Part shown: positions 1-64,000 of the stretch, in pieces
Numbering within the stretch: position 1 is the first letter of the stretch
Layout: each line of letters begins with the position of its first letter
From: Occultella glacieicola
GTDB taxonomy: Bacteria > Actinomycetota > Actinomycetes > Actinomycetales > Beutenbergiaceae
Length of the DNA: 64,000 nucleotides
Direction of reading: 5' to 3'
NCBI RefSeq assembly: GCF_004353825.1
Contig: NZ_SMNA01000006.1
Span: 1 to 64,000, forward strand
Notes under the pieces: generated by a model
Told to the model about the DNA's origin: nothing
Databases searched by the model: none
What the model saw: only the letters and a program-made list of their open reading frames with translations
Made by a program: the position numbers and the translations under genes

Positions 1-273
1 TGCCGGTATGTTCGGTCGCCCACCACGGCCCGCCCGGCGCCGGGACTCCCGCCGCGGGGATCGGCGCCCTCGTCCGCCCCGGCGGTGCACCCGGGGCCGG
101 TGGGGGCCGCCGCGGCGACCACGCGGGAACGCGCCGTCGGCGTGTCGGTGCAACACGCCGTCGGGCTCCGGGCACCCACGCCCGACCCCGGCGGTGACGC
201 GGGCGACCTGGCCGACGCGATCGCCGCCCTCCTCGACGACGAGGCGGACCTGCGCGGGGTGCGACGGCCATGA
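1..273 (+). CDS. 3' end of an unidentified eCIS-operon protein (partial)
   Basis: The reading frame is open from the first base and stops at a TGA that overlaps the next ATG (ATGA, 270-273), so this is the tail of a gene that begins before the window. About 90 residues are visible: a proline/alanine/glycine-rich stretch followed by a short acidic helix ending in LDDEADLRGVRRP. No family is recognisable from this piece. The position directly before hub and baseplate genes, with translational coupling, makes a contractile-tail structural role likely, but that is inference from context. Confidence 0.6.
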   Translation, partial: CRYVRSPTTARPAPGLPPRGSAPSSAPAVHPGPVGAAAATTRERAVGVSVQHAVGLRAPTPDPGGDAGDLADAIAALLDDEADLRGVRRP

Positions 274-929
274 CCGCCTCCATGCCCCTGGTGGGCGACG
301 TGCCCCTCGCGTCGGTGCAACGCATCGAACACGAGCTGGACGGCGGGTTCGAGGCGGTCGGTGTGCCCGGCCTCGACGGAGACGTGCTGCAGCGCGCCGG
401 GCGCGGCGCCCACGTGATCCGCATGAGCGGCGTGCTGGCCGGTGAGACCGCGCGGGACGACCTCGGCACCCTCCAGGGCCTGGCCGGCGCGGGCGAGGAG
501 GTCGTCTTCTCGGCCGACATCACCAGCGCCCTGGAACTCGAGCGGGTGGTCGTCGCGTATCTGCACGTGCAGGAGGTGGCCGGCACCCAGAACCTCATCG
601 GCTACGAGGTGCACCTGGTGGAGAGCCCGCCCCTGCCCCCGCCCGCCGAGGTGAGCGCGTTCGGGGGCCTCGGTGACTTCGGGCTCGGCGACCTCGGCTT
701 CGACACGGACGTGCTCGGCGACATCGCCGGTCTGGCGGGTGAGGTGGCGGGTGCCGTCGACGCCGTGATGGAGGTCGCCGACCAACTCGCCGCCCTGGCC
801 GCCCTCGGATCCATCGACGTCGGTGGCCCGCTCGCCCCGATGAGTGACGCGGTCGGTGCCCTCACCTCCGGCGCCGGCACATTCGCGACCGTGACACAGT
901 CGCTCGGCACCCTCCTCGGGGGGCCGTGA
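270..929 (+). CDS. contractile injection system hub/tail-adaptor-like protein
   Basis: This encodes 219 residues. The first ~115 form a compact beta-rich domain that resembles the small adaptor domains preceding the gpD hub in contractile phages and eCIS (DNA-circularisation-N/Pvc7-type position), with a conserved-looking segment RMSGVLAGE near residue 50. The C-terminal ~100 residues are Gly/Ala/Asp-rich and helical, with repeated GLGDLG-like phrases, and no LysM domain is evident. The start ATG overlaps the upstream stop and the stop overlaps the next start, so expression is coupled. A tail role rests mainly on gene order; the exact family is uncertain. Confidence 0.55.
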   Translation: MTASMPLVGDVPLASVQRIEHELDGGFEAVGVPGLDGDVLQRAGRGAHVIRMSGVLAGETARDDLGTLQGLAGAGEEVVFSADITSALELERVVVAYLHVQEVAGTQNLIGYEVHLVESPPLPPPAEVSAFGGLGDFGLGDLGFDTDVLGDIAGLAGEVAGAVDAVMEVADQLAALAALGSIDVGGPLAPMSDAVGALTSGAGTFATVTQSLGTLLGGP

Positions 930-1960
930 TGAGCGTGTTGACGGTCGCCGCGAGCGCCACGGTCGGCAGCCTGAGCTACGCCTCGAACATCTCCTCGGTC
1001 CGGGTGGACCTCGCGCTCGCCCCCGGAGTGGCCAGCGCACTGCTGGTGCTGCCCCGGGACCTGCGCGTCGAGGCCGAGCCGGGCGAGGACGTCGAGATCG
1101 CCCTCCGCGGCGAGGGCGAGGATGAGGTGCGCGTGTTCACGGGCACCGTGCAGGCCGTGCGGCGCTCGCTCGGCGAGGTCACCGTGATCTGCGGCGACGC
1201 TGCGGCCGCGCTCGCCGGGATCCGCACCGGTGCCACCTTCGAGCAGCAGTCGGCCGGCGCGATCGTGCGGGCCCTGATCCGGGAGGCGGGCGCGCGGGCC
1301 GGTACGGTCGACCTGGACCTCGACCTGGTCACCTACGTGGCTCATCAGGGCCGGACCGCACTCGAGCATGTCGCCACCCTCGCGGGCTGGGCGGGCGCCA
1401 TCGCCTCGTCGAACCCCGACGGCGGCCTGGACGTGCTGCGGTTCCCGTCACCGCCGGCCGACGTGGCGCTTCGCTACGGCCGGGAGATCGCCGAACTCAC
1501 CCTGACCGCCGGGCAACGGTCGGCCGACGTGGCCCTGGCCGGTTCCGGGCCGGCCGGGAGCACGTCCGCACCGGGTGCCCGCCGGCAGAGCACCGGCGTG
1601 GTGCCGAGCGACGCCGCCGGTCCGGACGCGACCACTGTGCGCGAGGCGGCCCCGGCCCTGCGCACGCCGACGGCCGTGAGCGGGGCCACCCGGGCCCGGA
1701 ACGCTCGCAACGGCGCGCCCCGGCTCACGGGCGGGTGCTGGCTGGTGCCCGGACTGCGGGCCGGCACCACCGTGGAGATCGCGGACGCACCACGACCGGG
1801 AGCGGCCGGACCGTGGCTGCTGACCCGGGTGCAGCACCGGGTCGGCCCGGGCGCCCGCGGGCTCACCCGGTTCGAGGGGATCGGCCTCGCGGCCACCGGC
1901 GGTGGAGCGCTCGGAGCCCTGCTCGGCGCCGCCGGCGACGCATTCGGGGGACTGCCGTGA
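929..1960 (+). CDS. gpD/gp27-like baseplate hub protein
   Basis: This 343-residue protein has the layout of phage late control protein D and the gp27 half of VgrG. An N-terminal beta domain reads a ligand-like strand pattern (VEAEPGEDVEIAL, then VFTGTVQAV), a middle helical segment carries the QQSAGAIVRALIREAG motif (residues ~110-125), and a second beta domain follows. A linker of ~50 residues rich in Ala/Thr/Pro separates the halves. It would form the trimeric hub joining tube to spike. ATG 929 overlaps the upstream TGA by one base; GTG 926 is an alternative. Unlike Pvc8/Afp8 or VgrG, the spike OB domain is encoded by the next gene. Confidence 0.7.
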   Translation: MSVLTVAASATVGSLSYASNISSVRVDLALAPGVASALLVLPRDLRVEAEPGEDVEIALRGEGEDEVRVFTGTVQAVRRSLGEVTVICGDAAAALAGIRTGATFEQQSAGAIVRALIREAGARAGTVDLDLDLVTYVAHQGRTALEHVATLAGWAGAIASSNPDGGLDVLRFPSPPADVALRYGREIAELTLTAGQRSADVALAGSGPAGSTSAPGARRQSTGVVPSDAAGPDATTVREAAPALRTPTAVSGATRARNARNGAPRLTGGCWLVPGLRAGTTVEIADAPRPGAAGPWLLTRVQHRVGPGARGLTRFEGIGLAATGGGALGALLGAAGDAFGGLP

Positions 1961-2616
1961 GCTCGGCCCTGTTCGACTCGGTGACCCGGATCGCCCGGCA
2001 CGAGGTATCCGCGCGCCCGGCGGTGGCGATCGGCGTGGTCCGCGACGTGTTCGACGGCTCGGGCGCCCCACCGGACCACGCCGTGACCGTGGAACTGCGG
2101 GAGAGCGGACTCGTGCTGCCCGAGGTGACCATCGCCGTCGGAGCGCTCGGGGTCGCGGCCACCCCCGAACCCGGGGACCTCGTCGTCGTCGTGTTCGCCG
2201 ACGGTGACGTGCACGCCCCGGTGGTGGTGGGCCGGCTCTACCACGCCGACCTCGCTCCACCCGAGCACGGCGCCGGGGATCTCGTGCTCCGGCTGCCCGC
2301 CGGTTCCTCCGACCCCAACTTCCAGTTCGTGCTCCGCGGCGGCGATCCGAAACTCACGATCGGGCTCGGCCCCGACGTCCGGCTCGAGGCGGACGACGCC
2401 ATGGTGCACCTGGTGGTCGGCGACGCCGAGGCGAAACTCGAGGCGGCCGGCGGCGGCCGGGCCGAGATCATCGTCGGCGACGCGACCATCACCCTGACCG
2501 GTCGGGGCGACCTGGAACTGAGGACAACCGGAAAGCTCACGCTGCAGGGTGCGGACGTGGAGGTCAAGGGTGACTCCTCGGTGACCATCTCGGCGCCACA
2601 GGTGAAGGTGAACTGA
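1957..2616 (+). CDS. gpV/gp5-like spike protein (OB-fold plus beta-helix)
   Basis: The start is GTG 1957, overlapping the previous stop (GTGA), giving 219 residues. Residues ~20-100 look like the VgrG/gpV OB-fold, with the typical PEPGDLVVVVFADGD...PVVVGRLY pattern. The remainder is a run of short alternating strands (IIVGDATITLTGRGDLELRTTGKL) typical of a trimeric beta-helical spike. It should sit on the gpD-like hub as the membrane-piercing needle, tipped by the PAAR-like product of the next gene. The order hub, spike, PAAR is standard for contractile systems; splitting of hub and spike resembles phages more than canonical eCIS. Confidence 0.75.
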   Translation: MSSALFDSVTRIARHEVSARPAVAIGVVRDVFDGSGAPPDHAVTVELRESGLVLPEVTIAVGALGVAATPEPGDLVVVVFADGDVHAPVVVGRLYHADLAPPEHGAGDLVLRLPAGSSDPNFQFVLRGGDPKLTIGLGPDVRLEADDAMVHLVVGDAEAKLEAAGGGRAEIIVGDATITLTGRGDLELRTTGKLTLQGADVEVKGDSSVTISAPQVKVN

Positions 2617-2617
2617 C

Positions 2618-3016
2618 ATGGGCAGCCCCGCGGCGAACGGCGACTCGACGGTCCAGGGCGTGGACATCCATATCGTCATGGTGCCCTCACCCGGCGGTCC
2701 GATCCCGACCCCGCTGCCGCACCCGTTCTCCGGGACGATGTCCTCGGGTCTCGTCTCCAGCGTGCTGATCGCCGGGGCACCCGCCGCGGTGGTCGGCTCC
2801 GTCGCCGCCAACAAGCCGGCGCACGTGGCGACCCCGCCCGGGACCTCCTTCCAGAGCCCGCCCAAGGACCAGGGAAAGGTGTCGACGGGCAGCCGGAGCG
2901 TGACGATCGGTGGCCAGGGCGCCGCCCGGGCCGGGGACCCGGTCGAGACCTGCAACGACCCCGCCGACGCACCGGTCTCGGTGATCGTCGCCTCCACGTC
3001 GGTGCTGATCGGTTGA
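2618..3016 (+). CDS. PAAR-like spike-tip protein (DUF4150-like)
   Basis: This protein of 132 residues is full of Pro-Gly turns and short hydrophobic strands (GGPIPTPLPHPFSG, VLIAGAPAAVVGS, RSVTIGGQGAARAGDPVETC), the signature of PAAR-repeat cones. His35, one further His (HVATPP) and Cys in VETCND are candidate metal ligands. Such proteins sharpen the spike trimer and can carry effectors. ATG 2618 follows the spike stop by one base, so the two are translated together. The family assignment is good at the PAAR-superfamily level; the precise subfamily is less sure. Confidence 0.7.
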   Translation: MGSPAANGDSTVQGVDIHIVMVPSPGGPIPTPLPHPFSGTMSSGLVSSVLIAGAPAAVVGSVAANKPAHVATPPGTSFQSPPKDQGKVSTGSRSVTIGGQGAARAGDPVETCNDPADAPVSVIVASTSVLIG

Positions 3017-3022
3017 GTGCCC

Positions 3023-3613
3023 ATGACCGACAGCAGGTACGCGCACCTCGGGACCGACCTCCGCGTCATCCTCGGCCCCGCCGGATTCGGCGCCCACGAC
3101 ACCTCCTCGTTGGACCTGCGGCCCGTGGCCAGGCCCGCACAGCGCGCCGTGCCCACGCGCAGGGGTCTGGGACCCCGGCCGCCGGTCGGTGCCGGCGCCG
3201 CCACCGACGTCGGTGCGCCCGGCGAGGGGGGATCGGCGCAGGGCTGGTCGCCCGAGCCGCCGGGCGCCGTCGAACTCGCGGACCTCGACCCGGTCACCGG
3301 GCGGGAGAACCTCGCGCAGGCCCTCACCCTGCGGCTGCTCACCCCGAAGGGCACGCTGGCCGCCCTCGGGCACGCCGGGTACGGCTCCCGCCTCGGGGAA
3401 CTGATCGGACGGAACAAGACCGAGGCGCTGCGCGGGCTGTGCCGCGCTTACATCCTCGAGGCGGTCCGCGAGGAACCCCGGGTGCAGGACAAGCCTCGGG
3501 CGATCGTCTTCGATCCGCGCCGTGAGCAGCCGTGGAACTTCGTGGTGGAGATCGTGGTGGTGCCCGTGACCGGCGGCGACCCGGTGACCCTCGGTCTGGA
3601 GGTAGGACTGTGA
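3023..3613 (+). CDS. gp25-like baseplate wedge protein
   Basis: ATG 3023 gives 196 residues; GTG 3017, adjoining the upstream stop, is an equally possible start. The C-terminal ~115 residues match the GPW/gp25 family: a run of REN.AQAL.LRLLTPKG, GYGSRLGELIG, then an Arg/Glu helix and a closing beta segment (WNFVVEIVVVPV). Gp25 nucleates sheath assembly at the baseplate. Compared with the usual ~110-140 residues there is an extra Pro/Gly/Ala-rich stretch at roughly residues 35-90, which looks like a disordered insertion. The stop overlaps the next start. Confidence 0.75.
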   Translation: MTDSRYAHLGTDLRVILGPAGFGAHDTSSLDLRPVARPAQRAVPTRRGLGPRPPVGAGAATDVGAPGEGGSAQGWSPEPPGAVELADLDPVTGRENLAQALTLRLLTPKGTLAALGHAGYGSRLGELIGRNKTEALRGLCRAYILEAVREEPRVQDKPRAIVFDPRREQPWNFVVEIVVVPVTGGDPVTLGLEVGL

Positions 3614-5349
3614 CCGAGCAGCCGACCTACGGCCCACGCCTGTACCCGGACATCGTGCGGGACCTGCTCACCACGCTTACCGGCGGCACGGTGCGCGAGG
3701 CGGTCACCGCCCCCGTGGACGGACCGGTGGTGCTGGACCGGCTCGCCCAGCGGCCGGTCCGCCGGGTCTCCCACCTGGACGGGCTCACCCCGGTCGGCGC
3801 CACGAACGTCCCGGTGCGGTTCACCGACGCGGACTTCGAGCTCGCCGACCTCGACGGCGACGGTGAACCGGACGCGATCGTGTTCCGCGAGAACGGCCGC
3901 AAGCCGGCCCCGGGCACCACACTGACGGTCAACTACTACCCGGCGCAGATCGCCAGGCCGGTTCCGTTGACCGACCTGAACGTCGGATCCGTGGTGCGGA
4001 CCCTGCTCGAGACGGTCGGCCGGGAGGTCGCCCAGACCGAGCAGTACCTCGACCTCATCTACCGGTCGGCGTTCATCGAGACCGCCGAGGGCGGTTCGCT
4101 CGACCGGGTGGTCGCGCTGATCGGCATGCAGCGGCTGCCCGCGGGCTTCCCGCTGGTGAGCGTGCAGTTCTCCCGGAACGCGGCCACCGGCGGCCGGGTC
4201 ACCCTGCCGGCGGGCACCGTGGTCACCGACGCCGCCGCGAACCGGTACGCCACCGTGACGGATCTGAGCCTGGAGCCCGGCGAGGCGTCCCGCTCGGTGC
4301 TCGCCGCCGGCCTCACCCCGGACACCGCGCTCGTCGGGCCCGCCGCGCTCGACCGGTTCGAGACGATCGTCGCCGGGGTCACCACGGTCACCAACCCCGG
4401 TGAGGCCTACCGGCAGGCGGCCGCCGAGAGCGACACCGACCTGCGCCGCAGGTCCCGCGGTGCCCTGCACGGGGCCGTGCGCGGCACCATCGATGCGCTG
4501 CGCTTCGGGGTGCTCGCCGTGCAGGGGGTCCGATCGGTCGAGATCACCGAGTTCCCGAACGGGCGCGCGGGCGAGGTTCGGATCGACGTGGCCTACGAGA
4601 GTCCGGACGACACCGTGACACCCGGCGCGGTCGCTCGCCGCATCGAGGAGCTGCGCCCGGCCGGGATCAGGATCGTGCCCTGGCCGCCCGCGCCGGCGGC
4701 ACGCAGGCAGATCCGGGTGCAGGTGGCCCTCGTGCTCGCCGGGACCGGCGTGTCCGGCGCGGAGTTCGCCGGCCTGACGACCGGCGTCGAGGAACGGGTC
4801 ACGGCCCGCCTCACCGGTCTGGCCCCGGGCGCCCCGGTGCGGGTGAACGCCCTGGTCGCGGCCGTGCTCGCCGACGCCCGCATCGCCGACGCCGAGATCG
4901 GCTTCACCGGTGCCGACGGCACCGCGATCGGCACGCTCACCCTCGCCGCTGGGGAGGTGCTGGACGTGCTGCACCCGTTCGCCTTCCCGCCGCCGACGGC
5001 CGAACGCACCGACGCGACCCAGGTCGCGACCGTCTCCTTCGTCGAGGTCAGCCTGCCCGTGCACCTCCAGCCCGGCGTCACCCTCGCGGAGGCCGCGGAG
5101 GCGATCGGCCTCGCCATCGACGGCCACCTCGCCACCCGCAGCCCGGACCGCCCGCTCACCGTCGACGGCGTCGCGGCCGCCGTTCGGGACGACACCCGGT
5201 ACTCGCTCGTGCGGGAACTCGCGAGCCTGCTCGTGGAGCACGCCGGGCAGTTCACCCAGCTCCTCGACGGCCAGGGCAGCTACCAGGTGGGTGCGGCGGA
5301 GCAGCTCCAGCGCCGGGGGGACGCCGGCGTGAGCGAGGACGGGACATGA
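3610..5349 (+). CDS. baseplate J/gp6-like assembly protein
   Basis: The start is GTG 3610, overlapping the gp25-like stop (GTGA), giving 579 residues. The protein matches the baseplate J / Pvc11-Afp11 group: an N-terminal helical part with ETVGREVAQTEQYLDLIYRSAFIETAEG (~130-160, quoted in pieces), a central beta domain with LPAGTVVTDAA, and the diagnostic E.YRQAAAESDTDLRRRSR...GTIDALRFG segment at ~265-305. It builds the wedge ring that clamps hub and sheath. A calcium-loop-like DLDGDGEPDAIVF stands near residue 82. The next gene starts in its stop codon. Confidence 0.75.
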   Translation: MTEQPTYGPRLYPDIVRDLLTTLTGGTVREAVTAPVDGPVVLDRLAQRPVRRVSHLDGLTPVGATNVPVRFTDADFELADLDGDGEPDAIVFRENGRKPAPGTTLTVNYYPAQIARPVPLTDLNVGSVVRTLLETVGREVAQTEQYLDLIYRSAFIETAEGGSLDRVVALIGMQRLPAGFPLVSVQFSRNAATGGRVTLPAGTVVTDAAANRYATVTDLSLEPGEASRSVLAAGLTPDTALVGPAALDRFETIVAGVTTVTNPGEAYRQAAAESDTDLRRRSRGALHGAVRGTIDALRFGVLAVQGVRSVEITEFPNGRAGEVRIDVAYESPDDTVTPGAVARRIEELRPAGIRIVPWPPAPAARRQIRVQVALVLAGTGVSGAEFAGLTTGVEERVTARLTGLAPGAPVRVNALVAAVLADARIADAEIGFTGADGTAIGTLTLAAGEVLDVLHPFAFPPPTAERTDATQVATVSFVEVSLPVHLQPGVTLAEAAEAIGLAIDGHLATRSPDRPLTVDGVAAAVRDDTRYSLVRELASLLVEHAGQFTQLLDGQGSYQVGAAEQLQRRGDAGVSEDGT

Positions 5350-6617
5350 GTGGCCACGCGGAGGCGATGACCGAGCGGTTGCCCACCCTGTACCGCGACG
5401 GTGACCTGGTTCGCGGCCTCGCCGAGGTGATCGGCCTCCAGCTCGAGATCCTCGACTCCGAGGCCCGCATCGTGCAGCGGGCACACTGGTTCGACGCCAC
5501 CGTGGAGCGGGCCGAGGCGGCCGCCCTCGGCGCCCTGCTCGGCATCGGCGCCGAGCCGTGGCAGACCCTGGGCGAGTACCGCGCCTGGTTCCACGCCCTG
5601 CGCACCGCCCGGGTGCGCGACGGTGCGGTCACCGGCGCGGCGCTACGGCGGTTCGTCACGATGTTCGCCGAGGCGTTCGAGCGGACCAATCGCCTGGAGG
5701 CCCTCGGTCCGTTCGACGCCTGGCCCCCGGCCGCGGTCCGCCGAGGGCACGCGTTCGTGGAGAACCCGCCCACCTCCAACGCGGCCCGGTTCGGCGGGGA
5801 CGCCGCCGAGCCGCTGACCCGGCAGGCGGTCACGAACACCGGGCTCGATGCCGCGGACGCGAGCATCCTGTTCACCGGCACCGCGGTGGGGGAGTACGTG
5901 CCGGTGATCGTCAACCTCACCACCGGGGAGGCGTTGGTCTACCTCGATGCCGTCGGGGTCGGGCAGCGGCTCTGGGTGTACGCCGGCGACGACCACACCG
6001 TGACTGCCGAACTCGAGCAGGCGGACGTGACGCACCGGATGCGGCACGTCCGGCGGGTCACCCCCGGGACCGCGTGGACCACCGACGACATCGGCGCCGA
6101 GACCCGGGCGTTGCGTCTGCCCCCCGGTGACAACGACCTCTGGTTCCTTCCGGTCGCGCACTTCGACTCCCCGGGCCTGGACCGGGTGCTGCTGGCCCTG
6201 GCGGACCTCGACCTGCACCAGGGTCGCTGGGACGCCACGACGTTCGACCACGCGCTGTTCTACCAGGACCCCGGCGTGGTCATCGACCTGACCTGGACCG
6301 AGACCGCCCCGGCCCAGGTCCGCCTGGACCTCGACGCGGGCACGCTGCTCAACGACTCCGGTGACACCGACGCCGCCCTGCTGGCCCGCGCCGAACTGGA
6401 CACCTCGCTCGGGCTGGGGGTCCGGTCGCTGGCCGCCGCCGGCGTGCGCGCCGAGGTACGGCTCCGCCCGCTGCACGACAGCCAGCGCCAACTCGACCAC
6501 CTGGTGTTCGTCAGCGGACGGCAGGTGAGTGAGGCGGGCACCGTCGGGATCGACCGGCTGCGCGACGCCGGCGGGGTGTACGGCGTCACCGGCTACGGCG
6601 ACAGCACGTACCAATAG
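5346..6617 (+). CDS. phage tail protein I-like baseplate protein
   Basis: This 423-residue protein is translationally coupled to the baseplate J-like gene. Residues ~8-120 resemble phage tail protein I (gpI/gp7-region): an opening MTERLPTLYRDGDLVRGLAEVI, then a helical block with ALGALLGI and YRAWFHALRTARVRDGAVTG. The remaining 300 residues form a beta-rich extension without a recognised domain, including PTSNAARFGGDA and later strands. The position after J fits P2-like order J-I. The extension may replace Pvc12-type sequence. Function as a baseplate component is likely; the role of the C-terminal part is unknown. Confidence 0.6.
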   Translation: MSGHAEAMTERLPTLYRDGDLVRGLAEVIGLQLEILDSEARIVQRAHWFDATVERAEAAALGALLGIGAEPWQTLGEYRAWFHALRTARVRDGAVTGAALRRFVTMFAEAFERTNRLEALGPFDAWPPAAVRRGHAFVENPPTSNAARFGGDAAEPLTRQAVTNTGLDAADASILFTGTAVGEYVPVIVNLTTGEALVYLDAVGVGQRLWVYAGDDHTVTAELEQADVTHRMRHVRRVTPGTAWTTDDIGAETRALRLPPGDNDLWFLPVAHFDSPGLDRVLLALADLDLHQGRWDATTFDHALFYQDPGVVIDLTWTETAPAQVRLDLDAGTLLNDSGDTDAALLARAELDTSLGLGVRSLAAAGVRAEVRLRPLHDSQRQLDHLVFVSGRQVSEAGTVGIDRLRDAGGVYGVTGYGDSTYQ

Positions 6618-6670
6618 GCAGGAACGGCCCGTGGAGCGGGCCGTCGACCAGGGATCGGAGGGAGCGAGCG

Positions 6671-7174
6671 ATGCGAGCGGTACTGCGACTGGAGCTGCGG
6701 GAGAGGTCCGGCGCGCTGCTGACCCGGCGCGAGGCCCACAACACCGTGCTCGCGACCGGTGGCCGGATGATCGCCGACCTGTTCTCCGGGGCGGGCGCGG
6801 CCATCACCCACATGTCGGTGGGCACCAGCGACGACGCACCGGACGCCGTCGACGTGACCGCCCTCGCGAACGACGACGGGACCGGGGCACCCGGCCTGGT
6901 CGGGGAGACCACCGTCGCGATCGACGCCGGGGCGTTCACGACCGAGGTGGACCAGACCCGCCGGCGGGTGGTGGTGCGGGTGCGGGCCACGCTCGGCGAC
7001 GCGGCCGCCGTCGGGACCCTGCGGGAGGCGAGCCTGATGTCCCGCCGCTCCGGCGGCGACGTGCTCTACAACCGCGTGGTGTTCCCGCCCGTGACGAAGG
7101 GCGACAACCACGACCTCTCCCTGTTCTGGGAGGTCGAGTTCCCGTACGGCGACCTGCAATGGCTCGTCCGATGA
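6671..7174 (+). CDS. phage tail-type accessory protein, function unknown
   Basis: This 167-residue protein has a purine-rich site (ggaggga) ~8 bases before ATG 6671. It opens with beta strands (RAVLRLELRERSG), contains the phrase ITHMSVGTSDDAP, and ends with VLYNRVVFPPVTKGDNHDLSLFWEVEF. Phrases of this kind occur in phage and tailocin tail proteins attached to baseplates or fibres. There are no membrane segments or signal peptide. The 53-base gap before it is the first real spacer in the operon. A short tail or fibre attachment protein is the best guess. Confidence 0.5.
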   Translation: MRAVLRLELRERSGALLTRREAHNTVLATGGRMIADLFSGAGAAITHMSVGTSDDAPDAVDVTALANDDGTGAPGLVGETTVAIDAGAFTTEVDQTRRRVVVRVRATLGDAAAVGTLREASLMSRRSGGDVLYNRVVFPPVTKGDNHDLSLFWEVEFPYGDLQWLVR

Positions 7175-7211
7175 CCAGCGGCGCGCGCGCCCGAGGCACG
7201 AGGAGGCAGTG

Positions 7212-8168
7212 ATGGCTGCGATCAAGGGCAGCTTGAACGTCAAGCTGAGCAACTACCCGCCGGCGAACGCCGGCGCGCTCGTGAAGCTCACGAACCCGTC
7301 CACGGGCCAGGTGATCGAGCGCAAGCCCTTCCTGGACGGCTCGCTCGTGGTGCGGGACATCGACCCGGGGGAGTGGCAGGTGCAGGTGCTGCACCCGAAC
7401 GTGACGCTGCCGCTGTTCGCGAAGCCGATCCGGGTGCTGCCGCAGCGGCTGCCCACGTTCGTGCCGGTCCCGATCGACCCGATCGACTTCCGGGACACGC
7501 CCATCGTGGACGTCCCGGACGCGAACCTGGCGCCCGTGCAGCAGGCCGCCTCCGCCGTGCGCACCCAGGCCAGCGCCGTCGGGGGCAAGGGCGCCGGTGA
7601 GGTGATCCGTGCGGAGGACTGGAACCAGCTCGTCGGCGCGGTCACCGACCTCGCCGGTGCGGTCCTGGAACTGGCCTCCCTGGTCAGCCCGCGGGGCCAC
7701 GACCACCCCGAGATCGCCACGAAGATCGACGAGGTCCAGGGCAATCTGCGCCGGTTCGTCACCGCGTTCGGGCAGAGCCTGCTCGAACTGCGCCGCGACA
7801 TCGAGAACGAGAACCTGCGCCGGTACACGGTCGACATGCTCGACGTCGGGGGCGTGGTCGGTCCGGCGCGGGACCGGATCATCGGCCGGGTCGCCGAGCT
7901 GGAGACGTCGCTGTACGCGACCCCGGTGGAGTTCAGCGCCAAGATGGCGGCGACCGGCACCGTGCTCGCCGCGGAGGTGAACGAGATCGCGGTCGGCAAG
8001 GGCGCCGAGGCGGCGGAGTTCCTCGCCACGCCGCAGGTGCAGAAGGTCCTCACGCTGTCCCAGTCGCTGGCCGCCTCGGGCGGGCAGATCACGGCCGAGG
8101 AGGAGCTCGGCACCTACCGCCGGACCGGGGTGGCCCTGGGCGGGTCCAAGGTCGGGTTCCTGAGATGA
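7212..8168 (+). CDS. fibre-like protein with beta-sandwich N-terminus and DWN/HDHP module
   Basis: AGGAGG at 7201-7206 sets the start at ATG 7212 (318 residues) rather than GTG 7209. Residues ~1-85 look like a carboxypeptidase-regulatory-like beta-sandwich (GSLNVKLSNYPPANAGALVKL, then DIDPGEWQVQVL). At 132-167 a helical module carries IRAEDWNQLVGA (Asp136-Trp137-Asn138) and, 27 residues on, GHDHPE (His163, His165). The same spacing recurs in the next protein. The rest is helical coiled-coil-like. It is presumably an external fibre or baseplate decoration; no exact homologue is recognised. Its stop overlaps the next ATG. Confidence 0.5.
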   Translation: MAAIKGSLNVKLSNYPPANAGALVKLTNPSTGQVIERKPFLDGSLVVRDIDPGEWQVQVLHPNVTLPLFAKPIRVLPQRLPTFVPVPIDPIDFRDTPIVDVPDANLAPVQQAASAVRTQASAVGGKGAGEVIRAEDWNQLVGAVTDLAGAVLELASLVSPRGHDHPEIATKIDEVQGNLRRFVTAFGQSLLELRRDIENENLRRYTVDMLDVGGVVGPARDRIIGRVAELETSLYATPVEFSAKMAATGTVLAAEVNEIAVGKGAEAAEFLATPQVQKVLTLSQSLAASGGQITAEEELGTYRRTGVALGGSKVGFLR

Positions 8169-9691
8169 CCACCGTCGCCGAGATCGAACGGCTCAAGGCC
8201 CTGGTCGACCGGCTCCTGCCGCTGGCGGACCGACGACTCGGCGACCTCATCACGGCCGACGACTGGAACACCGTGGTGGGTGCGCTGCTCGAGGTGGCCC
8301 GCGCCGTCGTCGAGGACGAGGGCGGCGAGGTCGGCCCACACGAGCACCCCGACCAGGTGACGCTCGGCTGGCTGCACCCGCAACTGCGGGCGCTGATCGA
8401 GCGTGGCCCTCTCGACGACCCGGTGGCGGTGGCCCGGGTGAGCGCGCTCGAGCGGGGCGTCACGGCGGCGCAGCTGCGCCTGGACACCGTGGCCCTCGAC
8501 GTGCGCGGGGTGCGCACGGTCGCCGGCCGCGTGGAGACCTCCGACCTCGAACGCGAGTCGTCGATCACCCAGCTCTCCCGGAAGGTCAACGTGCTCGGCG
8601 GGGCCCAGGAGGAGATCTCCGCGCTCCGCGGCACGCTCGACACGCTGCGCGGCGACCTGACCCGGGTGGCGACGTTCGCCGACTCGTTCGCGAACGTGAC
8701 CCCGGGCGAGGTGCTGGGCGCCGTGCGCGACGTCGGCCACCTCACCGAGCGGTTGACCACGCCCACCGGGGCGCTGCTCGACGTCGCCGAGATCGAGAGA
8801 CGGCTCACCGTTCTGGCGACCACCCTGGTCACCGAGGACGAGCTGACGGCGGCCCTCGAGAACGTCCGACCGGATCTGCCGGACGGCGTGCTCGACGGAC
8901 TGCTCGCGCAGACCCGCGCCGCGGCCCTGGAGGAGGTCCAGACCGGTACCGCCGAGCTCTCCGACCGGCTCACCGCACAGATCACCGAGCGACTCGCCGG
9001 CGTCGAGGACATCGCCCGCGAGACGGCCCTGGAGGCGGCGGAGCAGTCACAGGGACCGTTGCGGGAGCGGATCACCGAGGCGGTCCGCGGCGAACTCACG
9101 GGCCTGGTCGAGGAGGGGGACGACGCCGTGCGGGTCGACCTCGCGGACGCCGTCGAGTCCACGACGCGCTCGCTCCGGCAGCTGATCGACGAACAGTCCG
9201 GGCTCCTGAGCCAGCGCATCGCCGAGCAGGTCGAGGGCTCCATCGAGCGGCTCCGCCCGGAACTGGACGCGCAGGTGCGCGAGGTTCTCGCGCGCGACCT
9301 GGAGCAGTTCGGGGAACGGTTCAGCGGGGTGGAGCGGGAGCTCGGCGCCATCCGCGAGAACCTGCGGTCGGTCAACGTGGACGTCGCCGCGCTGCGGGAG
9401 CGGGTGGGTCTCGACCTGGCCGACCTCGGTCGGACGCTGCGCGCGGAGTTCCAGCAGGGCCTGCGGACCGAGACGCAACGCTTCGCGGCACAGCAGACCG
9501 CCCTGACGGAGCAGATCCGCGGTGAATTGGCCATCGAGCGGCTGCGCATCGACAGGCTCGGCCGGCTCGGCGACGGCGGCGTGATCCGGCCGGCCGACCC
9601 GATCCTGCGGCCCGTTGACCCGATCCTGCGGCCCACGGACCCGATCCTGCGGCCGACCGACCGCGACGAACCCACGCCACCGAACGCCTGA
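8165..9691 (+). CDS. long coiled-coil fibre-like protein with DWN/HEHP module
   Basis: This 508-residue protein starts in the previous stop (ATGA). Asp33-Trp34-Asn35 in ITADDWNTVVGA is followed 26 residues later by His59-Glu-His61-Pro, matching the module in the preceding protein. From ~100 to ~460 it is almost pure heptad-like helix with many Leu/Arg/Glu, consistent with a trimeric shaft. The C-terminus ends in three tandem heptapeptides DPILRP(V/T) and a Pro/Asp-rich tail. It contains only two lysines. A tail-fibre or tether role is inferred from context and shape. Confidence 0.5.
   Translation: MTTVAEIERLKALVDRLLPLADRRLGDLITADDWNTVVGALLEVARAVVEDEGGEVGPHEHPDQVTLGWLHPQLRALIERGPLDDPVAVARVSALERGVTAAQLRLDTVALDVRGVRTVAGRVETSDLERESSITQLSRKVNVLGGAQEEISALRGTLDTLRGDLTRVATFADSFANVTPGEVLGAVRDVGHLTERLTTPTGALLDVAEIERRLTVLATTLVTEDELTAALENVRPDLPDGVLDGLLAQTRAAALEEVQTGTAELSDRLTAQITERLAGVEDIARETALEAAEQSQGPLRERITEAVRGELTGLVEEGDDAVRVDLADAVESTTRSLRQLIDEQSGLLSQRIAEQVEGSIERLRPELDAQVREVLARDLEQFGERFSGVERELGAIRENLRSVNVDVAALRERVGLDLADLGRTLRAEFQQGLRTETQRFAAQQTALTEQIRGELAIERLRIDRLGRLGDGGVIRPADPILRPVDPILRPTDPILRPTDRDEPTPPNA
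9596..9658 (+). repeat. three 21-bp tandem repeats encoding DPILRP(V/T)
   Basis: Three consecutive in-frame 21-base units begin gacccgatcctgcggcc and differ only in the last few bases. They encode the heptads at the C-terminal end of the coiled-coil protein. The near-identity at DNA level indicates recent slippage or expansion. Confidence 0.85.
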
Positions 9692-9709
9692 GACCGAACC
9701 GAGGCGCAG

Positions 9710-10612
9710 ATGCTCAGCGAGTACGAGACGCGACTGGCCGACCTGCTCGGCTCGCGCCTCGGCGCGCCGTTCGACGGGCGGGTGTTCGTACCGCCCGGCC
9801 CGAGCGCCACGAACGAGCCTGCGCTGCTCGCGGGCCTCGTCGACGCGGTGCCGATCCCGGAGTCGTTCGGCAGCCGCCGTCCCGAGATCGTGCCGGGCGC
9901 GGACGACCCGCGCCGCGTCGTCCGGATGCGCACCACCGCCCGGGTGGAGGTGCGCGCGTCCACCGCGGGCGGCCGGGAGGAGACGACCACCGGTCTTGAC
10001 GCGCTGCTCTACCTCCTCGACGCGCCGGACCTGCGCGATGCGTCGGCGTTCACAGCGCCCGGTGACCCCGGCTTCGCGCTCAGCCGGCAGGTGCCGACCG
10101 GCGTGCAGATCGCCCCCGATGCGGGGTTGCCCGCGGTGCTCGTCGAGGCCGAGGGCTGGTTCTGGCCGCCGAACGTGTCCGGCGTCACCGGCAGACCGAT
10201 CCGCCAGGCGCACGTGCGGATGGCCCAGCTGCCGGTGGCGCTCGAACCGTGGCCGCCCCCGCTCGATGCCGGCGGCCCCGCGGTGGACCTGCGGGTGACG
10301 GTCGGCGCCGTCGGCACGATGCGGCTCGACGGCGGCACACCCGCCGGGGTCGCGTTCGGTGCCCTCACGCTGCGTGTCGTCGACGCCGGCGGGCGTCCTG
10401 GGGCGGGCACCCTGACCGGGGGCGCAGGCGGCATCGGCGGCACGGATGGAAACCTGGTTGTGCCCCTGGAGGCCGGCGCCGCGTCCTTCACCTACACCCC
10501 GCCCGCCGAGCCGGCCCGCGACGTGCTCGTCGTGTCACTCGACCGGCCGGACACCGGTGACGGCGTCGCGATCGGCACCGAAATCGCCCGGTTCGACCTG
10601 GTGGTGGCGTGA
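9710..10612 (+). CDS. eCIS-operon protein of unknown function (alpha/beta, beta-rich C-terminus)
   Basis: This 300-residue protein opens with an amphipathic helix (YETRLADLLGSRLG). It has a mixed middle with LDALLYLLDAPDLRDASAF at ~100-118 and a motif GWFWPPNVSG near 148, then a beta-rich Gly-laden C-terminus that ends in strands resembling an Ig-like or carbohydrate-binding sandwich. No signal peptide or membrane segment is present. Its stop overlaps the next ATG. I do not recognise the family; its place between fibre-like and helical proteins suggests a surface or assembly component of the particle. Confidence 0.45.
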   Translation: MLSEYETRLADLLGSRLGAPFDGRVFVPPGPSATNEPALLAGLVDAVPIPESFGSRRPEIVPGADDPRRVVRMRTTARVEVRASTAGGREETTTGLDALLYLLDAPDLRDASAFTAPGDPGFALSRQVPTGVQIAPDAGLPAVLVEAEGWFWPPNVSGVTGRPIRQAHVRMAQLPVALEPWPPPLDAGGPAVDLRVTVGAVGTMRLDGGTPAGVAFGALTLRVVDAGGRPGAGTLTGGAGGIGGTDGNLVVPLEAGAASFTYTPPAEPARDVLVVSLDRPDTGDGVAIGTEIARFDLVVA

Positions 10613-12228
10613 TGAACGCGCTGATCGACACGGTGTCCCTGCTGACCACGTCGCTCGAGCCGGTGGGCGTGGCGAGCTACCAGGTCCAGCCGCTGCAGTT
10701 CAGCCTGACCGAGACCGACCTGCCCACGGAGGAGGTCGGCGCCGACGGGCACGCCGTGGTCATCGGCTGGGCCGGTGCCGCCGGCACCGCGACCGTCGAA
10801 CTGGACCCCGTGCAGCTCACCGTCGAAGGCATCGGTGACCGGCTGTTCCCGGGCTTCCCGCTGGGTGAACTGCCGGCGTCCGTCGCAGCCGGCCAGGTGG
10901 TCGTGACCGTGTCGGCGGGCCGGAGGATCCGCGGGTTGCACCTGGCGGACCTGGCGACCGACGAGGCCGAACCGGTGCCGTTGACGGACGAGAGTGGTCT
11001 CGGTGCCGGTCGGCGTCTCGCCGTGAGTGCCCGGGATCCCGCGGGGTCCGGGTGGCTCGCCCCCGTGGTCTCGGCGCCCGAGGTGGGGGCGCGCGGTCAG
11101 GTGCCGGCCACCCTCACCGGCGGCACGTTCTCAGGTTCGGTGCTGCGACTACCCGACGTGGCGGGATCCCAACTGCGCATCGGGCTCGTGGAGGGGGACA
11201 CCCCAGGGGAGTTCCAGGCCGCTCCGGTCACGGTCGGCACCGTCACCGGCTGGGCGGCGCCGACCCCGCGGGACCTGGAACTCGTGGGTCCGGACGGCAC
11301 GGTGCTGTGGGCGTTCCCGGGCGAGCTGCTGCCGGGCACCCGGGTGTCCGCGGACGTCACCGTGGGCGTGGCGGCCGCGCTCCAGACGATGCACGACGGC
11401 GCAGCGCCCCTGGCCGGGACGCTCACCCTGCGCGCGGCGCACCCGTGCCGGCTCGGCCTGTCCCTGTCGCAGGTCACGGGTGCGCTGCTCCGACGGATCC
11501 CGGGCACCCTGGTCGCCGACCTCGAGGGCGAGCCGGTCGCCGTGGCCCTGCCGGGCGAGCCGGCGGCCGCGACCCCGACCTCCGTGATCGGTGACCTGCA
11601 CGTGCGCTATCTCGGGATGCGGCTCGCGGACATCTCCGACCCACTCCCGCCGGTGGGTCCGACATCCGGCCTCGTGGTGCGTGCCGACCCGGTCCATCGC
11701 GTGTTCCCCGAGGCCGCTCTGCGCGGTGAGTCGGTCACCCGGATCGGACTGATCGGGTTCTGCCCGGAGGAGTCGGCGCTCCTGGTACGGCTGGTGCCCG
11801 CCGACCTGGCGACCACCACCGGGACCTCCGCACCGGACCGCACGATCGGACGCCCGGCCGTCGTGAGCGTGCCGCCGGGCGAGCGGGCCGCCGTCGTCTG
11901 GGTGGACCTCCCGGAACCGGTGACGGTGACCGAGGCGGTCGCCGTCGAGGTGTCCGCCGGTCAGGGCCGGTTCCACTGGGCCGCCGCGGAGCATCCGCTG
12001 GTGCGCATCGTCGTCGTCGACCCGGACCCCGGGAACCGGCCGGTGGTGATCGGCGCCACCGACGGGACCTCGAACACGCTGCTCACGCTCACCGGGCCCG
12101 AGGTCACCGTGAACCGGGCGGTCCTGCCCGCCGCGGCGTTCACCGGTACCGGCGTCGTCCTCGCCAGCGCCGTCTTCGCGCGCGTGGAGATCACCGACAC
12201 CGAGCTGCGGCACCGACAGGGGGTGTGA
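10612..12228 (+). CDS. large beta-rich eCIS-operon protein, unknown function
   Basis: ATG 10612 shares one base with the upstream TGA (GTG 10609 is an alternative), giving 538 residues. Nearly the whole protein is predicted strand: successive 60-100-residue blocks of Val/Thr/Gly-rich sequence separated by Pro-Gly turns, such as ATVELDPVQLTV, RIRGLHLADLA, GTLTLRAAHPCRL and RAAVVWVDLPEPV. Two cysteines are visible (HPCRL, GFCPEE). The pattern suggests several tandem beta-sandwich domains, as in receptor-binding or decoration proteins. No established family is recognised. It is followed after three bases by the next gene. Confidence 0.45.
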   Translation: MNALIDTVSLLTTSLEPVGVASYQVQPLQFSLTETDLPTEEVGADGHAVVIGWAGAAGTATVELDPVQLTVEGIGDRLFPGFPLGELPASVAAGQVVVTVSAGRRIRGLHLADLATDEAEPVPLTDESGLGAGRRLAVSARDPAGSGWLAPVVSAPEVGARGQVPATLTGGTFSGSVLRLPDVAGSQLRIGLVEGDTPGEFQAAPVTVGTVTGWAAPTPRDLELVGPDGTVLWAFPGELLPGTRVSADVTVGVAAALQTMHDGAAPLAGTLTLRAAHPCRLGLSLSQVTGALLRRIPGTLVADLEGEPVAVALPGEPAAATPTSVIGDLHVRYLGMRLADISDPLPPVGPTSGLVVRADPVHRVFPEAALRGESVTRIGLIGFCPEESALLVRLVPADLATTTGTSAPDRTIGRPAVVSVPPGERAAVVWVDLPEPVTVTEAVAVEVSAGQGRFHWAAAEHPLVRIVVVDPDPGNRPVVIGATDGTSNTLLTLTGPEVTVNRAVLPAAAFTGTGVVLASAVFARVEITDTELRHRQGV

Positions 12229-12231
12229 GGG

Positions 12232-15200
12232 ATGCCCGACTTCGTCGCACAGCTCGAGGGCCTCGACCTCGCCCAGATCGATGCCACCCTCGGGCGGGTC
12301 AGGTCCTCGCTCGAGCAGGCCCAGGAGCTCGGCATCGGTGGCCTCGAGCCCACGGTGCTGCTCGGGGACGACCTCGGCACGGCGATCCGGACGGTCTCCG
12401 ACCTCGGCGCCGAGCCCGACGGCCTGGCCAGGCTCGGTCGCATCGCGCTCGAGGAGCTCGGTGGACTCATCGAGATTCCCGAGCTCGGTGACCTCGACCG
12501 GATCCTGGCCGGGATCGGGGACCTGGTCGAGCTGATCACGCAGGTCGCCTCGGTGATCGCCACCGACGGGTCCGACGGTCGGGGAGTCCTCGACCGGATC
12601 CTGACCACGGTCGGCGGCTCGATCGGACTGGAGGACCTCGTCGCCGAGGTGACCCGCCGGGCCGCGGCAACCCTCGGGGTGGAGATCCCGGCGTCCCTGG
12701 CCGCGACCCTGAGCGCCCTCGAGCGGCTGGGCTCCGCGGGCACGCTGCCCTCCCAGGAGGTGGCCTCGCTGCTGGCCACCGTGTTCGTCGGGCTCGACCT
12801 CGGCGACCTGAGCACGGTGACGGCGTCCACCACGGCGACGCTGACGCTCGTCACGGGTGCCGGGAACCGCACCGGCCTGGACGCGGCCGTGGCCGGCGTA
12901 CGCGCACGGCTGAGCGACGCCTACGACCTCATCGACGACGGTGCGGAGGTTGACATCACCGCGCTCGTCGGAGCCATCGACGCGATCGGCACCGACCTGG
13001 ACGGTCTTGGCAGCGATCTCGACCGCTTCGTCGCCGGGCTCGCCACGGACCTGCGCACCGCCGCGAACACGATGACCGAGCTCGACCTCACGGGCCGGAC
13101 CGAACGGCTCCTCGCGGCGCTGCCGCTGCCGGAGGAGGACCTGCCCCGGGTCATGGTCGACTCCCTGGCGAACCTGGCGGAGATGTTCGAGGCCATGACC
13201 GTCGAGGCGCTCGAGACGGCGCTGACCGGCGTGACCGAGCACCTCACGGGCCTGCTCACCGCCGGGCCGGTCGGGGACCTGATGGCCGGGATCGACGACG
13301 TCTTCGCCGAGCTCGGTCGGCTCATGGACGCGCTGCCGCTGCGCAGCGCACGCGACGCGCTCCTCGACGCGCTTGCCGGCGCGCAACAGGAGATCCTCGC
13401 ATTCGACGGGTTCGCCTTCCTCGACGACCTGCTCGCCCCGGTCCGCGACCTGGAGCGTGCCGTCCGCGACCTGGATCTGAGCACGATCACCGAGGCAGTC
13501 GATGCCGTCGTCGCGCAGGTGAACGGCGTCTTCACCGACTTCCCGATCGAGGACCTGCGCGACGCCGTTGACGCCGTCATCGAGCCGCTCGGGGAGATCC
13601 TGGACGAGCTCACCCCGGTCGTGCTGCAGATCGCCGACGAGCTCGAGGGGCTCGTCGCCGAGCTCGAGGGGGTCGACTTCGAGGCGGCCGGCACCGCCAC
13701 CCTCGACCTGTTCCGCGGGATCCGGGACCAGGTCCGCGAGGCGGTCGACGGCGGCGACGTGCCCGAAGCGGTGAAGGTGGTCGTGGCGGGCACGGCGGCC
13801 GTGCTCGCCGAACTCGACCTCGCCGCCGAACTCACCGCACCCTTCGACGACGCGATCGCAGGCATCGACGTCGGGGCGCTCCTGCAACCGATCGAGGAGG
13901 TCTGGCAGAGTGCGGGCGACACGTTGCGCCGGGCCACCCCTGCGGCGCTCATCGCCGAACTCGACCCGCCGTTCGACGAGCTCCTGGCCAAGGTGGACCA
14001 GCTGTCCGTGGCACCACTGATCGGGTCGCTGTCCGAACTCTTCGGCGACCTGCTCAGCCGGCTCACGGCGCTCGACCCCCGCGCCCTGATGGCCCCACTG
14101 GAGCAGGAGTTCCAGGCCCTGCTGCACCGAGTGCGGGCGCTGCTCGACCCGGGCCCGTTGTTCGCGCCGCTGCGCGCCGCCTACGAGGCGCTGCGCACCC
14201 TGGTGGACGGCATCGACATCGACGCCGCGGTGCGCGCCGCGCTCGGGGGCCTGATCGACGTCCCGGACGCGCTGAACCAGGCCGTCGGCGGCGCCCTCGC
14301 CGCCTCCGGTGGCGGCGGTGCCGCGGTGCCCACGACCGGCGCCGTGTTCCGGTTCGGCGACGTGCTCCGGCCGGCGGCGGCGTTCGTGGGGGAGATCCGC
14401 AGCCGACTCGACTCCCTCGCCGACGACGTCCTGGGGGCCGCGCTCGCGCAGCTCAGCGACGTCACGCGGGCGCTGTGGTCGCTCCTGGACCCGGCGGCCG
14501 GATTCGCCGTGTCGGTCGCGGACGCGCTCGACGCGCGGCTGGCGCTGGCCGACCCGAACTCCGGCGTCGGTCCCGTGGCGGAACTGCGCAGCGCCGTGGA
14601 GTCCTTCACGGCAGCGGTTGCCCGGATCGAGGTCGACGCCGACGCCCGGCTCCGGCTCGAGACTGCGACCGGGTCGCTCCGCTTCGACTCCCGGGTGCGC
14701 GTGAGCGCGGAGACCGGCTCGGACCTGTCCACCCACGCCGGCCGGGTCCGCGACGGCGCCGGCGGGACCGAACTCGGCCGGTCCACCCGACTGCTTGCCC
14801 GCTCCCTGGAACGCCTGCTACCACGAGAGCTGCTCGGTGGGCCACTCAACCCGAGCGCCGCCGTGGACGTGCTGCTGGACGCCGTGTTCGACCGGTTGCC
14901 GCTGGCCGACCTCGCTGACCAGCTGGATGCGATCGGTGACCGGATCCAGGCGCGGCTGCTCGCCTTCGCCGACGAACTGTCGCTCGGGTTGTTCCGGGTC
15001 TGGACCGCGCTGTTCGCGAGTCTCGAACCGCTCCTGCCGGACTCCCTGATCGCCCGGATCCAGGCGGGCCTCGACTCGGTGTTCGCCCGTCTTGATGTGC
15101 TCGACCCGGCCGTCGTCGAAGGGGAGGTCCGTGCCGTCGTCGATGCCGCCGTCTCCCTCCTCGGGGTGCACTCACCCGCCGCGCTCGCCCGCGAGCTCGG

Positions 15201-15537
15201 GGCCGTATTCGACGCCGCCCTGGACCGGGTCCGCGAGCTCGACCCGGCCACGCTGCTGGGTGACCTCGACCCGTTCGCCGGGCTCAAGGAGCAACTCGAG
15301 CTCCTCCGTCCCTCGGTGGTGCTCGAGCCACTGGTGCTGCGGGCCGAGTCCTTCACGGTCGCGCTCGAGACGATCGCCGGGATCGACCTGAGTTTCGTCG
15401 GCGAGCTCGTCGCGGACATCCGCGGCGTCTTCACCACGGTCCTGGACGGAGTGGAGACGGAGTGGGACGCCCTGCTCGCCGAGCTCGCCCAGATCGGTGG
15501 TTCCGCCGGTGTCTCGACCAGTGTCTCGACCGGGTGA
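12232..15537 (+). CDS. 1101-residue acidic helical protein, candidate tape measure or fibre core
   Basis: ATG 12232 lies three bases after the previous stop, with gaggg just before it. The protein is almost entirely amphipathic helix with Leu/Asp/Glu repeats, has a Gly4 linker near residue 692, and ends in a Ser/Thr/Gly tail. It is strikingly acidic, I count only three lysines, and I see no cysteine. Length and composition fit a tape-measure protein (Afp14/Pvc14 type), which is otherwise missing from the visible operon. The strong negative charge and lack of hydrophobic segments also allow an extended fibre or effector carrier. The function is inferred from shape and position only. Confidence 0.45.
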   Translation: MPDFVAQLEGLDLAQIDATLGRVRSSLEQAQELGIGGLEPTVLLGDDLGTAIRTVSDLGAEPDGLARLGRIALEELGGLIEIPELGDLDRILAGIGDLVELITQVASVIATDGSDGRGVLDRILTTVGGSIGLEDLVAEVTRRAAATLGVEIPASLAATLSALERLGSAGTLPSQEVASLLATVFVGLDLGDLSTVTASTTATLTLVTGAGNRTGLDAAVAGVRARLSDAYDLIDDGAEVDITALVGAIDAIGTDLDGLGSDLDRFVAGLATDLRTAANTMTELDLTGRTERLLAALPLPEEDLPRVMVDSLANLAEMFEAMTVEALETALTGVTEHLTGLLTAGPVGDLMAGIDDVFAELGRLMDALPLRSARDALLDALAGAQQEILAFDGFAFLDDLLAPVRDLERAVRDLDLSTITEAVDAVVAQVNGVFTDFPIEDLRDAVDAVIEPLGEILDELTPVVLQIADELEGLVAELEGVDFEAAGTATLDLFRGIRDQVREAVDGGDVPEAVKVVVAGTAAVLAELDLAAELTAPFDDAIAGIDVGALLQPIEEVWQSAGDTLRRATPAALIAELDPPFDELLAKVDQLSVAPLIGSLSELFGDLLSRLTALDPRALMAPLEQEFQALLHRVRALLDPGPLFAPLRAAYEALRTLVDGIDIDAAVRAALGGLIDVPDALNQAVGGALAASGGGGAAVPTTGAVFRFGDVLRPAAAFVGEIRSRLDSLADDVLGAALAQLSDVTRALWSLLDPAAGFAVSVADALDARLALADPNSGVGPVAELRSAVESFTAAVARIEVDADARLRLETATGSLRFDSRVRVSAETGSDLSTHAGRVRDGAGGTELGRSTRLLARSLERLLPRELLGGPLNPSAAVDVLLDAVFDRLPLADLADQLDAIGDRIQARLLAFADELSLGLFRVWTALFASLEPLLPDSLIARIQAGLDSVFARLDVLDPAVVEGEVRAVVDAAVSLLGVHSPAALARELGAVFDAALDRVRELDPATLLGDLDPFAGLKEQLELLRPSVVLEPLVLRAESFTVALETIAGIDLSFVGELVADIRGVFTTVLDGVETEWDALLAELAQIGGSAGVSTSVSTG

Positions 15538-15547
15538 GGAGGGGGCG

Positions 15548-18500
15548 ATGAGCACCATCGAGGACGTCGGGCCGGGCGTCACCGCGGCTCCGCGGGTGGT
15601 CGCGGACGCCGCGCGCGGACGACGGGTCGTCACGCTCGACCCGGCCGGCAGGCCGGTCCGGGTCGAGCTGCCCGACGGCGAGTCGCTGCACGTCACCCGG
15701 GACCCGACACTGCAGCGGCTCGCCCTCCGCGACGGCCACGGCACCCTGATCGCCCGGATCCACACCGATACCGCCCCCGGCGCGTGGTACCGGCGTCCTC
15801 CGCCACCGGGCGTGGACACCGTGCACCGCGTCAGCGCCGACGATCCGACCGGCACCACGTCCCTGACCGCGTCGGCGACCATGGTCCGCCAGGAGCGCGA
15901 CGGGGCCGTCCTGCGGATCGACTCCGACCCCGACGGTCGTCCCGCCCGGGTCACCCTGCCCGGGCTCGCCCGGGACCTGCACTACCGGCCGGTGGGCGCC
16001 GGCTGTTGGGATGTCACGGTCGGCGGTGTCCGCCTCCTCGGCCTCGCCGGGGGACCCGACGCCCTGCGCTGCGACCTGGGCGAGGGCGCCGGTTGGGTGC
16101 GCCGGGAGTGGCCCGGGGTGCTGACGTTCACCGGCACCGACGGCACCGAGATACTCACCGAACGCAGGGACCGGGCGGGCCGGGTGCACTCGCGGCGCTG
16201 GCCCGGCACGGCCGAGTTCTCCTACGAGCGGGACGACCGGTCCCGGCTGGTGACCTGGACGCGCACCGGGCCCGACGGCGCCGCGCTCGCGCAGCGACGC
16301 ACCTACAGTGGGCCGGAACTGTCCGCCGTCGTCACCGGGCGGCGTCGCACCGTGGTCCGCACCGACGTCGGCGGCCGGGTCCGCAGGTTGATCGGCCCGT
16401 CGCAGACCGTGACGTTCGACTACGACCCGAACGGACGACGCACCCGGCGCACCTCCGGCACTGGAGACAGGGCCGCGACCGAGTACCGCTACGACGCGCT
16501 CGGACAACTGGTCGAGGCGCGCGGTCCGGACGGCGAGTCGACCCGATACGGCTGGGACGGACTGGGCCGACGGCTCTGGGTGGAGCGCGCCGGCCGCCGG
16601 TTCACCGAGCACCGCGACCCGACCGGGCGGCTGTGGTCGGTCACCGACGCGGACGGGGCCCTCGTGCACGCGTTCGTGTGGTGGGAGGGGCGGGTGCTGG
16701 CCCGCCTCGGCCCGGACGGACGCCTCGACGAGGCGTACCTGACCGACCGGGTCGGTACGCTGCTCGGCCTCGCGACCCCGGCCTCGGGCTGGGTCTTCTC
16801 CGAAGCGATCCAGCCGCCGTTCGGTGCCGTGACCGCAGCCTGGCGTCCCACCCTGTTCGGGCACATCGCCGACGGGGCGACCACCCTGATCTGCTTCGGC
16901 GGCCGCGAACTGGACACCGAGACGGGGACGTTCCTCACGCCGGACCCCTGGCACGGCGGCCCGGACGATCCCCGGGCCGTCGGCGGTCAGACGGCGACGG
17001 AGCTGGCCCGGGTCGCGGAGAGGCCGGCGAGCGGGGTCCACGCCTATCACCTCAGCCAGGGCGACCCGCTGAGCCGGCCGGACGTGGACGGCCACTTCGC
17101 GTGGGGCAACCTGGTGCTGACGATCTTCCTCGGCCCGACGTGGGGCTTCCCGCTCACCTCGTTGTCCGTGTTCGCGTTCGAACCGCTGAACCTCTACTTC
17201 GAGATCTTCGGCCTGCTCGGTGCGCTGTTCACCTGGAACGGTCACCCCTGGCCGCAACACTCCCTCGGCACGATGCGCGGCGGCACCGCAGGCCGGGTGG
17301 GCACGGTCGCGCTGGCGCTGAACGGGTTCATCCCACGCGTCTTCGCCGGCGGTATCGACGCCGACCGCGCCGTCACGATCGGGCACGTCGCCTGGGAGAA
17401 CCGTCGGTTCTTCGAACTCCTCGACCGGCCCCGGGTGCTCGAACTGGACGATGTCCGCGGCACACCCCGGCCCGACGGCACCCCGAGCGGCGACGCACGC
17501 GCGTTCTCCGACGTCCGACAGGGCTCGGTGCTCGCCCTGGTGGGCACCGACACGGACGCCCGCACCTGGGTGCAGGGCACCTGGTGGAGCCGCGGCCCGG
17601 GCAACGCGGTCGGCCTTCGCGGGGGTCGGCAGTCGTTCGAGGACCGCGGCGCGGCGGGCGCGGCGCACGTACGCGGCACGATGTTCATGGCGCAGCCGCT
17701 GCGCGAGATCATGCCGCGCCCGTTCAGCGCCGATGACGGCGGGCGGATCGAGGTGCACGAGTACGCCGCCGTGGGCGGTCACAGCAGCACCGGGGTACTG
17801 GTCAGCGAGGTCTGGTTCGCGTTCTCGGTGCCTGCGGACGCCGGGCTCGCCGCCGCCACCGTGGTCGAGGTCGCCGCCGCCGGGGCAGTGGCCCCGGCCT
17901 ATGGGGCGATCACGCAGGTGGTCCCCGCGAGCGAACCGGTCGTGATCCTCGACCACGAACTGCCGAGCCGGTTCCACAGCCCGAGCGTGCGCGCGGACGC
18001 CGTCGCGCTGCGGGTGATGACGTCCGGCACCGCCACGAGCGCCGGCTGGGCCGCGGTCGCGGCACCGCCGAACCGGGCCGTGCATCTCACGGCGCCCGGC
18101 CATCCGGTCGCCGTCGACGACGTCTTCGCCTTCCTGCCCACCGCGCCCGGCGGCCCGGTCCCGGCCACCCCTGAACGTCCGCAGACCTATACCCGCGTCA
18201 GCAAGGTCACCCTGACGCTCACCCTCGACCCTCCCATCGCCTCGCTCACCCTCGCCGGCGCGGCCGCGTTCCGGTTGACCACCGACGGCACGGCGCTGCT
18301 CGGCTCGGTCGCCGACCCGGCCGCCCACCCGGACGTGGTCACGTTCCTCGACGACCCCGGCCTGGACGTCGGCGACGACCTCGCCGTCGCGCCGACGGGC
18401 ACCGGGGCCACGGTGCAGTACGCCCGGGTCAGCGCCGTGACCCCGGCGACACCCGCGGTGCCGCCGGACGGGGGCACGCCCGGCACCCCGGCGGTGCCTG

Positions 18501-21500
18501 CGAGCGTGAGCGTCGAGCCACCACTGACCCTGGCCGCGGCAACCGGGGTGCGGGTGACCCGGCTGAAGGAATCCGATCGGAGTCAGGACACCGGCACCGG
18601 CGCCACCCAGTCCGGGGACGACCTCGCCCTCGAGGTGCGCTCCTCGGCCGTGTTCGCCGTCGGCCAGGCGGTGCGCCTCGAGGTCGGTGGCGCCCACCAC
18701 GTCCGCCGGGTCTCCGCCGTCGCGGACGTGGCACTCGAGACGGTGGACGAACTGGTGGGTACGGCGCCGTTCACCCTCACCAGGTTCACCGGGGCCTCCT
18801 CGACCACGAGCGCGCACCTCTCCGCGTCGCGGTTCGTCCGGCACACCGGCGGGGCGTTGCCGTCGGTGTACGGCGACTGGCCCGCGGAGCTGATGGGACT
18901 GGTGACCGGGCTCTACTGGCCGGACCACCAGGCGATGGGCTGGCGGTTCTTCCTCAAGGGCGCTCCGGCCGGGCTCCACCCGGACTTCCGGGACACCTGG
19001 CAGCCTCTGACCCTGGGCGCGGATCACTATTGGCTGCTCGCCTCCGACCTGAGGATCACCGGCGAGGGGGTGAACCAGTTCTGGGAACCGGATCTCGACG
19101 ACACCTACCCCGACCGGCACCGTCAGCGCATCTTTCCCGCGTCCGCCAGCCCGCCCGCGCCGCCGATCCCAGTCAGCGTGCGTGGCTTCGTGACGACCGG
19201 GGTGCACCGGCCCGACGCGGGTGGCGGCAAAGTGCTGGTCCGACGCGCCGAGGTCCAGGTGCCGGAGGCTCCGCTCGTGCGCTGGAGCCTGGCCGACTCG
19301 CTCGCCGAGCACGAACTCTCGCACGCCGTGCAGAACACCTACTGGGGTCCGCTGCTCGGCGCCCTGCCCGTCCAGGGCGTGATCCGCACCCTGAGGGACG
19401 TCTGGGCGGCCACCGGCGACGAGCCGCCGACCTGGTTGTCCTGGACCCCGTTCGACGAGGCCGCCGGCGCGGTGGGCTTCAACGACACGAACATCTTCGA
19501 GCTGTTCAGCATCGGCGGCATCATGCAGCTGCTCTGGACGTTCGTGATCCTCGGCCCGGCGCTCGGCAACGAGGAGGCCCGGGAGGCGCTGCTCTCCCTG
19601 GACTTCGACGATTGGGCCCAGGTGTTCAACCCGGTCAACCAGCAGATCATCCGCAACCTCCCGCAGGTGGACCCGGACGCTCCCGCGGACGAACGGTGGC
19701 CGATCGCGCTCGGCCGGTTCTTCGCCTCCGGGCTCGATCTGCGTTCCTGGACCCCCTTCCTCGGGCTCGTGCCCACGTGGCTGCCGGACGGGGAGAAAAA
19801 CTTCCTCGAGCAGCAGGCGAGCCGGTGGAGCGGTGACCTGTACTCCACCCTGCTGACCGCGAACGACCGGTTCAACCTGACCACGTCGGCGATCGGCCGG
19901 GACATCCACGACGCCGACCTGTCCGTGGCGCTGGGTCGGGGGGTGCGGATCATGGGGTTCTTCAACAACCGGGACGACCGCAACACCCAACTCGACTCGT
20001 GCGACGCCCCGGGTTCGTCGCTCACACGGCTCGACGCGCCGCCCGACCACCCGTCCGGCACGCCACCGGTCATGCAAGAGTTCAACCAGTTCTTCGAGCT
20101 GACCGCGGACGCCACGGGTGCGCACCTGTGGGTGCCCGAGGAGCTCTACGAGTCGGTCCGCACCACCGCGCCGACGACGGTCCAGGTGGACGGCCCGGTG
20201 CCGTCCGGCGGCGGGGCGGCACCGACCGCGGGGTTCCTGCGGGTGCCCGCGGGCGGGGTGTTGGCGCCCCGGCTGCGCGCCATCGTGCCGGTCCCGCCGG
20301 CCGTGATGCGCTCCGTCGGGTTCTACCTGATCGGCGCCGCGCCCGGCACCTGGCACGTCGCCACCGACACGCCCAGCAGCACACCGGCCGCCGACAACGC
20401 CCACACCAACACGGCGGAGATCACCTTTTCGAGCGCCGTGCGGCTGGGCGAGGAGGACGTCGCGTGGAACGAACCGTTCGCCTCGGGCGTCCCGGCGACC
20501 ACCCCGCAGGCGACCCTGGTCGAGCGGTTCATCACCGAGACGCAGCGGTTGCGGGTCGAGGCCGTCAAGGTGAACCAGCTCGTGGCGCAGGCCGAGGCCC
20601 CGATCAGGCTGACCTCCGGAGCGGACGGTGAGGGCTGGGACCTCACCGTCGACCTGCCCGCGCCGCCGGCCACACTGCCGCACGAGGCGAGGGTCCGGAT
20701 CTGGGCCACGATCGGCAGGAACGACCCTGAGTTGTTCGATCTGCACCAAGCCGACATCGACTCCCTTCGGGACCGGCGCAGTTACCTCGACGCCGACCTG
20801 TTCGTCCCGGTCCGGGACTTCCTGGTGCGCGTCGTCGACCTGCCCGTCCTGCCCGACGGGGTCATCGCGGCCGCCGAGGACTTCGACGTGGACGTACCGG
20901 TCAAGCTGAGCGGGCCGGCCGCGATCATCCCGACCGGGACCACTCTCGCCGTCGAGCGGGTCGAGGACCGGCCGCCCCGGGGTGAGCGGTGGCGGTTGCA
21001 CGTCGCCGGGCGCCGGGCGGTGCCCGAGCAGGTGGTGGTGCCCGTGACCGTCCGGTTCGGCACCGGCACCGGCACGGTGGACCGCACGTTCGACGTCACG
21101 GTCAACCCGAACTTCACGATCGACAAGGCCCCCGCCGTCGCGGCCTACGAGGCGACCCCGGCCGCGCCTCTGGTCCTGACCGTGACCGGGGCGACCGGGG
21201 CGTTGTCCGTGGCGAACGAGCCGCCGGCCGACTCCCGCACGGTCGTCACCATCACCGGGACCACGGTCACGGTCACCGTCCAGGGGCCCGGTCCCCGGGC
21301 GGACACCGCCTACGACCTGGTACTCGAGGACGGCAACCAGCGCCTCGGCATCCGCCGGATCACGCTCAAGGGCACCTGGACCACCGTGCGCCTGCACACG
21401 AAGGTGCTCACCGAGCCGGATGTCGACGTCGACACCGCGATCGAGGCGATGCGGGAGGTCTACGAGAGCGTGGGCGTCGCCGTCGTGCACGTCTCCACGG

Positions 21501-21880
21501 AGGAGCTCACCCTGCCCGCACTGAACGACGTCGACGTCGGCACGTGCGTGACGGGGGTGACGACCGCCGAGCAGAACACGCTCTTCGCGAACCGCAACAG
21601 TGCCCTGGCCAGCGACGTCGTCGTCTACTTCGTCCGTTCGACGGTCCCGCCGCTCAACGGCTGCGCCGCACACCCGCCGGGCCGGCCGGGTGCGGTCGTC
21701 GCGCGGGGCGCCACCCGGTGGACCCTCGGGCACGAGGTGGGACACGTGCTCGGGCTCGCGCACGTCGACCCGACCGACCGGCTGATGACCGGCGGCGGCA
21801 CGTCGAACATCACGAACCCGCCCCCGGACCTGACCGCCGCCGAGACGGCCACGATGTTCACCAGTCCCTTCACCAACTGA
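15548..21880 (+). CDS. giant RHS-repeat protein with two zinc-metalloprotease-like motifs, candidate eCIS effector
   Basis: GAGGAGGGGG upstream sets ATG 15548, giving 2110 residues. Residues ~50-505 carry YD/RHS repeats (FDYDPNGRRTRR at ~290) and the RHS-associated core (GGRELDTETGTFLTPDP around 455-467, ending RPDVDGH). The core is short, and the usual DPxG self-cleavage pair is altered. A hydrophobic stretch follows at ~519-570, then a long unrecognised middle with beta-rich parts. His1255-Glu-Leu-Ser-His1259 (HELSHAVQ) resembles DUF4157-type zincins of eCIS cargo. The C-terminus has a full metzincin motif HEVGHVLGLAH (2062-2072) and Met-turn Met2080. It is most likely a delivered toxin or protease; structural use is not excluded. 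Confidence 0.65.
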   Translation: MSTIEDVGPGVTAAPRVVADAARGRRVVTLDPAGRPVRVELPDGESLHVTRDPTLQRLALRDGHGTLIARIHTDTAPGAWYRRPPPPGVDTVHRVSADDPTGTTSLTASATMVRQERDGAVLRIDSDPDGRPARVTLPGLARDLHYRPVGAGCWDVTVGGVRLLGLAGGPDALRCDLGEGAGWVRREWPGVLTFTGTDGTEILTERRDRAGRVHSRRWPGTAEFSYERDDRSRLVTWTRTGPDGAALAQRRTYSGPELSAVVTGRRRTVVRTDVGGRVRRLIGPSQTVTFDYDPNGRRTRRTSGTGDRAATEYRYDALGQLVEARGPDGESTRYGWDGLGRRLWVERAGRRFTEHRDPTGRLWSVTDADGALVHAFVWWEGRVLARLGPDGRLDEAYLTDRVGTLLGLATPASGWVFSEAIQPPFGAVTAAWRPTLFGHIADGATTLICFGGRELDTETGTFLTPDPWHGGPDDPRAVGGQTATELARVAERPASGVHAYHLSQGDPLSRPDVDGHFAWGNLVLTIFLGPTWGFPLTSLSVFAFEPLNLYFEIFGLLGALFTWNGHPWPQHSLGTMRGGTAGRVGTVALALNGFIPRVFAGGIDADRAVTIGHVAWENRRFFELLDRPRVLELDDVRGTPRPDGTPSGDARAFSDVRQGSVLALVGTDTDARTWVQGTWWSRGPGNAVGLRGGRQSFEDRGAAGAAHVRGTMFMAQPLREIMPRPFSADDGGRIEVHEYAAVGGHSSTGVLVSEVWFAFSVPADAGLAAATVVEVAAAGAVAPAYGAITQVVPASEPVVILDHELPSRFHSPSVRADAVALRVMTSGTATSAGWAAVAAPPNRAVHLTAPGHPVAVDDVFAFLPTAPGGPVPATPERPQTYTRVSKVTLTLTLDPPIASLTLAGAAAFRLTTDGTALLGSVADPAAHPDVVTFLDDPGLDVGDDLAVAPTGTGATVQYARVSAVTPATPAVPPDGGTPGTPAVPASVSVEPPLTLAAATGVRVTRLKESDRSQDTGTGATQSGDDLALEVRSSAVFAVGQAVRLEVGGAHHVRRVSAVADVALETVDELVGTAPFTLTRFTGASSTTSAHLSASRFVRHTGGALPSVYGDWPAELMGLVTGLYWPDHQAMGWRFFLKGAPAGLHPDFRDTWQPLTLGADHYWLLASDLRITGEGVNQFWEPDLDDTYPDRHRQRIFPASASPPAPPIPVSVRGFVTTGVHRPDAGGGKVLVRRAEVQVPEAPLVRWSLADSLAEHELSHAVQNTYWGPLLGALPVQGVIRTLRDVWAATGDEPPTWLSWTPFDEAAGAVGFNDTNIFELFSIGGIMQLLWTFVILGPALGNEEAREALLSLDFDDWAQVFNPVNQQIIRNLPQVDPDAPADERWPIALGRFFASGLDLRSWTPFLGLVPTWLPDGEKNFLEQQASRWSGDLYSTLLTANDRFNLTTSAIGRDIHDADLSVALGRGVRIMGFFNNRDDRNTQLDSCDAPGSSLTRLDAPPDHPSGTPPVMQEFNQFFELTADATGAHLWVPEELYESVRTTAPTTVQVDGPVPSGGGAAPTAGFLRVPAGGVLAPRLRAIVPVPPAVMRSVGFYLIGAAPGTWHVATDTPSSTPAADNAHTNTAEITFSSAVRLGEEDVAWNEPFASGVPATTPQATLVERFITETQRLRVEAVKVNQLVAQAEAPIRLTSGADGEGWDLTVDLPAPPATLPHEARVRIWATIGRNDPELFDLHQADIDSLRDRRSYLDADLFVPVRDFLVRVVDLPVLPDGVIAAAEDFDVDVPVKLSGPAAIIPTGTTLAVERVEDRPPRGERWRLHVAGRRAVPEQVVVPVTVRFGTGTGTVDRTFDVTVNPNFTIDKAPAVAAYEATPAAPLVLTVTGATGALSVANEPPADSRTVVTITGTTVTVTVQGPGPRADTAYDLVLEDGNQRLGIRRITLKGTWTTVRLHTKVLTEPDVDVDTAIEAMREVYESVGVAVVHVSTEELTLPALNDVDVGTCVTGVTTAEQNTLFANRNSALASDVVVYFVRSTVPPLNGCAAHPPGRPGAVVARGATRWTLGHEVGHVLGLAHVDPTDRLMTGGGTSNITNPPPDLTAAETATMFTSPFTN

Positions 21881-21891
21881 GTAGGCTCGAG

Positions 21892-22269
21892 ATGACCGTC
21901 ACGATGCAGGACGTCCGCCGGATCCTCGACCCGGAGGAGCCCAGGTACGACCGGATCCCGGCCCTCGGACCGCAGGCCCTGCCCCACCTGCGCGAACTCG
22001 CCGCCGGCGACGACCCGATGCTCGCCTCCAAGGCCGTCTTCGCCGCCAGCATGCTCGAGGGTGCCACCGGTGCCCCGGTGGTCGACGCGGGTGCCCACCA
22101 CGAGGACCCGATCGTCCGGGTCGCCGCTGCCGCAGCGACCCAGAATCTCCCGGCCGAGGAAGCCGGGGCGGTGCTGCGCGACCTCGTCGGCGACGACGAC
22201 TCCGGCGTGCGCAAGGTCGCCCTCGCGTCGGCTCCCCGACCGGACCCCGGCCCATCCGTCAGCGCCTGA
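21892..22269 (+). CDS. small HEAT-repeat-like protein
   Basis: This protein of 125 residues begins 11 bases after the RHS stop. It is built of short paired helices typical of HEAT/PBS-lyase repeats: LGPQALPHLRELAAGDD, ASKAVFAASMLEG, then DPIVRVAAAAATQNLP and DDSGVRKVALAS. About three to four repeats are visible. Such proteins bind other proteins. Being the last gene of the operon, straight after a candidate effector, it could be a chaperone, loading factor or immunity partner, but none of this is shown by the sequence. Several small HEAT proteins also occur in unrelated operons. Confidence 0.6.
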   Translation: MTVTMQDVRRILDPEEPRYDRIPALGPQALPHLRELAAGDDPMLASKAVFAASMLEGATGAPVVDAGAHHEDPIVRVAAAAATQNLPAEEAGAVLRDLVGDDDSGVRKVALASAPRPDPGPSVSA

Positions 22270-22322
22270 TGTGGTGTGGGTCCTGCCCTCCGGTTCCGGC
22301 CGTCCGTCCGGTCCTGACGGCG

Positions 22323-22328
22323 TAGCCT
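22323..22328 (+). promoter_or_regulatory. -10 hexamer TAGCCT for the M23 peptidase gene (leaderless type)
   Basis: TAGCCT ends six bases before GTG 22335. That places the probable transcription start on the start codon itself, a common actinobacterial arrangement that recurs in this window. No Shine-Dalgarno sequence is present. Confidence 0.45.
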
Positions 22329-22334
22329 GGGGTG

Positions 22335-22940
22335 GTGCCACGCAGTGCCGTGCGGCATGCCCGTCGTGCCCTGACCGACCGTGGGAGCGCGCGCCGAGCC
22401 ACGCTCCTGCTGGTGTCCTGCGAGAGCGTCGTCGGCGCCTGTGTCCTCGTGCTCGCGCTGGCCGGCCTCGGTCTGCTCCAGCGCGGCCCGTCGTGGTCCA
22501 CGCCGACGTCGGGGGAGTTGTCCTCGGCGTTCGGGCCACGGGCCGACCCGTTCACCGGCGTCCCCGGCCTGCACGCCGGGCAGGACATCCGCAACGACTG
22601 TGGGACTGCGGTGTTCGCCGCGGCGGACGGCGTGGTGCGTTACGCGGCACCTGGCCCGTACCAGGGCCGGACCGGCAACCAGATCGTCATCGACCACTCA
22701 GGCGGCATCAGCACGCGGTACGGCCACGTCCTCACCGGAACTATGGTGGTCGAAGCAGGGGATCGGGTCACCGCCGGGTCACAGATCGCGCAGATGGGTG
22801 GCGACCAGGACCTGGACCCGATCGGCGCCGGCAACAGCACCGGCTGTCACCTGCACTTCGAGGTAAACATCGACGACGAGCCGGTCGATCCGCTCGCGTA
22901 CCTGCTCACGCTGGGCGTGACGATCGCGGCCGAGCCCTGA
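22335..22940 (+). CDS. M23 family (LytM-type) peptidoglycan endopeptidase
   Basis: The protein has ~200 residues. Tandem GTG codons stand at 22332 and 22335; the second is favoured by the -10 hexamer spacing. A membrane segment (LLLVSCESVVGACVLVLALAGLGLL) spans ~25-50 and should anchor it or act as a signal sequence. The peptidase domain shows the metal ligands His80 and Asp84 in HAGQDI, the substrate-groove segment with RYGHV, and the HLHFEV motif (His172 and His174, counting from GTG 22335). It would cut peptide cross-bridges in the wall. It lies 62 bases after the eCIS genes but reads like an ordinary cell-wall gene, and has its own promoter. Confidence 0.85.
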   Translation: MPRSAVRHARRALTDRGSARRATLLLVSCESVVGACVLVLALAGLGLLQRGPSWSTPTSGELSSAFGPRADPFTGVPGLHAGQDIRNDCGTAVFAAADGVVRYAAPGPYQGRTGNQIVIDHSGGISTRYGHVLTGTMVVEAGDRVTAGSQIAQMGGDQDLDPIGAGNSTGCHLHFEVNIDDEPVDPLAYLLTLGVTIAAEP

Positions 22941-22977
22941 GGCAGCACCCCGGCGACGCGCCGGTGCCTGACGCGAA

Positions 22978-23009
22978 CAGGCCCGTCCGGAACGTTCCGA
23001 ACGGGCCTG
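22978..23009. terminator. bidirectional hairpin between the M23 gene and the tRNA operon
   Basis: CAGGCCCGT and its complement ACGGGCCTG flank a loop that is itself a palindrome (ccggaacgttccg-like), giving a near-perfect 32-base inverted repeat. It sits after the M23 gene on the plus strand and 12 bases beyond the tRNA-Val 3' end on the minus strand. It can end both transcripts. Confidence 0.75.
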
Positions 23010-23020
23010 CATCCTCTGGG

Positions 23021-23092
23021 TGGGCGATACTGGGATCGAACCAGTGACCTCTTCCGTGTCAGGGAAGCGCGCTACCGCTGCGCCAATCGCCC
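23021..23092 (-). tRNA. tRNA-Val (anticodon GAC)
   Basis: The reverse complement folds into a full cloverleaf. The acceptor GGGCGAT pairs with ATCGCCC, the anticodon stem CTTCC/GGAAG encloses loop CTGACAC (anticodon GAC), and the T arm is CTGGTTCGATCCCAG, with discriminator A. CCA is not encoded. It is the last gene of a Gly-Cys-Val operon. Confidence 0.95.
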
Positions 23093-23100
23093 GGGCTGCG

Positions 23101-23171
23101 AGGTGGGTACGGGATTCGAACCCGTGTATACGGCTTTGCAGGCCGCTGCCTCGCCTCTCGGCCAACCCACC
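23101..23171 (-). tRNA. tRNA-Cys (anticodon GCA)
   Basis: The cloverleaf is complete: acceptor GGTGGGT/ACCCACC, anticodon loop CTGCAAA (GCA), and T arm CGGGTTCGAATCCCG. Discriminator U73 is the identity base expected for cysteine tRNA. It lies eight bases upstream of tRNA-Val in the same operon. CCA is not encoded. Confidence 0.95.
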
Positions 23172-23209
23172 GGTGGTACGTGCTGGGACCCACCGGAGTG
23201 GTGCCTCCG

Positions 23210-23282
23210 AGCGGACGACGGGACTCGAACCCGCGACCCTCACCTTGGCAAGGTGATGCTCTACCAACTGAGCCACGTCCGC
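23210..23282 (-). tRNA. tRNA-Gly (anticodon GCC)
   Basis: The acceptor GCGGACG pairs with CGTCCGC, the D arm carries GGCTCAGTTGGTAGAGC, the anticodon loop TTGCCAA gives GCC, and the T arm is CGGGTTCGAGTCCCG, with discriminator U. It is the first gene of the Gly-Cys-Val tRNA operon, ~45 bases after the promoter. Confidence 0.95.
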
Positions 23283-23326
23283 ATGCTCGCATTGTGCCAC
23301 CGAAGTGGTTTCTGCGTGCGTCGGAG

Positions 23327-23357
23327 ACTCTAACCCAGTCTCGTGGCGAACGTCCAA
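23327..23357 (-). promoter_or_regulatory. promoter of the tRNA-Gly-Cys-Val operon
   Basis: Reading the minus strand, TTGGAC (23357-23352) is followed after 19 bases (18 if TTAGAG is taken as the -10) by TAGAGT (23332-23327). This is close to sigma-70-type consensus. The predicted start lies about 35-40 bases before tRNA-Gly. It is divergent from and nearly adjacent to the pabB promoter. Confidence 0.6.
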
Positions 23358-23372
23358 CTCGCCCCACCTGGG

Positions 23373-23378
23373 TAGCGT
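23373..23378 (+). promoter_or_regulatory. -10 hexamer TAGCGT for pabB (leaderless type)
   Basis: TAGCGT ends exactly six bases before GTG 23385. Transcription would start on or next to the start codon. The alternative GTG 23379 directly abuts the hexamer and would need another promoter. Confidence 0.4.
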
Positions 23379-23384
23379 GTGACC

Positions 23385-24494
23385 GTGACCACACCGCCGC
23401 CCCCGCCCGATCGGGGCCGGGCCTGGTTCCGCGGAGTCCGTGCCCGGGACGTCGTCGACTACGCCGATCTGGCCCGGGAGCCGGAGGCGCTGGCCGCCGG
23501 CGGCTGGTGGGTGGTGGTCGCCGAGTTCGAGGGCCCGGTGCACGCCTGGCGCTTCGGCGACGTGCACCGAACCGGTGCCGCCGACGCGGTGGTGCGCGAG
23601 GCTCCGCCGTGGCGGGGACCGGCCCCGGGGCGCTGGCGCACCAGCATGTCGCGGGAGGAGTACGTCGGCGCCGTCGAGGCGGTCCGCTCCGCCGTCCTCG
23701 AGGGCGAGGTCTATCAGGCGAACATCTGCCGGGTGCTGTCCGCGCCCCTGACGGGGCCGCAACCGTCGCCCGCGGTGCCCGACGGCGGTGGCTGGCGTCC
23801 GGATGCCGCCGCCCTCGCCGTACGCCTCGCCACGGGCAATCCCGCGCCGTACGCGGCGCTCGTGGACGTTCCGGCGGCACCCGAGTGGCCGGGCAGCTGG
23901 GTGGTCAGCGCCTCCCCGGAGCTGTCCGTGCGGGTGCGCGACGGGTACGTCACGTCCGGGCCGATCAAGGGCACCGCGGTCACGGCCGACGGGCTCGGCG
24001 CGAAGGACCGCGCCGAAAACATCATGATCACCGACCTGGTCCGCAACGACCTGGCCCGGGTGTGCCTGCCCGGCACCGTGGAGGTCACCGACCTCCTCGC
24101 CACCGAGGAGCACCCCGGCCTGGTGCACCTGGTCTCCCGGGTGCGGGGCAGGTTGGCGCCGGGACCGGGCGGTGGGGTGGACTGGGCGGCCCTACTCGCG
24201 GCGACCCACCCGCCCGGCTCGGTCTCCGGGGCACCGAAGTCCTCCGCGCTCCGCCTCATCGGCGAGCTCGAGCCCACGTCCCGGGGGCCGTACTGCGGCC
24301 AGATCGGCTGGCTGGACGCCGATGCGGGCGAGGCGCGTCTCGCCGTCGGGATCCGGACGTTCTGGTGGGCGGACGGCATGCTGCGCTTCGGCACCGGCGC
24401 CGGGATCACCTGGGGCAGCGACGCCCAGGCCGAGTGGGAGGAGACCGAACTCAAGGCTCGTCGGCTCGTCGGACTCGCGTCCACGTCGCGCTAG
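23385..24494 (+). CDS. pabB: chorismate-utilising enzyme, aminodeoxychorismate synthase component I (PabB-like)
   Basis: The protein has 369 residues from GTG 23385. It is a stand-alone chorismate-binding enzyme joining ammonia to chorismate for folate (p-aminobenzoate) synthesis. Visible motifs are EGEVYQANICR (~108), the catalytic-lysine motif GPIKGT (Lys195), AENIMITDLVRNDLARVC, HLVSRVRG, and the binding-site run PGSVSGAPK followed by RGPYCGQIGW. The N-terminal domain is shorter than in TrpE, and no amidotransferase partner is adjacent, so a PabB assignment is more likely than anthranilate or isochorismate synthase. A divergent tRNA promoter lies immediately upstream. Confidence 0.8.
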   Translation: MTTPPPPPDRGRAWFRGVRARDVVDYADLAREPEALAAGGWWVVVAEFEGPVHAWRFGDVHRTGAADAVVREAPPWRGPAPGRWRTSMSREEYVGAVEAVRSAVLEGEVYQANICRVLSAPLTGPQPSPAVPDGGGWRPDAAALAVRLATGNPAPYAALVDVPAAPEWPGSWVVSASPELSVRVRDGYVTSGPIKGTAVTADGLGAKDRAENIMITDLVRNDLARVCLPGTVEVTDLLATEEHPGLVHLVSRVRGRLAPGPGGGVDWAALLAATHPPGSVSGAPKSSALRLIGELEPTSRGPYCGQIGWLDADAGEARLAVGIRTFWWADGMLRFGTGAGITWGSDAQAEWEETELKARRLVGLASTSR

Positions 24495-24550
24495 GAGCCG
24501 AGTGCGTCCGGTCACGGCCGGCAGTGTCGTTCAGCCCTCTCGGGCGCTGC

Positions 24551-24556
24551 TAGTAT
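24551..24556 (+). promoter_or_regulatory. -10 hexamer TAGTAT for tRNA-Val(CAC)
   Basis: TAGTAT lies 40 bases before the tRNA, placing the start about 34 bases upstream of its 5' end. No strong -35 at ideal spacing is evident. Confidence 0.4.
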
Positions 24557-24596
24557 CGTTCCTCGTCAGCCGCACGGCTCGAACAGCGTGCAGCGC

Positions 24597-24668
24597 GGGC
24601 GATTGGCTCAGTGGTAGAGCGCCTCGTTCACACCGAGGAGGTCACTGGTTCGAACCCAGTATCGCCCA
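24597..24668 (+). tRNA. tRNA-Val (anticodon CAC)
   Basis: The acceptor GGGCGAT/ATCGCCC, D arm GGCTCAGTGGTAGAGC, anticodon stem CCTCG/CGAGG with loop TTCACAC (CAC) and T arm CTGGTTCGAACCCAG form a complete cloverleaf with discriminator A. The body closely resembles tRNA-Val(GAC) at 23021, so the two are likely duplicates with diverged anticodon stems. Confidence 0.95.
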
Positions 24669-24674
24669 CACCCG

Positions 24675-24714
24675 GACCCGCTGGTCAGAGGTCAGAACCT
24701 CCGGCCAGCGGGTC
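24675..24714 (+). terminator. hairpin after tRNA-Val(CAC)
   Basis: GACCCGCTGG and CCAGCGGGTC form a 10-bp perfect stem, extendable through bulges, six bases after the tRNA. It is followed by tctcttg rather than a long T run, typical for high-GC intrinsic terminators. Confidence 0.7.
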
Positions 24715-24775
24715 TCTTGCGTTCACGGTGCGCCGTTCCGCAGCCCGACTGCCACCGAGTGTGCGGGGGCTTCCC

Positions 24776-24988
24776 CTATGGACTCTCGCCAGATCGCCAC
24801 GCAAGCATCCTTGCCGCGACATCACGCCAGTCAATCGGGTCGTCGCGCTCCTCGGCCTCCTCGACGTACTCGGCGAGCCTCTGGAACAGCATCTCGGCGG
24901 TGACTCCCTGCCAACGGCCCGGATGGTCATACGCGTCGTCGCGGAGGTCCCAGAAATTGTCCACGAGTCTGCGCTCGACGTCCGCCAT
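24776..24988 (-). CDS. small hypothetical protein (70 aa)
   Basis: This encodes 70 residues rich in Asp, Glu, Arg and Trp: two or three amphipathic helices, with WDLRDDAYDHPGRWQG near the start and DPIDWRDVAARMLAWRSGESP at the end. Composition and codon use look like a real gene rather than a shadow. The minus strand shows TATCCT six bases before the ATG, the leaderless pattern seen at other genes here. No family or function is recognised, and there are no neighbours in the same direction. Confidence 0.6.
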   Translation of the reverse strand: MADVERRLVDNFWDLRDDAYDHPGRWQGVTAEMLFQRLAEYVEEAEERDDPIDWRDVAARMLAWRSGESP

Positions 24989-24994
24989 CGAGAA

Positions 24995-25000
24995 AGGATA
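24995..25000 (-). promoter_or_regulatory. -10 hexamer TATCCT for the 70-residue protein
   Basis: On the minus strand TATCCT is followed by six bases (ttctcg) and the ATG at 24988, matching the spacing of the other probable leaderless genes in the window. Confidence 0.45.
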
Positions 25001-25050
25001 GGCGTGGCGACGAGTTGCGCTTCCTCTCCACGGCCCGCGCGGGCCTGAGC

Positions 25051-25062
25051 GTGATGCATCAC
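25051..25062. other. 12-bp perfect palindrome GTGATGCATCAC
   Basis: This is a perfect inverted repeat about 90 bases upstream of the alpha/beta hydrolase ATG, in the intergenic space shared with the small divergent gene. It could be a regulator binding site, but it is short and no regulator gene is adjacent. Confidence 0.3.
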
Positions 25063-25150
25063 GTGGTGCAGAACGGACACGATGGCCGGGCGCCGATGGC
25101 TACTCTGAGCGCGAGACCGGCGAGGTGGCCGGCCTGATCTGGAAGGCCAG

Positions 25151-26209
25151 ATGATGACGATCTTCGAGGGCATCACCGCCGAGACGGTCCAGACTCCCCG
25201 CCTGCGCGCGAACGTGCTCCGCCGGCCCGCGACGGACGCCGTCCGGCGCACGGTGGTGTTCGTGCACGGCAACGTGTCCTCGTCGCTGTTCTGGCAGCCG
25301 CTGATGCTCGCACTGCCCTCCGACATCGACGCGTACGCGATCGATCTGCGCGGGTTCGGCGGCTCCGAGACACTGCCCGTCGACGCGACCCGCGGACTGC
25401 GGGACTTCAGCGACGACCTCCACAGCGTGGTCGAGGAACTCGGCCTCGGCGGCCCGGACCTCGACGTGGACCTGGTCGGGTGGAGCATGGGCGCCGGCGT
25501 CGTCATGCAGTACGCACTCGACCACCCGGCCCGCACCCTCACGCTGCAGGCACCGGTGTCGCCGTACGGGTTCGGCGGCACCCGCGGCACCGACGGCGAG
25601 CGCCTCACCCCCGACGACGCCGGTGTCGGTGCCGGCGGCGCGAACCCCGACTTCGTGGCCCGCCTCGAGACCGGGGACACCACCGAGGAGTCACCCACCT
25701 CGCCGCGGGCGGTGTACCGCTCGGCCTATGTGGCCGCCGGCTTCGTCTCCGAGCACGAGGATGTCTGGGTCGAGTCCATGCTCACCACGAGGACCGGCCC
25801 CGACAACTACCCCGGGGACTCCGTCGCCACCGAGCCCTGGCCCGGGTTCGCCGCCGGCACCCGCGGCGTGCTGAACACGATGGCCCCGCAGTACTTCGAC
25901 GTGTCCGGGATCGTGGACCTGCCGACGAAGCCGCCGATCCTGTGGGTGCACGGCAGCGTGGACGCCATCGTCGGGGACGCCTCCTACTTCGACATCAACC
26001 AGCTCGGTGCGGCCGGGGTGATCCCGGGCTGGCCCGGCGCCGACGTGGCCCCGCCGAGCCCGATGGTCGCCCAGACCCGGACGGTGCTGGACGCCTACGC
26101 CGCCGCGGGCGGCACCTACCATGAGGTGCTGTTCGAGGGGGCCGGGCACTCCCCGCACCTTGAGCGCCCGGCGGAGTTCCTCAACGCCCTGGCCCGGCAC
26201 CTCGCCTGA
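25151..26209 (+). CDS. alpha/beta-hydrolase fold protein
   Basis: This 352-residue hydrolase shows the fold's complete set of landmarks: oxyanion region VFVHGNVSSSLFW, the nucleophile elbow GWSMGA with Ser112, acid Asp271 in HGSVDAIVGD, and His333 in GAGHSPHLERP. The cap region (~140-240) is acidic and Pro/Thr-rich. No signal peptide is present, so it is cytoplasmic. The substrate cannot be told from sequence; esterase, haloalkane dehalogenase-like or C-C hydrolase roles are all possible. GGAAGG precedes tandem ATG codons (25151, 25154). A GC-rich hairpin follows the gene. Confidence 0.85.
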   Translation: MMTIFEGITAETVQTPRLRANVLRRPATDAVRRTVVFVHGNVSSSLFWQPLMLALPSDIDAYAIDLRGFGGSETLPVDATRGLRDFSDDLHSVVEELGLGGPDLDVDLVGWSMGAGVVMQYALDHPARTLTLQAPVSPYGFGGTRGTDGERLTPDDAGVGAGGANPDFVARLETGDTTEESPTSPRAVYRSAYVAAGFVSEHEDVWVESMLTTRTGPDNYPGDSVATEPWPGFAAGTRGVLNTMAPQYFDVSGIVDLPTKPPILWVHGSVDAIVGDASYFDINQLGAAGVIPGWPGADVAPPSPMVAQTRTVLDAYAAAGGTYHEVLFEGAGHSPHLERPAEFLNALARHLA

Positions 26210-26221
26210 TCACCGACCGCG

Positions 26222-26253
26222 CGCCGCCCCGGGGGGAACGGTCCCGGGCGGCG
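26222..26253 (+). terminator. GC-rich hairpin after the alpha/beta hydrolase gene
   Basis: CGCCGCCC (26222-26229) pairs with GGGCGGCG (26246-26253) around a 16-base loop, 13 bases after the stop. No T tract follows. A TAGCCT hexamer begins right at its 3' edge and may start the next transcript. Confidence 0.45.
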
Positions 26254-26302
26254 TAGCCTGACCGGTGCGGGCTGTGGGTAGGAGGCGGTTGAGGAGTCTG
26301 GC

Positions 26303-26464
26303 ATGGGGATCGACGACATCATCAGCAAGGCGAGGGCCGAGGCGAGCGACGAGGGCGTCGACGCCCTCTCGGGGCAGATCGCCGAGCAGATCAAGGACCA
26401 CACGCCCGAACAGATCGACGAGATCGTCGACCAGGCCGCGGCGAAGGCCAAGGAACTGGGCTGA
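26303..26464 (+). CDS. small helical protein, MT0933-type antitoxin-like
   Basis: This 53-residue protein has GAGGAG seven bases before ATG 26303. It is highly charged and helical: MGIDDIISKARAEAS, then EQIKDHTPEQIDEIV and a closing AAAKAKELG. It resembles the short actinobacterial proteins labelled antitoxin (Rv0909/MT0933 type), which often stand alone. No toxin partner is adjacent, and the homology is weak because the protein is short and of low complexity. A real toxin-antitoxin role should not be assumed. Confidence 0.55.
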   Translation: MGIDDIISKARAEASDEGVDALSGQIAEQIKDHTPEQIDEIVDQAAAKAKELG

Positions 26465-26499
26465 CCCGCACCGGGGCGAACAACACTGGGCGGACTCGC

Positions 26500-26505
26500 T
26501 ACGAT
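26500..26505 (+). promoter_or_regulatory. -10 hexamer TACGAT for thrS
   Basis: TACGAT lies 46 bases before GTG 26552, giving a short untranslated leader of roughly 40 bases. The leader is too short for a T-box riboswitch. Confidence 0.4.
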
Positions 26506-26551
26506 CGAGGCGTCAGTTCCTCGACCCGACCAGCCCGCTGGGAGCCACAAC

Positions 26552-28561
26552 GTGCCCGAGAAGAACCTGCTCATCGATGGTGTCGAGCGCTCGGTCGAGG
26601 CCGGCACCACGGCGACCGACGTGTACGCCGAGCAGCGGACCGTCGTCGCCGTCCGGGTCGATGGCGAACTTCGGGACCTGACCGTCGCGCTCGACGGTGC
26701 CTCCGCCGTCGAGGCCGTGACCATCGACAGCCCCGACGGGCTGAGCATCCTGCGGCACTCCGCCGCGCACGTGCTCGCCCAGGCCGTGCAGCAGGTGGAC
26801 CCGGACGCCAAGCTCGGCATCGGCCCGCCGATCACCGACGGCTTCTACTACGACTTCGACGTCACCGAGCCGTTCACCCCCGACTCGTTGAAGGCCCTGG
26901 AGAAGGCCATGCAGCGGATCATCAAGGAGGGCCAGACCTTCCGCCGTCGGGTGGTCTCGGACGACCAGGCCCGCGCCGAGCTCGCCGACGAGCCCTACAA
27001 GCTGGAGCTGATCGGCCTGAAGGGCTCCGGCGCGGACGCCGCCGCCGCGGCGGAGGGTGCCGCAGCGGAGGTCGGGGCCGGCGAGCTCACCATCTACGAC
27101 AACCTGCGCCGGGACGGCTCGACCGCGTGGAAGGACCTCTGCCGTGGCCCGCACCTGCCCTCGACCCGGCTGATCGGCAACGGGTTCTCGCTGATGCGCA
27201 GCGCCGCCGCGTACTGGCGGGGCAGCGAGAAGAACCCGCAGCTGCAGCGCATCTACGGGACGGCCTGGCCCACGAAGGATGAACTGGTCGCCTACAAGGA
27301 GCGGCTCGCCGAGGCCGAGCGGCGCGACCACCGCAAGCTCGGCTCGGAGCTGGACCTGTTCTCCTTCCCCGAGGAGGTCGGCTCCGGGCTCCCGGTGTTC
27401 CACCCCAAGGGTGCGATGATCCGGATGGAGATGGAGGACTACTCCCGCCGCCGGCACGTCGAGGCCGGGTACTCCTTCGTGAACACCCCGCACATCACCA
27501 AGGCCAAGCTGTTCGAGACCTCGAGGCACCTGGACTGGTACGCCGAGGGCATGTACCCCCCGATGCACCTGGACGAGATCCGGGACGGCGAGGGCGCGAT
27601 CACCAGGGCCGGCCAGGACTACTACCTCAAGCCGATGAACTGCCCGATGCACAACCTGATCTACCAGGCCCGCGGCCGCTCCTACCGCGACCTGCCGATG
27701 CGCCTGTTCGAGTTCGGGCACGTGTACCGCTACGAGAAGTCCGGGGTGGTGCACGGGCTCACCCGGGCCCGCGGGTTCACCCAGGACGACGCGCACATCT
27801 ACACCACCCGTGAACAGATGCGCGACGAGCTCGCCTCGCTGCTGAGCTTCGTGCTCGACCTGCTCAAGGACTACGGGCTCGACGACTTCTACCTGGAACT
27901 GTCCACCCGCGATCCGGAGAAGTCCGTCGGGGACGAGGCCACCTGGGAGGAGGCCACCCGGGTCCTGGAGGAGGTCGCCACCTCCTCCGGCCTGGACCTG
28001 GTGCCCGACCCGGGCGGCGCCGCGTTCTACGGGCCGAAGATCTCCGTGCAGGCCAAGGATGCGATCGGGCGGACCTGGCAGCTGTCCACGATCCAGCTCG
28101 ACTTCTTCGAGCCGGAGCTGTTCGAGCTCGAGTACACCGCACCCGACGGCAGCCGGCAGCGCCCGGTGATGATCCACCGCGCCCTGTTCGGCTCCATCGA
28201 GCGGTTCTTCGGGGTGCTCCTGGAGCACTACGCCGGCGCGTTCCCCCCGTGGCTGGCCCCCGTGCAGGTGGTCGCGGTCCCCGTGGCGGAACCATTCAAC
28301 GACTACCTGGCCGACGTCGTCGCCCAGCTCCGCGCGGCCGGTGTGCGCGCCGAGGTGGACACCTCGGACGACCGGTTCAACAAGAAGATCCGCACCGCCA
28401 CCAAGGAGAAGGTGCCGTTCGTGCTGATCGCGGGCGGTGAGGACGCCGAGGCCGGCGCCGTCTCGTTCCGGTACCGGGACGGCACCCAGCGGAACGCGGT
28501 GCCGATCGCGGAGGCGATCACCCTGATCACGGACGCGATCCGGCAGCGGGTCCAGGTCTGA
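26552..28561 (+). CDS. thrS: threonyl-tRNA synthetase
   Basis: This enzyme of 669 residues charges tRNA-Thr in the cytoplasm. It shows a TGS domain (1-60) and an editing domain with [11 protein letters not shown] (His69, His73) and [10 protein letters not shown]. The class II core has the zinc ligands Cys364 (MNCPMHN), His415 (DDAHIYTT) and His542 (MIHRALFGS), and a C-terminal anticodon-binding domain closes the protein. GTG 26552 gives an N-terminus [10 protein letters not shown] as in actinobacterial ThrRS. It heads the thrS-HIT-pgsA-patA-pimA run conserved in mycobacteria; the next gene begins one base after its stop. Confidence 0.97.
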
Positions 28562-28562
28562 C

Positions 28563-29123
28563 GTGGCGCTCGACGTCGAGGACGCCGGCGCCCACCCGGG
28601 TCCGGCGGACGGTTACCAGCGGCTGTGGACCCCGCACCGGATGGCCTACATCGGTGGTGAGTCCAAGCCGGTGTCCGACGAGGCCGGGGACTGCCCCTTC
28701 TGCACGGCACCCGGCCGCTCCGACGACGACGCCCTGATCGTGCACCGGGGCGTCACCGGGTACGTGCTGCTCAACCTGTACCCGTACAACTCCGGGCACC
28801 TGCTCGTCTGCCCGTACCGGCACGTCGCCGACCTGGTGGACCTCACCGTGGCCGAGCGGCACGAACTCGACGATCTGGTGGTCGGATCGATCCGCGCGCT
28901 CACCGCCGCCAAGCACCCGGACGGCTTCAACCTCGGCATGAACCAGGGCGTCGCCGCCGGCGCGGGCGTGGCCGCGCATGCGCACCGGCACGTGGTGCCC
29001 CGGTGGTCCGGGGACGCCAACTTCCTGCCGATCGTCGGCCGCACGAAGGCGCTGCCCGAGCTGCTCGGGGACACCCGGGCCGAGCTCGCCGCCGCCTGGG
29101 GGAGCACCGATGGTTCTCGGTAG
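28563..29123 (+). CDS. HIT-domain protein, Ap4A phosphorylase-like (Rv2613c family)
   Basis: This 186-residue protein of the histidine-triad superfamily has the triad His139-Ala-His141-Arg-His143 in AHAHRHVVPRW, an upstream zinc-type motif CPFC (~42), and the conserved LNLYPYNSGHLLVCPYRHV. In mycobacteria the protein at the same place between thrS and pgsA is a diadenosine tetraphosphate phosphorylase, so that role is inferred by family and synteny. The start is GTG 28563. The stop lies inside the start of pgsA (14-base overlap), implying co-translation. Confidence 0.88.
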   Translation: MALDVEDAGAHPGPADGYQRLWTPHRMAYIGGESKPVSDEAGDCPFCTAPGRSDDDALIVHRGVTGYVLLNLYPYNSGHLLVCPYRHVADLVDLTVAERHELDDLVVGSIRALTAAKHPDGFNLGMNQGVAAGAGVAAHAHRHVVPRWSGDANFLPIVGRTKALPELLGDTRAELAAAWGSTDGSR

Positions 29124-29826
29124 CCGGGGCCGCGGCTTCACGTCGGCGGTCCTCGGGCCGGTGGCCCGGCTGCTCGTGCGCCTGGGCGTCAGCCCGGACG
29201 CGGTGACGGTCGCCGGCACCGTGGCGGTCTCCGTGGTCGCCCTGGCCCTGTTCCCGCAGGGCCACCTGGTGGTCGGAGCCCTGGTGGTCGGGGTGATCGT
29301 GCTGACGGACTCCATCGACGGGCTGATGGCCCGGCAGGTCGGGCGGACCAGCCAGTTCGGTGCGTTCCTCGACTCGACGATGGACCGGATCTCGGACTCG
29401 GCGATCTTCGCCGGCCTGGTCCTGTACTTCGTGAACGGCATGAACGGAATGGACGACGGGTGGCGGATGCCCGGCATCGTGGCGGCGCTGGCCTGCCTGG
29501 TCCTCGGCGGCCTCGTCTCCTACGCCCGTGCCCGCGCGGAGGGCCTCGACTTCACCGCGAAGGTCGGGATCGCCGAGCGCGCCGACCGGCTCATCCTCGC
29601 GCTCGTGGCGACCCTCGCCGTCGGGCTCGGTGCTCCGGCCGCGGTGCTCGTGATCGCCCTCTGCCTGCTCGCCCTGGCCAGCCTCTACACGGTGGGCCAG
29701 CGCGCCGCCACCGTGTACCGGCAGGCCACCGCGCGGGACCTCGCCGAAGCGGCCGCGCGGGACCGCGCCTCCCACGACCCTGCACCCCACGACCCTGCCT
29801 CCCACGACGCGGAGGGACGCGAGTGA
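29110..29826 (+). CDS. pgsA: phosphatidylinositol phosphate synthase (CDP-alcohol phosphatidyltransferase)
   Basis: This integral membrane enzyme of 238 residues joins CDP-diacylglycerol to inositol phosphate at the head of PI/PIM synthesis. The CDP-alcohol motif is complete: Asp67, Asp70-Gly, Ala-Arg75, Gly84, Asp88 and Asp92 in the order DxxDG..AR..G...D...D. About six membrane helices are visible. ATG 29110 is chosen because upstream in-frame sequence overlaps the HIT gene without homology. The C-terminal tail is unusual, with the repeat SHDPAPHDPASHD (imperfect 15-bp units). The next gene starts in its stop codon. Confidence 0.9.
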   Translation: MVLGSRGRGFTSAVLGPVARLLVRLGVSPDAVTVAGTVAVSVVALALFPQGHLVVGALVVGVIVLTDSIDGLMARQVGRTSQFGAFLDSTMDRISDSAIFAGLVLYFVNGMNGMDDGWRMPGIVAALACLVLGGLVSYARARAEGLDFTAKVGIAERADRLILALVATLAVGLGAPAAVLVIALCLLALASLYTVGQRAATVYRQATARDLAEAAARDRASHDPAPHDPASHDAEGRE

Positions 29827-30803
29827 GGCGCCCCGACCCGGCCAAGGCGTTCCAGCTCGCATGGAGGGTCGTCGGACGGATGCCCCGGTCCCTGGCCCGC
29901 GGCATCTTCGACGTGATCGCGCTGGTCGCGCACACGGCCCGGATCGGCGGGGTCCGCCAGCTCGAGTCGAACCTGGCCCGGGTCCGACCCGAGGCCGACG
30001 CCCGGGAACTGCGCCGCCTGTCCCGGGCCGGGATGCGTTCCTACATGCGGTACTACTGCGAGTCGTTCCAGCTCCCGTCGATGTCCGAGACGGAGCGGGA
30101 CGCCCGGGTCCGGGCCATCGGTGCGGAGAGGGTCCGGGACCACGTGCTCGCCGGCGGCTCCGTGGTGATGGCCCTGGGCCACGCGGGCAACTGGGACCTC
30201 GCCGGCGCGTGGGCCCAGCAGCACGTCGGCCGGGTGGTCACCGTCGCCGAGAAGCTCGAACCGGAGGAGCTCTTCCGGGAGTTCCTCGCGTTCCGGGAGG
30301 GTCTCGGGATGGTGATCGTGCCCTACGAGCGTGGCTCCGGGGTGTTCCGGCGGCTGATCTCGGAGGCTCGCGACCCGGCGATCATCCCGTTGCTGGCGGA
30401 CCGGGACCTGTCCCGGTCCGGGGTGGAGGTGCTCCTGGGCGACGTGCCGATCCGGGTGGCGCCGGGACCGGCGGCCCTGGCGATCGCCTCGAGATCGGCG
30501 CTGAGCCCCGTGTTCATCCACTACGAGCGCCTCCGGGGTGAGCGCCGCAGGAAGGCACGCAGCCCGTGGGGCATCGTCATCGAGTTCTGTGAGTTCGTCG
30601 AGACCTCCGACGGCCCAGCGCCGGTCGGCTCCGGTGGTGCGGCGCGTGAGCAACGCACCCAGGCACTCACGCAGCGGTGGTTCGACGTGTGGGCGGCGCG
30701 GGTTCGGGAGCACCCCGAGGACTGGCACATGCTCCAGAAGGTGTTCACGGCGGACCTGGACCCGGAGCGGCTCGCCCGCGCGGCCGCGGAGCCGGCGTCA
30801 TGA
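29823..30803 (+). CDS. phosphatidylinositol mannoside acyltransferase (PatA-like, LpxL/HtrB fold)
   Basis: The start is GTG 29823 overlapping the pgsA stop, giving 326 residues. The acyltransferase motif HAGNWD (His120...Asp125) and the downstream PYERGSGVF and LLADRDLS segments identify the LpxL/PatA superfamily. In PIM synthesis it acylates the mannose of PIM1 or PIM2 at the inner membrane. Position between pgsA and pimA matches Rv2611c. The N-terminus lacks a clear transmembrane helix but has an amphipathic stretch (FDVIALVAHTARIGG) suited to peripheral attachment. Confidence 0.9.
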   Translation: MRRPDPAKAFQLAWRVVGRMPRSLARGIFDVIALVAHTARIGGVRQLESNLARVRPEADARELRRLSRAGMRSYMRYYCESFQLPSMSETERDARVRAIGAERVRDHVLAGGSVVMALGHAGNWDLAGAWAQQHVGRVVTVAEKLEPEELFREFLAFREGLGMVIVPYERGSGVFRRLISEARDPAIIPLLADRDLSRSGVEVLLGDVPIRVAPGPAALAIASRSALSPVFIHYERLRGERRRKARSPWGIVIEFCEFVETSDGPAPVGSGGAAREQRTQALTQRWFDVWAARVREHPEDWHMLQKVFTADLDPERLARAAAEPAS

Positions 30804-31963
30804 GGATCGGCCTGGTCTGCCCGTACTCCTTCGACGCCCCCGGGGGCGTGCAGTTCCACATCCGGGACCTGGCCGAGAAGTTCCTCGACCTCGGCCACGA
30901 GGTGTCCGTGCTCGCGCCCGCGGACGAGGACACCCCGGTCCCGGACTACCTGGTCTCGGTCGGCGGGGCGCTGCCGGTGCGGTACAACGGCTCGGTGGCG
31001 CGGCTCTCGTTCGGCCCGGTGGTCGCGGCGAAGACGCGTTCCTGGCTGTCCGCCGGGGATTTCGACGTGGTGCACATCCACGAGCCCCTCGCGCCGTCGG
31101 TCGGCCTGATCGCCCTCATGCAGTCCGACGCGCCGGTGGTCGCGACGTTCCACAGCGCCCAGCTCCGGTCCCGGGCCATGCAGCTCGGCTACCCGCTGGT
31201 GCGGCCCGGGCTGGAGCGGATCAGCGCCCGGATCGCGGTGTCCGAGGATGCCCGGCGCACCATCGTCGAACACATGGGTGGGGACGCCGTCGTCATCCCG
31301 AACGGTGTGTACACGAAGGTGTTCGCCGACGCCGAACCCGAGCCGCGGTGGCGGGGCACGCCGCAGGCACCCACGATCTCCTTCCTCGGGCGCCTGGACG
31401 AGCCCCGGAAGGGTCTGGCGGTCCTGGCCGCTGCGGCCCCGCAGATCCTGGCCGCCCACCCGGGTGCCCGGTTCCTGATCGCCGGCAAGGGCGACATGTC
31501 CGAGGCCCGTGGGCTGCTGGGGGACCGGGCCGGTGCGCTCGAGGAGCTCGGCCCGATCACCGACGAGGAGAAGGCCGCCATGCTGGCGTCGGCGGACCTG
31601 TACGTGGCGCCGCAGCTCGGCGGGGAGAGCTTCGGCATCGTGCTCGTCGAGGCGATGAGCGCCGGCGCCGGTGTGGTCGCCAGCGACCTGCCCGCGTTCC
31701 GCCGGGTCCTGGACGATGGCGGCTCCGGGTTCCTGTTCACCACCGGTGACCCGGAGTCCCTGGCGACCACGATCCTCGGTGCCCTGGCCGACCCGGCCGA
31801 GACCCAGCGACGGCGCGCCTACGCACGCACCGCCGTCGAGCGGTTCGACTGGGACCGCGTCGCCGCGCGGATCCTGGACGTCTACGCGATGGTGACCGAG
31901 CACGAGACGGCCGAGCCCCGCTCGCTGCTCGGGCGGCTGTTCGGGCGCGGTGACGGGCGATGA
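30800..31963 (+). CDS. pimA: phosphatidylinositol alpha-mannosyltransferase
   Basis: This 387-residue GT-B (GT4) glycosyltransferase transfers mannose from GDP-mannose to PI. The N-terminal domain has MRIGLVCPYSFDAPGGVQ with the Gly-Gly donor loop and HIHEPLAPS (His/Glu near residue 95). The C-terminal domain has FLGRLDEPRKGL and the nucleotide-binding PQLGGESFGIVLVEAMSAG with its Glu pair. Its ATG overlaps the acyltransferase stop (ATGA). Family, length and context all agree. Confidence 0.93.
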   Translation: MRIGLVCPYSFDAPGGVQFHIRDLAEKFLDLGHEVSVLAPADEDTPVPDYLVSVGGALPVRYNGSVARLSFGPVVAAKTRSWLSAGDFDVVHIHEPLAPSVGLIALMQSDAPVVATFHSAQLRSRAMQLGYPLVRPGLERISARIAVSEDARRTIVEHMGGDAVVIPNGVYTKVFADAEPEPRWRGTPQAPTISFLGRLDEPRKGLAVLAAAAPQILAAHPGARFLIAGKGDMSEARGLLGDRAGALEELGPITDEEKAAMLASADLYVAPQLGGESFGIVLVEAMSAGAGVVASDLPAFRRVLDDGGSGFLFTTGDPESLATTILGALADPAETQRRRAYARTAVERFDWDRVAARILDVYAMVTEHETAEPRSLLGRLFGRGDGR

Positions 31964-31970
31964 GTGACCG

Positions 31971-32561
31971 ATGAGTGCGGCAGAGATCACGCTCGTCGTC
32001 CTCGCTGTGCTGGCGTTGGCCGGCTTCGGGCTGTGGCGGATCGCGCAGCGACTGGACCGGCTGCACCAGCGCGAGCTGTCCTCCCGGGCCACCCTCGACG
32101 CCCAACTGGTCCGGCGCGCGGAGGTGGCCGCCGCCCTCGCCGAGTCCGGCACCCTGGACCTGGCCAGCGCGCTGATCGTCGGCGACGCCGCCTGGCGGGC
32201 CGCCGTCGAGGCCCGCCGGCTCGTCGGCGACGACACCGGCGACCCGGCCAGCACCGATGACACCCGCGGCCGGGCCGAGAGCGAACTGACCCAGGCCCTG
32301 CGCGCGGCCCTCGGCGACACCGCCGACCAGGCCAAGATCGCCGCCGAACCCGAGGGCGCCGACCTGCTGGAGCGCCTCGCCCAGGCGAACTACCGGGTGC
32401 AGCTCGCCCGCAGGTTCCACAACGATGCGGTGGTCCAGATCATCCAGATCCGCGGCACCGCGCTGGTCCGCACGTTCTATCTGGCCGGCCGGGCGAGGCT
32501 GCCGCAGACCTTCGAGATGGACGACGACCTCACCGTCCGTTCCGAGGGTGCCAGGCCCTAA
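31971..32561 (+). CDS. LemA-like membrane protein
   Basis: This 196-residue protein has an N-terminal membrane segment (ITLVVLAVLALAGFGLWRI) followed by a helical bundle. The C-terminal half has the LemA-type pattern RLAQANYRVQLARRFHNDAV and, at the end, the Phe-containing stretch RARLPQTFEMDD. Length fits LemA proteins (~190-200). The function of the family is unknown. It starts seven bases after pimA and is probably co-transcribed; the following PrsW-like gene has its own promoter hexamer. The LemA call rests on pattern rather than strong identity. Confidence 0.65.
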   Translation: MSAAEITLVVLAVLALAGFGLWRIAQRLDRLHQRELSSRATLDAQLVRRAEVAAALAESGTLDLASALIVGDAAWRAAVEARRLVGDDTGDPASTDDTRGRAESELTQALRAALGDTADQAKIAAEPEGADLLERLAQANYRVQLARRFHNDAVVQIIQIRGTALVRTFYLAGRARLPQTFEMDDDLTVRSEGARP

Positions 32562-32571
32562 GGTTGGGGCC

Positions 32572-33894
32572 ATGTCGAACCAGTACGGGTACCCGAACCC
32601 CGGCGGGTCCGGTCCTGGCGGGTACGGTTCCGGTCAAAGCCCCCAGCGGGCCCAGCAGCCGCAGCGACAGGCCTACCCGACGGCGTACCGCCCGGGCGGC
32701 TTCGCGCCGTCGCCCGCGGACTGGGGCACCATGAACGCCGCCACCGCCCCGCCGCCGAACACGACGGGCCCGATCGAGCAGGTCTGGGCTCCCGGGCAGC
32801 GACGCAGCAACCGGCACCTGTTCAACGTGATCGGCTACACGCTCGGCGGCGTGACGTTGATCATCGCGCTCGTCATCATCATGTACCAGACCGGGGTCGG
32901 GGAAGCCACCGCGGCGTTCTTCCTGGCGCTGCTCCCGCTCGCCATCGTGCTGTTGGGCGTCCGCTGGCTGGACCGCTGGGAGCCGGAGCCGAAGGGGATG
33001 CTGTTCCTGGCGCTGCTCTGGGGTGCCGGGGTGTCGGTGCTGAGCGCGCTGCTGGTGAACACCGCGGTCATCCAGTGGATCTACCAGCAGACCCTCGACG
33101 CCCAGGGCGCGAACACACTCGGCGCCGTCGTGGTCGCCCCGGTGGTCGAGGAGACCGTGAAGGGCCTCGGCGTGTTGTTGATCTTCCTGTTCCGGCGCCA
33201 GCACTTCGACGGACCCGTCGACGGCGTCGTGTACGCAGCGACGGTCGCGGCCGGGTTCGCGTTCACCGAGAACATCCTGTACTTCTCCCAGAACGCGGAC
33301 ATGGTCTGGACCGTGTTCGTGCTGAGGGGCATCTTCTCCCCGTTCGCGCACGCCCTGTTCACCTCCTGCGTGGGGATCGCATTGGGCATGGCGGCCCGGT
33401 CCAGCCGGACCGGTGCCGTGGTGTTCGCGTTCCCGGTGGGCCTTGTCGGCGCGATGGGGTTGCACGCGCTCTGGAACGGCAGCGCCAGCCTCGGCAACAA
33501 CTTCGTGCTCCTCTACCTGGTGATCCAGGTGCCGCTGTTCATCGCCACCGTGGTGCTGCTCGCCTGGTTGCGACGGCAGGAGGCGGACGTGATCCGGGCC
33601 CGACTCGGCGAGTACGCCCAGGCGGGCTGGTTCGCTCCGCACGAGGTGGAGATGCTCTCCTCGCTACGGATGCGCGGCCAGGCCCGCGGCTGGGCGGACG
33701 GGTACGGCGAACGAGCGAAGGACGCGATGCGCTCGTTCCAGCGGGACGCGACCTCGCTGGCCTATCTGCGTCAGCGGGTCCTGACCGGGCGCGCGGACCT
33801 GCGCGCCTCGCAGAGCGAGCACGAGCTGCTGAACATGGTGCAGCGCGACCGGCACGTGTTCACCACGAACGCCCGCGGGATCGCCCCGATCTGA
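32572..33894 (+). CDS. PrsW family intramembrane metalloprotease
   Basis: ATG 32572 gives 440 residues; TAAGGT seven bases upstream suggests a near-leaderless transcript. The first ~80 residues are Gln/Pro/Gly/Tyr-rich and disordered. Eight or so membrane helices then carry the PrsW signatures: PVVEETVKG with the Glu pair, DGVVYAATVAAGFAFTENIL, FAHALFTS and a late HALWN. These Glu and His residues form the zinc or catalytic site that performs site-1 cleavage of anti-sigma factors in Bacillus. The cytoplasmic C-terminal ~100 residues are charged and helical. No anti-sigma partner is adjacent. Confidence 0.88.
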   Translation: MSNQYGYPNPGGSGPGGYGSGQSPQRAQQPQRQAYPTAYRPGGFAPSPADWGTMNAATAPPPNTTGPIEQVWAPGQRRSNRHLFNVIGYTLGGVTLIIALVIIMYQTGVGEATAAFFLALLPLAIVLLGVRWLDRWEPEPKGMLFLALLWGAGVSVLSALLVNTAVIQWIYQQTLDAQGANTLGAVVVAPVVEETVKGLGVLLIFLFRRQHFDGPVDGVVYAATVAAGFAFTENILYFSQNADMVWTVFVLRGIFSPFAHALFTSCVGIALGMAARSSRTGAVVFAFPVGLVGAMGLHALWNGSASLGNNFVLLYLVIQVPLFIATVVLLAWLRRQEADVIRARLGEYAQAGWFAPHEVEMLSSLRMRGQARGWADGYGERAKDAMRSFQRDATSLAYLRQRVLTGRADLRASQSEHELLNMVQRDRHVFTTNARGIAPI

Positions 33895-33944
33895 GGCCCG
33901 GCCGACGCACGCGGGAGTGCATGGGGAAGGGCCGCCGTCGGGAC

Positions 33945-33950
33945 TAAACT
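33945..33950 (+). promoter_or_regulatory. -10 hexamer TAAACT for pdxS
   Basis: TAAACT lies 42 bases upstream of GTG 33993. A poor -35 and no adjacent PdxR-type regulator are seen, so regulation cannot be inferred. Confidence 0.4.
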
Positions 33951-33992
33951 GGTGGCTCACATCCCCCTGCCCCACACCGATCCGAGGTCACA

Positions 33993-34958
33993 GTGTCCGA
34001 GCAGTCCCAGTCCGAGCCGATTCCGTCCACTGTGCCCGACCTTCCGGACCGGCCGGACCAGCCCCGTGGAGCGGCCCCCGAGGTCGGCACCGCACGTGTG
34101 AAGCGCGGGATGGCGGAGATGCTCAAGGGCGGCGTCATCATGGACGTGGTGACCGCCGACCAGGCGAAGATCGCCGAGGACGCCGGCGCCGTGGCCGTGA
34201 TGGCCCTCGAGCGGGTCCCCGCGGACATCCGCGCCCAGGGCGGGGTCTCCCGGATGAGCGACCCGGACATGATCGACTCGATCATCGAGACGGTATCGAT
34301 CCCGGTGATGGCCAAGGCGCGGATCGGCCACTTCGTCGAGGCGCAGGTGCTGCAGAGCCTCGGGGTGGACTACATCGACGAGTCCGAGGTGCTCACCCCG
34401 GCCGACTACTCCCACCACATCGACAAGTGGCAGTTCACCGTGCCGTTCGTGTGCGGCGCCACCAACCTCGGCGAGGCGCTGCGCCGGATCACCGAGGGTG
34501 CGGCGATGATCCGCTCCAAGGGCGAGGCCGGCACCGGTGACGTGTCCAACGCGACCACCCACATGCGCACCATCCGCGACGAGATCCGCCGCCTCACGTC
34601 GCTGCCGGAGGACGAGTTGTACCTCGCGGCCAAGGAACTCCAGGCGCCGTACGACCTGGTCAAGGAGGTCGCCGAGAACGGCAAGCTGCCGGTCGTGGTG
34701 TTCACCGCCGGTGGCATCGCCACCCCCGCGGACGCCGCGATGATGATGCAGCTCGGCGCCGAGGGCGTGTTCGTCGGATCCGGGATCTTCAAGTCCGGCA
34801 ACCCCGAGCAGCGGGCCCAAGCGATCGTCAAGGCCACCACGTTCTACGACGACCCGGACGTGATCGCGAAGGTCTCCCGCGGCCTCGGCGAGGCGATGGT
34901 CGGCATCAACGTCGACGACATCCCGGTGCCGCACCGCCTCGCCGAGCGCGGTTGGTGA
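33993..34958 (+). CDS. pdxS: pyridoxal 5'-phosphate synthase subunit PdxS
   Basis: This protein of 321 residues is the TIM-barrel synthase that builds PLP from ribose 5-phosphate, glyceraldehyde 3-phosphate and ammonia. Family hallmarks are [58 protein letters not shown] and the late [12 protein letters not shown]. About 30 extra residues (Pro/Asp/Gln-rich) precede the conserved barrel compared with Bacillus. It works with PdxT encoded downstream, with a Nudix gene between. Its stop overlaps the Nudix start. Confidence 0.97.
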
Positions 34959-35485
34959 CCGATCTCGGCCCGGAGTGGCACATCGGCCCGGACGGGCGGT
35001 ACTTCCGGCGGGCGGCCCGCGTCCTATTGTTCGACGACGCGAACCGGCTCCTGCTCGTGCGCGGTCACGACGTCGACCAGCCCGAGCGGACCTGGTGGTT
35101 CACCGTCGGCGGCGGGATCGACGCAGGGGAGAGCGCCCGGGACGCGGCCGTGCGGGAGCTGGTCGAGGAGACCGGGCTGAGCCTGCGCCCGGACGCCCTG
35201 ATCGGGCCCGTGCTGACCCGGTCGGCGATCTTCGACTTCTTCGCCCGTGACGTCCGTCAGGACGAGGAGTTCTTCATGGCCCGCATCGACGCCCCGGGCG
35301 AGCTGAGCGCGGCGGGCTGGACGCAGGTCGAACAGGACTTCATGGACGAGATGAGGTGGTGGGACCTGGATGCCCTCGAGTCGGTGACCGTGGAGATCTT
35401 CCCCGCCCAGTTGGTCGAGATCACCCGCGAGCTCCTCGAGGGCTGGGACGGGACCGTCCGGCATCTCGGCGAGGTCTCCGAGTGA
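34955..35485 (+). CDS. Nudix hydrolase
   Basis: GTG 34955 overlaps the pdxS stop (GTGA), giving 176 residues. The Nudix box is intact at 53-75: G-x5-E with Glu59, REL, and EETG with Glu71 and Glu72. It should hydrolyse a nucleoside diphosphate linked to another moiety; the substrate is not predictable. The gene is inserted between pdxS and pdxT, and a Nudix gene also lies in the equivalent mycobacterial neighbourhood (Rv2609c), though not in the same slot. pdxT begins seven bases later. Confidence 0.88.
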
Positions 35486-35492
35486 GGTCCGG

Positions 35493-36131
35493 ATGAGCCG
35501 ACCCCTGATCGGCGTGCTGGCCCTGCAGGGGGACGTCCGCGAACACACCCATGCGTTGCAGGCCTGCGGCGTCGACGTGGTGCCGGTGCGTCGCCGCAGC
35601 GAGCTCGCCGCCGTCGACGGGCTCGTGATCCCCGGCGGGGAGTCGACCACGATGGACCGGCTGCTCAAGGTCTTCGAGCTGTACCAGCCGCTGCGTGAGC
35701 GGATCGCCGACGGTCTGCCCGTGTACGGCTCCTGCGCCGGGATGATCCTGCTCGCGGACCGGATCCTCGACGGCGTCGGCGGGCAGGCCACCGTCGGCGG
35801 GCTCGACGTCACGGTGCGCCGGAACGCGTTCGGGCGGCAGGTGGACTCCTTCGAGGAGGACCTGGACGCTCCGCTGCTCGGCGCCGGTCCCATGGACGAG
35901 CCGCTGCACGCCGTCTTCATCCGGGCACCGTGGGTCGAGGCGGTCGGCGCGGGCGTGGAGGTCCTGGCCACGGTGAGGTCCGGGCCGGCGGCAGGTAGGA
36001 TCGTCGCCGTACGCCAGGGGGTGCTGATGGCAACGGCCTTCCACCCGGAGATCGGTTCGGACCATCGCGTCCATCGGGCCTTCATCGACCTGGTCCGCGC
36101 GCACCGCCGGCGCGAGCACACCCGCCGGTAG
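35493..36131 (+). CDS. pdxT: pyridoxal 5'-phosphate synthase glutaminase subunit PdxT
   Basis: This 212-residue class I glutamine amidotransferase feeds ammonia to PdxS. The catalytic triad is visible: Cys81 in GSCAGM, and His184 and Glu186 in AFHPEIG. The N-terminus [13 protein letters not shown] and the PGGESTTM loop are diagnostic. It should form the 12+12 complex with PdxS. It lies downstream of pdxS and the Nudix gene in one operon. Confidence 0.97.
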
Positions 36132-36175
36132 GCGCGGATCACCAGCAGCACGGGTAATGAGAAGAGGGTAGGGAC

Positions 36176-36934
36176 ATGTCCGGTCACTCAAAGTGGGCGA
36201 CGACCAAGCACAAGAAGGCCGCGATCGACGCCAAGCGCGGTCAGCTGTTCGCGAAGCTCGTCAAGAACGTCGAGGTCGCCGCGCGGACCGGCGGCGGGGA
36301 CCCCGCGGGCAACCCGACCCTGTTCGACGCCATCCAGAAGGCGAAGAAGTCCTCGGTCCCGAACGACAACATCGACCGCGCGGTCAAGCGGGGCTCCGGG
36401 CTCGAGGCCGGCGGCGCCGACTACCAGACCATCATGTACGAGGGCTATGGCCCCGGCGGGGTCGCGGTCCTGGTCGAGTGCCTCACCGACAACCGGAACC
36501 GGGCGGCCTCGGACGTGCGCGTCGCGTTCACCCGCAACGGTGGCTCGCTCGCCGACCCTGGCAGCGTCTCCTACCTGTTCACCCGTAAGGGCGTCGTGAT
36601 CGTGCCCAAGGCCGGCGAGCTGACCGAGGACGACATCCTCGAGGGCGTCCTGGACGCCGGCGCCGAGGAGGTCAACGACCTTGGCGAGGCGTTCGAGGTG
36701 ATCAGTGAGGCGACCGACCTGGTGGCCGTCCGGACCGCCCTGCAGGGCGCCGAGATCGACTACGACTCGGCCGAGGCCCAGTTCGTGCCGGCCACCCAGA
36801 TCGAGGTGGACGCCGACGGCGCCCGGAAGGTGCTGCGCCTGATCGATGCCCTCGAGGAGAGCGACGACGTGCAGAACGTGTTCGCGAACTTCGACGCCTC
36901 CGACGAGGTCATGGCCGAGCTCGACAACGACTGA
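36176..36934 (+). CDS. yebC: YebC/PmpR family translation/transcription factor
   Basis: This 252-residue protein begins with the diagnostic [20 protein letters not shown] and contains [19 protein letters not shown] and YEGYGPGG. YebC-type proteins are DNA-binding regulators or, for the YebC-I/TACO1-like type, relieve ribosome stalling at proline runs. Its place upstream of ruvC is conserved widely. A purine-rich site (agggtaggga) precedes ATG 36176. Confidence 0.95.
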
Positions 36935-37017
36935 TCCGGCCTCGCCCGGGGCGTTCGGCCGACGGGGCGTGCGTGGCGCTACCGCGCCATGTCCGACGAC
37001 GGTGCGAGAGTAACGGG

Positions 37018-37635
37018 GTGAGCTTCCGTATCCTCGGGGTCGACCCGGGCCTGACCCGGTGCGGGTTGGGCCTCGTCGAGGCCGGTCGCGGTCGCAGCCT
37101 GCGGCTGGTGGACGTCGGGGTGGCCCGGACCCGGGCGGACGAGGACCCGGCGTTGCGGCTGGCGCACATCGCGGACGAGCTGGAGGCGTGGATCCGGCGG
37201 CTCGAGCCGGACGCCGTCGCGGTGGAGCGGGTGTTCGCCCAGCACAACGTCCGGACCGTGACCGGCACCGCTCAGGTGGCCGGGCTGGCCATGGTCGCGG
37301 CCACCCGTGCCGGCGTGCCGGTGGCCCTGCACACGCCGAGCGAGGTCAAGGCCGCGGTCACCGGCAACGGCCGTGCCGAGAAGGCGCAGGTCCAGGAGAT
37401 GGTGCGCCGCATCCTCGACCTGGACGAACGGCCCCAGCCGGCGGACGCCGCGGACGCCCTCGCGCTGGCGATCACCCACGCCTGGCGCTCCCACGCCGTC
37501 GGGCAGGTACACGCCGGTGCGCCGGGCGAGCGGCAGACGGCCGCCCAGCAGGCCTGGGCCCGCGCCGAGGCGGCCGCTCGCTCCGGCGGCCGGGCCGCCC
37601 CGCGCCTCGGAGCCCGCCCGGCGGGTCGCGGGTAG
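37018..37635 (+). CDS. ruvC: Holliday junction resolvase RuvC
   Basis: GTG 37018 places [12 protein letters not shown] at residues 5-16, with the first catalytic Asp at position 9; an upstream in-frame start would add unrelated sequence. The second acidic residue lies in AVERVF (~68-73), and the C-terminal acidic pair is in [11 protein letters not shown]. The last ~40 residues are an Ala/Arg/Gly-rich tail. It cuts junctions branch-migrated by RuvAB, whose genes follow after 68 bases. Confidence 0.95.
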
Positions 37636-37665
37636 GTGCGGCCGGGGACAGGTTACGCTCGTGGC

Positions 37666-37681
37666 TCGTACGGATGTTCGC
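37666..37681 (+). promoter_or_regulatory. candidate LexA (SOS) box before ruvA
   Basis: TCGTACGGATGTTCGC matches the actinobacterial/Bacillus SOS consensus TCGAAC-N4-GTTCGA at 10 of 12 defined positions, with the right 4-base spacer. It stands 22 bases before the ruvA GTG and just after a TTACGCT stretch that could be a -10. Confidence 0.6.
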
Positions 37682-37703
37682 TGCAGCGGGAGGGTGGAGT
37701 CGA

Positions 37704-38309
37704 GTGATCGCATCGGTGCGGGGACGGGTCGAGCATGTCGGGCTGGACGCGGCGGTGCTCGAGGCCGCGGGACTGGGTTACCGGATCCATGCGACGCCCG
37801 GCACCCTCGCCACCCTGCGTGACGGCGCCGAGGTGACGCTGGCCACCACCCTGGTGGTCCGTGAGGACTCGATGACACTGTTCGGGTTCGCCGACGACGA
37901 GGAGCGGGACATCTTCGAACTGCTCCAGACCGTCAGCGGGGTCGGCCCCCGGCTGGCCCTGGCGATGCTCGCCGTGCACACCCCGAACGGACTGCGGCGG
38001 GCGGTCGCGGGGGAGGACCTCAAGGCCCTGACCCGGGTGCCCGGGATCGGTGAGAAGGGCGCGAGGCGGATCGTCCTGGAACTCGGTGACCGGCTCGGAC
38101 CTGCGAGCGAGGAGGGCACCCGCCCGGCGCCGACGCCGGCCGGGTCGCAGGCGGACGTGGTCGCGGCCCTGGTCGGTCTCGGCTGGGCCCCGAAGCAGGC
38201 CGAGGCGGCGGTGGACAAGGTCCTCGCCGCCGGCGGCGTGGACGAGGCGGACACCGGTGCGGTCCTGCGTGCTGCGCTGCAGCAGTTGGGCGGGAGCACG
38301 CGTGGCTGA
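37704..38309 (+). CDS. ruvA: Holliday junction branch-migration protein RuvA
   Basis: GTG 37704 gives 201 residues starting [13 protein letters not shown]. Domain I is the OB-fold (to ~65), domain II has the two helix-hairpin-helix motifs ([17 protein letters not shown] and [19 protein letters not shown]), and domain III (~145-195) has the RuvB-binding helices. An acidic Pro/Thr linker separates II and III. It binds the four-way junction as tetramers and loads RuvB. Its stop lies eight bases inside ruvB. Confidence 0.96.
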
Positions 38310-39417
38310 CCGCAGGCGCGACGCCGACCACGCTGAAGGCACTGAGGGCACCGTTGATGGGTACGCGGGGCTCGACAGCTTCGATGAGCACCCGGAGGCC
38401 GGCGAGCACCTGCTCGCCGCGGAGGCAGACGAGCTCGACCGGGCGGCGGAGGCGGCGCTGCGCCCGCGGCGGCTCGCGGAGTTCATCGGGCAGCCGGTCG
38501 TCCGCGACCAGCTCTCCCTCGTGCTGGACGCGGCCAACGCCCGTGGCCGCACGCCCGACCACGTGCTGCTGGCCGGCCCACCGGGTCTGGGCAAGACCAC
38601 CCTGGCGATGATCATCGCCGCCGAGGTGGACGGGGCGCTGCGGCTCACGTCGGGACCGGCGGTCCAACACGCGGGGGACCTGGCCGCGATCCTGTCCGCC
38701 CTGCAGGAGGGCGACGTCCTCTTCATCGACGAGATCCACCGGCTCGCCAGGCCCGCCGAGGAGATGCTCTACCTGGCCATGGAGGACTTCCGGGTGGATG
38801 TCGTGGTCGGCAAGGGGCCGGGCGCGACGGCCATCCCGCTGTCGCTGCCCCGGTTCACCGTGGTCGGTGCGACCACCCGGTCCGGGTTGCTGCCGGCGCC
38901 GCTGCGGGACCGGTTCGGGTTCACGGCGCACATGGACTTCTACTCGACGGCGGAGCTCGAGTCGGTCCTGCGGCGTTCGGCCCGGCTGTTGGGCGCTGAG
39001 CTCGAGGACTCAGCGGCCGCGGAGATCGCGAAGCGGTCCCGGGGCACCCCGCGGATCGCGAACCGGCTCCTGCGGCGGGTGCAGGACTGGGCCCAGGTGC
39101 GCGGCACCGGGGAGCTCGACCACGCGGCCGCGATGGCCGCGCTCGAGGTGTTCGAGGTGGATGTCCTCGGCCTGGACCGGCTGGACCGTTCCGTGCTGCG
39201 GGCCCTGTGCGAACGGTTCGGTGGCGGACCGGCCGGGCTCACCACGCTCGCGGTCGCGGTCGGTGAGGAACCGGAGACCGTGGAGACCGTTGCGGAGCCG
39301 TTCCTGGTCCGGGAGGGCCTGATGGCCCGCACGCCCCGGGGCCGGGTCGCCACGGCCGCGGCGTTCGCCCACCTCGGCCTGAGCGCCCCGAACCAGCCCG
39401 GGACCCTCTGGGACTGA
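38302..39417 (+). CDS. ruvB: Holliday junction DNA helicase RuvB
   Basis: GTG 38302 overlaps the ruvA stop, giving 371 residues. The AAA+ motor has Walker [10 protein letters not shown] (Lys98), Walker B LFIDEIHR, sensor 1 [10 protein letters not shown] and the arginine-finger region RDRFGF; a winged helix follows. The N-terminal ~45 residues are acidic and longer than in E. coli. It pumps DNA through the RuvA-held junction. Confidence 0.97.
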
Positions 39418-39463
39418 CCCGGTTCCGCGGGCGCCGGACCGGCGGATCCGTGACGGGGCATGG

Positions 39464-39492
39464 TTGGTGCCGCCAGTCTTGTCGCCTAGAAT
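39464..39492 (+). promoter_or_regulatory. promoter of yajC-secD-secF
   Basis: TTGGTG (39464-39469) and TAGAAT (39487-39492) are separated by 17 bases, the best sigma-70-type promoter in the window. The start of transcription would be near 39499, about 28 bases before the yajC ATG. Confidence 0.65.
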
Positions 39493-39526
39493 CGGGCGAA
39501 CCCCCTCAACCTTGGAGTATTCCCTC

Positions 39527-39955
39527 ATGGATGGTCAGAGCCCGATCCTGCTCATTGTGCTCGGCGTGGCGATCGTCGGCCTGTTCTTCATGAACAGCCG
39601 CGCGAAGAAGCAGCAGCAGCAGAAGCTCTCGTTCCGGGACTCGCTGGCACCGGGCCAGGACGTCCAGACCATCGGCGGGCTGGTGGGCACCGTCACGCAC
39701 GTGGAGGGCGACCTGATCACGATCGCGACCACCCCGGGCACCGAACTGCGGTTCGTGCGCGCGGCGATCGCCAAGCTGGTCGAACCGACAGAGGAGCTGG
39801 CCGACGAGGCCGCCCACGACGAGGTCGACGAGGACTCCGGTGCCGTCGAGGAGTCCGACCCCACGCCGTCGGCCCCCGCGTCCGGCGAGCGGCCCACCGG
39901 TTTCCTCTCCGACGACGACCTGAAGAAGCCCTACCGGGACGGCGAGAAGCCGTAA
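39527..39955 (+). CDS. yajC: preprotein translocase subunit YajC
   Basis: ATG 39527 follows GGAG at 39514; the protein has 142 residues. One membrane helix (ILLIVLGVAIVGLFFMN) is followed by the basic RAKKQQQQ and the conserved beta segment LAPGQDVQTIGGLVGTV. The C-terminal ~45 residues are acidic and disordered, longer than in E. coli. It joins SecDF in the holotranslocon, and the three genes are consecutive here. Confidence 0.93.
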   Translation: MDGQSPILLIVLGVAIVGLFFMNSRAKKQQQQKLSFRDSLAPGQDVQTIGGLVGTVTHVEGDLITIATTPGTELRFVRAAIAKLVEPTEELADEAAHDEVDEDSGAVEESDPTPSAPASGERPTGFLSDDDLKKPYRDGEKP

Positions 39956-40015
39956 CGCACGCCCCGTTCCGCCCACTTGTGGCGCTGACGCGCGCCCACA
40001 CGGAAGAAGACCTCG

Positions 40016-42070
40016 TTGGCATCACCTAAGAAGTCCCCGGTACGTCCGCTGCGTACCCTGACGTTTCTGGCGGTGCTGATCGCCATCGTGTTCGGAACGG
40101 TCGCCGCCGGCACGAAGTGGTCCGATGCCACCTGGACGCCGAGCCTCGCCCTCGACCTCGAGGGCGGCACGCAGCTGATCCTCACCCCGAAGACCGAGGA
40201 CGGCGACCCGATCACCTCCGACCAGGTGAACGAGGCGATCCGGATCATCCGCCAACGCGTCGACGCCTCCGGGGTGGCCGAGGCGGAGATCACCAGCCAG
40301 GGTGGCCAGAACATCGTGGTCGCACTGCCCGGCAGCCCGTCGGAGGAGACCCTCGACCTGGTGCGCCGGAGCGCGCAGATGCGGTTCCGGCCGGTGCTCG
40401 TGGAGGCCGGGCCGGGTCAGATCGACCCCGCTCAGCTCGCGGCAGCGCAGGAGCAGGCGACCGACCCGTCAGCGGTGGACCCGGGCGCCGTCGACCCAGG
40501 CACCGTGGACCCGACGGACACCGCGACCGACCCGGCCACGGACCCGGCGACCGAGGAGACCACCGAACCTGCTGCGGACGGCGTCGTGCGCGGCACCGTG
40601 GGCACAACGGGCACCGAGGTGACGACCCCGCCGAGCGAGGAACCCACCGAGGAACCGGCCGAGGAGCCCACGGCGACCTCCTACACCCAGGAGGAGATCG
40701 AGGCCGCGGCCATGACCGCCTCCGACACGAACGGTGACGGCGTGCTCTCGGACGAGCCGACCGCCGAGCCGACCAGCGCCAGCGACCAGGCCTGGATCAC
40801 CGAACAGCTCACCTACGACTTCTACATGCTCGACTGCACCGACCCGGCGAACCTGGTAGGCGGCGGCGGGGACGACCCGGACGCGCCGCTGGTGGCGTGC
40901 GCGGACGACGGCACCGCGAAGTACATCCTCGGGCCGATGGAGATCGCCGGCACCGAGATCTCCTCCGCGAGCTCCGGCCTGCAGGTCACCGAGTCCGGAA
41001 CCGTGACCAACGACTACGTGGTCAACATCGAGTTCACCTCCGAGGGTGGCGAGAAGTTCGCCACGGTCACCGAGCGGCTGGCGTCGCCGGAGCAGCAGGC
41101 GAACGGGACCAACAGGTTCGCCATGGTTCTGGACGGACTCGTCATCTCGGCACCGAGCGTCACCGAGAAGATCCCGAGCGGTGAGGCGCAGATCAGCGGC
41201 AGCTCGGCCAACCCGTTCACCCGGGACCAGGCCACCGCGCTGGCGAACCAACTGAACTTCGGTGCGCTGCCGATCACGTTCGAGGTGCAGAGCGAGGAGC
41301 AGATCTCTGCGACGCTCGGCACCGAGCAGCTCGAGCGCGGCCTGCTGGCCGGCCTGATCGGGCTGATCCTCGTGGTGATCTACTCACTGATCCAGTACCG
41401 CGGCCTGGCCGTGGTCACGGTCGCCAGCCTCGTCGTGGCCGGCTCCCTCGTGTACGGGGTCATCGCGATGCTGTCGTGGGTGCAGGGCTACCGACTGTCC
41501 CTGCCCGGGGTGGCCGGTCTGATCGTGGCCATCGGTATCACCGCCGACTCCTTCATCGTGTACTTCGAACGGATCCGTGACGAGGTCCGGGAGGGCCGAC
41601 GCCTCGATGCCGCGGTGGAGGAGGGGTGGAAGCGCGCCCGGCGGACCATCCTGGCCTCGGACGCGGTGAACCTGCTCGCTGCGATCGTGCTGTACTTCCT
41701 CGCCGTCGGCGGGGTCCGCGGGTTCGCCTTCACCCTCGGCCTGACGACGATCATCGACCTGATCGTCGTGATGCTGTTCACCCACCCGATGGTCCAGCTG
41801 CTGACCCGGACGAAGTTCTTCGGCGAGGGACACCGGCTGTCCGGCCTCGACCCCGAGCATCTGGGCGCCACCGTCTCCGCATACAAGGGGCGCGGCCGGT
41901 TCCGCAGCGCCGAGGAACGGATGAGCATCGCCGAGCGCAGGCGTCGGGACGCCGAGGTCGCGGCCGAGTCCGCCGCCTCACCCGAACCCGCCGAGGACTC
42001 CCCGGACGATCCGGGCGGCTCGGCCGATGAGAGCGTCACCTCCGCCACGGCCAAGGACGGTGAGAAGTGA
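40016..42070 (+). CDS. secD: protein translocase subunit SecD
   Basis: Translation probably begins at TTG 40016, eight bases after GGAAGAAG, giving 684 residues. TM1 (~12-30) is followed by the LALDLEGGTQLIL signature, the extracytoplasmic P1 domain, and five TMs from ~445 with GVAGLIVAIGITADSFIVYFERIRDEV in pieces. An unusual insertion at ~142-235 is low-complexity Asp/Pro/Thr/Glu, ending in an EF-hand-like DTNGDGVLSDE (Asp237, Asn239, Asp241). The C-terminal tail is acidic. It uses the proton gradient to complete secretion. Its TGA overlaps the secF ATG. Confidence 0.95.
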   Translation: MASPKKSPVRPLRTLTFLAVLIAIVFGTVAAGTKWSDATWTPSLALDLEGGTQLILTPKTEDGDPITSDQVNEAIRIIRQRVDASGVAEAEITSQGGQNIVVALPGSPSEETLDLVRRSAQMRFRPVLVEAGPGQIDPAQLAAAQEQATDPSAVDPGAVDPGTVDPTDTATDPATDPATEETTEPAADGVVRGTVGTTGTEVTTPPSEEPTEEPAEEPTATSYTQEEIEAAAMTASDTNGDGVLSDEPTAEPTSASDQAWITEQLTYDFYMLDCTDPANLVGGGGDDPDAPLVACADDGTAKYILGPMEIAGTEISSASSGLQVTESGTVTNDYVVNIEFTSEGGEKFATVTERLASPEQQANGTNRFAMVLDGLVISAPSVTEKIPSGEAQISGSSANPFTRDQATALANQLNFGALPITFEVQSEEQISATLGTEQLERGLLAGLIGLILVVIYSLIQYRGLAVVTVASLVVAGSLVYGVIAMLSWVQGYRLSLPGVAGLIVAIGITADSFIVYFERIRDEVREGRRLDAAVEEGWKRARRTILASDAVNLLAAIVLYFLAVGGVRGFAFTLGLTTIIDLIVVMLFTHPMVQLLTRTKFFGEGHRLSGLDPEHLGATVSAYKGRGRFRSAEERMSIAERRRRDAEVAAESAASPEPAEDSPDDPGGSADESVTSATAKDGEK

Positions 42071-43170
42071 TGGCGAACTTCGCCAAGTTCGGCAACGAGC
42101 TGTACTCCGGGAAGCGTTCCTTCGACATCGTCGGACACCGACGCCGGTGGTTCGCGATCGCTATCGGGCTGATCGTGCTCTCGGGTCTGCTTGTCGGCAT
42201 CCGGGGGATCAACCCCGGGATCGAGTTCCGCGGCGGTTCGGAGTTCACCGTCTCCGGAACCTCCAACCCGGACCCGCAGCTCGCCCAGGACGCCCTCGCC
42301 GAGGTGAACAGCGAGCAGGTCGCGCGGGTCACCACGGTGGGTTCGTCCGCGATCCGGGTGCAGACCGAGGAGCTCACGGACACTGAGACCAGCGAGCTCG
42401 CCGACCTGCTCGCGGAGGCGTACGACGTGCCGGCGGGGGATGTGACGTCGTCCTTCGTGGGACCCTCGTGGGGCGCGGACGTGACCGCGAAGGCCGTGCA
42501 GGGGCTGGTCATCTTCCTGGTCCTGGTCACCCTCGTGATGGCGCTCTACTTCCGCCGATGGTCGATGGCGATCGCCGCGCTCATCGCGCTGCTGCACGAC
42601 CTCGTCATCACGATCGGTCTCTACGCCGGGGTCGGCTTCGAGGTCACCCCCGCCACTGTGATCGGGTTCCTGACCATCCTCGGCTACTCGCTGTACGACA
42701 CGGTGGTGGTCTTCGACAAGGTCCGTGAGAACACCGAGGGCGTCCTCGACCAGACCCGGTACACCTACGCCGAGGCGGCGAACCTGGCCGTGAACCAGAC
42801 GCTCGTCAGGTCGATCAACACCTCGGTCGTCGGGTTGCTGCCGGTGGCGTCCATCCTGTTCGTCGGCGCGTTCCTGCTCGGCGCCGGCACGCTGCGTGAC
42901 ATCGCCCTCGCCCTGTTCATCGGGATGCTCTTCTCCACCCTGTCCTCGATCTTCATCGCCACCCCGATGGAGGTGGTGCTGCGCCAGCGTGACCCGAAGA
43001 TCGCCGCGCACACCGCGAAGGTTCTCGAGCTGCGCGAGCGACGCGTGGCCGAGGCCGAGGAGGTCGGGCTCAGTGCGGATGAGGTGCTCGCCGGGTCCCG
43101 GGCCGGTGGACTGGTCGCCGGGCGGCACCTCGGCCAGGGTGCCCAGCCGCGTCGTCGGGCCAAGCGGTGA
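42070..43170 (+). CDS. secF: protein translocase subunit SecF
   Basis: ATG 42070 shares a base with the secD stop (GTG 42067 is less likely), giving 366 residues. It has six membrane helices, the FRGGSEF motif after TM1, and the conserved ATVIGFLTILGYSLYDTVVVFDK-type segment (~195-217). The C-terminus is a basic tail with helix LELRERRVAEAEE. It pairs with SecD and YajC at the membrane. Confidence 0.95.
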   Translation: MANFAKFGNELYSGKRSFDIVGHRRRWFAIAIGLIVLSGLLVGIRGINPGIEFRGGSEFTVSGTSNPDPQLAQDALAEVNSEQVARVTTVGSSAIRVQTEELTDTETSELADLLAEAYDVPAGDVTSSFVGPSWGADVTAKAVQGLVIFLVLVTLVMALYFRRWSMAIAALIALLHDLVITIGLYAGVGFEVTPATVIGFLTILGYSLYDTVVVFDKVRENTEGVLDQTRYTYAEAANLAVNQTLVRSINTSVVGLLPVASILFVGAFLLGAGTLRDIALALFIGMLFSTLSSIFIATPMEVVLRQRDPKIAAHTAKVLELRERRVAEAEEVGLSADEVLAGSRAGGLVAGRHLGQGAQPRRRAKR

Positions 43171-43709
43171 CGCCGAGGATGATCTCCACGGGGCTGCACG
43201 ACCTGATCTCGGAGCGGGTGCGGGACGTGCCGGACTTCCCCGAGCCCGGCGTGATGTTCCGCGACATCACCCCGCTGCTCGCGGACGGCACCGCGTTCTC
43301 CGCCGTGGTGGGACACCTGGCGGACGTGTTCGGTGGTGAGGTGGACCTGGTCGCCGGGATCGAGGCCCGCGGGTTCCTGCTGGCTGCGCCGCTGGCCGCG
43401 GTCCTCGGCGTCGGGGTCGTGGCGGTCCGCAAGGCCGGCAAGCTGCCCCCGCCGACCAGGCGCACGGCCTACGATCTCGAGTACGGCAGCGCCGAGATCG
43501 AGGTATCCCCGGCGGGGCTGCGACCGGGCGCCCGCGTGGTCCTGATCGACGACGTCCTCGCCACCGGAGGGACCGCGGCCGCCGCCTGCCGGCTCCTGGA
43601 GGACGCCGGCACCACCGTGACCGGGATCGGGTTCCTCATCGAACTGCTCGCCCTCGGCGGACGGGACCGGCTCCCCGACCGGCCGCTGCACGCACTGGTC
43701 AGCTACTGA
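43167..43709 (+). CDS. apt: adenine phosphoribosyltransferase
   Basis: GTG 43167 overlaps the secF stop (GTGA); the protein has 180 residues. It salvages adenine to AMP. The PRPP-binding loop LIDDVLATGGTAAA (~128-141) and the FPEPGVMFRDITPLL substrate segment are diagnostic, as is GIEARGFLLAAPLA. The secDF-apt-rel order is conserved in actinobacteria. Confidence 0.95.
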   Translation: MTPRMISTGLHDLISERVRDVPDFPEPGVMFRDITPLLADGTAFSAVVGHLADVFGGEVDLVAGIEARGFLLAAPLAAVLGVGVVAVRKAGKLPPPTRRTAYDLEYGSAEIEVSPAGLRPGARVVLIDDVLATGGTAAAACRLLEDAGTTVTGIGFLIELLALGGRDRLPDRPLHALVSY

Positions 43710-43722
43710 GTCCGGTACGTCG

Positions 43723-43728
43723 TAGCAT
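43723..43728 (+). promoter_or_regulatory. -10 hexamer TAGCAT for rel (leaderless type)
   Basis: TAGCAT ends six bases before ATG 43735, placing transcription start at the start codon. No ribosome binding site is present. Confidence 0.45.
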
Positions 43729-43734
43729 GGCCGG

Positions 43735-46083
43735 ATGAGCGAGGACGTCGCGGTCGGGACGCCGTCCGACCCCGGGAACCGGGATCAGGCCGGCGACCCG
43801 ACCGTGCCCGGCTCGCGGATGCGTTCGCGCCTGGTGCGGCTCGGTTCGCGTGGGCACTCCACGCCGCCCGCCATCGAGCCGCTCATCCAGGTGGTGCGCA
43901 GCAACCACCCGAAGGCGGATACCGGCCTGCTCGAACGGGCCTACCGGGTGGCCGAGCGCGCCCACCAGGGCCAGTCCCGCAAGAGCGGCGATCCCTACAT
44001 CACCCACCCGGTCGCCGTCGCCACGATCCTGGCCGAGCTCGGCATGACGCCGCCCACCCTGGCCGCGGCCCTGCTCCACGACACCGTCGAGGACACCAGT
44101 TACAGCCTGGACGCGCTCCGCGCCGACTTCGGTGACGAGATCGCCGTGCTGGTCGACGGCGTCACGAAGCTCGACAAGGTGAAGTACGGCGAGGCCGCGC
44201 AGGCCGAGACGGTCCGCAAGATGGTCATCGCCATGGCGCGGGACATCCGGGTCCTGGTCATCAAGCTCGCCGACCGGCTGCACAACGCTCGGACCTGGAA
44301 GTACGTCTCGGCCGAGTCCGCGTCCCGGAAGGCGAAGGAGACGCTCGAGATCTACGCCCCGCTCGCACACCGGCTGGGCATGAACACGATCAAGTGGGAG
44401 CTCGAGGACCTGTCCTTCGCGGCGCTGTACCCGAAGGTGTACGAGGAGATCGTGCACCTGGTCGCCGAACGGGCCCCGGCCCGGGAGGAGTTCCTGGCGA
44501 TCGTGCGCGAACAGGTCACCGCGGACCTGAAGGCCGCGAGGATCAAGGCCACCGTGACCGGCCGGCCGAAGCACTACTACTCGATCTACCAGAAGATGAT
44601 CGTCCGCGGCCGTGACTTCGCCGACATCTACGACCTCGTCGGGGTCCGGGTCCTGGTGGACTCGGTCCGGGACTGCTACGCCGCCCTCGGCGCGCTGCAC
44701 GCGCGTTGGAACCCGGTGGCCGGGCGGTTCAAGGACTACATCGCGATGCCGAAGTTCAACATGTACCAGTCGCTGCACACCACGGTGATCGGACCGACCG
44801 GGAAGCCGGTCGAGATCCAGATCCGCAGCATGGACATGCACCGGCGGGCGGAGTACGGCGTCGCGGCGCACTGGAAGTACAAGGAGACCGGCAAGCAGCA
44901 GGGCAAGCAGGCCAAGGAGTCCGAGGCGGACGCGATGCTGTGGCTGCGCCAGCTCGTCGACTGGCAGCGCGAGACCGCGGACCCGGGGGAGTTCCTGGAC
45001 TCCCTCCGGTTCGAGATGTCCGGCGCCGAGGTGTATGTCTTCACCCCGAAGGGCGACGTGCTCGCCCTGCCCGCGGGTTCCACGCCCGTCGACTTCGCGT
45101 ACGCCGTGCACACGGAGGTCGGGCACCGGACCGTCGGCGCCCGTGTGAACGGTCGCCTCGTCAACCTCGAGTCGACCCTCGAGAACGGGGACACCGTCGA
45201 GGTGTTCACCTCCCGCGCCGAGGGAGCCGGGCCGAGCCACGACTGGCTCAGCTTCGTGAAGAGCCCGCGGGCCCGGAACAAGATCCGGGCGTGGTTCACG
45301 AAGGAGCGGCGCGAGGAAGCCATCGACTCCGGGCGCAACCTGATCGCGAAGGCGATGCGCAAGCAGAACCTGCCGATGCAGCGGCTGCTGAACCACGACA
45401 CCCTGGTCGCCCTCGCGGACGAGATGCGCTACGGCACCGTCGGCGAGTTGTACGCGGCCGTCGGCGAGGGCCATGTGTCCGCGACGAACGTGGTGCAGAA
45501 GCTCGTGGCGTCCCTCGGGGGCGAGGAGGTCACCGAGGAGGACGTCGCCGAGGTGACCCGGCCCGGCACCCGGTCACCGCGGTCCCGGTCCGGCGACCCG
45601 GGGATCATCGTCAAGGGCATGGGCAACACGGACCTGTGGACCAAGCTCGCCCGATGCTGTACCCCGGTGCCGGGCGACCCGATCGTGGGGTTCATCACGC
45701 GCGGCTCCGGGGTGTCGGTGCACCGGGCCGACTGCTCGAACGTCGAGGGCCTGCGGGCGCAGCCCGAGCGGATGATCGAGGTGGACTGGGCCCCGAACGC
45801 GCAGAGCGTGTTCCTGGTGCAGATCCAGGTGGAGGCGCTCGACCGGAACGGGCTGCTGTCCGACGTGACCAAGGTGCTCTCGGACAACCACGTGAACATC
45901 CTGTCCGCCAACGTCGCCACCTCCAGGGACCGGGTGGCGATGTCCCGCTTCGTGTTCGAGATGGCTGAACCCTCGCACCTGGGCCACGTGCTCCGGGCGG
46001 TCCGCAACATCGAGGGCGTCTTCGACGTCTACCGGATCACGGGATCCCGCGCTGACAAGGCGACGGGGGCCGCGACGGTCTGA
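43735..46083 (+). CDS. rel: bifunctional (p)ppGpp synthetase/hydrolase Rel
   Basis: This 782-residue stringent-response enzyme carries an HD hydrolase domain (~90-190, His115-Asp116 in LLHDTVEDT), a synthetase domain (~250-370) with [21 protein letters not shown] in pieces, TGS (~425-485), a Zn-finger region ([16 protein letters not shown]) and a C-terminal ACT domain (~695-775). Both catalytic domains look intact, so it should make and degrade the alarmone. About 45 N-terminal residues are variable. It converges on the DUF349 gene with only 35 bases between. Confidence 0.96.
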
Positions 46084-46118
46084 ACCGCCGCGCCCCCCGA
46101 GCCACCCGGGTCCACGGG

Positions 46119-48266
46119 TCAGCGGGCGTCGTCCGCGGCGCGGAGCACCTGCTCCAGCCACGCCTTCCGGGCCTCGAGCGCCTCGGTGGCGTCCTTGACC
46201 CGGCGGGAGTCACCGGACGCCTTCGCCTTCTCCAGGTCCTCCTCCAGGCCCGCGATGGCGGACTCGAGCTGAGCGGCCGCGCCCTCCGCGCGGGCCCGGA
46301 CCCGCGGGTTGGAGGTCTTCCACTCTCGCTGCTCGGCGTCCCGGACGGCCTCCTCGACGGCGCGCAGCCGCCCTTCGACCCGTTGCAGGTCGCCGCGGGG
46401 CACCTTGCCGGCAGCCTCCCACCGGTCCTGGATGTCCCGCAGCGTGGCCTTGGCCGAGCGCAGGTCCCGCACAGGCAGGATCGCCTCCGCCTCGGTGAGG
46501 ATCGCGAGCTTGACCTTGAGATTCTCGCCGAACTCGGCGTCGGTCTCGGCGTTCCGGGCGTTCCGAGCCTCGAAGAACGTGTCCTGGGCCGCGCGGAAAC
46601 GCGCCCACAGGGCGTCGTCCTCCTTGCGGGAGGCCCGCCCGGCCCGCTTCCACTCGTCCATCAGGTCCCGATAGGCGGCGGCGGTCGGGCCCCAGTCGCT
46701 GGAACCGGAGAGCGCCTCGGCCCGCTCGATCAGGCGCTCCTTGGCGTCCTTGACCTGGGCGTGCGTCTTGTCGAGCTCGGCGAAGTACTGACGCCGGTTC
46801 CGGTCGAACTGTGAACGCGCGTGCGAGAACCGCTTCCACAGCGCGTCCTCGGACGGCCGGTCCAGCCGCACGCCGGTCTTCTGGGCGTGCTTCCATTCGT
46901 CGAGGAGCTTGCGCAGTTCCTCACCCTGCTGGCGCCACTGCACCCGGGCCGGATCCGCTCCGGCGATCGTCTCGGCGCGCTCGACGATGACGGTGCGCTC
47001 GGCGAGGGCTTGCGCGCGAGCGGCCTCCCGTTCGGCGGCGATCTCCTTGCGACGCTGCCCGGCCTGCTCGCGCAGGTCCTCCAGTTCCGCGCGGAGCCCG
47101 TCGACGTCGCCGACCACGGCCGGGTCCTCGAACTGCGCCGTGAGCCCGGACAACGTCGAGTCCAGATCCTTCACGCTCAGCGTCGACAGGCGGGCACCGA
47201 ACAGCCGGACCTGCGCCTGCAGGTCCAGGAACCGGCGGATGTAGAGCGAGAGCGCCTCCTCCTCGGAAACCCCGGGGTATTGTCCGACGACGCGTTCGCC
47301 GGCCGCCTCGCGCACGTGGACCGTGCCGTCGGCGTCGACCCGGCCGTACTCGGCGGCGGCGGCGACCTCGACCGGGTCCAAGGGTGCCTCGGCGCCGGCG
47401 TCGACCGGTGCGGGTGCGGCGACCGCGGGGACGACGGCGGGGGTGCTCTGCGCGAGCACCGCCGGCGTGGGCGTCGGGCCCGGTCGGGGACCGGGCCGCG
47501 GCCCCGGCCGTGGCATCGGCTTCGGGCCGGGGGTGGGCGCCGCGGAGTCCGTCCCGGCGGCGGGGGCGAGGGCGACCTGCTCGACGGCGGGTGCCGGCTC
47601 GGTCGGCGACGTGGCCCCGGCAGCCGGTGCTTCCGCCGCGACCGGGTTGGCGACTGGTGCCTCGGTGGCTGGTGCCTCGGTGGCTGGTGCCTCGGTGGCT
47701 GGTGCCTCGGTGGCTGGTGCCTCGGTGGCTGGTGCCTCGGTGGCTGGTGCCTCGGTGGCTGGTGCCTCGGTGGCTGGTGCCTCGGCGGCTGGTGCCTCGG
47801 CGGCCGGTGCCTCGGCGGCTGGTGCCTCGGCGACGGCTGCTTCCGTGCCCGCGGGGAGCTCGGCGGCCCTTTCGGCGATCACGGCCTCGGCGACTGGTGC
47901 TTCGGTATCCGGTGCCTCGGCGGTCGGTGCCTCGGCGACCGGCTCCTCGGTGGCTGGTGCCTCGGTGGCTGGTGCCTCGGTGGCTGGTGCCTCGGCGGCT
48001 GGTGCCTCGGTGGCTGGTGCCTCGGCGGCTGGTGCCTCGGCGGCTGGTGCCTCGGTGGCTGGTGCCTCGGCGGCTGGTGCCTCGGCGGCTGGTGCCTCGG
48101 TGGCTGGTGCCTCGGCGGCTGGTGCCTCGGCGGCCGGTGCCTCGATGCTCGGCGCCTCGGTGCCGGCGGCGTCGGTCGTTGGCACGTTCTGGTCCTGCGG
48201 CAACTGGCTCTCCACGTCTGTGCTCGGCTGGTCCTGCTGGGCCGGGTCGTTGGTGTGCTCGGTCAC
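46119..48266 (-). CDS. DUF349 protein with long EAPA repeat tract
   Basis: This 715-residue protein has a hypervariable N-terminal third of EAPA(A/T) pentapeptides (~40-205), then PRPGPRPGPRPG. The C-terminal half (~400-715) is charged helix with about three DUF349 units, recognisable by EWKHAQKTG..., MDEWKRAGRASRKEDDALW and IQDRWEAAGKVPR. DUF349 proteins are common in actinobacteria and their biochemical role is unknown. The ATG overlaps the cyclophilin stop on the same strand (ATGA), so the pair is coupled. The repeat tract is likely to vary in length between isolates. Confidence 0.85.
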   Translation of the reverse strand: MTEHTNDPAQQDQPSTDVESQLPQDQNVPTTDAAGTEAPSIEAPAAEAPAAEAPATEAPAAEAPAAEAPATEAPAAEAPAAEAPATEAPAAEAPATEAPATEAPATEEPVAEAPTAEAPDTEAPVAEAVIAERAAELPAGTEAAVAEAPAAEAPAAEAPAAEAPATEAPATEAPATEAPATEAPATEAPATEAPATEAPATEAPVANPVAAEAPAAGATSPTEPAPAVEQVALAPAAGTDSAAPTPGPKPMPRPGPRPGPRPGPTPTPAVLAQSTPAVVPAVAAPAPVDAGAEAPLDPVEVAAAAEYGRVDADGTVHVREAAGERVVGQYPGVSEEEALSLYIRRFLDLQAQVRLFGARLSTLSVKDLDSTLSGLTAQFEDPAVVGDVDGLRAELEDLREQAGQRRKEIAAEREAARAQALAERTVIVERAETIAGADPARVQWRQQGEELRKLLDEWKHAQKTGVRLDRPSEDALWKRFSHARSQFDRNRRQYFAELDKTHAQVKDAKERLIERAEALSGSSDWGPTAAAYRDLMDEWKRAGRASRKEDDALWARFRAAQDTFFEARNARNAETDAEFGENLKVKLAILTEAEAILPVRDLRSAKATLRDIQDRWEAAGKVPRGDLQRVEGRLRAVEEAVRDAEQREWKTSNPRVRARAEGAAAQLESAIAGLEEDLEKAKASGDSRRVKDATEALEARKAWLEQVLRAADDAR
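47651..47834 (-). repeat. 15-bp tandem repeat tract (EAPAT/EAPAA), block 1
   Basis: About a dozen in-frame copies of a 15-base unit read ggctggtgcctcggt or its ...cggc variant on the plus strand. Each encodes one pentapeptide. The first eight or so are almost identical. Confidence 0.9.
47948..48145 (-). repeat. 15-bp tandem repeat tract (EAPAT/EAPAA), block 2
   Basis: A second run of about thirteen copies of the same 15-base unit follows, with alternating T and A variants that themselves show a higher-order three-unit (45-bp) periodicity. It is separated from block 1 by ~110 bases of degenerate repeats. Confidence 0.9.
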
Positions 48267-49057
48267 TGGACCTCCACGCTCTCGATGATGACGTTCTCGA
48301 TCGGTTGTCCGTCCGGGGAACCGTCGGCGGTGCCGGCCGCGCCGATCGCCTGCAGGATCTCCAGGCCGCTGTCGATCGTGCCGAAGACCGAGTAGCCGCC
48401 GGCCGTGTCCGACGGCAGCGGAACGTCATTGAAGACCAGGAAGAACTGCGACCCCTGACTCTCGGCGTTGTCGGGCTGCCGGGCCATGGCGATGGTGCCG
48501 GCGGGGTAGACGTCGTCGGTGGGCGCGTTCTCGATCGGACCGAACGAGTAGCCGGGGCCACCGCTGCCGGAGGCCGTCGGGTCCCCGCACTGCAGCAGCG
48601 AGTCGGGCAGCAGCCGGTGGCAGGCGGTGCCGTCGAAGAAGCCGTTGGAGGCGAGCATCACGAACGAGGCCACGGTCTGTGGTGCCGCGGCGCCGTCGAG
48701 GGTCGCCGCGACGTCACCCATGTTGGTGTGGATGACCACGCTCCAGTCCTGGTCCAGGGAGTCCGAGGCCGGCGGCGGGGCCTGGTAGGTCTGCGGGTTC
48801 GTGGTCGGCAGGGCGCCGGGCTCGGGCGCCGGCGACTCGGTGCCGGTCGTGTCGCTCGCGCTCGGTTCCGCGGCGGGGTCCTGCTGCAACTGCCTGTTCC
48901 AGAGGAACAGGCCGGCGGCGACCACAACCAGGGCGAGCACCGAGATCGTCGCGACGATCCGGCGTTCGCGCGCGAGCGCGTTCTGCTTGGCCATCTTGGC
49001 GGCACGCTTGTTGTATCGACGACGCGCGTACTCGCGTTCCCGCTTACTCGGGGACAC
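48263..49057 (-). CDS. membrane-anchored cyclophilin-type peptidyl-prolyl cis-trans isomerase
   Basis: GTG 49057 is preceded at five bases by GGAGGA, giving 264 residues. An alternative ATG in another frame meets a stop at once. The N-terminus is strongly basic (SKREREYARRRYNKRAAK), then a membrane helix (~33-54), a Ser/Pro/Thr linker and a cyclophilin domain (~95-264) with MGDVAATLDG, GTACHRLLPD and FFLVFNDVPLPSD. The usual FHR of the active site appears as CHRLLPD, and the Trp of classical CypA is not evident. It folds proteins outside the membrane. Synteny with ppiB upstream of hisS matches mycobacteria. Confidence 0.9.
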   Translation of the reverse strand: MSPSKREREYARRRYNKRAAKMAKQNALARERRIVATISVLALVVVAAGLFLWNRQLQQDPAAEPSASDTTGTESPAPEPGALPTTNPQTYQAPPPASDSLDQDWSVVIHTNMGDVAATLDGAAAPQTVASFVMLASNGFFDGTACHRLLPDSLLQCGDPTASGSGGPGYSFGPIENAPTDDVYPAGTIAMARQPDNAESQGSQFFLVFNDVPLPSDTAGGYSVFGTIDSGLEILQAIGAAGTADGSPDGQPIENVIIESVEVQ

Positions 49058-49264
49058 CCATTTCCTCCTCGGAACAGACAACGGCCACGATGCGGACTCA
49101 CACCCCGCTCCCACGCCGATTCGCGCGTGTGCGGGGACGCCGAAGGTGGCGCACGTGCCCGATTCTAGGCAAGGCTGCCACACCCACCCCGCCACGGGGC
49201 ACGCGCGGCCGGTCACGGGATGGTCACAAACGTGCCGGCGTCCGCTCGATGGAATGATGGGGGC

Positions 49265-50617
49265 ATGGCTCGAATCGCACCCCTGTCCGGATTTCCCGAG
49301 TGGCTCCCCGAAGGCCGCGCCGTCGAATCGCACATCCTGCGCACCGTGGCCCACGTGTTCGAGCTGCACGGCTTCGTCGGGATCGAGACCCGCGCCGTGG
49401 AACCGCTCGAGCAGTTGCTCAGCAAGGGTGAGACGTCCAAGGAGGTGTACCTCCTGCGGCGCCTGCAGGAGGACGGGGAGCAGAGCGGAAGCGGCGACAA
49501 GACCCTCGGCCTGCACTTCGACCTGACCGTGCCGTTGGCACGGTACGTCCTGGAGAACGCCGGCCACCTCTCCTTCCCGTTCAAGCGCTACCAGATCCAG
49601 AAGGTCTGGCGTGGCGAGCGGCCCCAGGACGGCCGGTTCCGGGAGTTCACGCAGGCGGACATCGACGTGGTCGGTTCCGAGGAGCTGCCGTTCCACTTCG
49701 AGGTGGAACTCCCGCTGGTGATCGCCGAGGCGTTCGCCGCGTTGACCGGGATCGGGCTGCCGCCGGTGCGGATCTCGGTGAACAACCGGAAGGTCGCCCA
49801 GGGTTTCTACGAGGGACTCGGTCTCGCCGACGTCGATGGCGTGCTCCGCACGATCGACAAGCTCGACAAGATCGGACCGGACGCCGTCGTGGCGGCGCTC
49901 CAGAGCGACAACGGGGCGACCGAGGAGCAAGCGCGCGCCTGCCTGGCGTTGGCGTCGATCACCGGCACCGACGCGTCGGTGGCGGAGCGGGTGCTCGCCC
50001 TCGGTGTGCGCACGCCCCGCCTGGAGGAGGGCCTCGACGAACTGGTCCGGCTCGTCGAGACCGCCGCGGCCCGCGCTCCGGGGGTGGTCGTCGCGGATCT
50101 GAGGATCGCCCGTGGCCTCGACTACTACACCGGCAGCGTCTACGAGACCACCCTGGTCGGGCACGAACAGCTCGGTTCGATCTGCTCGGGCGGCCGGTAC
50201 GACTCGCTCGCCTCGGACGGCAGCCGCACCTATCCGGGGGTCGGCCTGTCGATCGGGGTGTCGCGGTTGGTCTCGCGGCTGCTCGGCGCGGGCCTGTCGG
50301 CGCCCAGCCGGGCGGTCCCGACGGCGGTGCTCGTCGCGGTCTCGGACGAGGCACACCGCGGCGCGTCCGATGCCGTGGCCGCGGCGCTGCGCGGCCGCGA
50401 CATCCCCACGGACGTCGCCCCGAACGCGGCGAAGTTCGGCAAGCAGATCCGGCACGCGGACCGCCGCAGCATCCCGTTCGTCTGGTTCCCTGGCGCGGAC
50501 GGCGCCCCCGACCAGGTCAAGGACATCCGCACCGGTGAGCAGGTCGACGCGGACCCGGCCACCTGGGAGCCGCCCGTAGCGGACCGCTGGCCGGCCGTTC
50601 TCCCGCAACCCTCGTAG
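49265..50617 (+). CDS. hisS: histidyl-tRNA synthetase
   Basis: ATG 49265 gives 450 residues beginning MARIAPLSGFPEWLPEG; an in-frame GTG at 49220 is possible but adds sequence without homology. Class II motif 2 is RVWRGERPQDGRFREF-like (~112-130), and the HisRS-specific ARGLDYYTGSVYE lies at ~285. The C-terminal ~95 residues are the anticodon-binding domain. It is divergent from the cyclophilin gene across a 207-base spacer and ends at a strong bidirectional terminator. Confidence 0.95.
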   Translation: MARIAPLSGFPEWLPEGRAVESHILRTVAHVFELHGFVGIETRAVEPLEQLLSKGETSKEVYLLRRLQEDGEQSGSGDKTLGLHFDLTVPLARYVLENAGHLSFPFKRYQIQKVWRGERPQDGRFREFTQADIDVVGSEELPFHFEVELPLVIAEAFAALTGIGLPPVRISVNNRKVAQGFYEGLGLADVDGVLRTIDKLDKIGPDAVVAALQSDNGATEEQARACLALASITGTDASVAERVLALGVRTPRLEEGLDELVRLVETAAARAPGVVVADLRIARGLDYYTGSVYETTLVGHEQLGSICSGGRYDSLASDGSRTYPGVGLSIGVSRLVSRLLGAGLSAPSRAVPTAVLVAVSDEAHRGASDAVAAALRGRDIPTDVAPNAAKFGKQIRHADRRSIPFVWFPGADGAPDQVKDIRTGEQVDADPATWEPPVADRWPAVLPQPS

Positions 50618-50630
50618 GAGTCCGCGGAAG

Positions 50631-50670
50631 CGACGAGACCCCCAACACCGAGGTGCTGGGGGTCTCGTCG
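50631..50670. terminator. strong bidirectional terminator between hisS and the DEAD-box gene
   Basis: CGACGAGACCCCC and GGGGGTCTCGTCG form a perfect 13-bp stem around a 14-base loop that can pair further. It lies 13 bases after the hisS stop and five before the helicase stop on the other strand, so it serves both convergent genes. Confidence 0.9.
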
Positions 50671-50675
50671 TGGTG

Positions 50676-52592
50676 TCAGCGGGGAACGCTGCGCGAGGGG
50701 CGCTGGCCGCCGTACTTGCCGGCCGGCTTGCCGGAGTACGGCTTGCCCGACCGCGGCTTGTCCCACTGGCCGCGGGCGCCGTGCGGCTTGTCGACGTGAC
50801 CCTTCGCGTCGCCGACGCGGGGGCCGCGGCGCGGGCCGCCCTCGTCCGGGCGGATCTTCAGGGCCTGGCCGGCCACCCGGGCGTTGCCGATCCGGCGGGA
50901 CGCCTCCGGTGTCACGTCCGCGGAGATCTCCACGAGGGAGAACCGGCTGAAGATGTCGATCTTGCCGAGGTCGCTGCCGCGCAGGCCACCCTCGCCGGTG
51001 ATCGCGCCGACGATGTCCTGCGGGCGGGCGCCGTGCGTGTGGCCGACCGCCACCCGGTAGACGGTGCCGGTGCCGGACGGGCGGTGTCCACGGCTCGGGC
51101 CACGGCGCTCGTCGTGCGCGCCCCGGGCGACCCGCTCGGGACGCTCGGTGTCGAACCGGGCGGAGAACTCGCCGTCGGGGTTCTCGACTGCTTCATCCTC
51201 CCGCCACGGCTTCGGGCCGGTGTCCCCGACCGCCAGGGCAAGCAGGGCGGCGGCGACGTCGAGCGGGTCACCGGCGGCCGTGTCCTCGCCCTCGAGCAGG
51301 TAGCCGGCCAGCTGTTCGCGGTAGGACTCGAGCCGGCCGTTGCCGATGCGCTCGGTCACGGAGTCGAGCACCGTGGTCGCGCGGTGGGCGCTCACCTGCG
51401 CCGGGGTCGGGATCGGAACCTCGGTCAGCGGGGTGCGGGTGACCCGCTCGATGGCGCGCAGGCGGCCCCGCTCGCGCGGGGTCAGGAACGTCAGCGCGAT
51501 GCCGGTCCGCCCGGCCCGCCCGGTCCGGCCGATCCGGTGCACGTACGCCTCCGGCTCGCCCGGGACGTCGAAGTTCACGACGAGCCCGATCCGGTCCACG
51601 TCGAGGCCACGGGCGGCCACGTCGGTCGCGACCAGCACGTTCAGGGTGCCGTTGCGCAGGCGCTCCACGATCCGCTCGCGTTCGCGCTGGGCCACGTCAC
51701 CGGAGATGGTCGCGGCGTTGATGCCGCGCTCGATGAGCGCCGAGCCGACGTCCTCCGCGGTGCCGCGGGTGCGCACGAACACCAGCGCCGCCTCCGCGGG
51801 GGTGGTGGCGAGTACGCGGGCCAGCGCACCGATCTTGTGGCGGAACGGGACGACGGCGTAGGTCTGGGTGATCGTGTCCGTCGTCGAGGACTGGCGTGCG
51901 GTGGCGACCTCGACCGGGTCGTTCATGTGGGTGCGGGCGACCTTGCGGATCGCCGGCGGCATCGTGGCTGAGAACAGGGCGGTCTGCCGGTCGTCCGCGG
52001 CGTGGGTGAGGATCTGGTCGACGTCCTCCGCGAAGCCCATCCGGAGCATCTCGTCGGCCTCGTCGAGGGCCAGGAACTTCAGGCCGGCGAGGTCCAGGGC
52101 GCCGCGCTCGAGCATGTCGATGACACGCCCGGGGGTGCCGACGATCACCTGCGCGCCGTTCTGGATGCCCCGCAGCTGCGGTCCGTACGGGGAGCCGCCG
52201 TAGATCGCCAGCACGTTCACGCCGCGACTGGCGGCGGCCATCGCGCCGATCGCGTCGCTGACCTGCATGGCCAGTTCCCGGGTCGGGGTCAGCACCAGTG
52301 CCTGGACGCTGCGCCGCTCGGGGTCGATGGTCGCCAGCAGGGGCAGCCCGAACGCGGCCGTCTTACCGGTGCCGGTCTGGGCCACGCCGGTCACGTCACG
52401 CCCGGCCAGCAGGGTCGGGATGACCGCGGCCTGGATGTCCGTCGGGGTGGTGAAGCCCATCCGGGAGACGGCGTCGAGCAGGTCCCGCGGCAGGCCGAGA
52501 TCGGCGAACGTGCCAGGTGCCGCGGCGGCGGTGGCGTGGGTGTCGTGGGCGCCGTGCGTGGGCACGTCGGAGGACAGGACGGATTCAGTCAT
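50676..52592 (-). CDS. DEAD-box RNA helicase (DeaD/CsdA type)
   Basis: ATG 52592 gives 638 residues. All helicase motifs are present: Q motif PTDIQAAVIP, AQTGTGKT, TPTRELA, GTPGRVIDML, LDEADEML, SATMP, then ATDVAARGLDVDRI and HRIGRTGRAG. A C-terminal DbpA-type RNA-binding domain (VGAITGEGGLRGSDLGKIDI, ~535-600) and a Gly/Arg/Lys tail follow. These enzymes unwind structured RNA in ribosome assembly and cold. A longer frame upstream contains a run of Arg-rich sequence and is not favoured. Confidence 0.93.
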   Translation of the reverse strand: MTESVLSSDVPTHGAHDTHATAAAAPGTFADLGLPRDLLDAVSRMGFTTPTDIQAAVIPTLLAGRDVTGVAQTGTGKTAAFGLPLLATIDPERRSVQALVLTPTRELAMQVSDAIGAMAAASRGVNVLAIYGGSPYGPQLRGIQNGAQVIVGTPGRVIDMLERGALDLAGLKFLALDEADEMLRMGFAEDVDQILTHAADDRQTALFSATMPPAIRKVARTHMNDPVEVATARQSSTTDTITQTYAVVPFRHKIGALARVLATTPAEAALVFVRTRGTAEDVGSALIERGINAATISGDVAQRERERIVERLRNGTLNVLVATDVAARGLDVDRIGLVVNFDVPGEPEAYVHRIGRTGRAGRTGIALTFLTPRERGRLRAIERVTRTPLTEVPIPTPAQVSAHRATTVLDSVTERIGNGRLESYREQLAGYLLEGEDTAAGDPLDVAAALLALAVGDTGPKPWREDEAVENPDGEFSARFDTERPERVARGAHDERRGPSRGHRPSGTGTVYRVAVGHTHGARPQDIVGAITGEGGLRGSDLGKIDIFSRFSLVEISADVTPEASRRIGNARVAGQALKIRPDEGGPRRGPRVGDAKGHVDKPHGARGQWDKPRSGKPYSGKPAGKYGGQRPSRSVPR

Positions 52593-52835
52593 GGTGGGGC
52601 CTTCGTCTGATGCGGAGCCGGCGGACCGGACGGTCCTTCTCCGCATCGGCCCGTCTCCTGTCGATGGCGCACTCTGCGACATCCGCACGTGAACACCCGC
52701 ACTCGGCGGGTCGTGATGTGGGCCCTCTCGCGGCATGATGCGCTCCAGGTGCCTCCAGCCTACCGGGCCCGGAGCCTACGGTGCCGGGTGGGGGCGAAGA
52801 TGTGCCGTAACTCACGCACTGGCATGATCAGCGCC

Positions 52836-54770
52836 ATGGAGTCCGCGCTGACCGCCCTGAGGGCGGCGATCGAGGCGGCGCACTTCCCGTTGGAGGTGCC
52901 CGGCGCGGACCCGGCCCGCGGCCTACGGGCGCACCTGCTGAACCAGCTCGACGACTACATCCTGCCCCGCTACGACCAGCTCGACGCGCCGCTGCTGGCC
53001 GTGGTCGGAGGGTCCACCGGCGCCGGGAAGTCGACCCTCGTCAACGCCCTGGTCGGTGCGCCGCTGACCCGACCCGGCGCGCTGCGCCCGACCACCAGGG
53101 ACCCGGTCCTCATCCACCACCCCGCGGATGCTCGCTGGTTCGCCGACCAGCGCATCCTCCCGTCGCTGCCACGCGTGCGCGGCGACGGCACCATGCCGCC
53201 CGCCGGCATCGCCGGCGGCGCCGGGGGAGCCGCGCTGCGGCTGCAGCCCTACGAGGGACTGCAGCAGGGCCTCGCGCTGCTCGACGCGCCGGACATCGAC
53301 TCGGTGGTCGAGGTGAACCGGCAACTGGCCTCCCAGCTCCTGGCGGCCGCGGACCTGTGGATCTTCGTGACCACCGCGAACCGGTACGCCGACGCGGTGC
53401 CGTGGGAGCTGCTCCGGGACGCCTCCCGCCGCCAGGTGGTCGTCGCCGTAGTCCTGGACCGGGTGCCGCCGCCCGTGCTGGAGGAGATCAGCCACGACCT
53501 GGCCGCGATGCTCGCGAGCGAGGGACTGGACCGGGCGCCGCTGTTCCTACTGCCCGAGACCGACCTGGACGCCTCCGGCGGGCCGGAGGGGTACAGCATG
53601 CTGCCTGCCCACCTGGTGACCGACCTGCGGAACTGGCTGCTGAACCTGACCGCCGACGAGCAGGCCCGCGCCGCGGTCATCCGGCAGACGCTCGCGGGGG
53701 CCACCATGGACGTGGCCCGGCAGTCGTCCGACCTCGCGGCCGCCGCCGAGGCCCAGGAACGGGCTGCCCGCGAGATCCGGGAACGCATCACCACCGCGTA
53801 CGCCTCCGACGCCGTGCTGGAGGCGTTCGCCGACGGTGCGGTGCTGCGCGGGGAGGTCCTGGCCCGGTGGCAGGACTTCATCGGCACCGGCGACTTCATC
53901 CGGGGGCTGGAGCACCGGGTGGGCCGGATCAGGGACCAGGTGACGGCCTTCGTCACGGGCCGTCCACAGCCGGAGGTCGAGGTGAAGGAGGCGATCGGCA
54001 CCGGACTGCAAGCACTCCTGGTGGCCGAGGCCGACGCCGCCGCCGAACGGGCCCAACAGTCGCTGCGGCAGGACAACGCGGGGCGAGCCCTGCTCGCCGG
54101 CCGGGACTGGGGCCGGGCCACCGGCGGCTTCGGTGAGCGCGCCGCCGAACAGGTGCGCCAGTGGCAGGGCTACCTGCTCGACCTCGTTCGCGGGGAAGGG
54201 CAGGGCAAGCGCACCATGGCCCGGATCCTCGCGTTCGGGGTGAACGGCGTCGGTGTCGCGCTGATGGTCGTGGTGTTCGCCTCCACCGGTGGGCTCGTCG
54301 GCGGCGAGATCGTCGTGGCCGGGGGCACCGCCGTGGTCGCCCAGAAGGTGCTCGAGGCGATCTTCGGCGACCAGGCGGTCAGGCGGCTCGCGGAGTCGGC
54401 TCGCAACGACTTCGCCGAACGGGCGACGGCGTTGCTCGCCACCGAGCGGCAACGGTTCCTCGACCTGCTCGGGCCGGTCGAGGGCGCACAGGAGATCGCG
54501 GCCGAGCTGCGGGTGCGCGGCGAGGCGGTCCTCGAACGCGGCGCCACCACCCTCGAGTCCGCTCCCGCGCCGGCGGCGCTCGGTGCCGGCACCACGGGGG
54601 ACCTCCCGGCAGGCTCCGGGCCTGGAGACCCCAGCCCGGCCCGCGTGATCGAGACCACCGACTACGTCGTCACCGACACCCCCGGGCACCGCGCGTCCGC
54701 CACCGGCCCGGACGGCGCCCCGAACGAGGCACCCGGCAGTCCCGACACGGAGCGCCCATGGCACGGCTGA
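52836..54770 (+). CDS. dynamin-like/P-loop GTPase, first of a pair
   Basis: ATG 52836 gives 644 residues (ATG 52824 is an alternative). The G domain has P-loop GGSTGAGKST (Lys65) and switch region LLDAPDIDSV, where the usual DxxG becomes D-A-P-D. A clear NKxD is missing (VVAVVLDRVPPP). A helical stalk follows, then a hydrophobic hairpin (~470-515, GVGVALMVVVFASTGG) for membrane insertion, and a Gly/Pro/Thr-rich tail. It overlaps the next gene by 13 bases. Together they resemble bacterial dynamin pairs such as DynA/DynB of Streptomyces, though the family link is inference. Confidence 0.7.
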   Translation: MESALTALRAAIEAAHFPLEVPGADPARGLRAHLLNQLDDYILPRYDQLDAPLLAVVGGSTGAGKSTLVNALVGAPLTRPGALRPTTRDPVLIHHPADARWFADQRILPSLPRVRGDGTMPPAGIAGGAGGAALRLQPYEGLQQGLALLDAPDIDSVVEVNRQLASQLLAAADLWIFVTTANRYADAVPWELLRDASRRQVVVAVVLDRVPPPVLEEISHDLAAMLASEGLDRAPLFLLPETDLDASGGPEGYSMLPAHLVTDLRNWLLNLTADEQARAAVIRQTLAGATMDVARQSSDLAAAAEAQERAAREIRERITTAYASDAVLEAFADGAVLRGEVLARWQDFIGTGDFIRGLEHRVGRIRDQVTAFVTGRPQPEVEVKEAIGTGLQALLVAEADAAAERAQQSLRQDNAGRALLAGRDWGRATGGFGERAAEQVRQWQGYLLDLVRGEGQGKRTMARILAFGVNGVGVALMVVVFASTGGLVGGEIVVAGGTAVVAQKVLEAIFGDQAVRRLAESARNDFAERATALLATERQRFLDLLGPVEGAQEIAAELRVRGEAVLERGATTLESAPAPAALGAGTTGDLPAGSGPGDPSPARVIETTDYVVTDTPGHRASATGPDGAPNEAPGSPDTERPWHG

Positions 54771-56539
54771 CCGCGCGGGCCCGTGCCACCGAACGGGCCG
54801 ACCTCGGCCCCCGGCTCGCCGGCCTACGGGACGCCGTCGAGGTCCTCGACCGGGTCGGCGCGGACACCCTGGCCGACCCCACCCACGGCAGGCACAGCAC
54901 GGGCGGGCCGCACCGCAGCGACCCACCCGAGCCCGCCGCCCCGTTGGCCCGCGCGCACGCGGTGCTCGCCCGGGTCGGACGGCGTCGTGAGCTGTCCACC
55001 GAGCACACCGTGGTCGCCCTCGCCGGTGCGACCGGCAGCGGGAAGTCGTCGGTGTTCAACGCCCTGTCCGGCACCGACGTCGCGGCCGTCGGGGCGCGCC
55101 GGCCGACGACCTCGCACCCGCTCGCGGTGATCTGGGGACCCGCCGCGCCGGCCGGCGAGCTGCTCGACTGGCTCGAGGTCACCCAGCGCGTCGAGGTGGC
55201 TCCCGACCACGGTGTTGCCGATGGCACCGACGGCACTGACGGCACTGACGGCACTGCCCTGTCCGGCCTGATTCTTCTCGACCTGCCGGACATCGACTCC
55301 GTGCAAACCGAGCACCACCAGCGGGCCGCCCGTCTCGCCGAGTCGGTCGACGTCCTGGTCTGGGTCCTGGACCCGCAGAAGTACGCCGACGCCGTGGTCC
55401 ACACCCAGTACCTACGGCCGATGTCCCGGCACGCCGAGGTCACGGTCGCCGTGCTGAACCAGGCGGATCTGCTCGCACCGGGTGACCGGGCGCCGGTCCT
55501 GGCGGACCTGACCGAACGGCTCGTCGACGACGGGCTGCGCGGGGCCCAGGTGCTCGCGGTGTCGGCGCGCACCGGGGAGGGTCTGGCGGACCTGCGCGAG
55601 GTGATCGCGAGGTTCGTGTCCCAGCGGCGGGCCGCGGATGCCCGACTGTCGGCGGACCTCGCGACCGTCGCGGCCCAGCTCCAGTCCGCCTACGCCGCCG
55701 ATGTCGCCGGCGAGCTCGCCGCGCCGGACCGGCGTCGCCTGGTGGCCACCCTGGCCAGGTCCGCCGGCGTGGACGAGGTGGCGGACGCCGTCGCCGGCTC
55801 GTTCCGACACCGGGCCCGGGCCGCGACCGGCTGGCCGGTCACCCGCTGGCTCGGCCGGTTCCGCCGCGACCCGCTGCGTCGGCTGCACCTGGACCGGGTG
55901 CCCGAGCGCGGTGAGGGCGGTGCCGTTGTGGCCACGTCCTCGATCCCGTCCGCGACCCCGGTGCAGCGGGCCCAGGTGGCGACCGCGCTGCGGGACCTCG
56001 GGGACGCGACCTCCGCCGGCAGCGCCGAGCCCTGGCGGTCGTACGTGCGAGCCGGCGCCACCGGCGCCCTGGCGACCCTGCCCGATGCCCTGGACCAGGC
56101 CATCGTCTCGACCCCGTTGGCGGGCCGCTCCGACCCGCGTTGGTTCCGGGTGGTCGGAGCGCTGCAGTGGTTGGTGTTCGCGACGCTCGCCGCCGGGGCC
56201 CTGTGGCTCGGCGTACTCGCCGGCCTGCGCTACCTCGGGCTGCCGGTGACCTGGCTGCCGCAGCTGGGTCCGGTGCCGGCGGACCCGCCCTGGCCGGAGC
56301 TGCCCGCGCTGCCGTGGCCGACGGTGCTCGTGATCGCGGGCGCCGCGCTCGGGCTGCTGATCTCGCTGATCTCCGCGGTGGTCGCCCGGGTGGGCGCCGC
56401 CCGCCGGTCCCGCAAGGCCCGGGCCGACCTGAACCGTGCCGTCACCGAGGTCGCCGAGCGGCTCGTCCTGGACCCGGTCCGGGACCGGATCGCCGACGTG
56501 GCCACGTTCGCCGCCGGGATCCGCGCGGCCGGGGGCTGA
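54758..56539 (+). CDS. dynamin-like/YfjP-type GTPase with two C-terminal membrane helices, second of a pair
   Basis: This 593-residue protein has P-loop AGATGSGKSS (Lys96), switch LLDLPDIDSV and a G4-like NQAD (~230), so guanine binding is more plausible here than in the partner. A nine-base repeat encodes DGTDGTDGTDGT in a loop at ~155-166. The C-terminal part has two membrane spans (~470-500 and ~525-555). The stop-start overlap with the upstream GTPase implies co-translation and probably a heteromeric complex acting on the membrane. A cellular process is not indicated by neighbours. Confidence 0.75.
   Translation: MARLTARARATERADLGPRLAGLRDAVEVLDRVGADTLADPTHGRHSTGGPHRSDPPEPAAPLARAHAVLARVGRRRELSTEHTVVALAGATGSGKSSVFNALSGTDVAAVGARRPTTSHPLAVIWGPAAPAGELLDWLEVTQRVEVAPDHGVADGTDGTDGTDGTALSGLILLDLPDIDSVQTEHHQRAARLAESVDVLVWVLDPQKYADAVVHTQYLRPMSRHAEVTVAVLNQADLLAPGDRAPVLADLTERLVDDGLRGAQVLAVSARTGEGLADLREVIARFVSQRRAADARLSADLATVAAQLQSAYAADVAGELAAPDRRRLVATLARSAGVDEVADAVAGSFRHRARAATGWPVTRWLGRFRRDPLRRLHLDRVPERGEGGAVVATSSIPSATPVQRAQVATALRDLGDATSAGSAEPWRSYVRAGATGALATLPDALDQAIVSTPLAGRSDPRWFRVVGALQWLVFATLAAGALWLGVLAGLRYLGLPVTWLPQLGPVPADPPWPELPALPWPTVLVIAGAALGLLISLISAVVARVGAARRSRKARADLNRAVTEVAERLVLDPVRDRIADVATFAAGIRAAGG
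55223..55256 (+). repeat. 9-bp tandem repeat (DGT) in the second GTPase gene
   Basis: About three and a half copies of ggcactgac/ggcaccgac encode consecutive Asp-Gly-Thr triplets in an exposed loop between the P-loop and switch motifs. Confidence 0.8.
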
Positions 56540-56558
56540 GCAGCCGAGCCGGGCGCAC

Positions 56559-56564
56559 TAGGAT
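56559..56564 (+). promoter_or_regulatory. -10 hexamer TAGGAT for aspS
   Basis: TAGGAT stands 50 bases before GTG 56615. The leader includes GGAAGGA at 56602-56608, six bases before the start, one of the clearest ribosome binding sites in the window. Confidence 0.5.
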
Positions 56565-56614
56565 CGTGCAGGCGCCGGGCACCCACCGGCGCTCCTCGTT
56601 CGGAAGGATCACCC

Positions 56615-58447
56615 GTGCTTCGCACCCACAAGGCCGGCTCCCTGCGCGCCGGTGACATCGGTACCACCGTCACCCTGACCGGGTGGGTGGATCGCCGTCG
56701 GGATCACGGTGGGGTGGCGTTCATCGACCTGCGGGATGCGTCCGGCATCGTGCAGGTGGTCATCCGGGACGAGGCCGTGGCCCACCCGCTGCGCTCGGAG
56801 TTCGTGCTCAAGGTGACCGGTGAGGTCTCCCGGCGCCCCGAGGGCAACGCGAACCCGAACCTGGCCACCGGCGAGATCGAGGTCATCGCGACCGACGTCG
56901 AGGTGCTGAACACCGCCGCCGCGCTGCCGTTCCAGGTGTCCACCGCCCTGGACGAGCAGGTCACGGTCGGGGAGGAGACCCGGCTCAAGTATCGCTACCT
57001 GGACCTGCGCCGGCCCGCGCCGGCGCACGCCCTGCGGCTGCGCGCGAAGGTGAACGCCGCGGCCCGTCGGGTCCTGGACGCGGAGGACTTCGTCGAGGTC
57101 GAGACCCCCACGTTGACCCGGTCCACCCCGGAGGGGGCCCGGGACTTCCTCGTGCCCGCACGGCTCTCGCCGGGCTCCTGGTACGCCCTGCCGCAGTCCC
57201 CGCAGCTGTTCAAGCAGCTGCTCATGGTGGCCGGGATGGAGCGGTACTACCAGATCGCCCGCTGCTACCGCGACGAGGACTTCCGCGCCGACCGGCAGCC
57301 CGAGTTCACCCAGCTCGACGTCGAGATGAGCTTCGTCGACCAGGACGACGTGATCGCCGTCGCCGAGCGGGTCCTGGTCGCGCTCTGGGAGCTGATCGGC
57401 TACACGATCCCCACCCCGATCCCGCGGATGACCTACGCCGAGGCGATGCGCCGGTTCGGCTCGGACAAGCCCGACCTGCGGTTCGGTCTGGAGCTGACCG
57501 AGCTCACCGAGTACTTCGCGAACACCCCGTTCCGGGTGTTCCAGGCCCCCTACGTCGGTGCCGTGGTCATGCCCGGCGGTGGCTCGCAGCCGCGTCGGCA
57601 GTTCGACGCCTGGCAGGAATGGGCCAAGCAGCGCGGGGCCAGGGGCTTGGCGTACGTCACCGTCGGCGAGGACGGCGAGCTCGGCGGGCCGGTCGCCAAG
57701 AACCTGTCCGACGGCGAACGGGCCGGCCTGGTCGAGGCCGTCGGGGCGAGCCCAGGCGATGCCGTGTTCTTCGCCGCCGGGACCGTCACCGACGCGCGCG
57801 CCCTGCTCGGGGCCGCGCGGCTGGAGATCGCCCGACGCACCGAGCTGATCGACGAGGGCGACTGGAAGTTCGTCTGGGTCGTCGACGCGCCGATGTTCGA
57901 GTCCGCCGAGGCCGCGGTGGCCGCCGGAGACGTGGCCGTGGGCGCCGGGAAGTGGACCGCCGTGCACCACGCGTTCACGTCTCCGAAGCCGGAGTTCCTG
58001 GACACCTTCGACACCGACCCCGGCAGCGCCCTGAGCTACGCCTACGACATCGTCTGCAACGGCAACGAGATCGGCGGCGGCTCGATCCGTATCCACCAGC
58101 GCGACGTGCAGGAGCGCGTCTTCGACCTGATGGGACTGGACGAGGAGTCGGCGCAGACGAAGTTCGGCTTCCTGCTCGACGCGTTCGCGTACGGCGCCCC
58201 GCCGCACGGCGGGATCGCGTTCGGCTGGGACCGGATCCTCACCCTGCTCACCGGGTCGGACTCGATCCGCGAGGTGATCGCGTTCCCGAAGTCCGGCGGC
58301 GGCTTCGACCCGCTCACCCAGGCGCCAGCACCGATCACGGCGCAGCAGCGCAAGGAGGCCGGCGTGGATGCACCGGTGAAGGCGCCCAAGCCCGCGGCTA
58401 CCGCCGACGCCCAGGCGGCTGACGGCGGCGCGACCGACGCGAGGTGA
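56615..58447 (+). CDS. aspS: aspartyl-tRNA synthetase (bacterial type)
   Basis: This protein of 610 residues has an N-terminal OB anticodon-binding domain with [19 protein letters not shown], class II motif 2 ([18 protein letters not shown]), a bacterial GAD insertion (~290-410), and motif 3 [10 protein letters not shown]. An Ala/Thr/Asp-rich tail follows. It charges tRNA-Asp; whether it also charges tRNA-Asn cannot be settled here. The stop overlaps the GNAT gene start. Confidence 0.96.
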
Positions 58448-59232
58448 CGTCGCCGGAGGCCCTGAGCCCCCGGAGCGTCGCCGACCTGCCCGCGCCGTGG
58501 TCGACCCATCGGTTCGTCGTCGACGACTTCGACCGGTGGGCCGACCCGCTCGCGTGGGGCGACCACCGGGCACTGCTGTTCCTCGCCCGGCCACGGCCGG
58601 AGACGGCGGCGCTGATCGGGGTGGGCGAGCCGGCGGCCCTGGCGGACGTCCTCACGGGCGTGGTCAGGCCCGACGGCGGACCGTCCGGCGCCGTGTCACC
58701 TCACCTCGCGCGGGTGGCCGCGGCGAGTCTGACGCGCGGCACCTGGGACCTGCTCGACCCTGCGGTCGCCGCCGCGCTCGCTCTGCCGACCGTCTCCCAC
58801 TGGGACTGGCTCTGGACCGAGACCCCACCTCCCGCGACGCCTGGTGAGGATGCGGTCCGCACGCTCGATCCGGTCGCCGATGCCGAGGAGATCCTCGGCG
58901 TGCAGGCGGAGGCGAACCCAACCACCCACCTCACCCTGGACCGGGAGGGTGCCCGCTGGTTCGGCTGGCGGGACGGGCAGGGCAGTCTGCGCGCGATCGG
59001 TGGGGCGACCCAGCGTCCGGTCTCGGTCCACCTCGGTTCCATCGCCACCGTGCCGCAGTGGCGGGGCCGCGGCCTCGGCGCCGCCGTCACCGCGGTCATG
59101 ACCCGTGGCGGGATCGCGAGCACCGGGCAGGTGAGTCTGGGCATGTACGCCGACAATGCGCCCGCCAGGCGCCTGTATACCCGGCTCGGCTTCGCCGTCG
59201 GGCAGGAGGTCGAGACCCACCGCCGGGCGTGA
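58444..59232 (+). CDS. GNAT family N-acetyltransferase
   Basis: GTG 58444 overlaps the aspS stop (GTGA), giving 262 residues. The acetyl-CoA signature lies near residue 200 ([19 protein letters not shown]), followed by a C-terminal [16 protein letters not shown]. The N-terminal ~120 residues form a second, degenerate GNAT-like half, a layout of double-GNAT proteins. Two tryptophan-rich loops ([13 protein letters not shown]) lie in between. The substrate is unknown. It is followed by the vapBC remnant. Confidence 0.85.
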
Positions 59233-59242
59233 TGGAGGGCCT

Positions 59243-59264
59243 GTTCTACCTCGCGAGGTAGAAC
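59243..59264. promoter_or_regulatory. 22-bp perfect palindrome, probable VapB operator
   Basis: GTTCTACCTCG and its exact reverse complement CGAGGTAGAAC abut, seven bases before the vapB ATG. VapBC complexes bind palindromes of this kind to repress their own promoter. The site is still perfect although the toxin gene is damaged. Confidence 0.7.
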
Positions 59265-59270
59265 TGCGAG

Positions 59271-59453
59271 ATGACCACGATGAACATCAAGGACCCCGAG
59301 GTCAACCGGCTCGCTCGTGCTCTGGCGGCACGGCGGCAGACCACCATGACGGGCGCCGTGCGCCAGGCGCTGACGGAGACGCTGGCTCGCGACGAGGCCG
59401 CCCGCGAGGGGGCCGCCGACCGGCTACTCACACTCGCGGCCGCCAGAGGCTGC
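59271..59453 (+). pseudogene. truncated vapB antitoxin (fused out of frame to a vapC remnant)
   Basis: The opening MTTMNIKDPEVNRLARALAA, then RQTTMTGAVRQALTETLARDEAA, is the ribbon-helix-helix DNA-binding part of Rv0623-type VapB. Similarity ends after ~61 residues (near 59453). The frame then runs on as Ser/Pro-rich nonsense to a stop at 59573, while a different frame carries the toxin's C-terminal half. The toxin-binding C-terminus (~20 residues) is lost. The remaining N-terminal part could still bind DNA. Loss by a single internal deletion is inferred. Confidence 0.7.
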
Positions 59454-59683
59454 TCGACGAGTTCATCAACATCGCCGGTGGCTCGATCGAGCCCGTGGAC
59501 GCCGCACAGCTGGCCATCGCGCGACGAGCACATCTGCAGTACGGCCGAGGCTCCGGGTCGCCCGCGAGACTGAACTACGGCGACTGCTTCGCCTACGCCC
59601 TCGCTACCGCCACGGACCGGCCGCTCCTGTACAAGGGGAACGACTTCAGCCACACCGTCGTCGTGCCCGGCGCTGCGTCGTAG
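59446..59683 (+). pseudogene. vapC toxin remnant (C-terminal half of PIN domain)
   Basis: The second frame reads LLDEFINIAGGSIEPVDAAQ, ARLNYGDCFAYALA and RPLLYKGNDFSHT, the C-terminal half of a PIN-domain ribonuclease with its last two acidic residues. The first half, including the N-terminal catalytic Asp, is missing, and no start codon with a ribosome binding site precedes the remnant in this frame. The product would be inactive. It ends at TAG 59681-59683. Confidence 0.75.
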
Positions 59684-59722
59684 CGGCCCGACGGGCAGGA
59701 CGGGTCGGCCCCGCCCGGAGTC

Positions 59723-60220
59723 CTACCGGATCTGGTCCGGTGGGCCGAGTTCGATCACGGCCAACGGCAGCAGTACGCGCGGCCCGAGCGCCCACACGAT
59801 CGCGTCCGGGCAGGAATATCGTGCGAACACGGCGTCCCCGAGCACCAGCGCGGTCTGCACCGGCAGCGAACCAGGTTCGGGCGGCCAGGGTGCCATCTCT
59901 TCGACGTCCGCAGGCTTCAAGGTGCCGACCCTCGGGCCGATCTGGTCTCGTCTCGGCAACGGATCCGCGAGCATGAGCCTCGCACGCTCGCGCCAGTCGT
60001 GGTCACCTGGGCCGAACTCGGCCTGCACCCGGACCTCGGTTCCGGACCGGGTCCAATAGACCTGGGTTGCTCCGAGGAAGTCCAGGGTGTCGATCAGATC
60101 ATCGGAGCGTTCCGTCTCGACCGTGCCCACCTCCGCCAGGGTGAGGCCGAGTTCCGCATGGTTCCGGACTCGGGCGCCATACGGCACGTGTGCCGCGTGC
60201 GCCCACCACGTTCGTGCCAT
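59723..60220 (-). CDS. hypothetical protein translationally coupled to the MMPL transporter
   Basis: The gene starts at ATG 60220, which shares its first base with the stop of the upstream transporter gene (TGATG), and encodes 165 residues. It opens MARTWWAHAAHVPYGARV, has a mixed alpha/beta pattern with VYWTRSGTEVRVQAEFGPG, and ends in a hydrophobic Leu/Val/Pro-rich strand pair. No signal peptide or membrane helix is convincing and no known family is recognised. The coupling suggests an accessory role to the transporter or simple hitch-hiking. Confidence 0.6.
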   Translation of the reverse strand: MARTWWAHAAHVPYGARVRNHAELGLTLAEVGTVETERSDDLIDTLDFLGATQVYWTRSGTEVRVQAEFGPGDHDWRERARLMLADPLPRRDQIGPRVGTLKPADVEEMAPWPPEPGSLPVQTALVLGDAVFARYSCPDAIVWALGPRVLLPLAVIELGPPDQIR

Positions 60221-62499
60221 CAGTGCTGGATCGCGAACCGCTTGTGCAGGCGCCGCAACGGCTCGGGCGCCCACCAGTTCCAGTGCCCGAGCAGCGTCAT
60301 CGTGGCCGGCACGAGCAGCATCCGGACCAGCGTCGCGTCCACCAGCACCGTCAGGGCGAGGGCGACACCGGCCTGCTTGATCGCGATCAGCTCACCCGTG
60401 GCGAAACCGGCGAACACGACCACGATCACCAGTGCCGCGGACGTGATGATCCGTCCGGACTGCTGCAGTCCCTGCCGGACCGCGAGGTCGTTGTCGCCGC
60501 TGGCGTCATAGAACTCCTTGATCCGGGCGAGCAGGAACACCTCGTAGTCCATGGCCAGACCGAACCCGAACGCGATCACGATGGCGACCACGTAGGACTC
60601 CAGGCCGCCGGTGGAGGTGAACCCGAGCGGTCCGGACAGGTGCCCCTGCTGGAAGACCCACGTGGTGATCCCCAGCGACGCCCCGAGGGAGAGGATGTTG
60701 ATCAGCAGCGCCTTCAGCGGGACCAGCAGCGACCCGGTCATCAGGAACAACAGCACGAACGTCGCGACGATCACCACCCCGACGGCCCACGGCAGGCCCT
60801 CCAGGAGCGCATCGGTGAAGTCGAGCTGGTTCGCTGCCTGGCCGAGCACCCAGACCTCTTCCGGGGCGCCGTCGGTACGTCCGAGCTCCCGGATCTCCTC
60901 CACGACCGCGGTGGCCACCTCGCCACCGGCGTCGTCGGTGTCCGGCCGCACGCCGATCAACTGGTGGGAGTCTCCGACGGCGGTAGGCGGGTTGACGCCC
61001 TCGACGTCGGGCAGCGCGGAGATCTCGTCGGCGAACGTCTGGGCGTCGGCCGCGCCGGCCTCGACGAGCACCTGGACCGCAGGGGTCGCGAGCATCGGGT
61101 AGTCCGCCTGCACGACGTCGATGAAGTCGCGCTGGTCCGAGTCGCGGGGGAGCATCTCGGTCGTGGAGTTACGGAGTTGGAGTCCCAGGACGGGGGAGGC
61201 GAGCACGGCCAGCACGATCGTGGTCAGCACGAGGACCACCCAGGGACGCCGCTGCACGCCCCCCGCGAGCCGGGAGAAGAAACCGTGCTCGGGCGCGACG
61301 TCGCCGAGCCGGCCGATCAGGGACCGCAGCACGGGCACCTTGCTGAGCACGGAGGGCTTGAGCATCCGCCGGCCGACGAGCGTGAGCAGCGCCGGCACCA
61401 GCGTCAGCGCCGAGGCGACCGCGATGACCACGACCGACACCCCGGCCGCCCCGAGCGACTTGAGGATGTCCGGGCGCAGCAGCAGAAGGCCGGAGATCGC
61501 CACAGCCACGGTGACCGCCGAGAACGTGACGGTCCGCCCCGCCGTCGACATCGTGCGCCTGAGCGCCCGCACCAGGACCGGGTCGACGCCCCGGCGGCCC
61601 CGGCGGCCGCGTGAGCGGCGCTCGCCGGCCCCGAGTTCGGCCTCGGCCGCGGCAGCGGCCCGGATCTCCTCCCGGTACCGGGACACGATCAGCAGGCCGT
61701 AGTCGATGGACAACCCGAGCCCGAGGACGGTGACCACGTTGACGACCACGGAGTCGAGATCCAGCACGTAGGAGAAGCCGTACAGGGCGCCCAGACCACC
61801 GGCGATCGAGGCGAGCGCCCCGGCCAGCGGCATGCCCGCCGTCAGGAAGCCGCCGAAGACGACGATCATGATCAGCAGGGAGATGGGTAGTGCCACCGCC
61901 TCGCCCCGGGCGAGGTCGGTCTGGAGCTGGCCGATGATCTCGTCCGTGATGATCGGGCTGCTCGAGATGAGCCCGGTCGCCTCGCCGGAGATCGCGGTCG
62001 GGAACTCCTCGAGCTCGGTGACGACCTCGTCGTGCGCCGCCTCGGGTGCGTCGGCGGCCAGGGTGACGGAGACGAAGAAGCCGTCCTGCTCCGTGGAGAC
62101 GAACGCGAGTGCCCGCGGGTCGGCCGGGCCACCGGGAAAGACATACGGGTCAACCACCGAGTCCACCCCGTCGATGGCCAACAGCGTGGTGTGCAGCGTC
62201 GTGGACGCGCGTCCGGCGGCGCTCACGTCGTCCGGGTCCGACAGGTCGACGCCCTGGATGACGAGGGAGATGGTCTCGCCGGTGTCGTCGTTGTCGGCGA
62301 TGATGTCCGCGCCGATCTGGCTCTGGGACCCCGGCACCCGGGGCTCCCCGGAGTGCAGCCGGTCGAACAGTCCCGGGCCGCCGCCGAAACCGGTCATGGC
62401 GAGTGCGAGGCACCCCCCGACCAGGAGGATCCAGATGATCACGGTCAGGCGGGGGCGGTGGGCGATGTCACGTCCCAGGCGATCGAACACGGGAGCCAT
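60220..62499 (-). CDS. MMPL/RND-superfamily transporter
   Basis: ATG 62499 gives 759 residues; upstream in-frame sequence is Arg-rich and not conserved-looking. The protein has two MMPL halves. Each has an N-terminal helix, a large external loop and five clustered helices, with LGLSIDYGLLIVSRYREE (~270) and GFGLAMDYEVFLLARIKE (~690) as the paired signatures. Actinobacterial members export lipids or lipopeptides using the proton gradient. No biosynthetic genes are adjacent, so the cargo is unknown. It is divergent from rarA. Confidence 0.9.
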   Translation of the reverse strand: MAPVFDRLGRDIAHRPRLTVIIWILLVGGCLALAMTGFGGGPGLFDRLHSGEPRVPGSQSQIGADIIADNDDTGETISLVIQGVDLSDPDDVSAAGRASTTLHTTLLAIDGVDSVVDPYVFPGGPADPRALAFVSTEQDGFFVSVTLAADAPEAAHDEVVTELEEFPTAISGEATGLISSSPIITDEIIGQLQTDLARGEAVALPISLLIMIVVFGGFLTAGMPLAGALASIAGGLGALYGFSYVLDLDSVVVNVVTVLGLGLSIDYGLLIVSRYREEIRAAAAAEAELGAGERRSRGRRGRRGVDPVLVRALRRTMSTAGRTVTFSAVTVAVAISGLLLLRPDILKSLGAAGVSVVVIAVASALTLVPALLTLVGRRMLKPSVLSKVPVLRSLIGRLGDVAPEHGFFSRLAGGVQRRPWVVLVLTTIVLAVLASPVLGLQLRNSTTEMLPRDSDQRDFIDVVQADYPMLATPAVQVLVEAGAADAQTFADEISALPDVEGVNPPTAVGDSHQLIGVRPDTDDAGGEVATAVVEEIRELGRTDGAPEEVWVLGQAANQLDFTDALLEGLPWAVGVVIVATFVLLFLMTGSLLVPLKALLINILSLGASLGITTWVFQQGHLSGPLGFTSTGGLESYVVAIVIAFGFGLAMDYEVFLLARIKEFYDASGDNDLAVRQGLQQSGRIITSAALVIVVVFAGFATGELIAIKQAGVALALTVLVDATLVRMLLVPATMTLLGHWNWWAPEPLRRLHKRFAIQH

Positions 62500-62566
62500 G
62501 ATGACAGCCCGGCGACAGCCCCGGTTGCGACCCGGGACCCCGCGATGATCCGGTCCGCGGGCCGCG

Positions 62567-62572
62567 TAGGCT
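62567..62572 (+). promoter_or_regulatory. -10 hexamer TAGGCT for rarA (leaderless type)
   Basis: TAGGCT ends six bases before GTG 62579, the same spacing as at rel, the M23 gene, pabB and the 70-residue gene. Confidence 0.45.
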
Positions 62573-62578
62573 GCTCGG

Positions 62579-63934
62579 GTGGATCTGTTCGAAGCGGCCG
62601 GCACCGATGACGTCGGCGTCCCGCGGGCACGAGAGGGCGCCCCGCTCGCCGTCCGGATGCGGCCCGCCGTCCCTGCCGAGGTGCTCGGCCAGGACCATCT
62701 CCTCGAGCCCGGATCGCCCCTGCGACGGCTGATCGACCCGCCCGTGGCGGGGGCGCTGCCGCCGTCATCGGTGATCCTGTGGGGTCCGCCGGGCACCGGC
62801 AAGACGACGCTGGCCTACCTGGTCGCGCACGTGTCCGGTCGGCGGTTCGTGGAACTGTCCGCGGTCACCGCCGGGGTGAAGGACGTGCGGGCGGTCATCG
62901 AGGACGCGCGGCGGCGTCTCGCCGGCTCGGGCGGGGAGACGGTGCTGTTCATCGACGAGGTGCACCGGTTCTCCAAGACCCAGCAGGACGCGCTGTTGCC
63001 CGCCGTCGAGAACCGGTGGGTCACCCTCATGGCCGCCACCACGGAGAACCCGTCCTTCTCGGTGATCTCACCGCTGCTGTCGCGGTCGATCATGCTGACC
63101 CTGCGGCCGCTTGAGACCGAGGACCTCGACGCACTGCTGACCCGGGCGCTGACCGACGAACGGGGCCTGGCCGGCCGGGCGAGCCTCGCCGACGACGCCC
63201 GGGCCTACCTGTTGCGCCTGGCCGGAGGCGACGCGCGCAAGTCGCTCACGATCCTGGAGGCGGCGGCCGGCACCGCCCAGTCCGGCTCCGACGCCGGTGA
63301 CGTGGTGATCGGTCTGCAGGCCGTGGAGCGGGCCATCGACGTCGCGGCGGTGCGGTACGACCGCGACGGGGATCAGCACTACGACGTGATCAGTGCCTTC
63401 ATCAAGTCGATGCGGGGCAGCGACGTGGACGCGGCCCTGCACTATCTGGCCCGGATGATCGCCGCGGGGGAGGACCCCCGGTTCATCGCCCGCCGGATCG
63501 TGATCGCGGCGTCCGAGGACGTCGGGATGGCGGACCCCGCGGCCCTGCAGACGGCGATGGCCGCCGCGCAGGCGGTCGCGATGATCGGGATGCCCGAGGC
63601 GCGGATCATCCTCGGGCAGGCCGTCGTGCACGTGGCCACCGCTCCGAAGTCGAACGCCTCCTACAACGCGATCAACGCGGCTCTCGCGGACGTGCAGGCC
63701 GGGAAGGTGCCGCTGGTCCCGGCGCACCTGCGGGACGCGCACTACGCCGGGGCGAAGCGCATCGGGCACGGGCAGGGGTACGTGTACTCCCACGACGAGC
63801 CGCACGGCGTGGCCCGCCAGCAGTACCTCCCGGACGACCTGCGGGGCACCACGTACTACAGCCCCACCGACCGCGGCTACGAACGTGGCCTCACCGAACG
63901 GCTCGCCCGGATCCGCGCGATGCTCACCGACTGA
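62579..63934 (+). CDS. rarA: replication-associated recombination protein A (RarA/MgsA)
   Basis: This 451-residue AAA+ ATPase of the clamp-loader-like RarA/WRNIP1 family acts at stalled forks. Visible are Walker [10 protein letters not shown] (Lys75), Walker [10 protein letters not shown], sensor 1 AATTENPSF, and the family-specific C-terminal tetramerisation region with [22 protein letters not shown] and [14 protein letters not shown]. The start GTG 62579 is supported by the promoter hexamer. The same gene follows the aspS neighbourhood in mycobacteria. Confidence 0.95.
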
Positions 63935-64000
63935 GAGCCGGCCGCGCTCCTCGCACCGTCAGGTCGCCGACGGGTGTCCGATCGAACGCAGGAAGGCGGT
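63935..64000. other. intergenic end of window
   Basis: The last 66 bases after rarA contain no complete gene, and I see no clear hairpin in them. Confidence 0.5.

What the first reader, a model, noticed from the sequence alone, without database searches (positions are those of the whole stretch)
15548..21880. RHS giant with two zincin motifs at the end of an eCIS operon
One 2110-residue protein joins a short RHS core (residues ~50-505) to ~1600 further residues. These carry a DUF4157-like HELSHAVQ (1255-1262) and a complete metzincin site HEVGHVLGLAH with Met-turn (2062-2080). RHS toxins normally end in a C-terminal domain of 100-300 residues, so this extension is very long. The DPxG self-cleavage motifs of the core are altered, and two protease motifs could provide a different release mechanism: one part processing, one part toxic. 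RHS proteins are usual cargo of T6SS and of some eCIS; double zincins in one RHS protein are not something I know as described.
Basis: partly seen in the sequence, partly recalled or inferred. Interest (0 to 1): 0.85.

Follow-up and report, generated by a model that had tools for sequence, protein, structure and literature searches.

The report
Protease toxin with HEAT-repeat immunity partner
The tail end of a giant bacterial protein looks like a movable protein-cutting toxin domain, found each time beside a small gene that may protect the producer; a second protease suspected in the same protein remains unproven.

Summary
The 2110-residue protein is real (ATG 15548 behind a GGAGG, one coding frame). 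It has a short RHS region and both HExxH motifs, but their support differs. The C-terminal one (residues 1946-2110) is a metzincin/matrixin-like domain that recurs behind unrelated carriers. In 8 of 8 family members found (six genomes of the window's phylum; plasmids of Streptomyces and Spirosoma) the next gene encodes a 125-154-residue HEAT-repeat protein. None of 23 motif-only zincin loci has it nearby. Used alone against 72,556 plasmids, the HEAT protein finds only the two plasmids with the protease. Best reading: an exchangeable protease-toxin plus HEAT-immunity cassette of polymorphic-toxin type, carried here by an RHS protein at the end of a contractile-injection operon. The central HELSHAVQ is not DUF4157/eCIS_core by profile, has no convincing homologue and could not be folded, so a second active zincin and a release role are unproven. 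No AAA+ ATPase or eCIS_core gene was seen in the operon, so 'eCIS' is only partly supported. Toxicity and immunity are inferred. New variant of a known kind.

The parts
15548..21880 (+). giant RHS-type effector candidate, 2110 aa
   Evidence: open frame and frame-specific GC3; GGAGG five bases before ATG 15548; RHS/YD repeat hits
16160..17089 (+). short, degenerate RHS/YD region and its end (residues ~205-514); altered DPxG motif at residues 511-515
   Evidence: PDB phmmer hits to Tse5 and Rhs proteins over parts of residues 205-414; motif position
19310..19333 (+). central HELSHAVQ motif, residues 1255-1262; orphan region, zincin fold unproven
   Evidence: no PF13699 match; no homologue with E below 3 in plasmids, none in 396 phylum genomes, Pfam or PDB; AF2 uninformative
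21383..21877 (+). C-terminal metzincin (matrixin-like) cartridge, residues 1946-2110
   Evidence: 7 homologues along its length at 36-68% identity (distances); PDB profile hits 4on1 E 2.3e-5, ADAMTS-5 6e-4, over the zinc-site stretch
21731..21763 (+). zinc site HEVGHVLGLAH, residues 2062-2072; Met-turn Met 2080 follows
   Evidence: H2062, E2063, H2066, H2072, M2080 and C2000, C2039 invariant in 8 of 8 members
21892..22269 (+). HEAT-repeat protein, 125 aa, candidate immunity protein/inhibitor; 11 nt after the effector gene
   Evidence: Pfam HEAT_2 E 8.4e-7, above cut-off; homologue next 3' of the protease in 8 of 8 loci
926..1960 (+). baseplate hub (Phage_GPD-like)
   Evidence: Pfam E 9.5e-7, 28.7 bits, just below its cut-off of 30.1
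1957..2616 (+). spike, gpV/VgrG-like
   Evidence: NCBIfam VI_Rhs_Vgr E 1.1e-5, phage_P2_V 5.8e-5, below cut-offs
2618..3016 (+). PAAR spike tip
   Evidence: Pfam PAAR_motif E 1.7e-7, above cut-off
3017..3613 (+). gp25-like baseplate protein
   Evidence: phrog_975 E 6.4e-15
3532..5349 (+). baseplate J-like wedge protein
   Evidence: phrog_6 E 6.5e-35
12232..15537 (+). 1101-aa protein of unknown function directly upstream of the effector gene
   Evidence: no Pfam match above its cut-off

Best explanation
The C-terminal 165 residues are a mobile protease cartridge, a minimal metzincin without prodomain. It works as the toxin part of a polymorphic effector. The gene directly downstream makes a HEAT-repeat protein that binds the protease and keeps it inactive in the producer. 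In this genome the cartridge has been joined to the end of a giant protein with a short RHS region, placed last in an operon for a contractile, phage-tail-like injector with a PAAR tip. The injector would carry the giant protein into another cell, where the protease, free of its HEAT partner, cleaves proteins. Shown here: the domain by sequence, its zinc ligands and their invariance, its recurrence behind different carriers, and linkage to the HEAT gene in every member found. Inferred: delivery, proteolysis, toxicity, neutralisation, and how (or whether) the cartridge is released.
For: 8 of 8 family members found carry the HEAT gene next 3' (window, L005, L006, L008, L009, L050, L051, L056). 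In 7 of 8 the genes overlap by up to 23 nt or lie up to 18 nt apart; in the distant L051 the gap is 233-341 nt, depending on the start. Control: 0 of 23 motif-only zincin loci (L010-L032, about 1.5 kb to either side, less at contig ends) hold it. Reciprocal: the HEAT protein alone, searched in 72,556 plasmids at E<=1e-3, finds only the two records that hold a full-length protease match. Carriers differ: RHS; FG-GAP repeats in 2; LGFP repeats; zinc-ribbon repeats; none recognised in 3. PMC3482391 (abstract start) describes polymorphic toxins as C-terminal toxin domains varied by recombination with standalone toxin cassettes. The catalytic set is invariant in 8 of 8. HEAT repeats are a described immunity type, Imm-HEAT (PMC3482391 passages). 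The effector gene is at the 3' end of the operon, common in the experimentally studied eCIS according to PMC8213781 (passage).
Against: No activity was measured. The other members were not shown to lie beside an injector (their surroundings were looked at only in part), and I saw no obvious Sec signal in them by eye (not computed), so some may act inside the cell. HEAT repeats are a generic interaction module, and the L051 partner is only a weak relative (E 1.5e-7). The window HEAT protein is shorter at its C-terminus (125 aa against 149-154). Distances of protease and HEAT do not correlate significantly (Mantel r 0.55; 604 of 5040 permutations as high, 7 members, L051 left out). The zinc motif departs in two members: L050 has Thr for the Gly of HExxHxxGxxH, L051 has one extra residue before the third His (alignment). 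The RHS region is much shorter than the solved Rhs chains and its cleavage motif is altered, so release is unexplained. No structure was obtained for the domain (service busy).
Confidence: 0.6

Rival explanations
1. Protease plus HEAT regulator that works inside the producing cell (regulated protease, toxin-antitoxin or defence pair); its fusion to the RHS protein is incidental.
For: Three of 8 members have no recognised carrier (L006, L009, L051; only L051 of these was scanned with Pfam), L006 sits on a plasmid beside unrelated genes, and no Sec signal is obvious by eye. The linkage is equally explained.
Against: Five of 8 are fused behind RHS, FG-GAP, LGFP or zinc-ribbon repeats, the carrier pattern of effectors; two invariant cysteines would suit a disulphide outside the cytosol (inference).
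Confidence: 0.22
2. One reading: central zincin (HELSHAVQ, perhaps with E1421 in EQQAS as third ligand) cleaves the giant protein to release the C-terminal toxic metzincin.
For: HExxHxxQ is expected 0.00095 times per shuffled protein; the PVC-metallopeptidase has the signature HExxHxxQ-E and a proposed self-processing role (PMC3482391 section 13); the RHS self-cleavage motif is altered.
Against: No PF13699 match at E<=10; no homologue in 396 phylum genomes, viral contigs or PDB, and in 72,556 plasmids none at E<=0.01 and only two hits at E 3 and 8 with the short query, so conservation cannot be tested; the fold prediction was meaningless. PMC11297309 (passage) cites an eCIS toxin, Cgo1, whose growth inhibition is independent of the DUF4157 metalloprotease motif.
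Confidence: 0.12
3. The HEAT protein is a loading adaptor or chaperone for the protease rather than an immunity protein.
For: Same operon position and linkage; adaptors are often encoded next to effectors (general knowledge).
Against: The HEAT gene follows the cartridge also where no carrier is recognised (L006, L009, L051), and lies 3' as cognate immunity genes typically do (general knowledge).
Confidence: 0.1

Closest known systems
Polymorphic toxin systems with Imm-HEAT (PMC3482391)
   Same: Exchangeable C-terminal toxin cartridge, variable N-terminal carriers including RHS, adjacent gene with HEAT repeats
   Different: In the passages seen, HEAT immunity is listed with Ntox34 and Tox-REase-7, not with a peptidase; 'matrixin' has 0 occurrences in the held text
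Tox-MPTase1-5, ALF-MPTase and HopH1-like metallopeptidase toxins (PMC3482391 section 17)
   Same: Zincin-type toxin domains, the Tox-MPTases typically after RHS repeats
   Different: Tox-MPTases are described as distantly related to Wss1; Pfam at E<=10 returned for the window protein only RHS_repeat and weak M7/M10 (HMMER drops most matches above about 0.1)
PVC-metallopeptidase / DUF4157 / eCIS_core effectors (PMC3482391, PMC8213781)
   Same: HExxHxxQ motif upstream of a C-terminal toxin, long linker, contractile injector
   Different: PF13699 does not match the window protein
T6SS Rhs effectors (Tse5, RhsA, Tse15)
   Same: YD/RHS repeats, PAAR in the operon, C-terminal variable part
   Different: RHS region of ~500 residues, altered PxxxxDPxGL motif, ~1600 residues behind it; PAAR is a separate gene
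Matrixins, archaemetzincins, ADAMTS, fragilysin
   Same: HExxHxxGxxH plus Met-turn; best PDB sequence 4on1 E 2.3e-5
   Different: In nearly all listed PDB matches the similarity is confined to the zinc-site stretch; an NPPP motif follows the Met-turn in all 8 members

Membership tests
metzincin clan | HExxHxxGxxH/D plus Met-turn | tested here: met
   window: complete; three His, Glu and Met invariant in 8 of 8, but L050 has Thr for the Gly and L051 one extra residue before the third His
metzincin clan | metzincin fold | not tested
   structure job not accepted, machine busy; sequence profile hits only
Pfam Peptidase_M10 (matrixin) | score above gathering cut-off | tested here: not met
   window 13.8 bits against 24; best of the members scanned, L005, 23.8 (L006 and L009 not scanned)
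polymorphic toxin cartridge | same C-terminal domain on unrelated N-terminal carriers | tested here: met
   RHS, FG-GAP, LGFP, zinc-ribbon, none recognised; L051 has about 95 residues behind the domain
polymorphic toxin cartridge | adjacent immunity-type gene | tested here: met
   HEAT gene in 8 of 8, 0 of 23 controls; immunity function itself not tested
polymorphic toxin cartridge | toxicity and cognate neutralisation | not testable with these tools
   needs experiment
RHS effector | RHS/YD repeats | tested here: met
RHS effector | canonical PxxxxDPxGL self-cleavage motif | tested here: not met
   DPLSRPDVDGH at that place (motif from PMC8765631 passage)
DUF4157 / eCIS_core | PF13699 profile match in the central region | tested here: not met
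   no match at window locus at E<=10; match at C11 E 2.3e-33
eCIS | sheath, tube, gp25, baseplate J, hub/spike, PAAR | tested here: inconclusive
   hub, spike, PAAR, gp25, J present; sheath on contig C5 whose edge fits this operon; tube only weak, E 0.089
eCIS | dedicated AAA+ ATPase | tested here: inconclusive
   no AAA Pfam hit among the operon proteins scanned, but part of the operon may be lost in the contig gap

The most novel reading that the evidence does not exclude
A so far unnamed toxin-immunity family: a prodomain-less metzincin cartridge kept in check by a dedicated HEAT-repeat inhibitor, moving as a two-gene unit between phyla and between carriers (RHS in a contractile injector, FG-GAP, LGFP, zinc-ribbon), with a second, orphan zincin inside the RHS carrier that replaces the lost aspartyl self-cleavage.
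Probability: 0.08. Interest if true: 0.75.

Novelty: new variant of a known kind. Interest (0 to 1): 0.5.

Why it matters
PMC8213781 calls it an intriguing mystery that antibacterial eCIS toxins in most cases lack adjacent immunity genes (passage). Here a protease cartridge at the end of a contractile-injection operon has a linked candidate immunity gene that can be tested with two small genes. If right, it adds a metzincin/HEAT pair to the polymorphic toxin repertoire and gives a protein inhibitor of a metzincin built from HEAT repeats.

Tried and rejected
Full-length relatives: genome contigs gave 3 loci, all Microbulbifer and aligned over the RHS repeats; none in 3 of 3 genus-mates, none in viral contigs. 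Central region: no relative, and only hits at E 3 and 8; residues 510-781 alone: none in plasmids. DUF4157 reading rejected by profile. Phage collection: no relative of the protease domain; viral contigs: none. Co-divergence of protease and HEAT: not significant. Sigma-70/terminator consensus scan behind the cassette: nothing. Literature: 'matrixin' + 'HEAT repeat' + 'immunity protein' gave 1 paper, whose passages are not about this. In the listings (capped at 15 of 17, 12 of 27 and 12 of 341 papers; titles and starts of abstracts) I saw no paper on a metzincin/HEAT toxin pair. The library is open-access only.
Full report
Anatomy. The finding's gene is real: 15548-21880 +, 2110 aa, with consistent third-position GC in one frame and a GGAGG five bases before the ATG. 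A mirror frame of 2110 codons (15431-21763) is open on the other strand; I take it as a by-product of 72% GC, and GC3 favours the + gene. Pfam gives RHS_repeat (E 9.7e-11) and only sub-threshold M7/M10 hits at 2056-2096. NCBIfam gives YD repeats. The nearest solved proteins to residues 1-514 are Rhs effectors.

The two HExxH motifs. Both are there and both are rarer than composition predicts, with the reservation that they were picked after the fact. They are not equal in support. The central one, HELSHAVQ at 1255, lies in a region with no relative in 396 genomes of the phylum (residues 510-1560, own genome apart), in 72,556 plasmids at E<=0.01 (a 79-residue query at E<=10 gave two hits at E 3 and 8), in viral contigs, Pfam or the PDB. 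The DUF4157 profile, now called eCIS_core, does not match it at E<=10, although it finds a strong match elsewhere in this genome at C11:174502 (E 2.3e-33; confirmed on the protein), close to a second sheath gene. A single-sequence AlphaFold model of residues 1101-1560 is worthless (pLDDT 34.6). So the central zincin is a motif, not a demonstrated domain. E1421 in EQQAS is a possible third ligand; that is my reading of the sequence, with no test.

The C-terminal domain. Residues 1946-2109 match two plasmid-encoded proteins, one of Streptomyces avidinii and one of Spirosoma (for context). A profile of these found two more in 396 phylum genomes: of 26 genomes with E<=1e-3, 3 hold full-length members (own, G133, G048) and 23 match only the zinc-site stretch. 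The enlarged profile at E<=1e-12 found own, G465 and G672 in 394 class genomes, only G133 in 39 genomes of its class, and G048 and G964 in 385 of its class. In most genomes only 9 first-look candidates were scored, so members may have been missed. That makes 8 members including the window. In all 8 the three zinc ligands, the catalytic Glu, the Met, two Cys and an NPPP stretch are invariant. L050 has Thr in place of the Gly of HExxHxxGxxH, and the distant L051 has one extra residue before the third His.

The HEAT gene. In the window, ORF 21892-22269 (+) starts 11 nt after the effector gene and encodes 125 residues with HEAT repeats (HEAT_2 E 8.4e-7). A homologue lies next downstream of the protease in 8 of 8 loci. 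A model built from six of them finds the seventh (L051, E 1.5e-7) and the eighth (L056, 3e-39), which were not in the model, and finds nothing at E<=0.1 in the 23 motif-only loci (those loci reach about 1.5 kb to either side, less at some contig ends). The HEAT protein alone, searched in 72,556 plasmids at E<=1e-3, returns two records, the same two that hold the full-length protease. Against: the distances of the two partners are not significantly correlated (r 0.55, 604 of 5040 permutations, L051 left out), and the window HEAT protein is about 25-30 residues shorter at its C-terminus.

Carriers. The protease lies behind RHS repeats (window), zinc-ribbon repeats (L005), FG-GAP repeats (L008, L050) and LGFP repeats (L056), and has no recognised carrier in L006, L009 and L051. 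L051 has about 95 residues behind the domain. This swapping of carriers around a constant tail plus partner gene is the picture of polymorphic toxins in PMC3482391 (abstract start, passages, and sections 13 and 17 seen).

The injector. Window genes 926-5349 encode hub, spike, PAAR, gp25-like and baseplate J-like proteins. The window is the start of contig C20. A sheath and a small possible tube gene lie at the edge of contig C5, pointing outwards. The C-terminal part of this sheath (31% over about 107 residues) and the window's 270-929, hub, spike, gp25 and J genes match the same clusters in genus-mates G001-G003, so C5 and C20 probably hold two ends of one operon. No AAA+ domain was found among its proteins scanned with Pfam and no eCIS_core in the window; the gap may hide genes. 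I therefore call it a contractile injection operon and leave 'eCIS' open. The 3 genus-mates have no relative of the giant protein (0 of 3).

Mechanism. Most likely the protease is the toxin and the HEAT protein its inhibitor in the producer. The injector would deliver the giant protein. Shown: domain by sequence, invariance, linkage, carriers. Inferred: the rest. Release is open: the RHS region is short, its self-cleavage motif is altered (compare PMC8765631 passages), and the central motif is only a candidate.

Prior art. PMC3482391 describes Imm-HEAT, RHS with metallopeptidase toxins, and a second PVC-metallopeptidase at the C-terminus. PMC8213781 (passages) describes DUF4157 with linkers of more than 1000 residues and the missing immunity genes. 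PMC7400221 (a table passage) lists a HEAT-repeat protein in a putative T6SS immunity islet of Salmonella Paratyphi C. The specific metzincin/HEAT pair did not appear in what I saw of searches, which cover open-access papers only and were seen as listings of titles and abstract starts, some of them capped.

Noticed in passing
15431-21763 (-): Antisense frame open for 2110 codons opposite the giant gene; GC3 supports the + gene, so probably a product of 72% GC.
   Followed up: partly
G000 contig C11:174502-176664 (L049): A second contractile-injection cluster with a strong eCIS_core (DUF4157) gene and a sheath gene; no window operon gene matches L049 by tblastn at 1e-3.
   Followed up: partly
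L038-L043 (genus-mates G001-G003): Related contractile cluster, 32-54% identical in baseplate genes; in G003, the only one listed, it holds proteins of 1343, 1371 and 1457 aa.
   Followed up: partly
22332-22940 (+): M23 peptidase gene after the HEAT gene; Pfam E 3.1e-23.
   Followed up: no
L050:2770-3198 (-): Repeats like those of the carrier upstream of the protease, in another frame; left as found.
   Followed up: no
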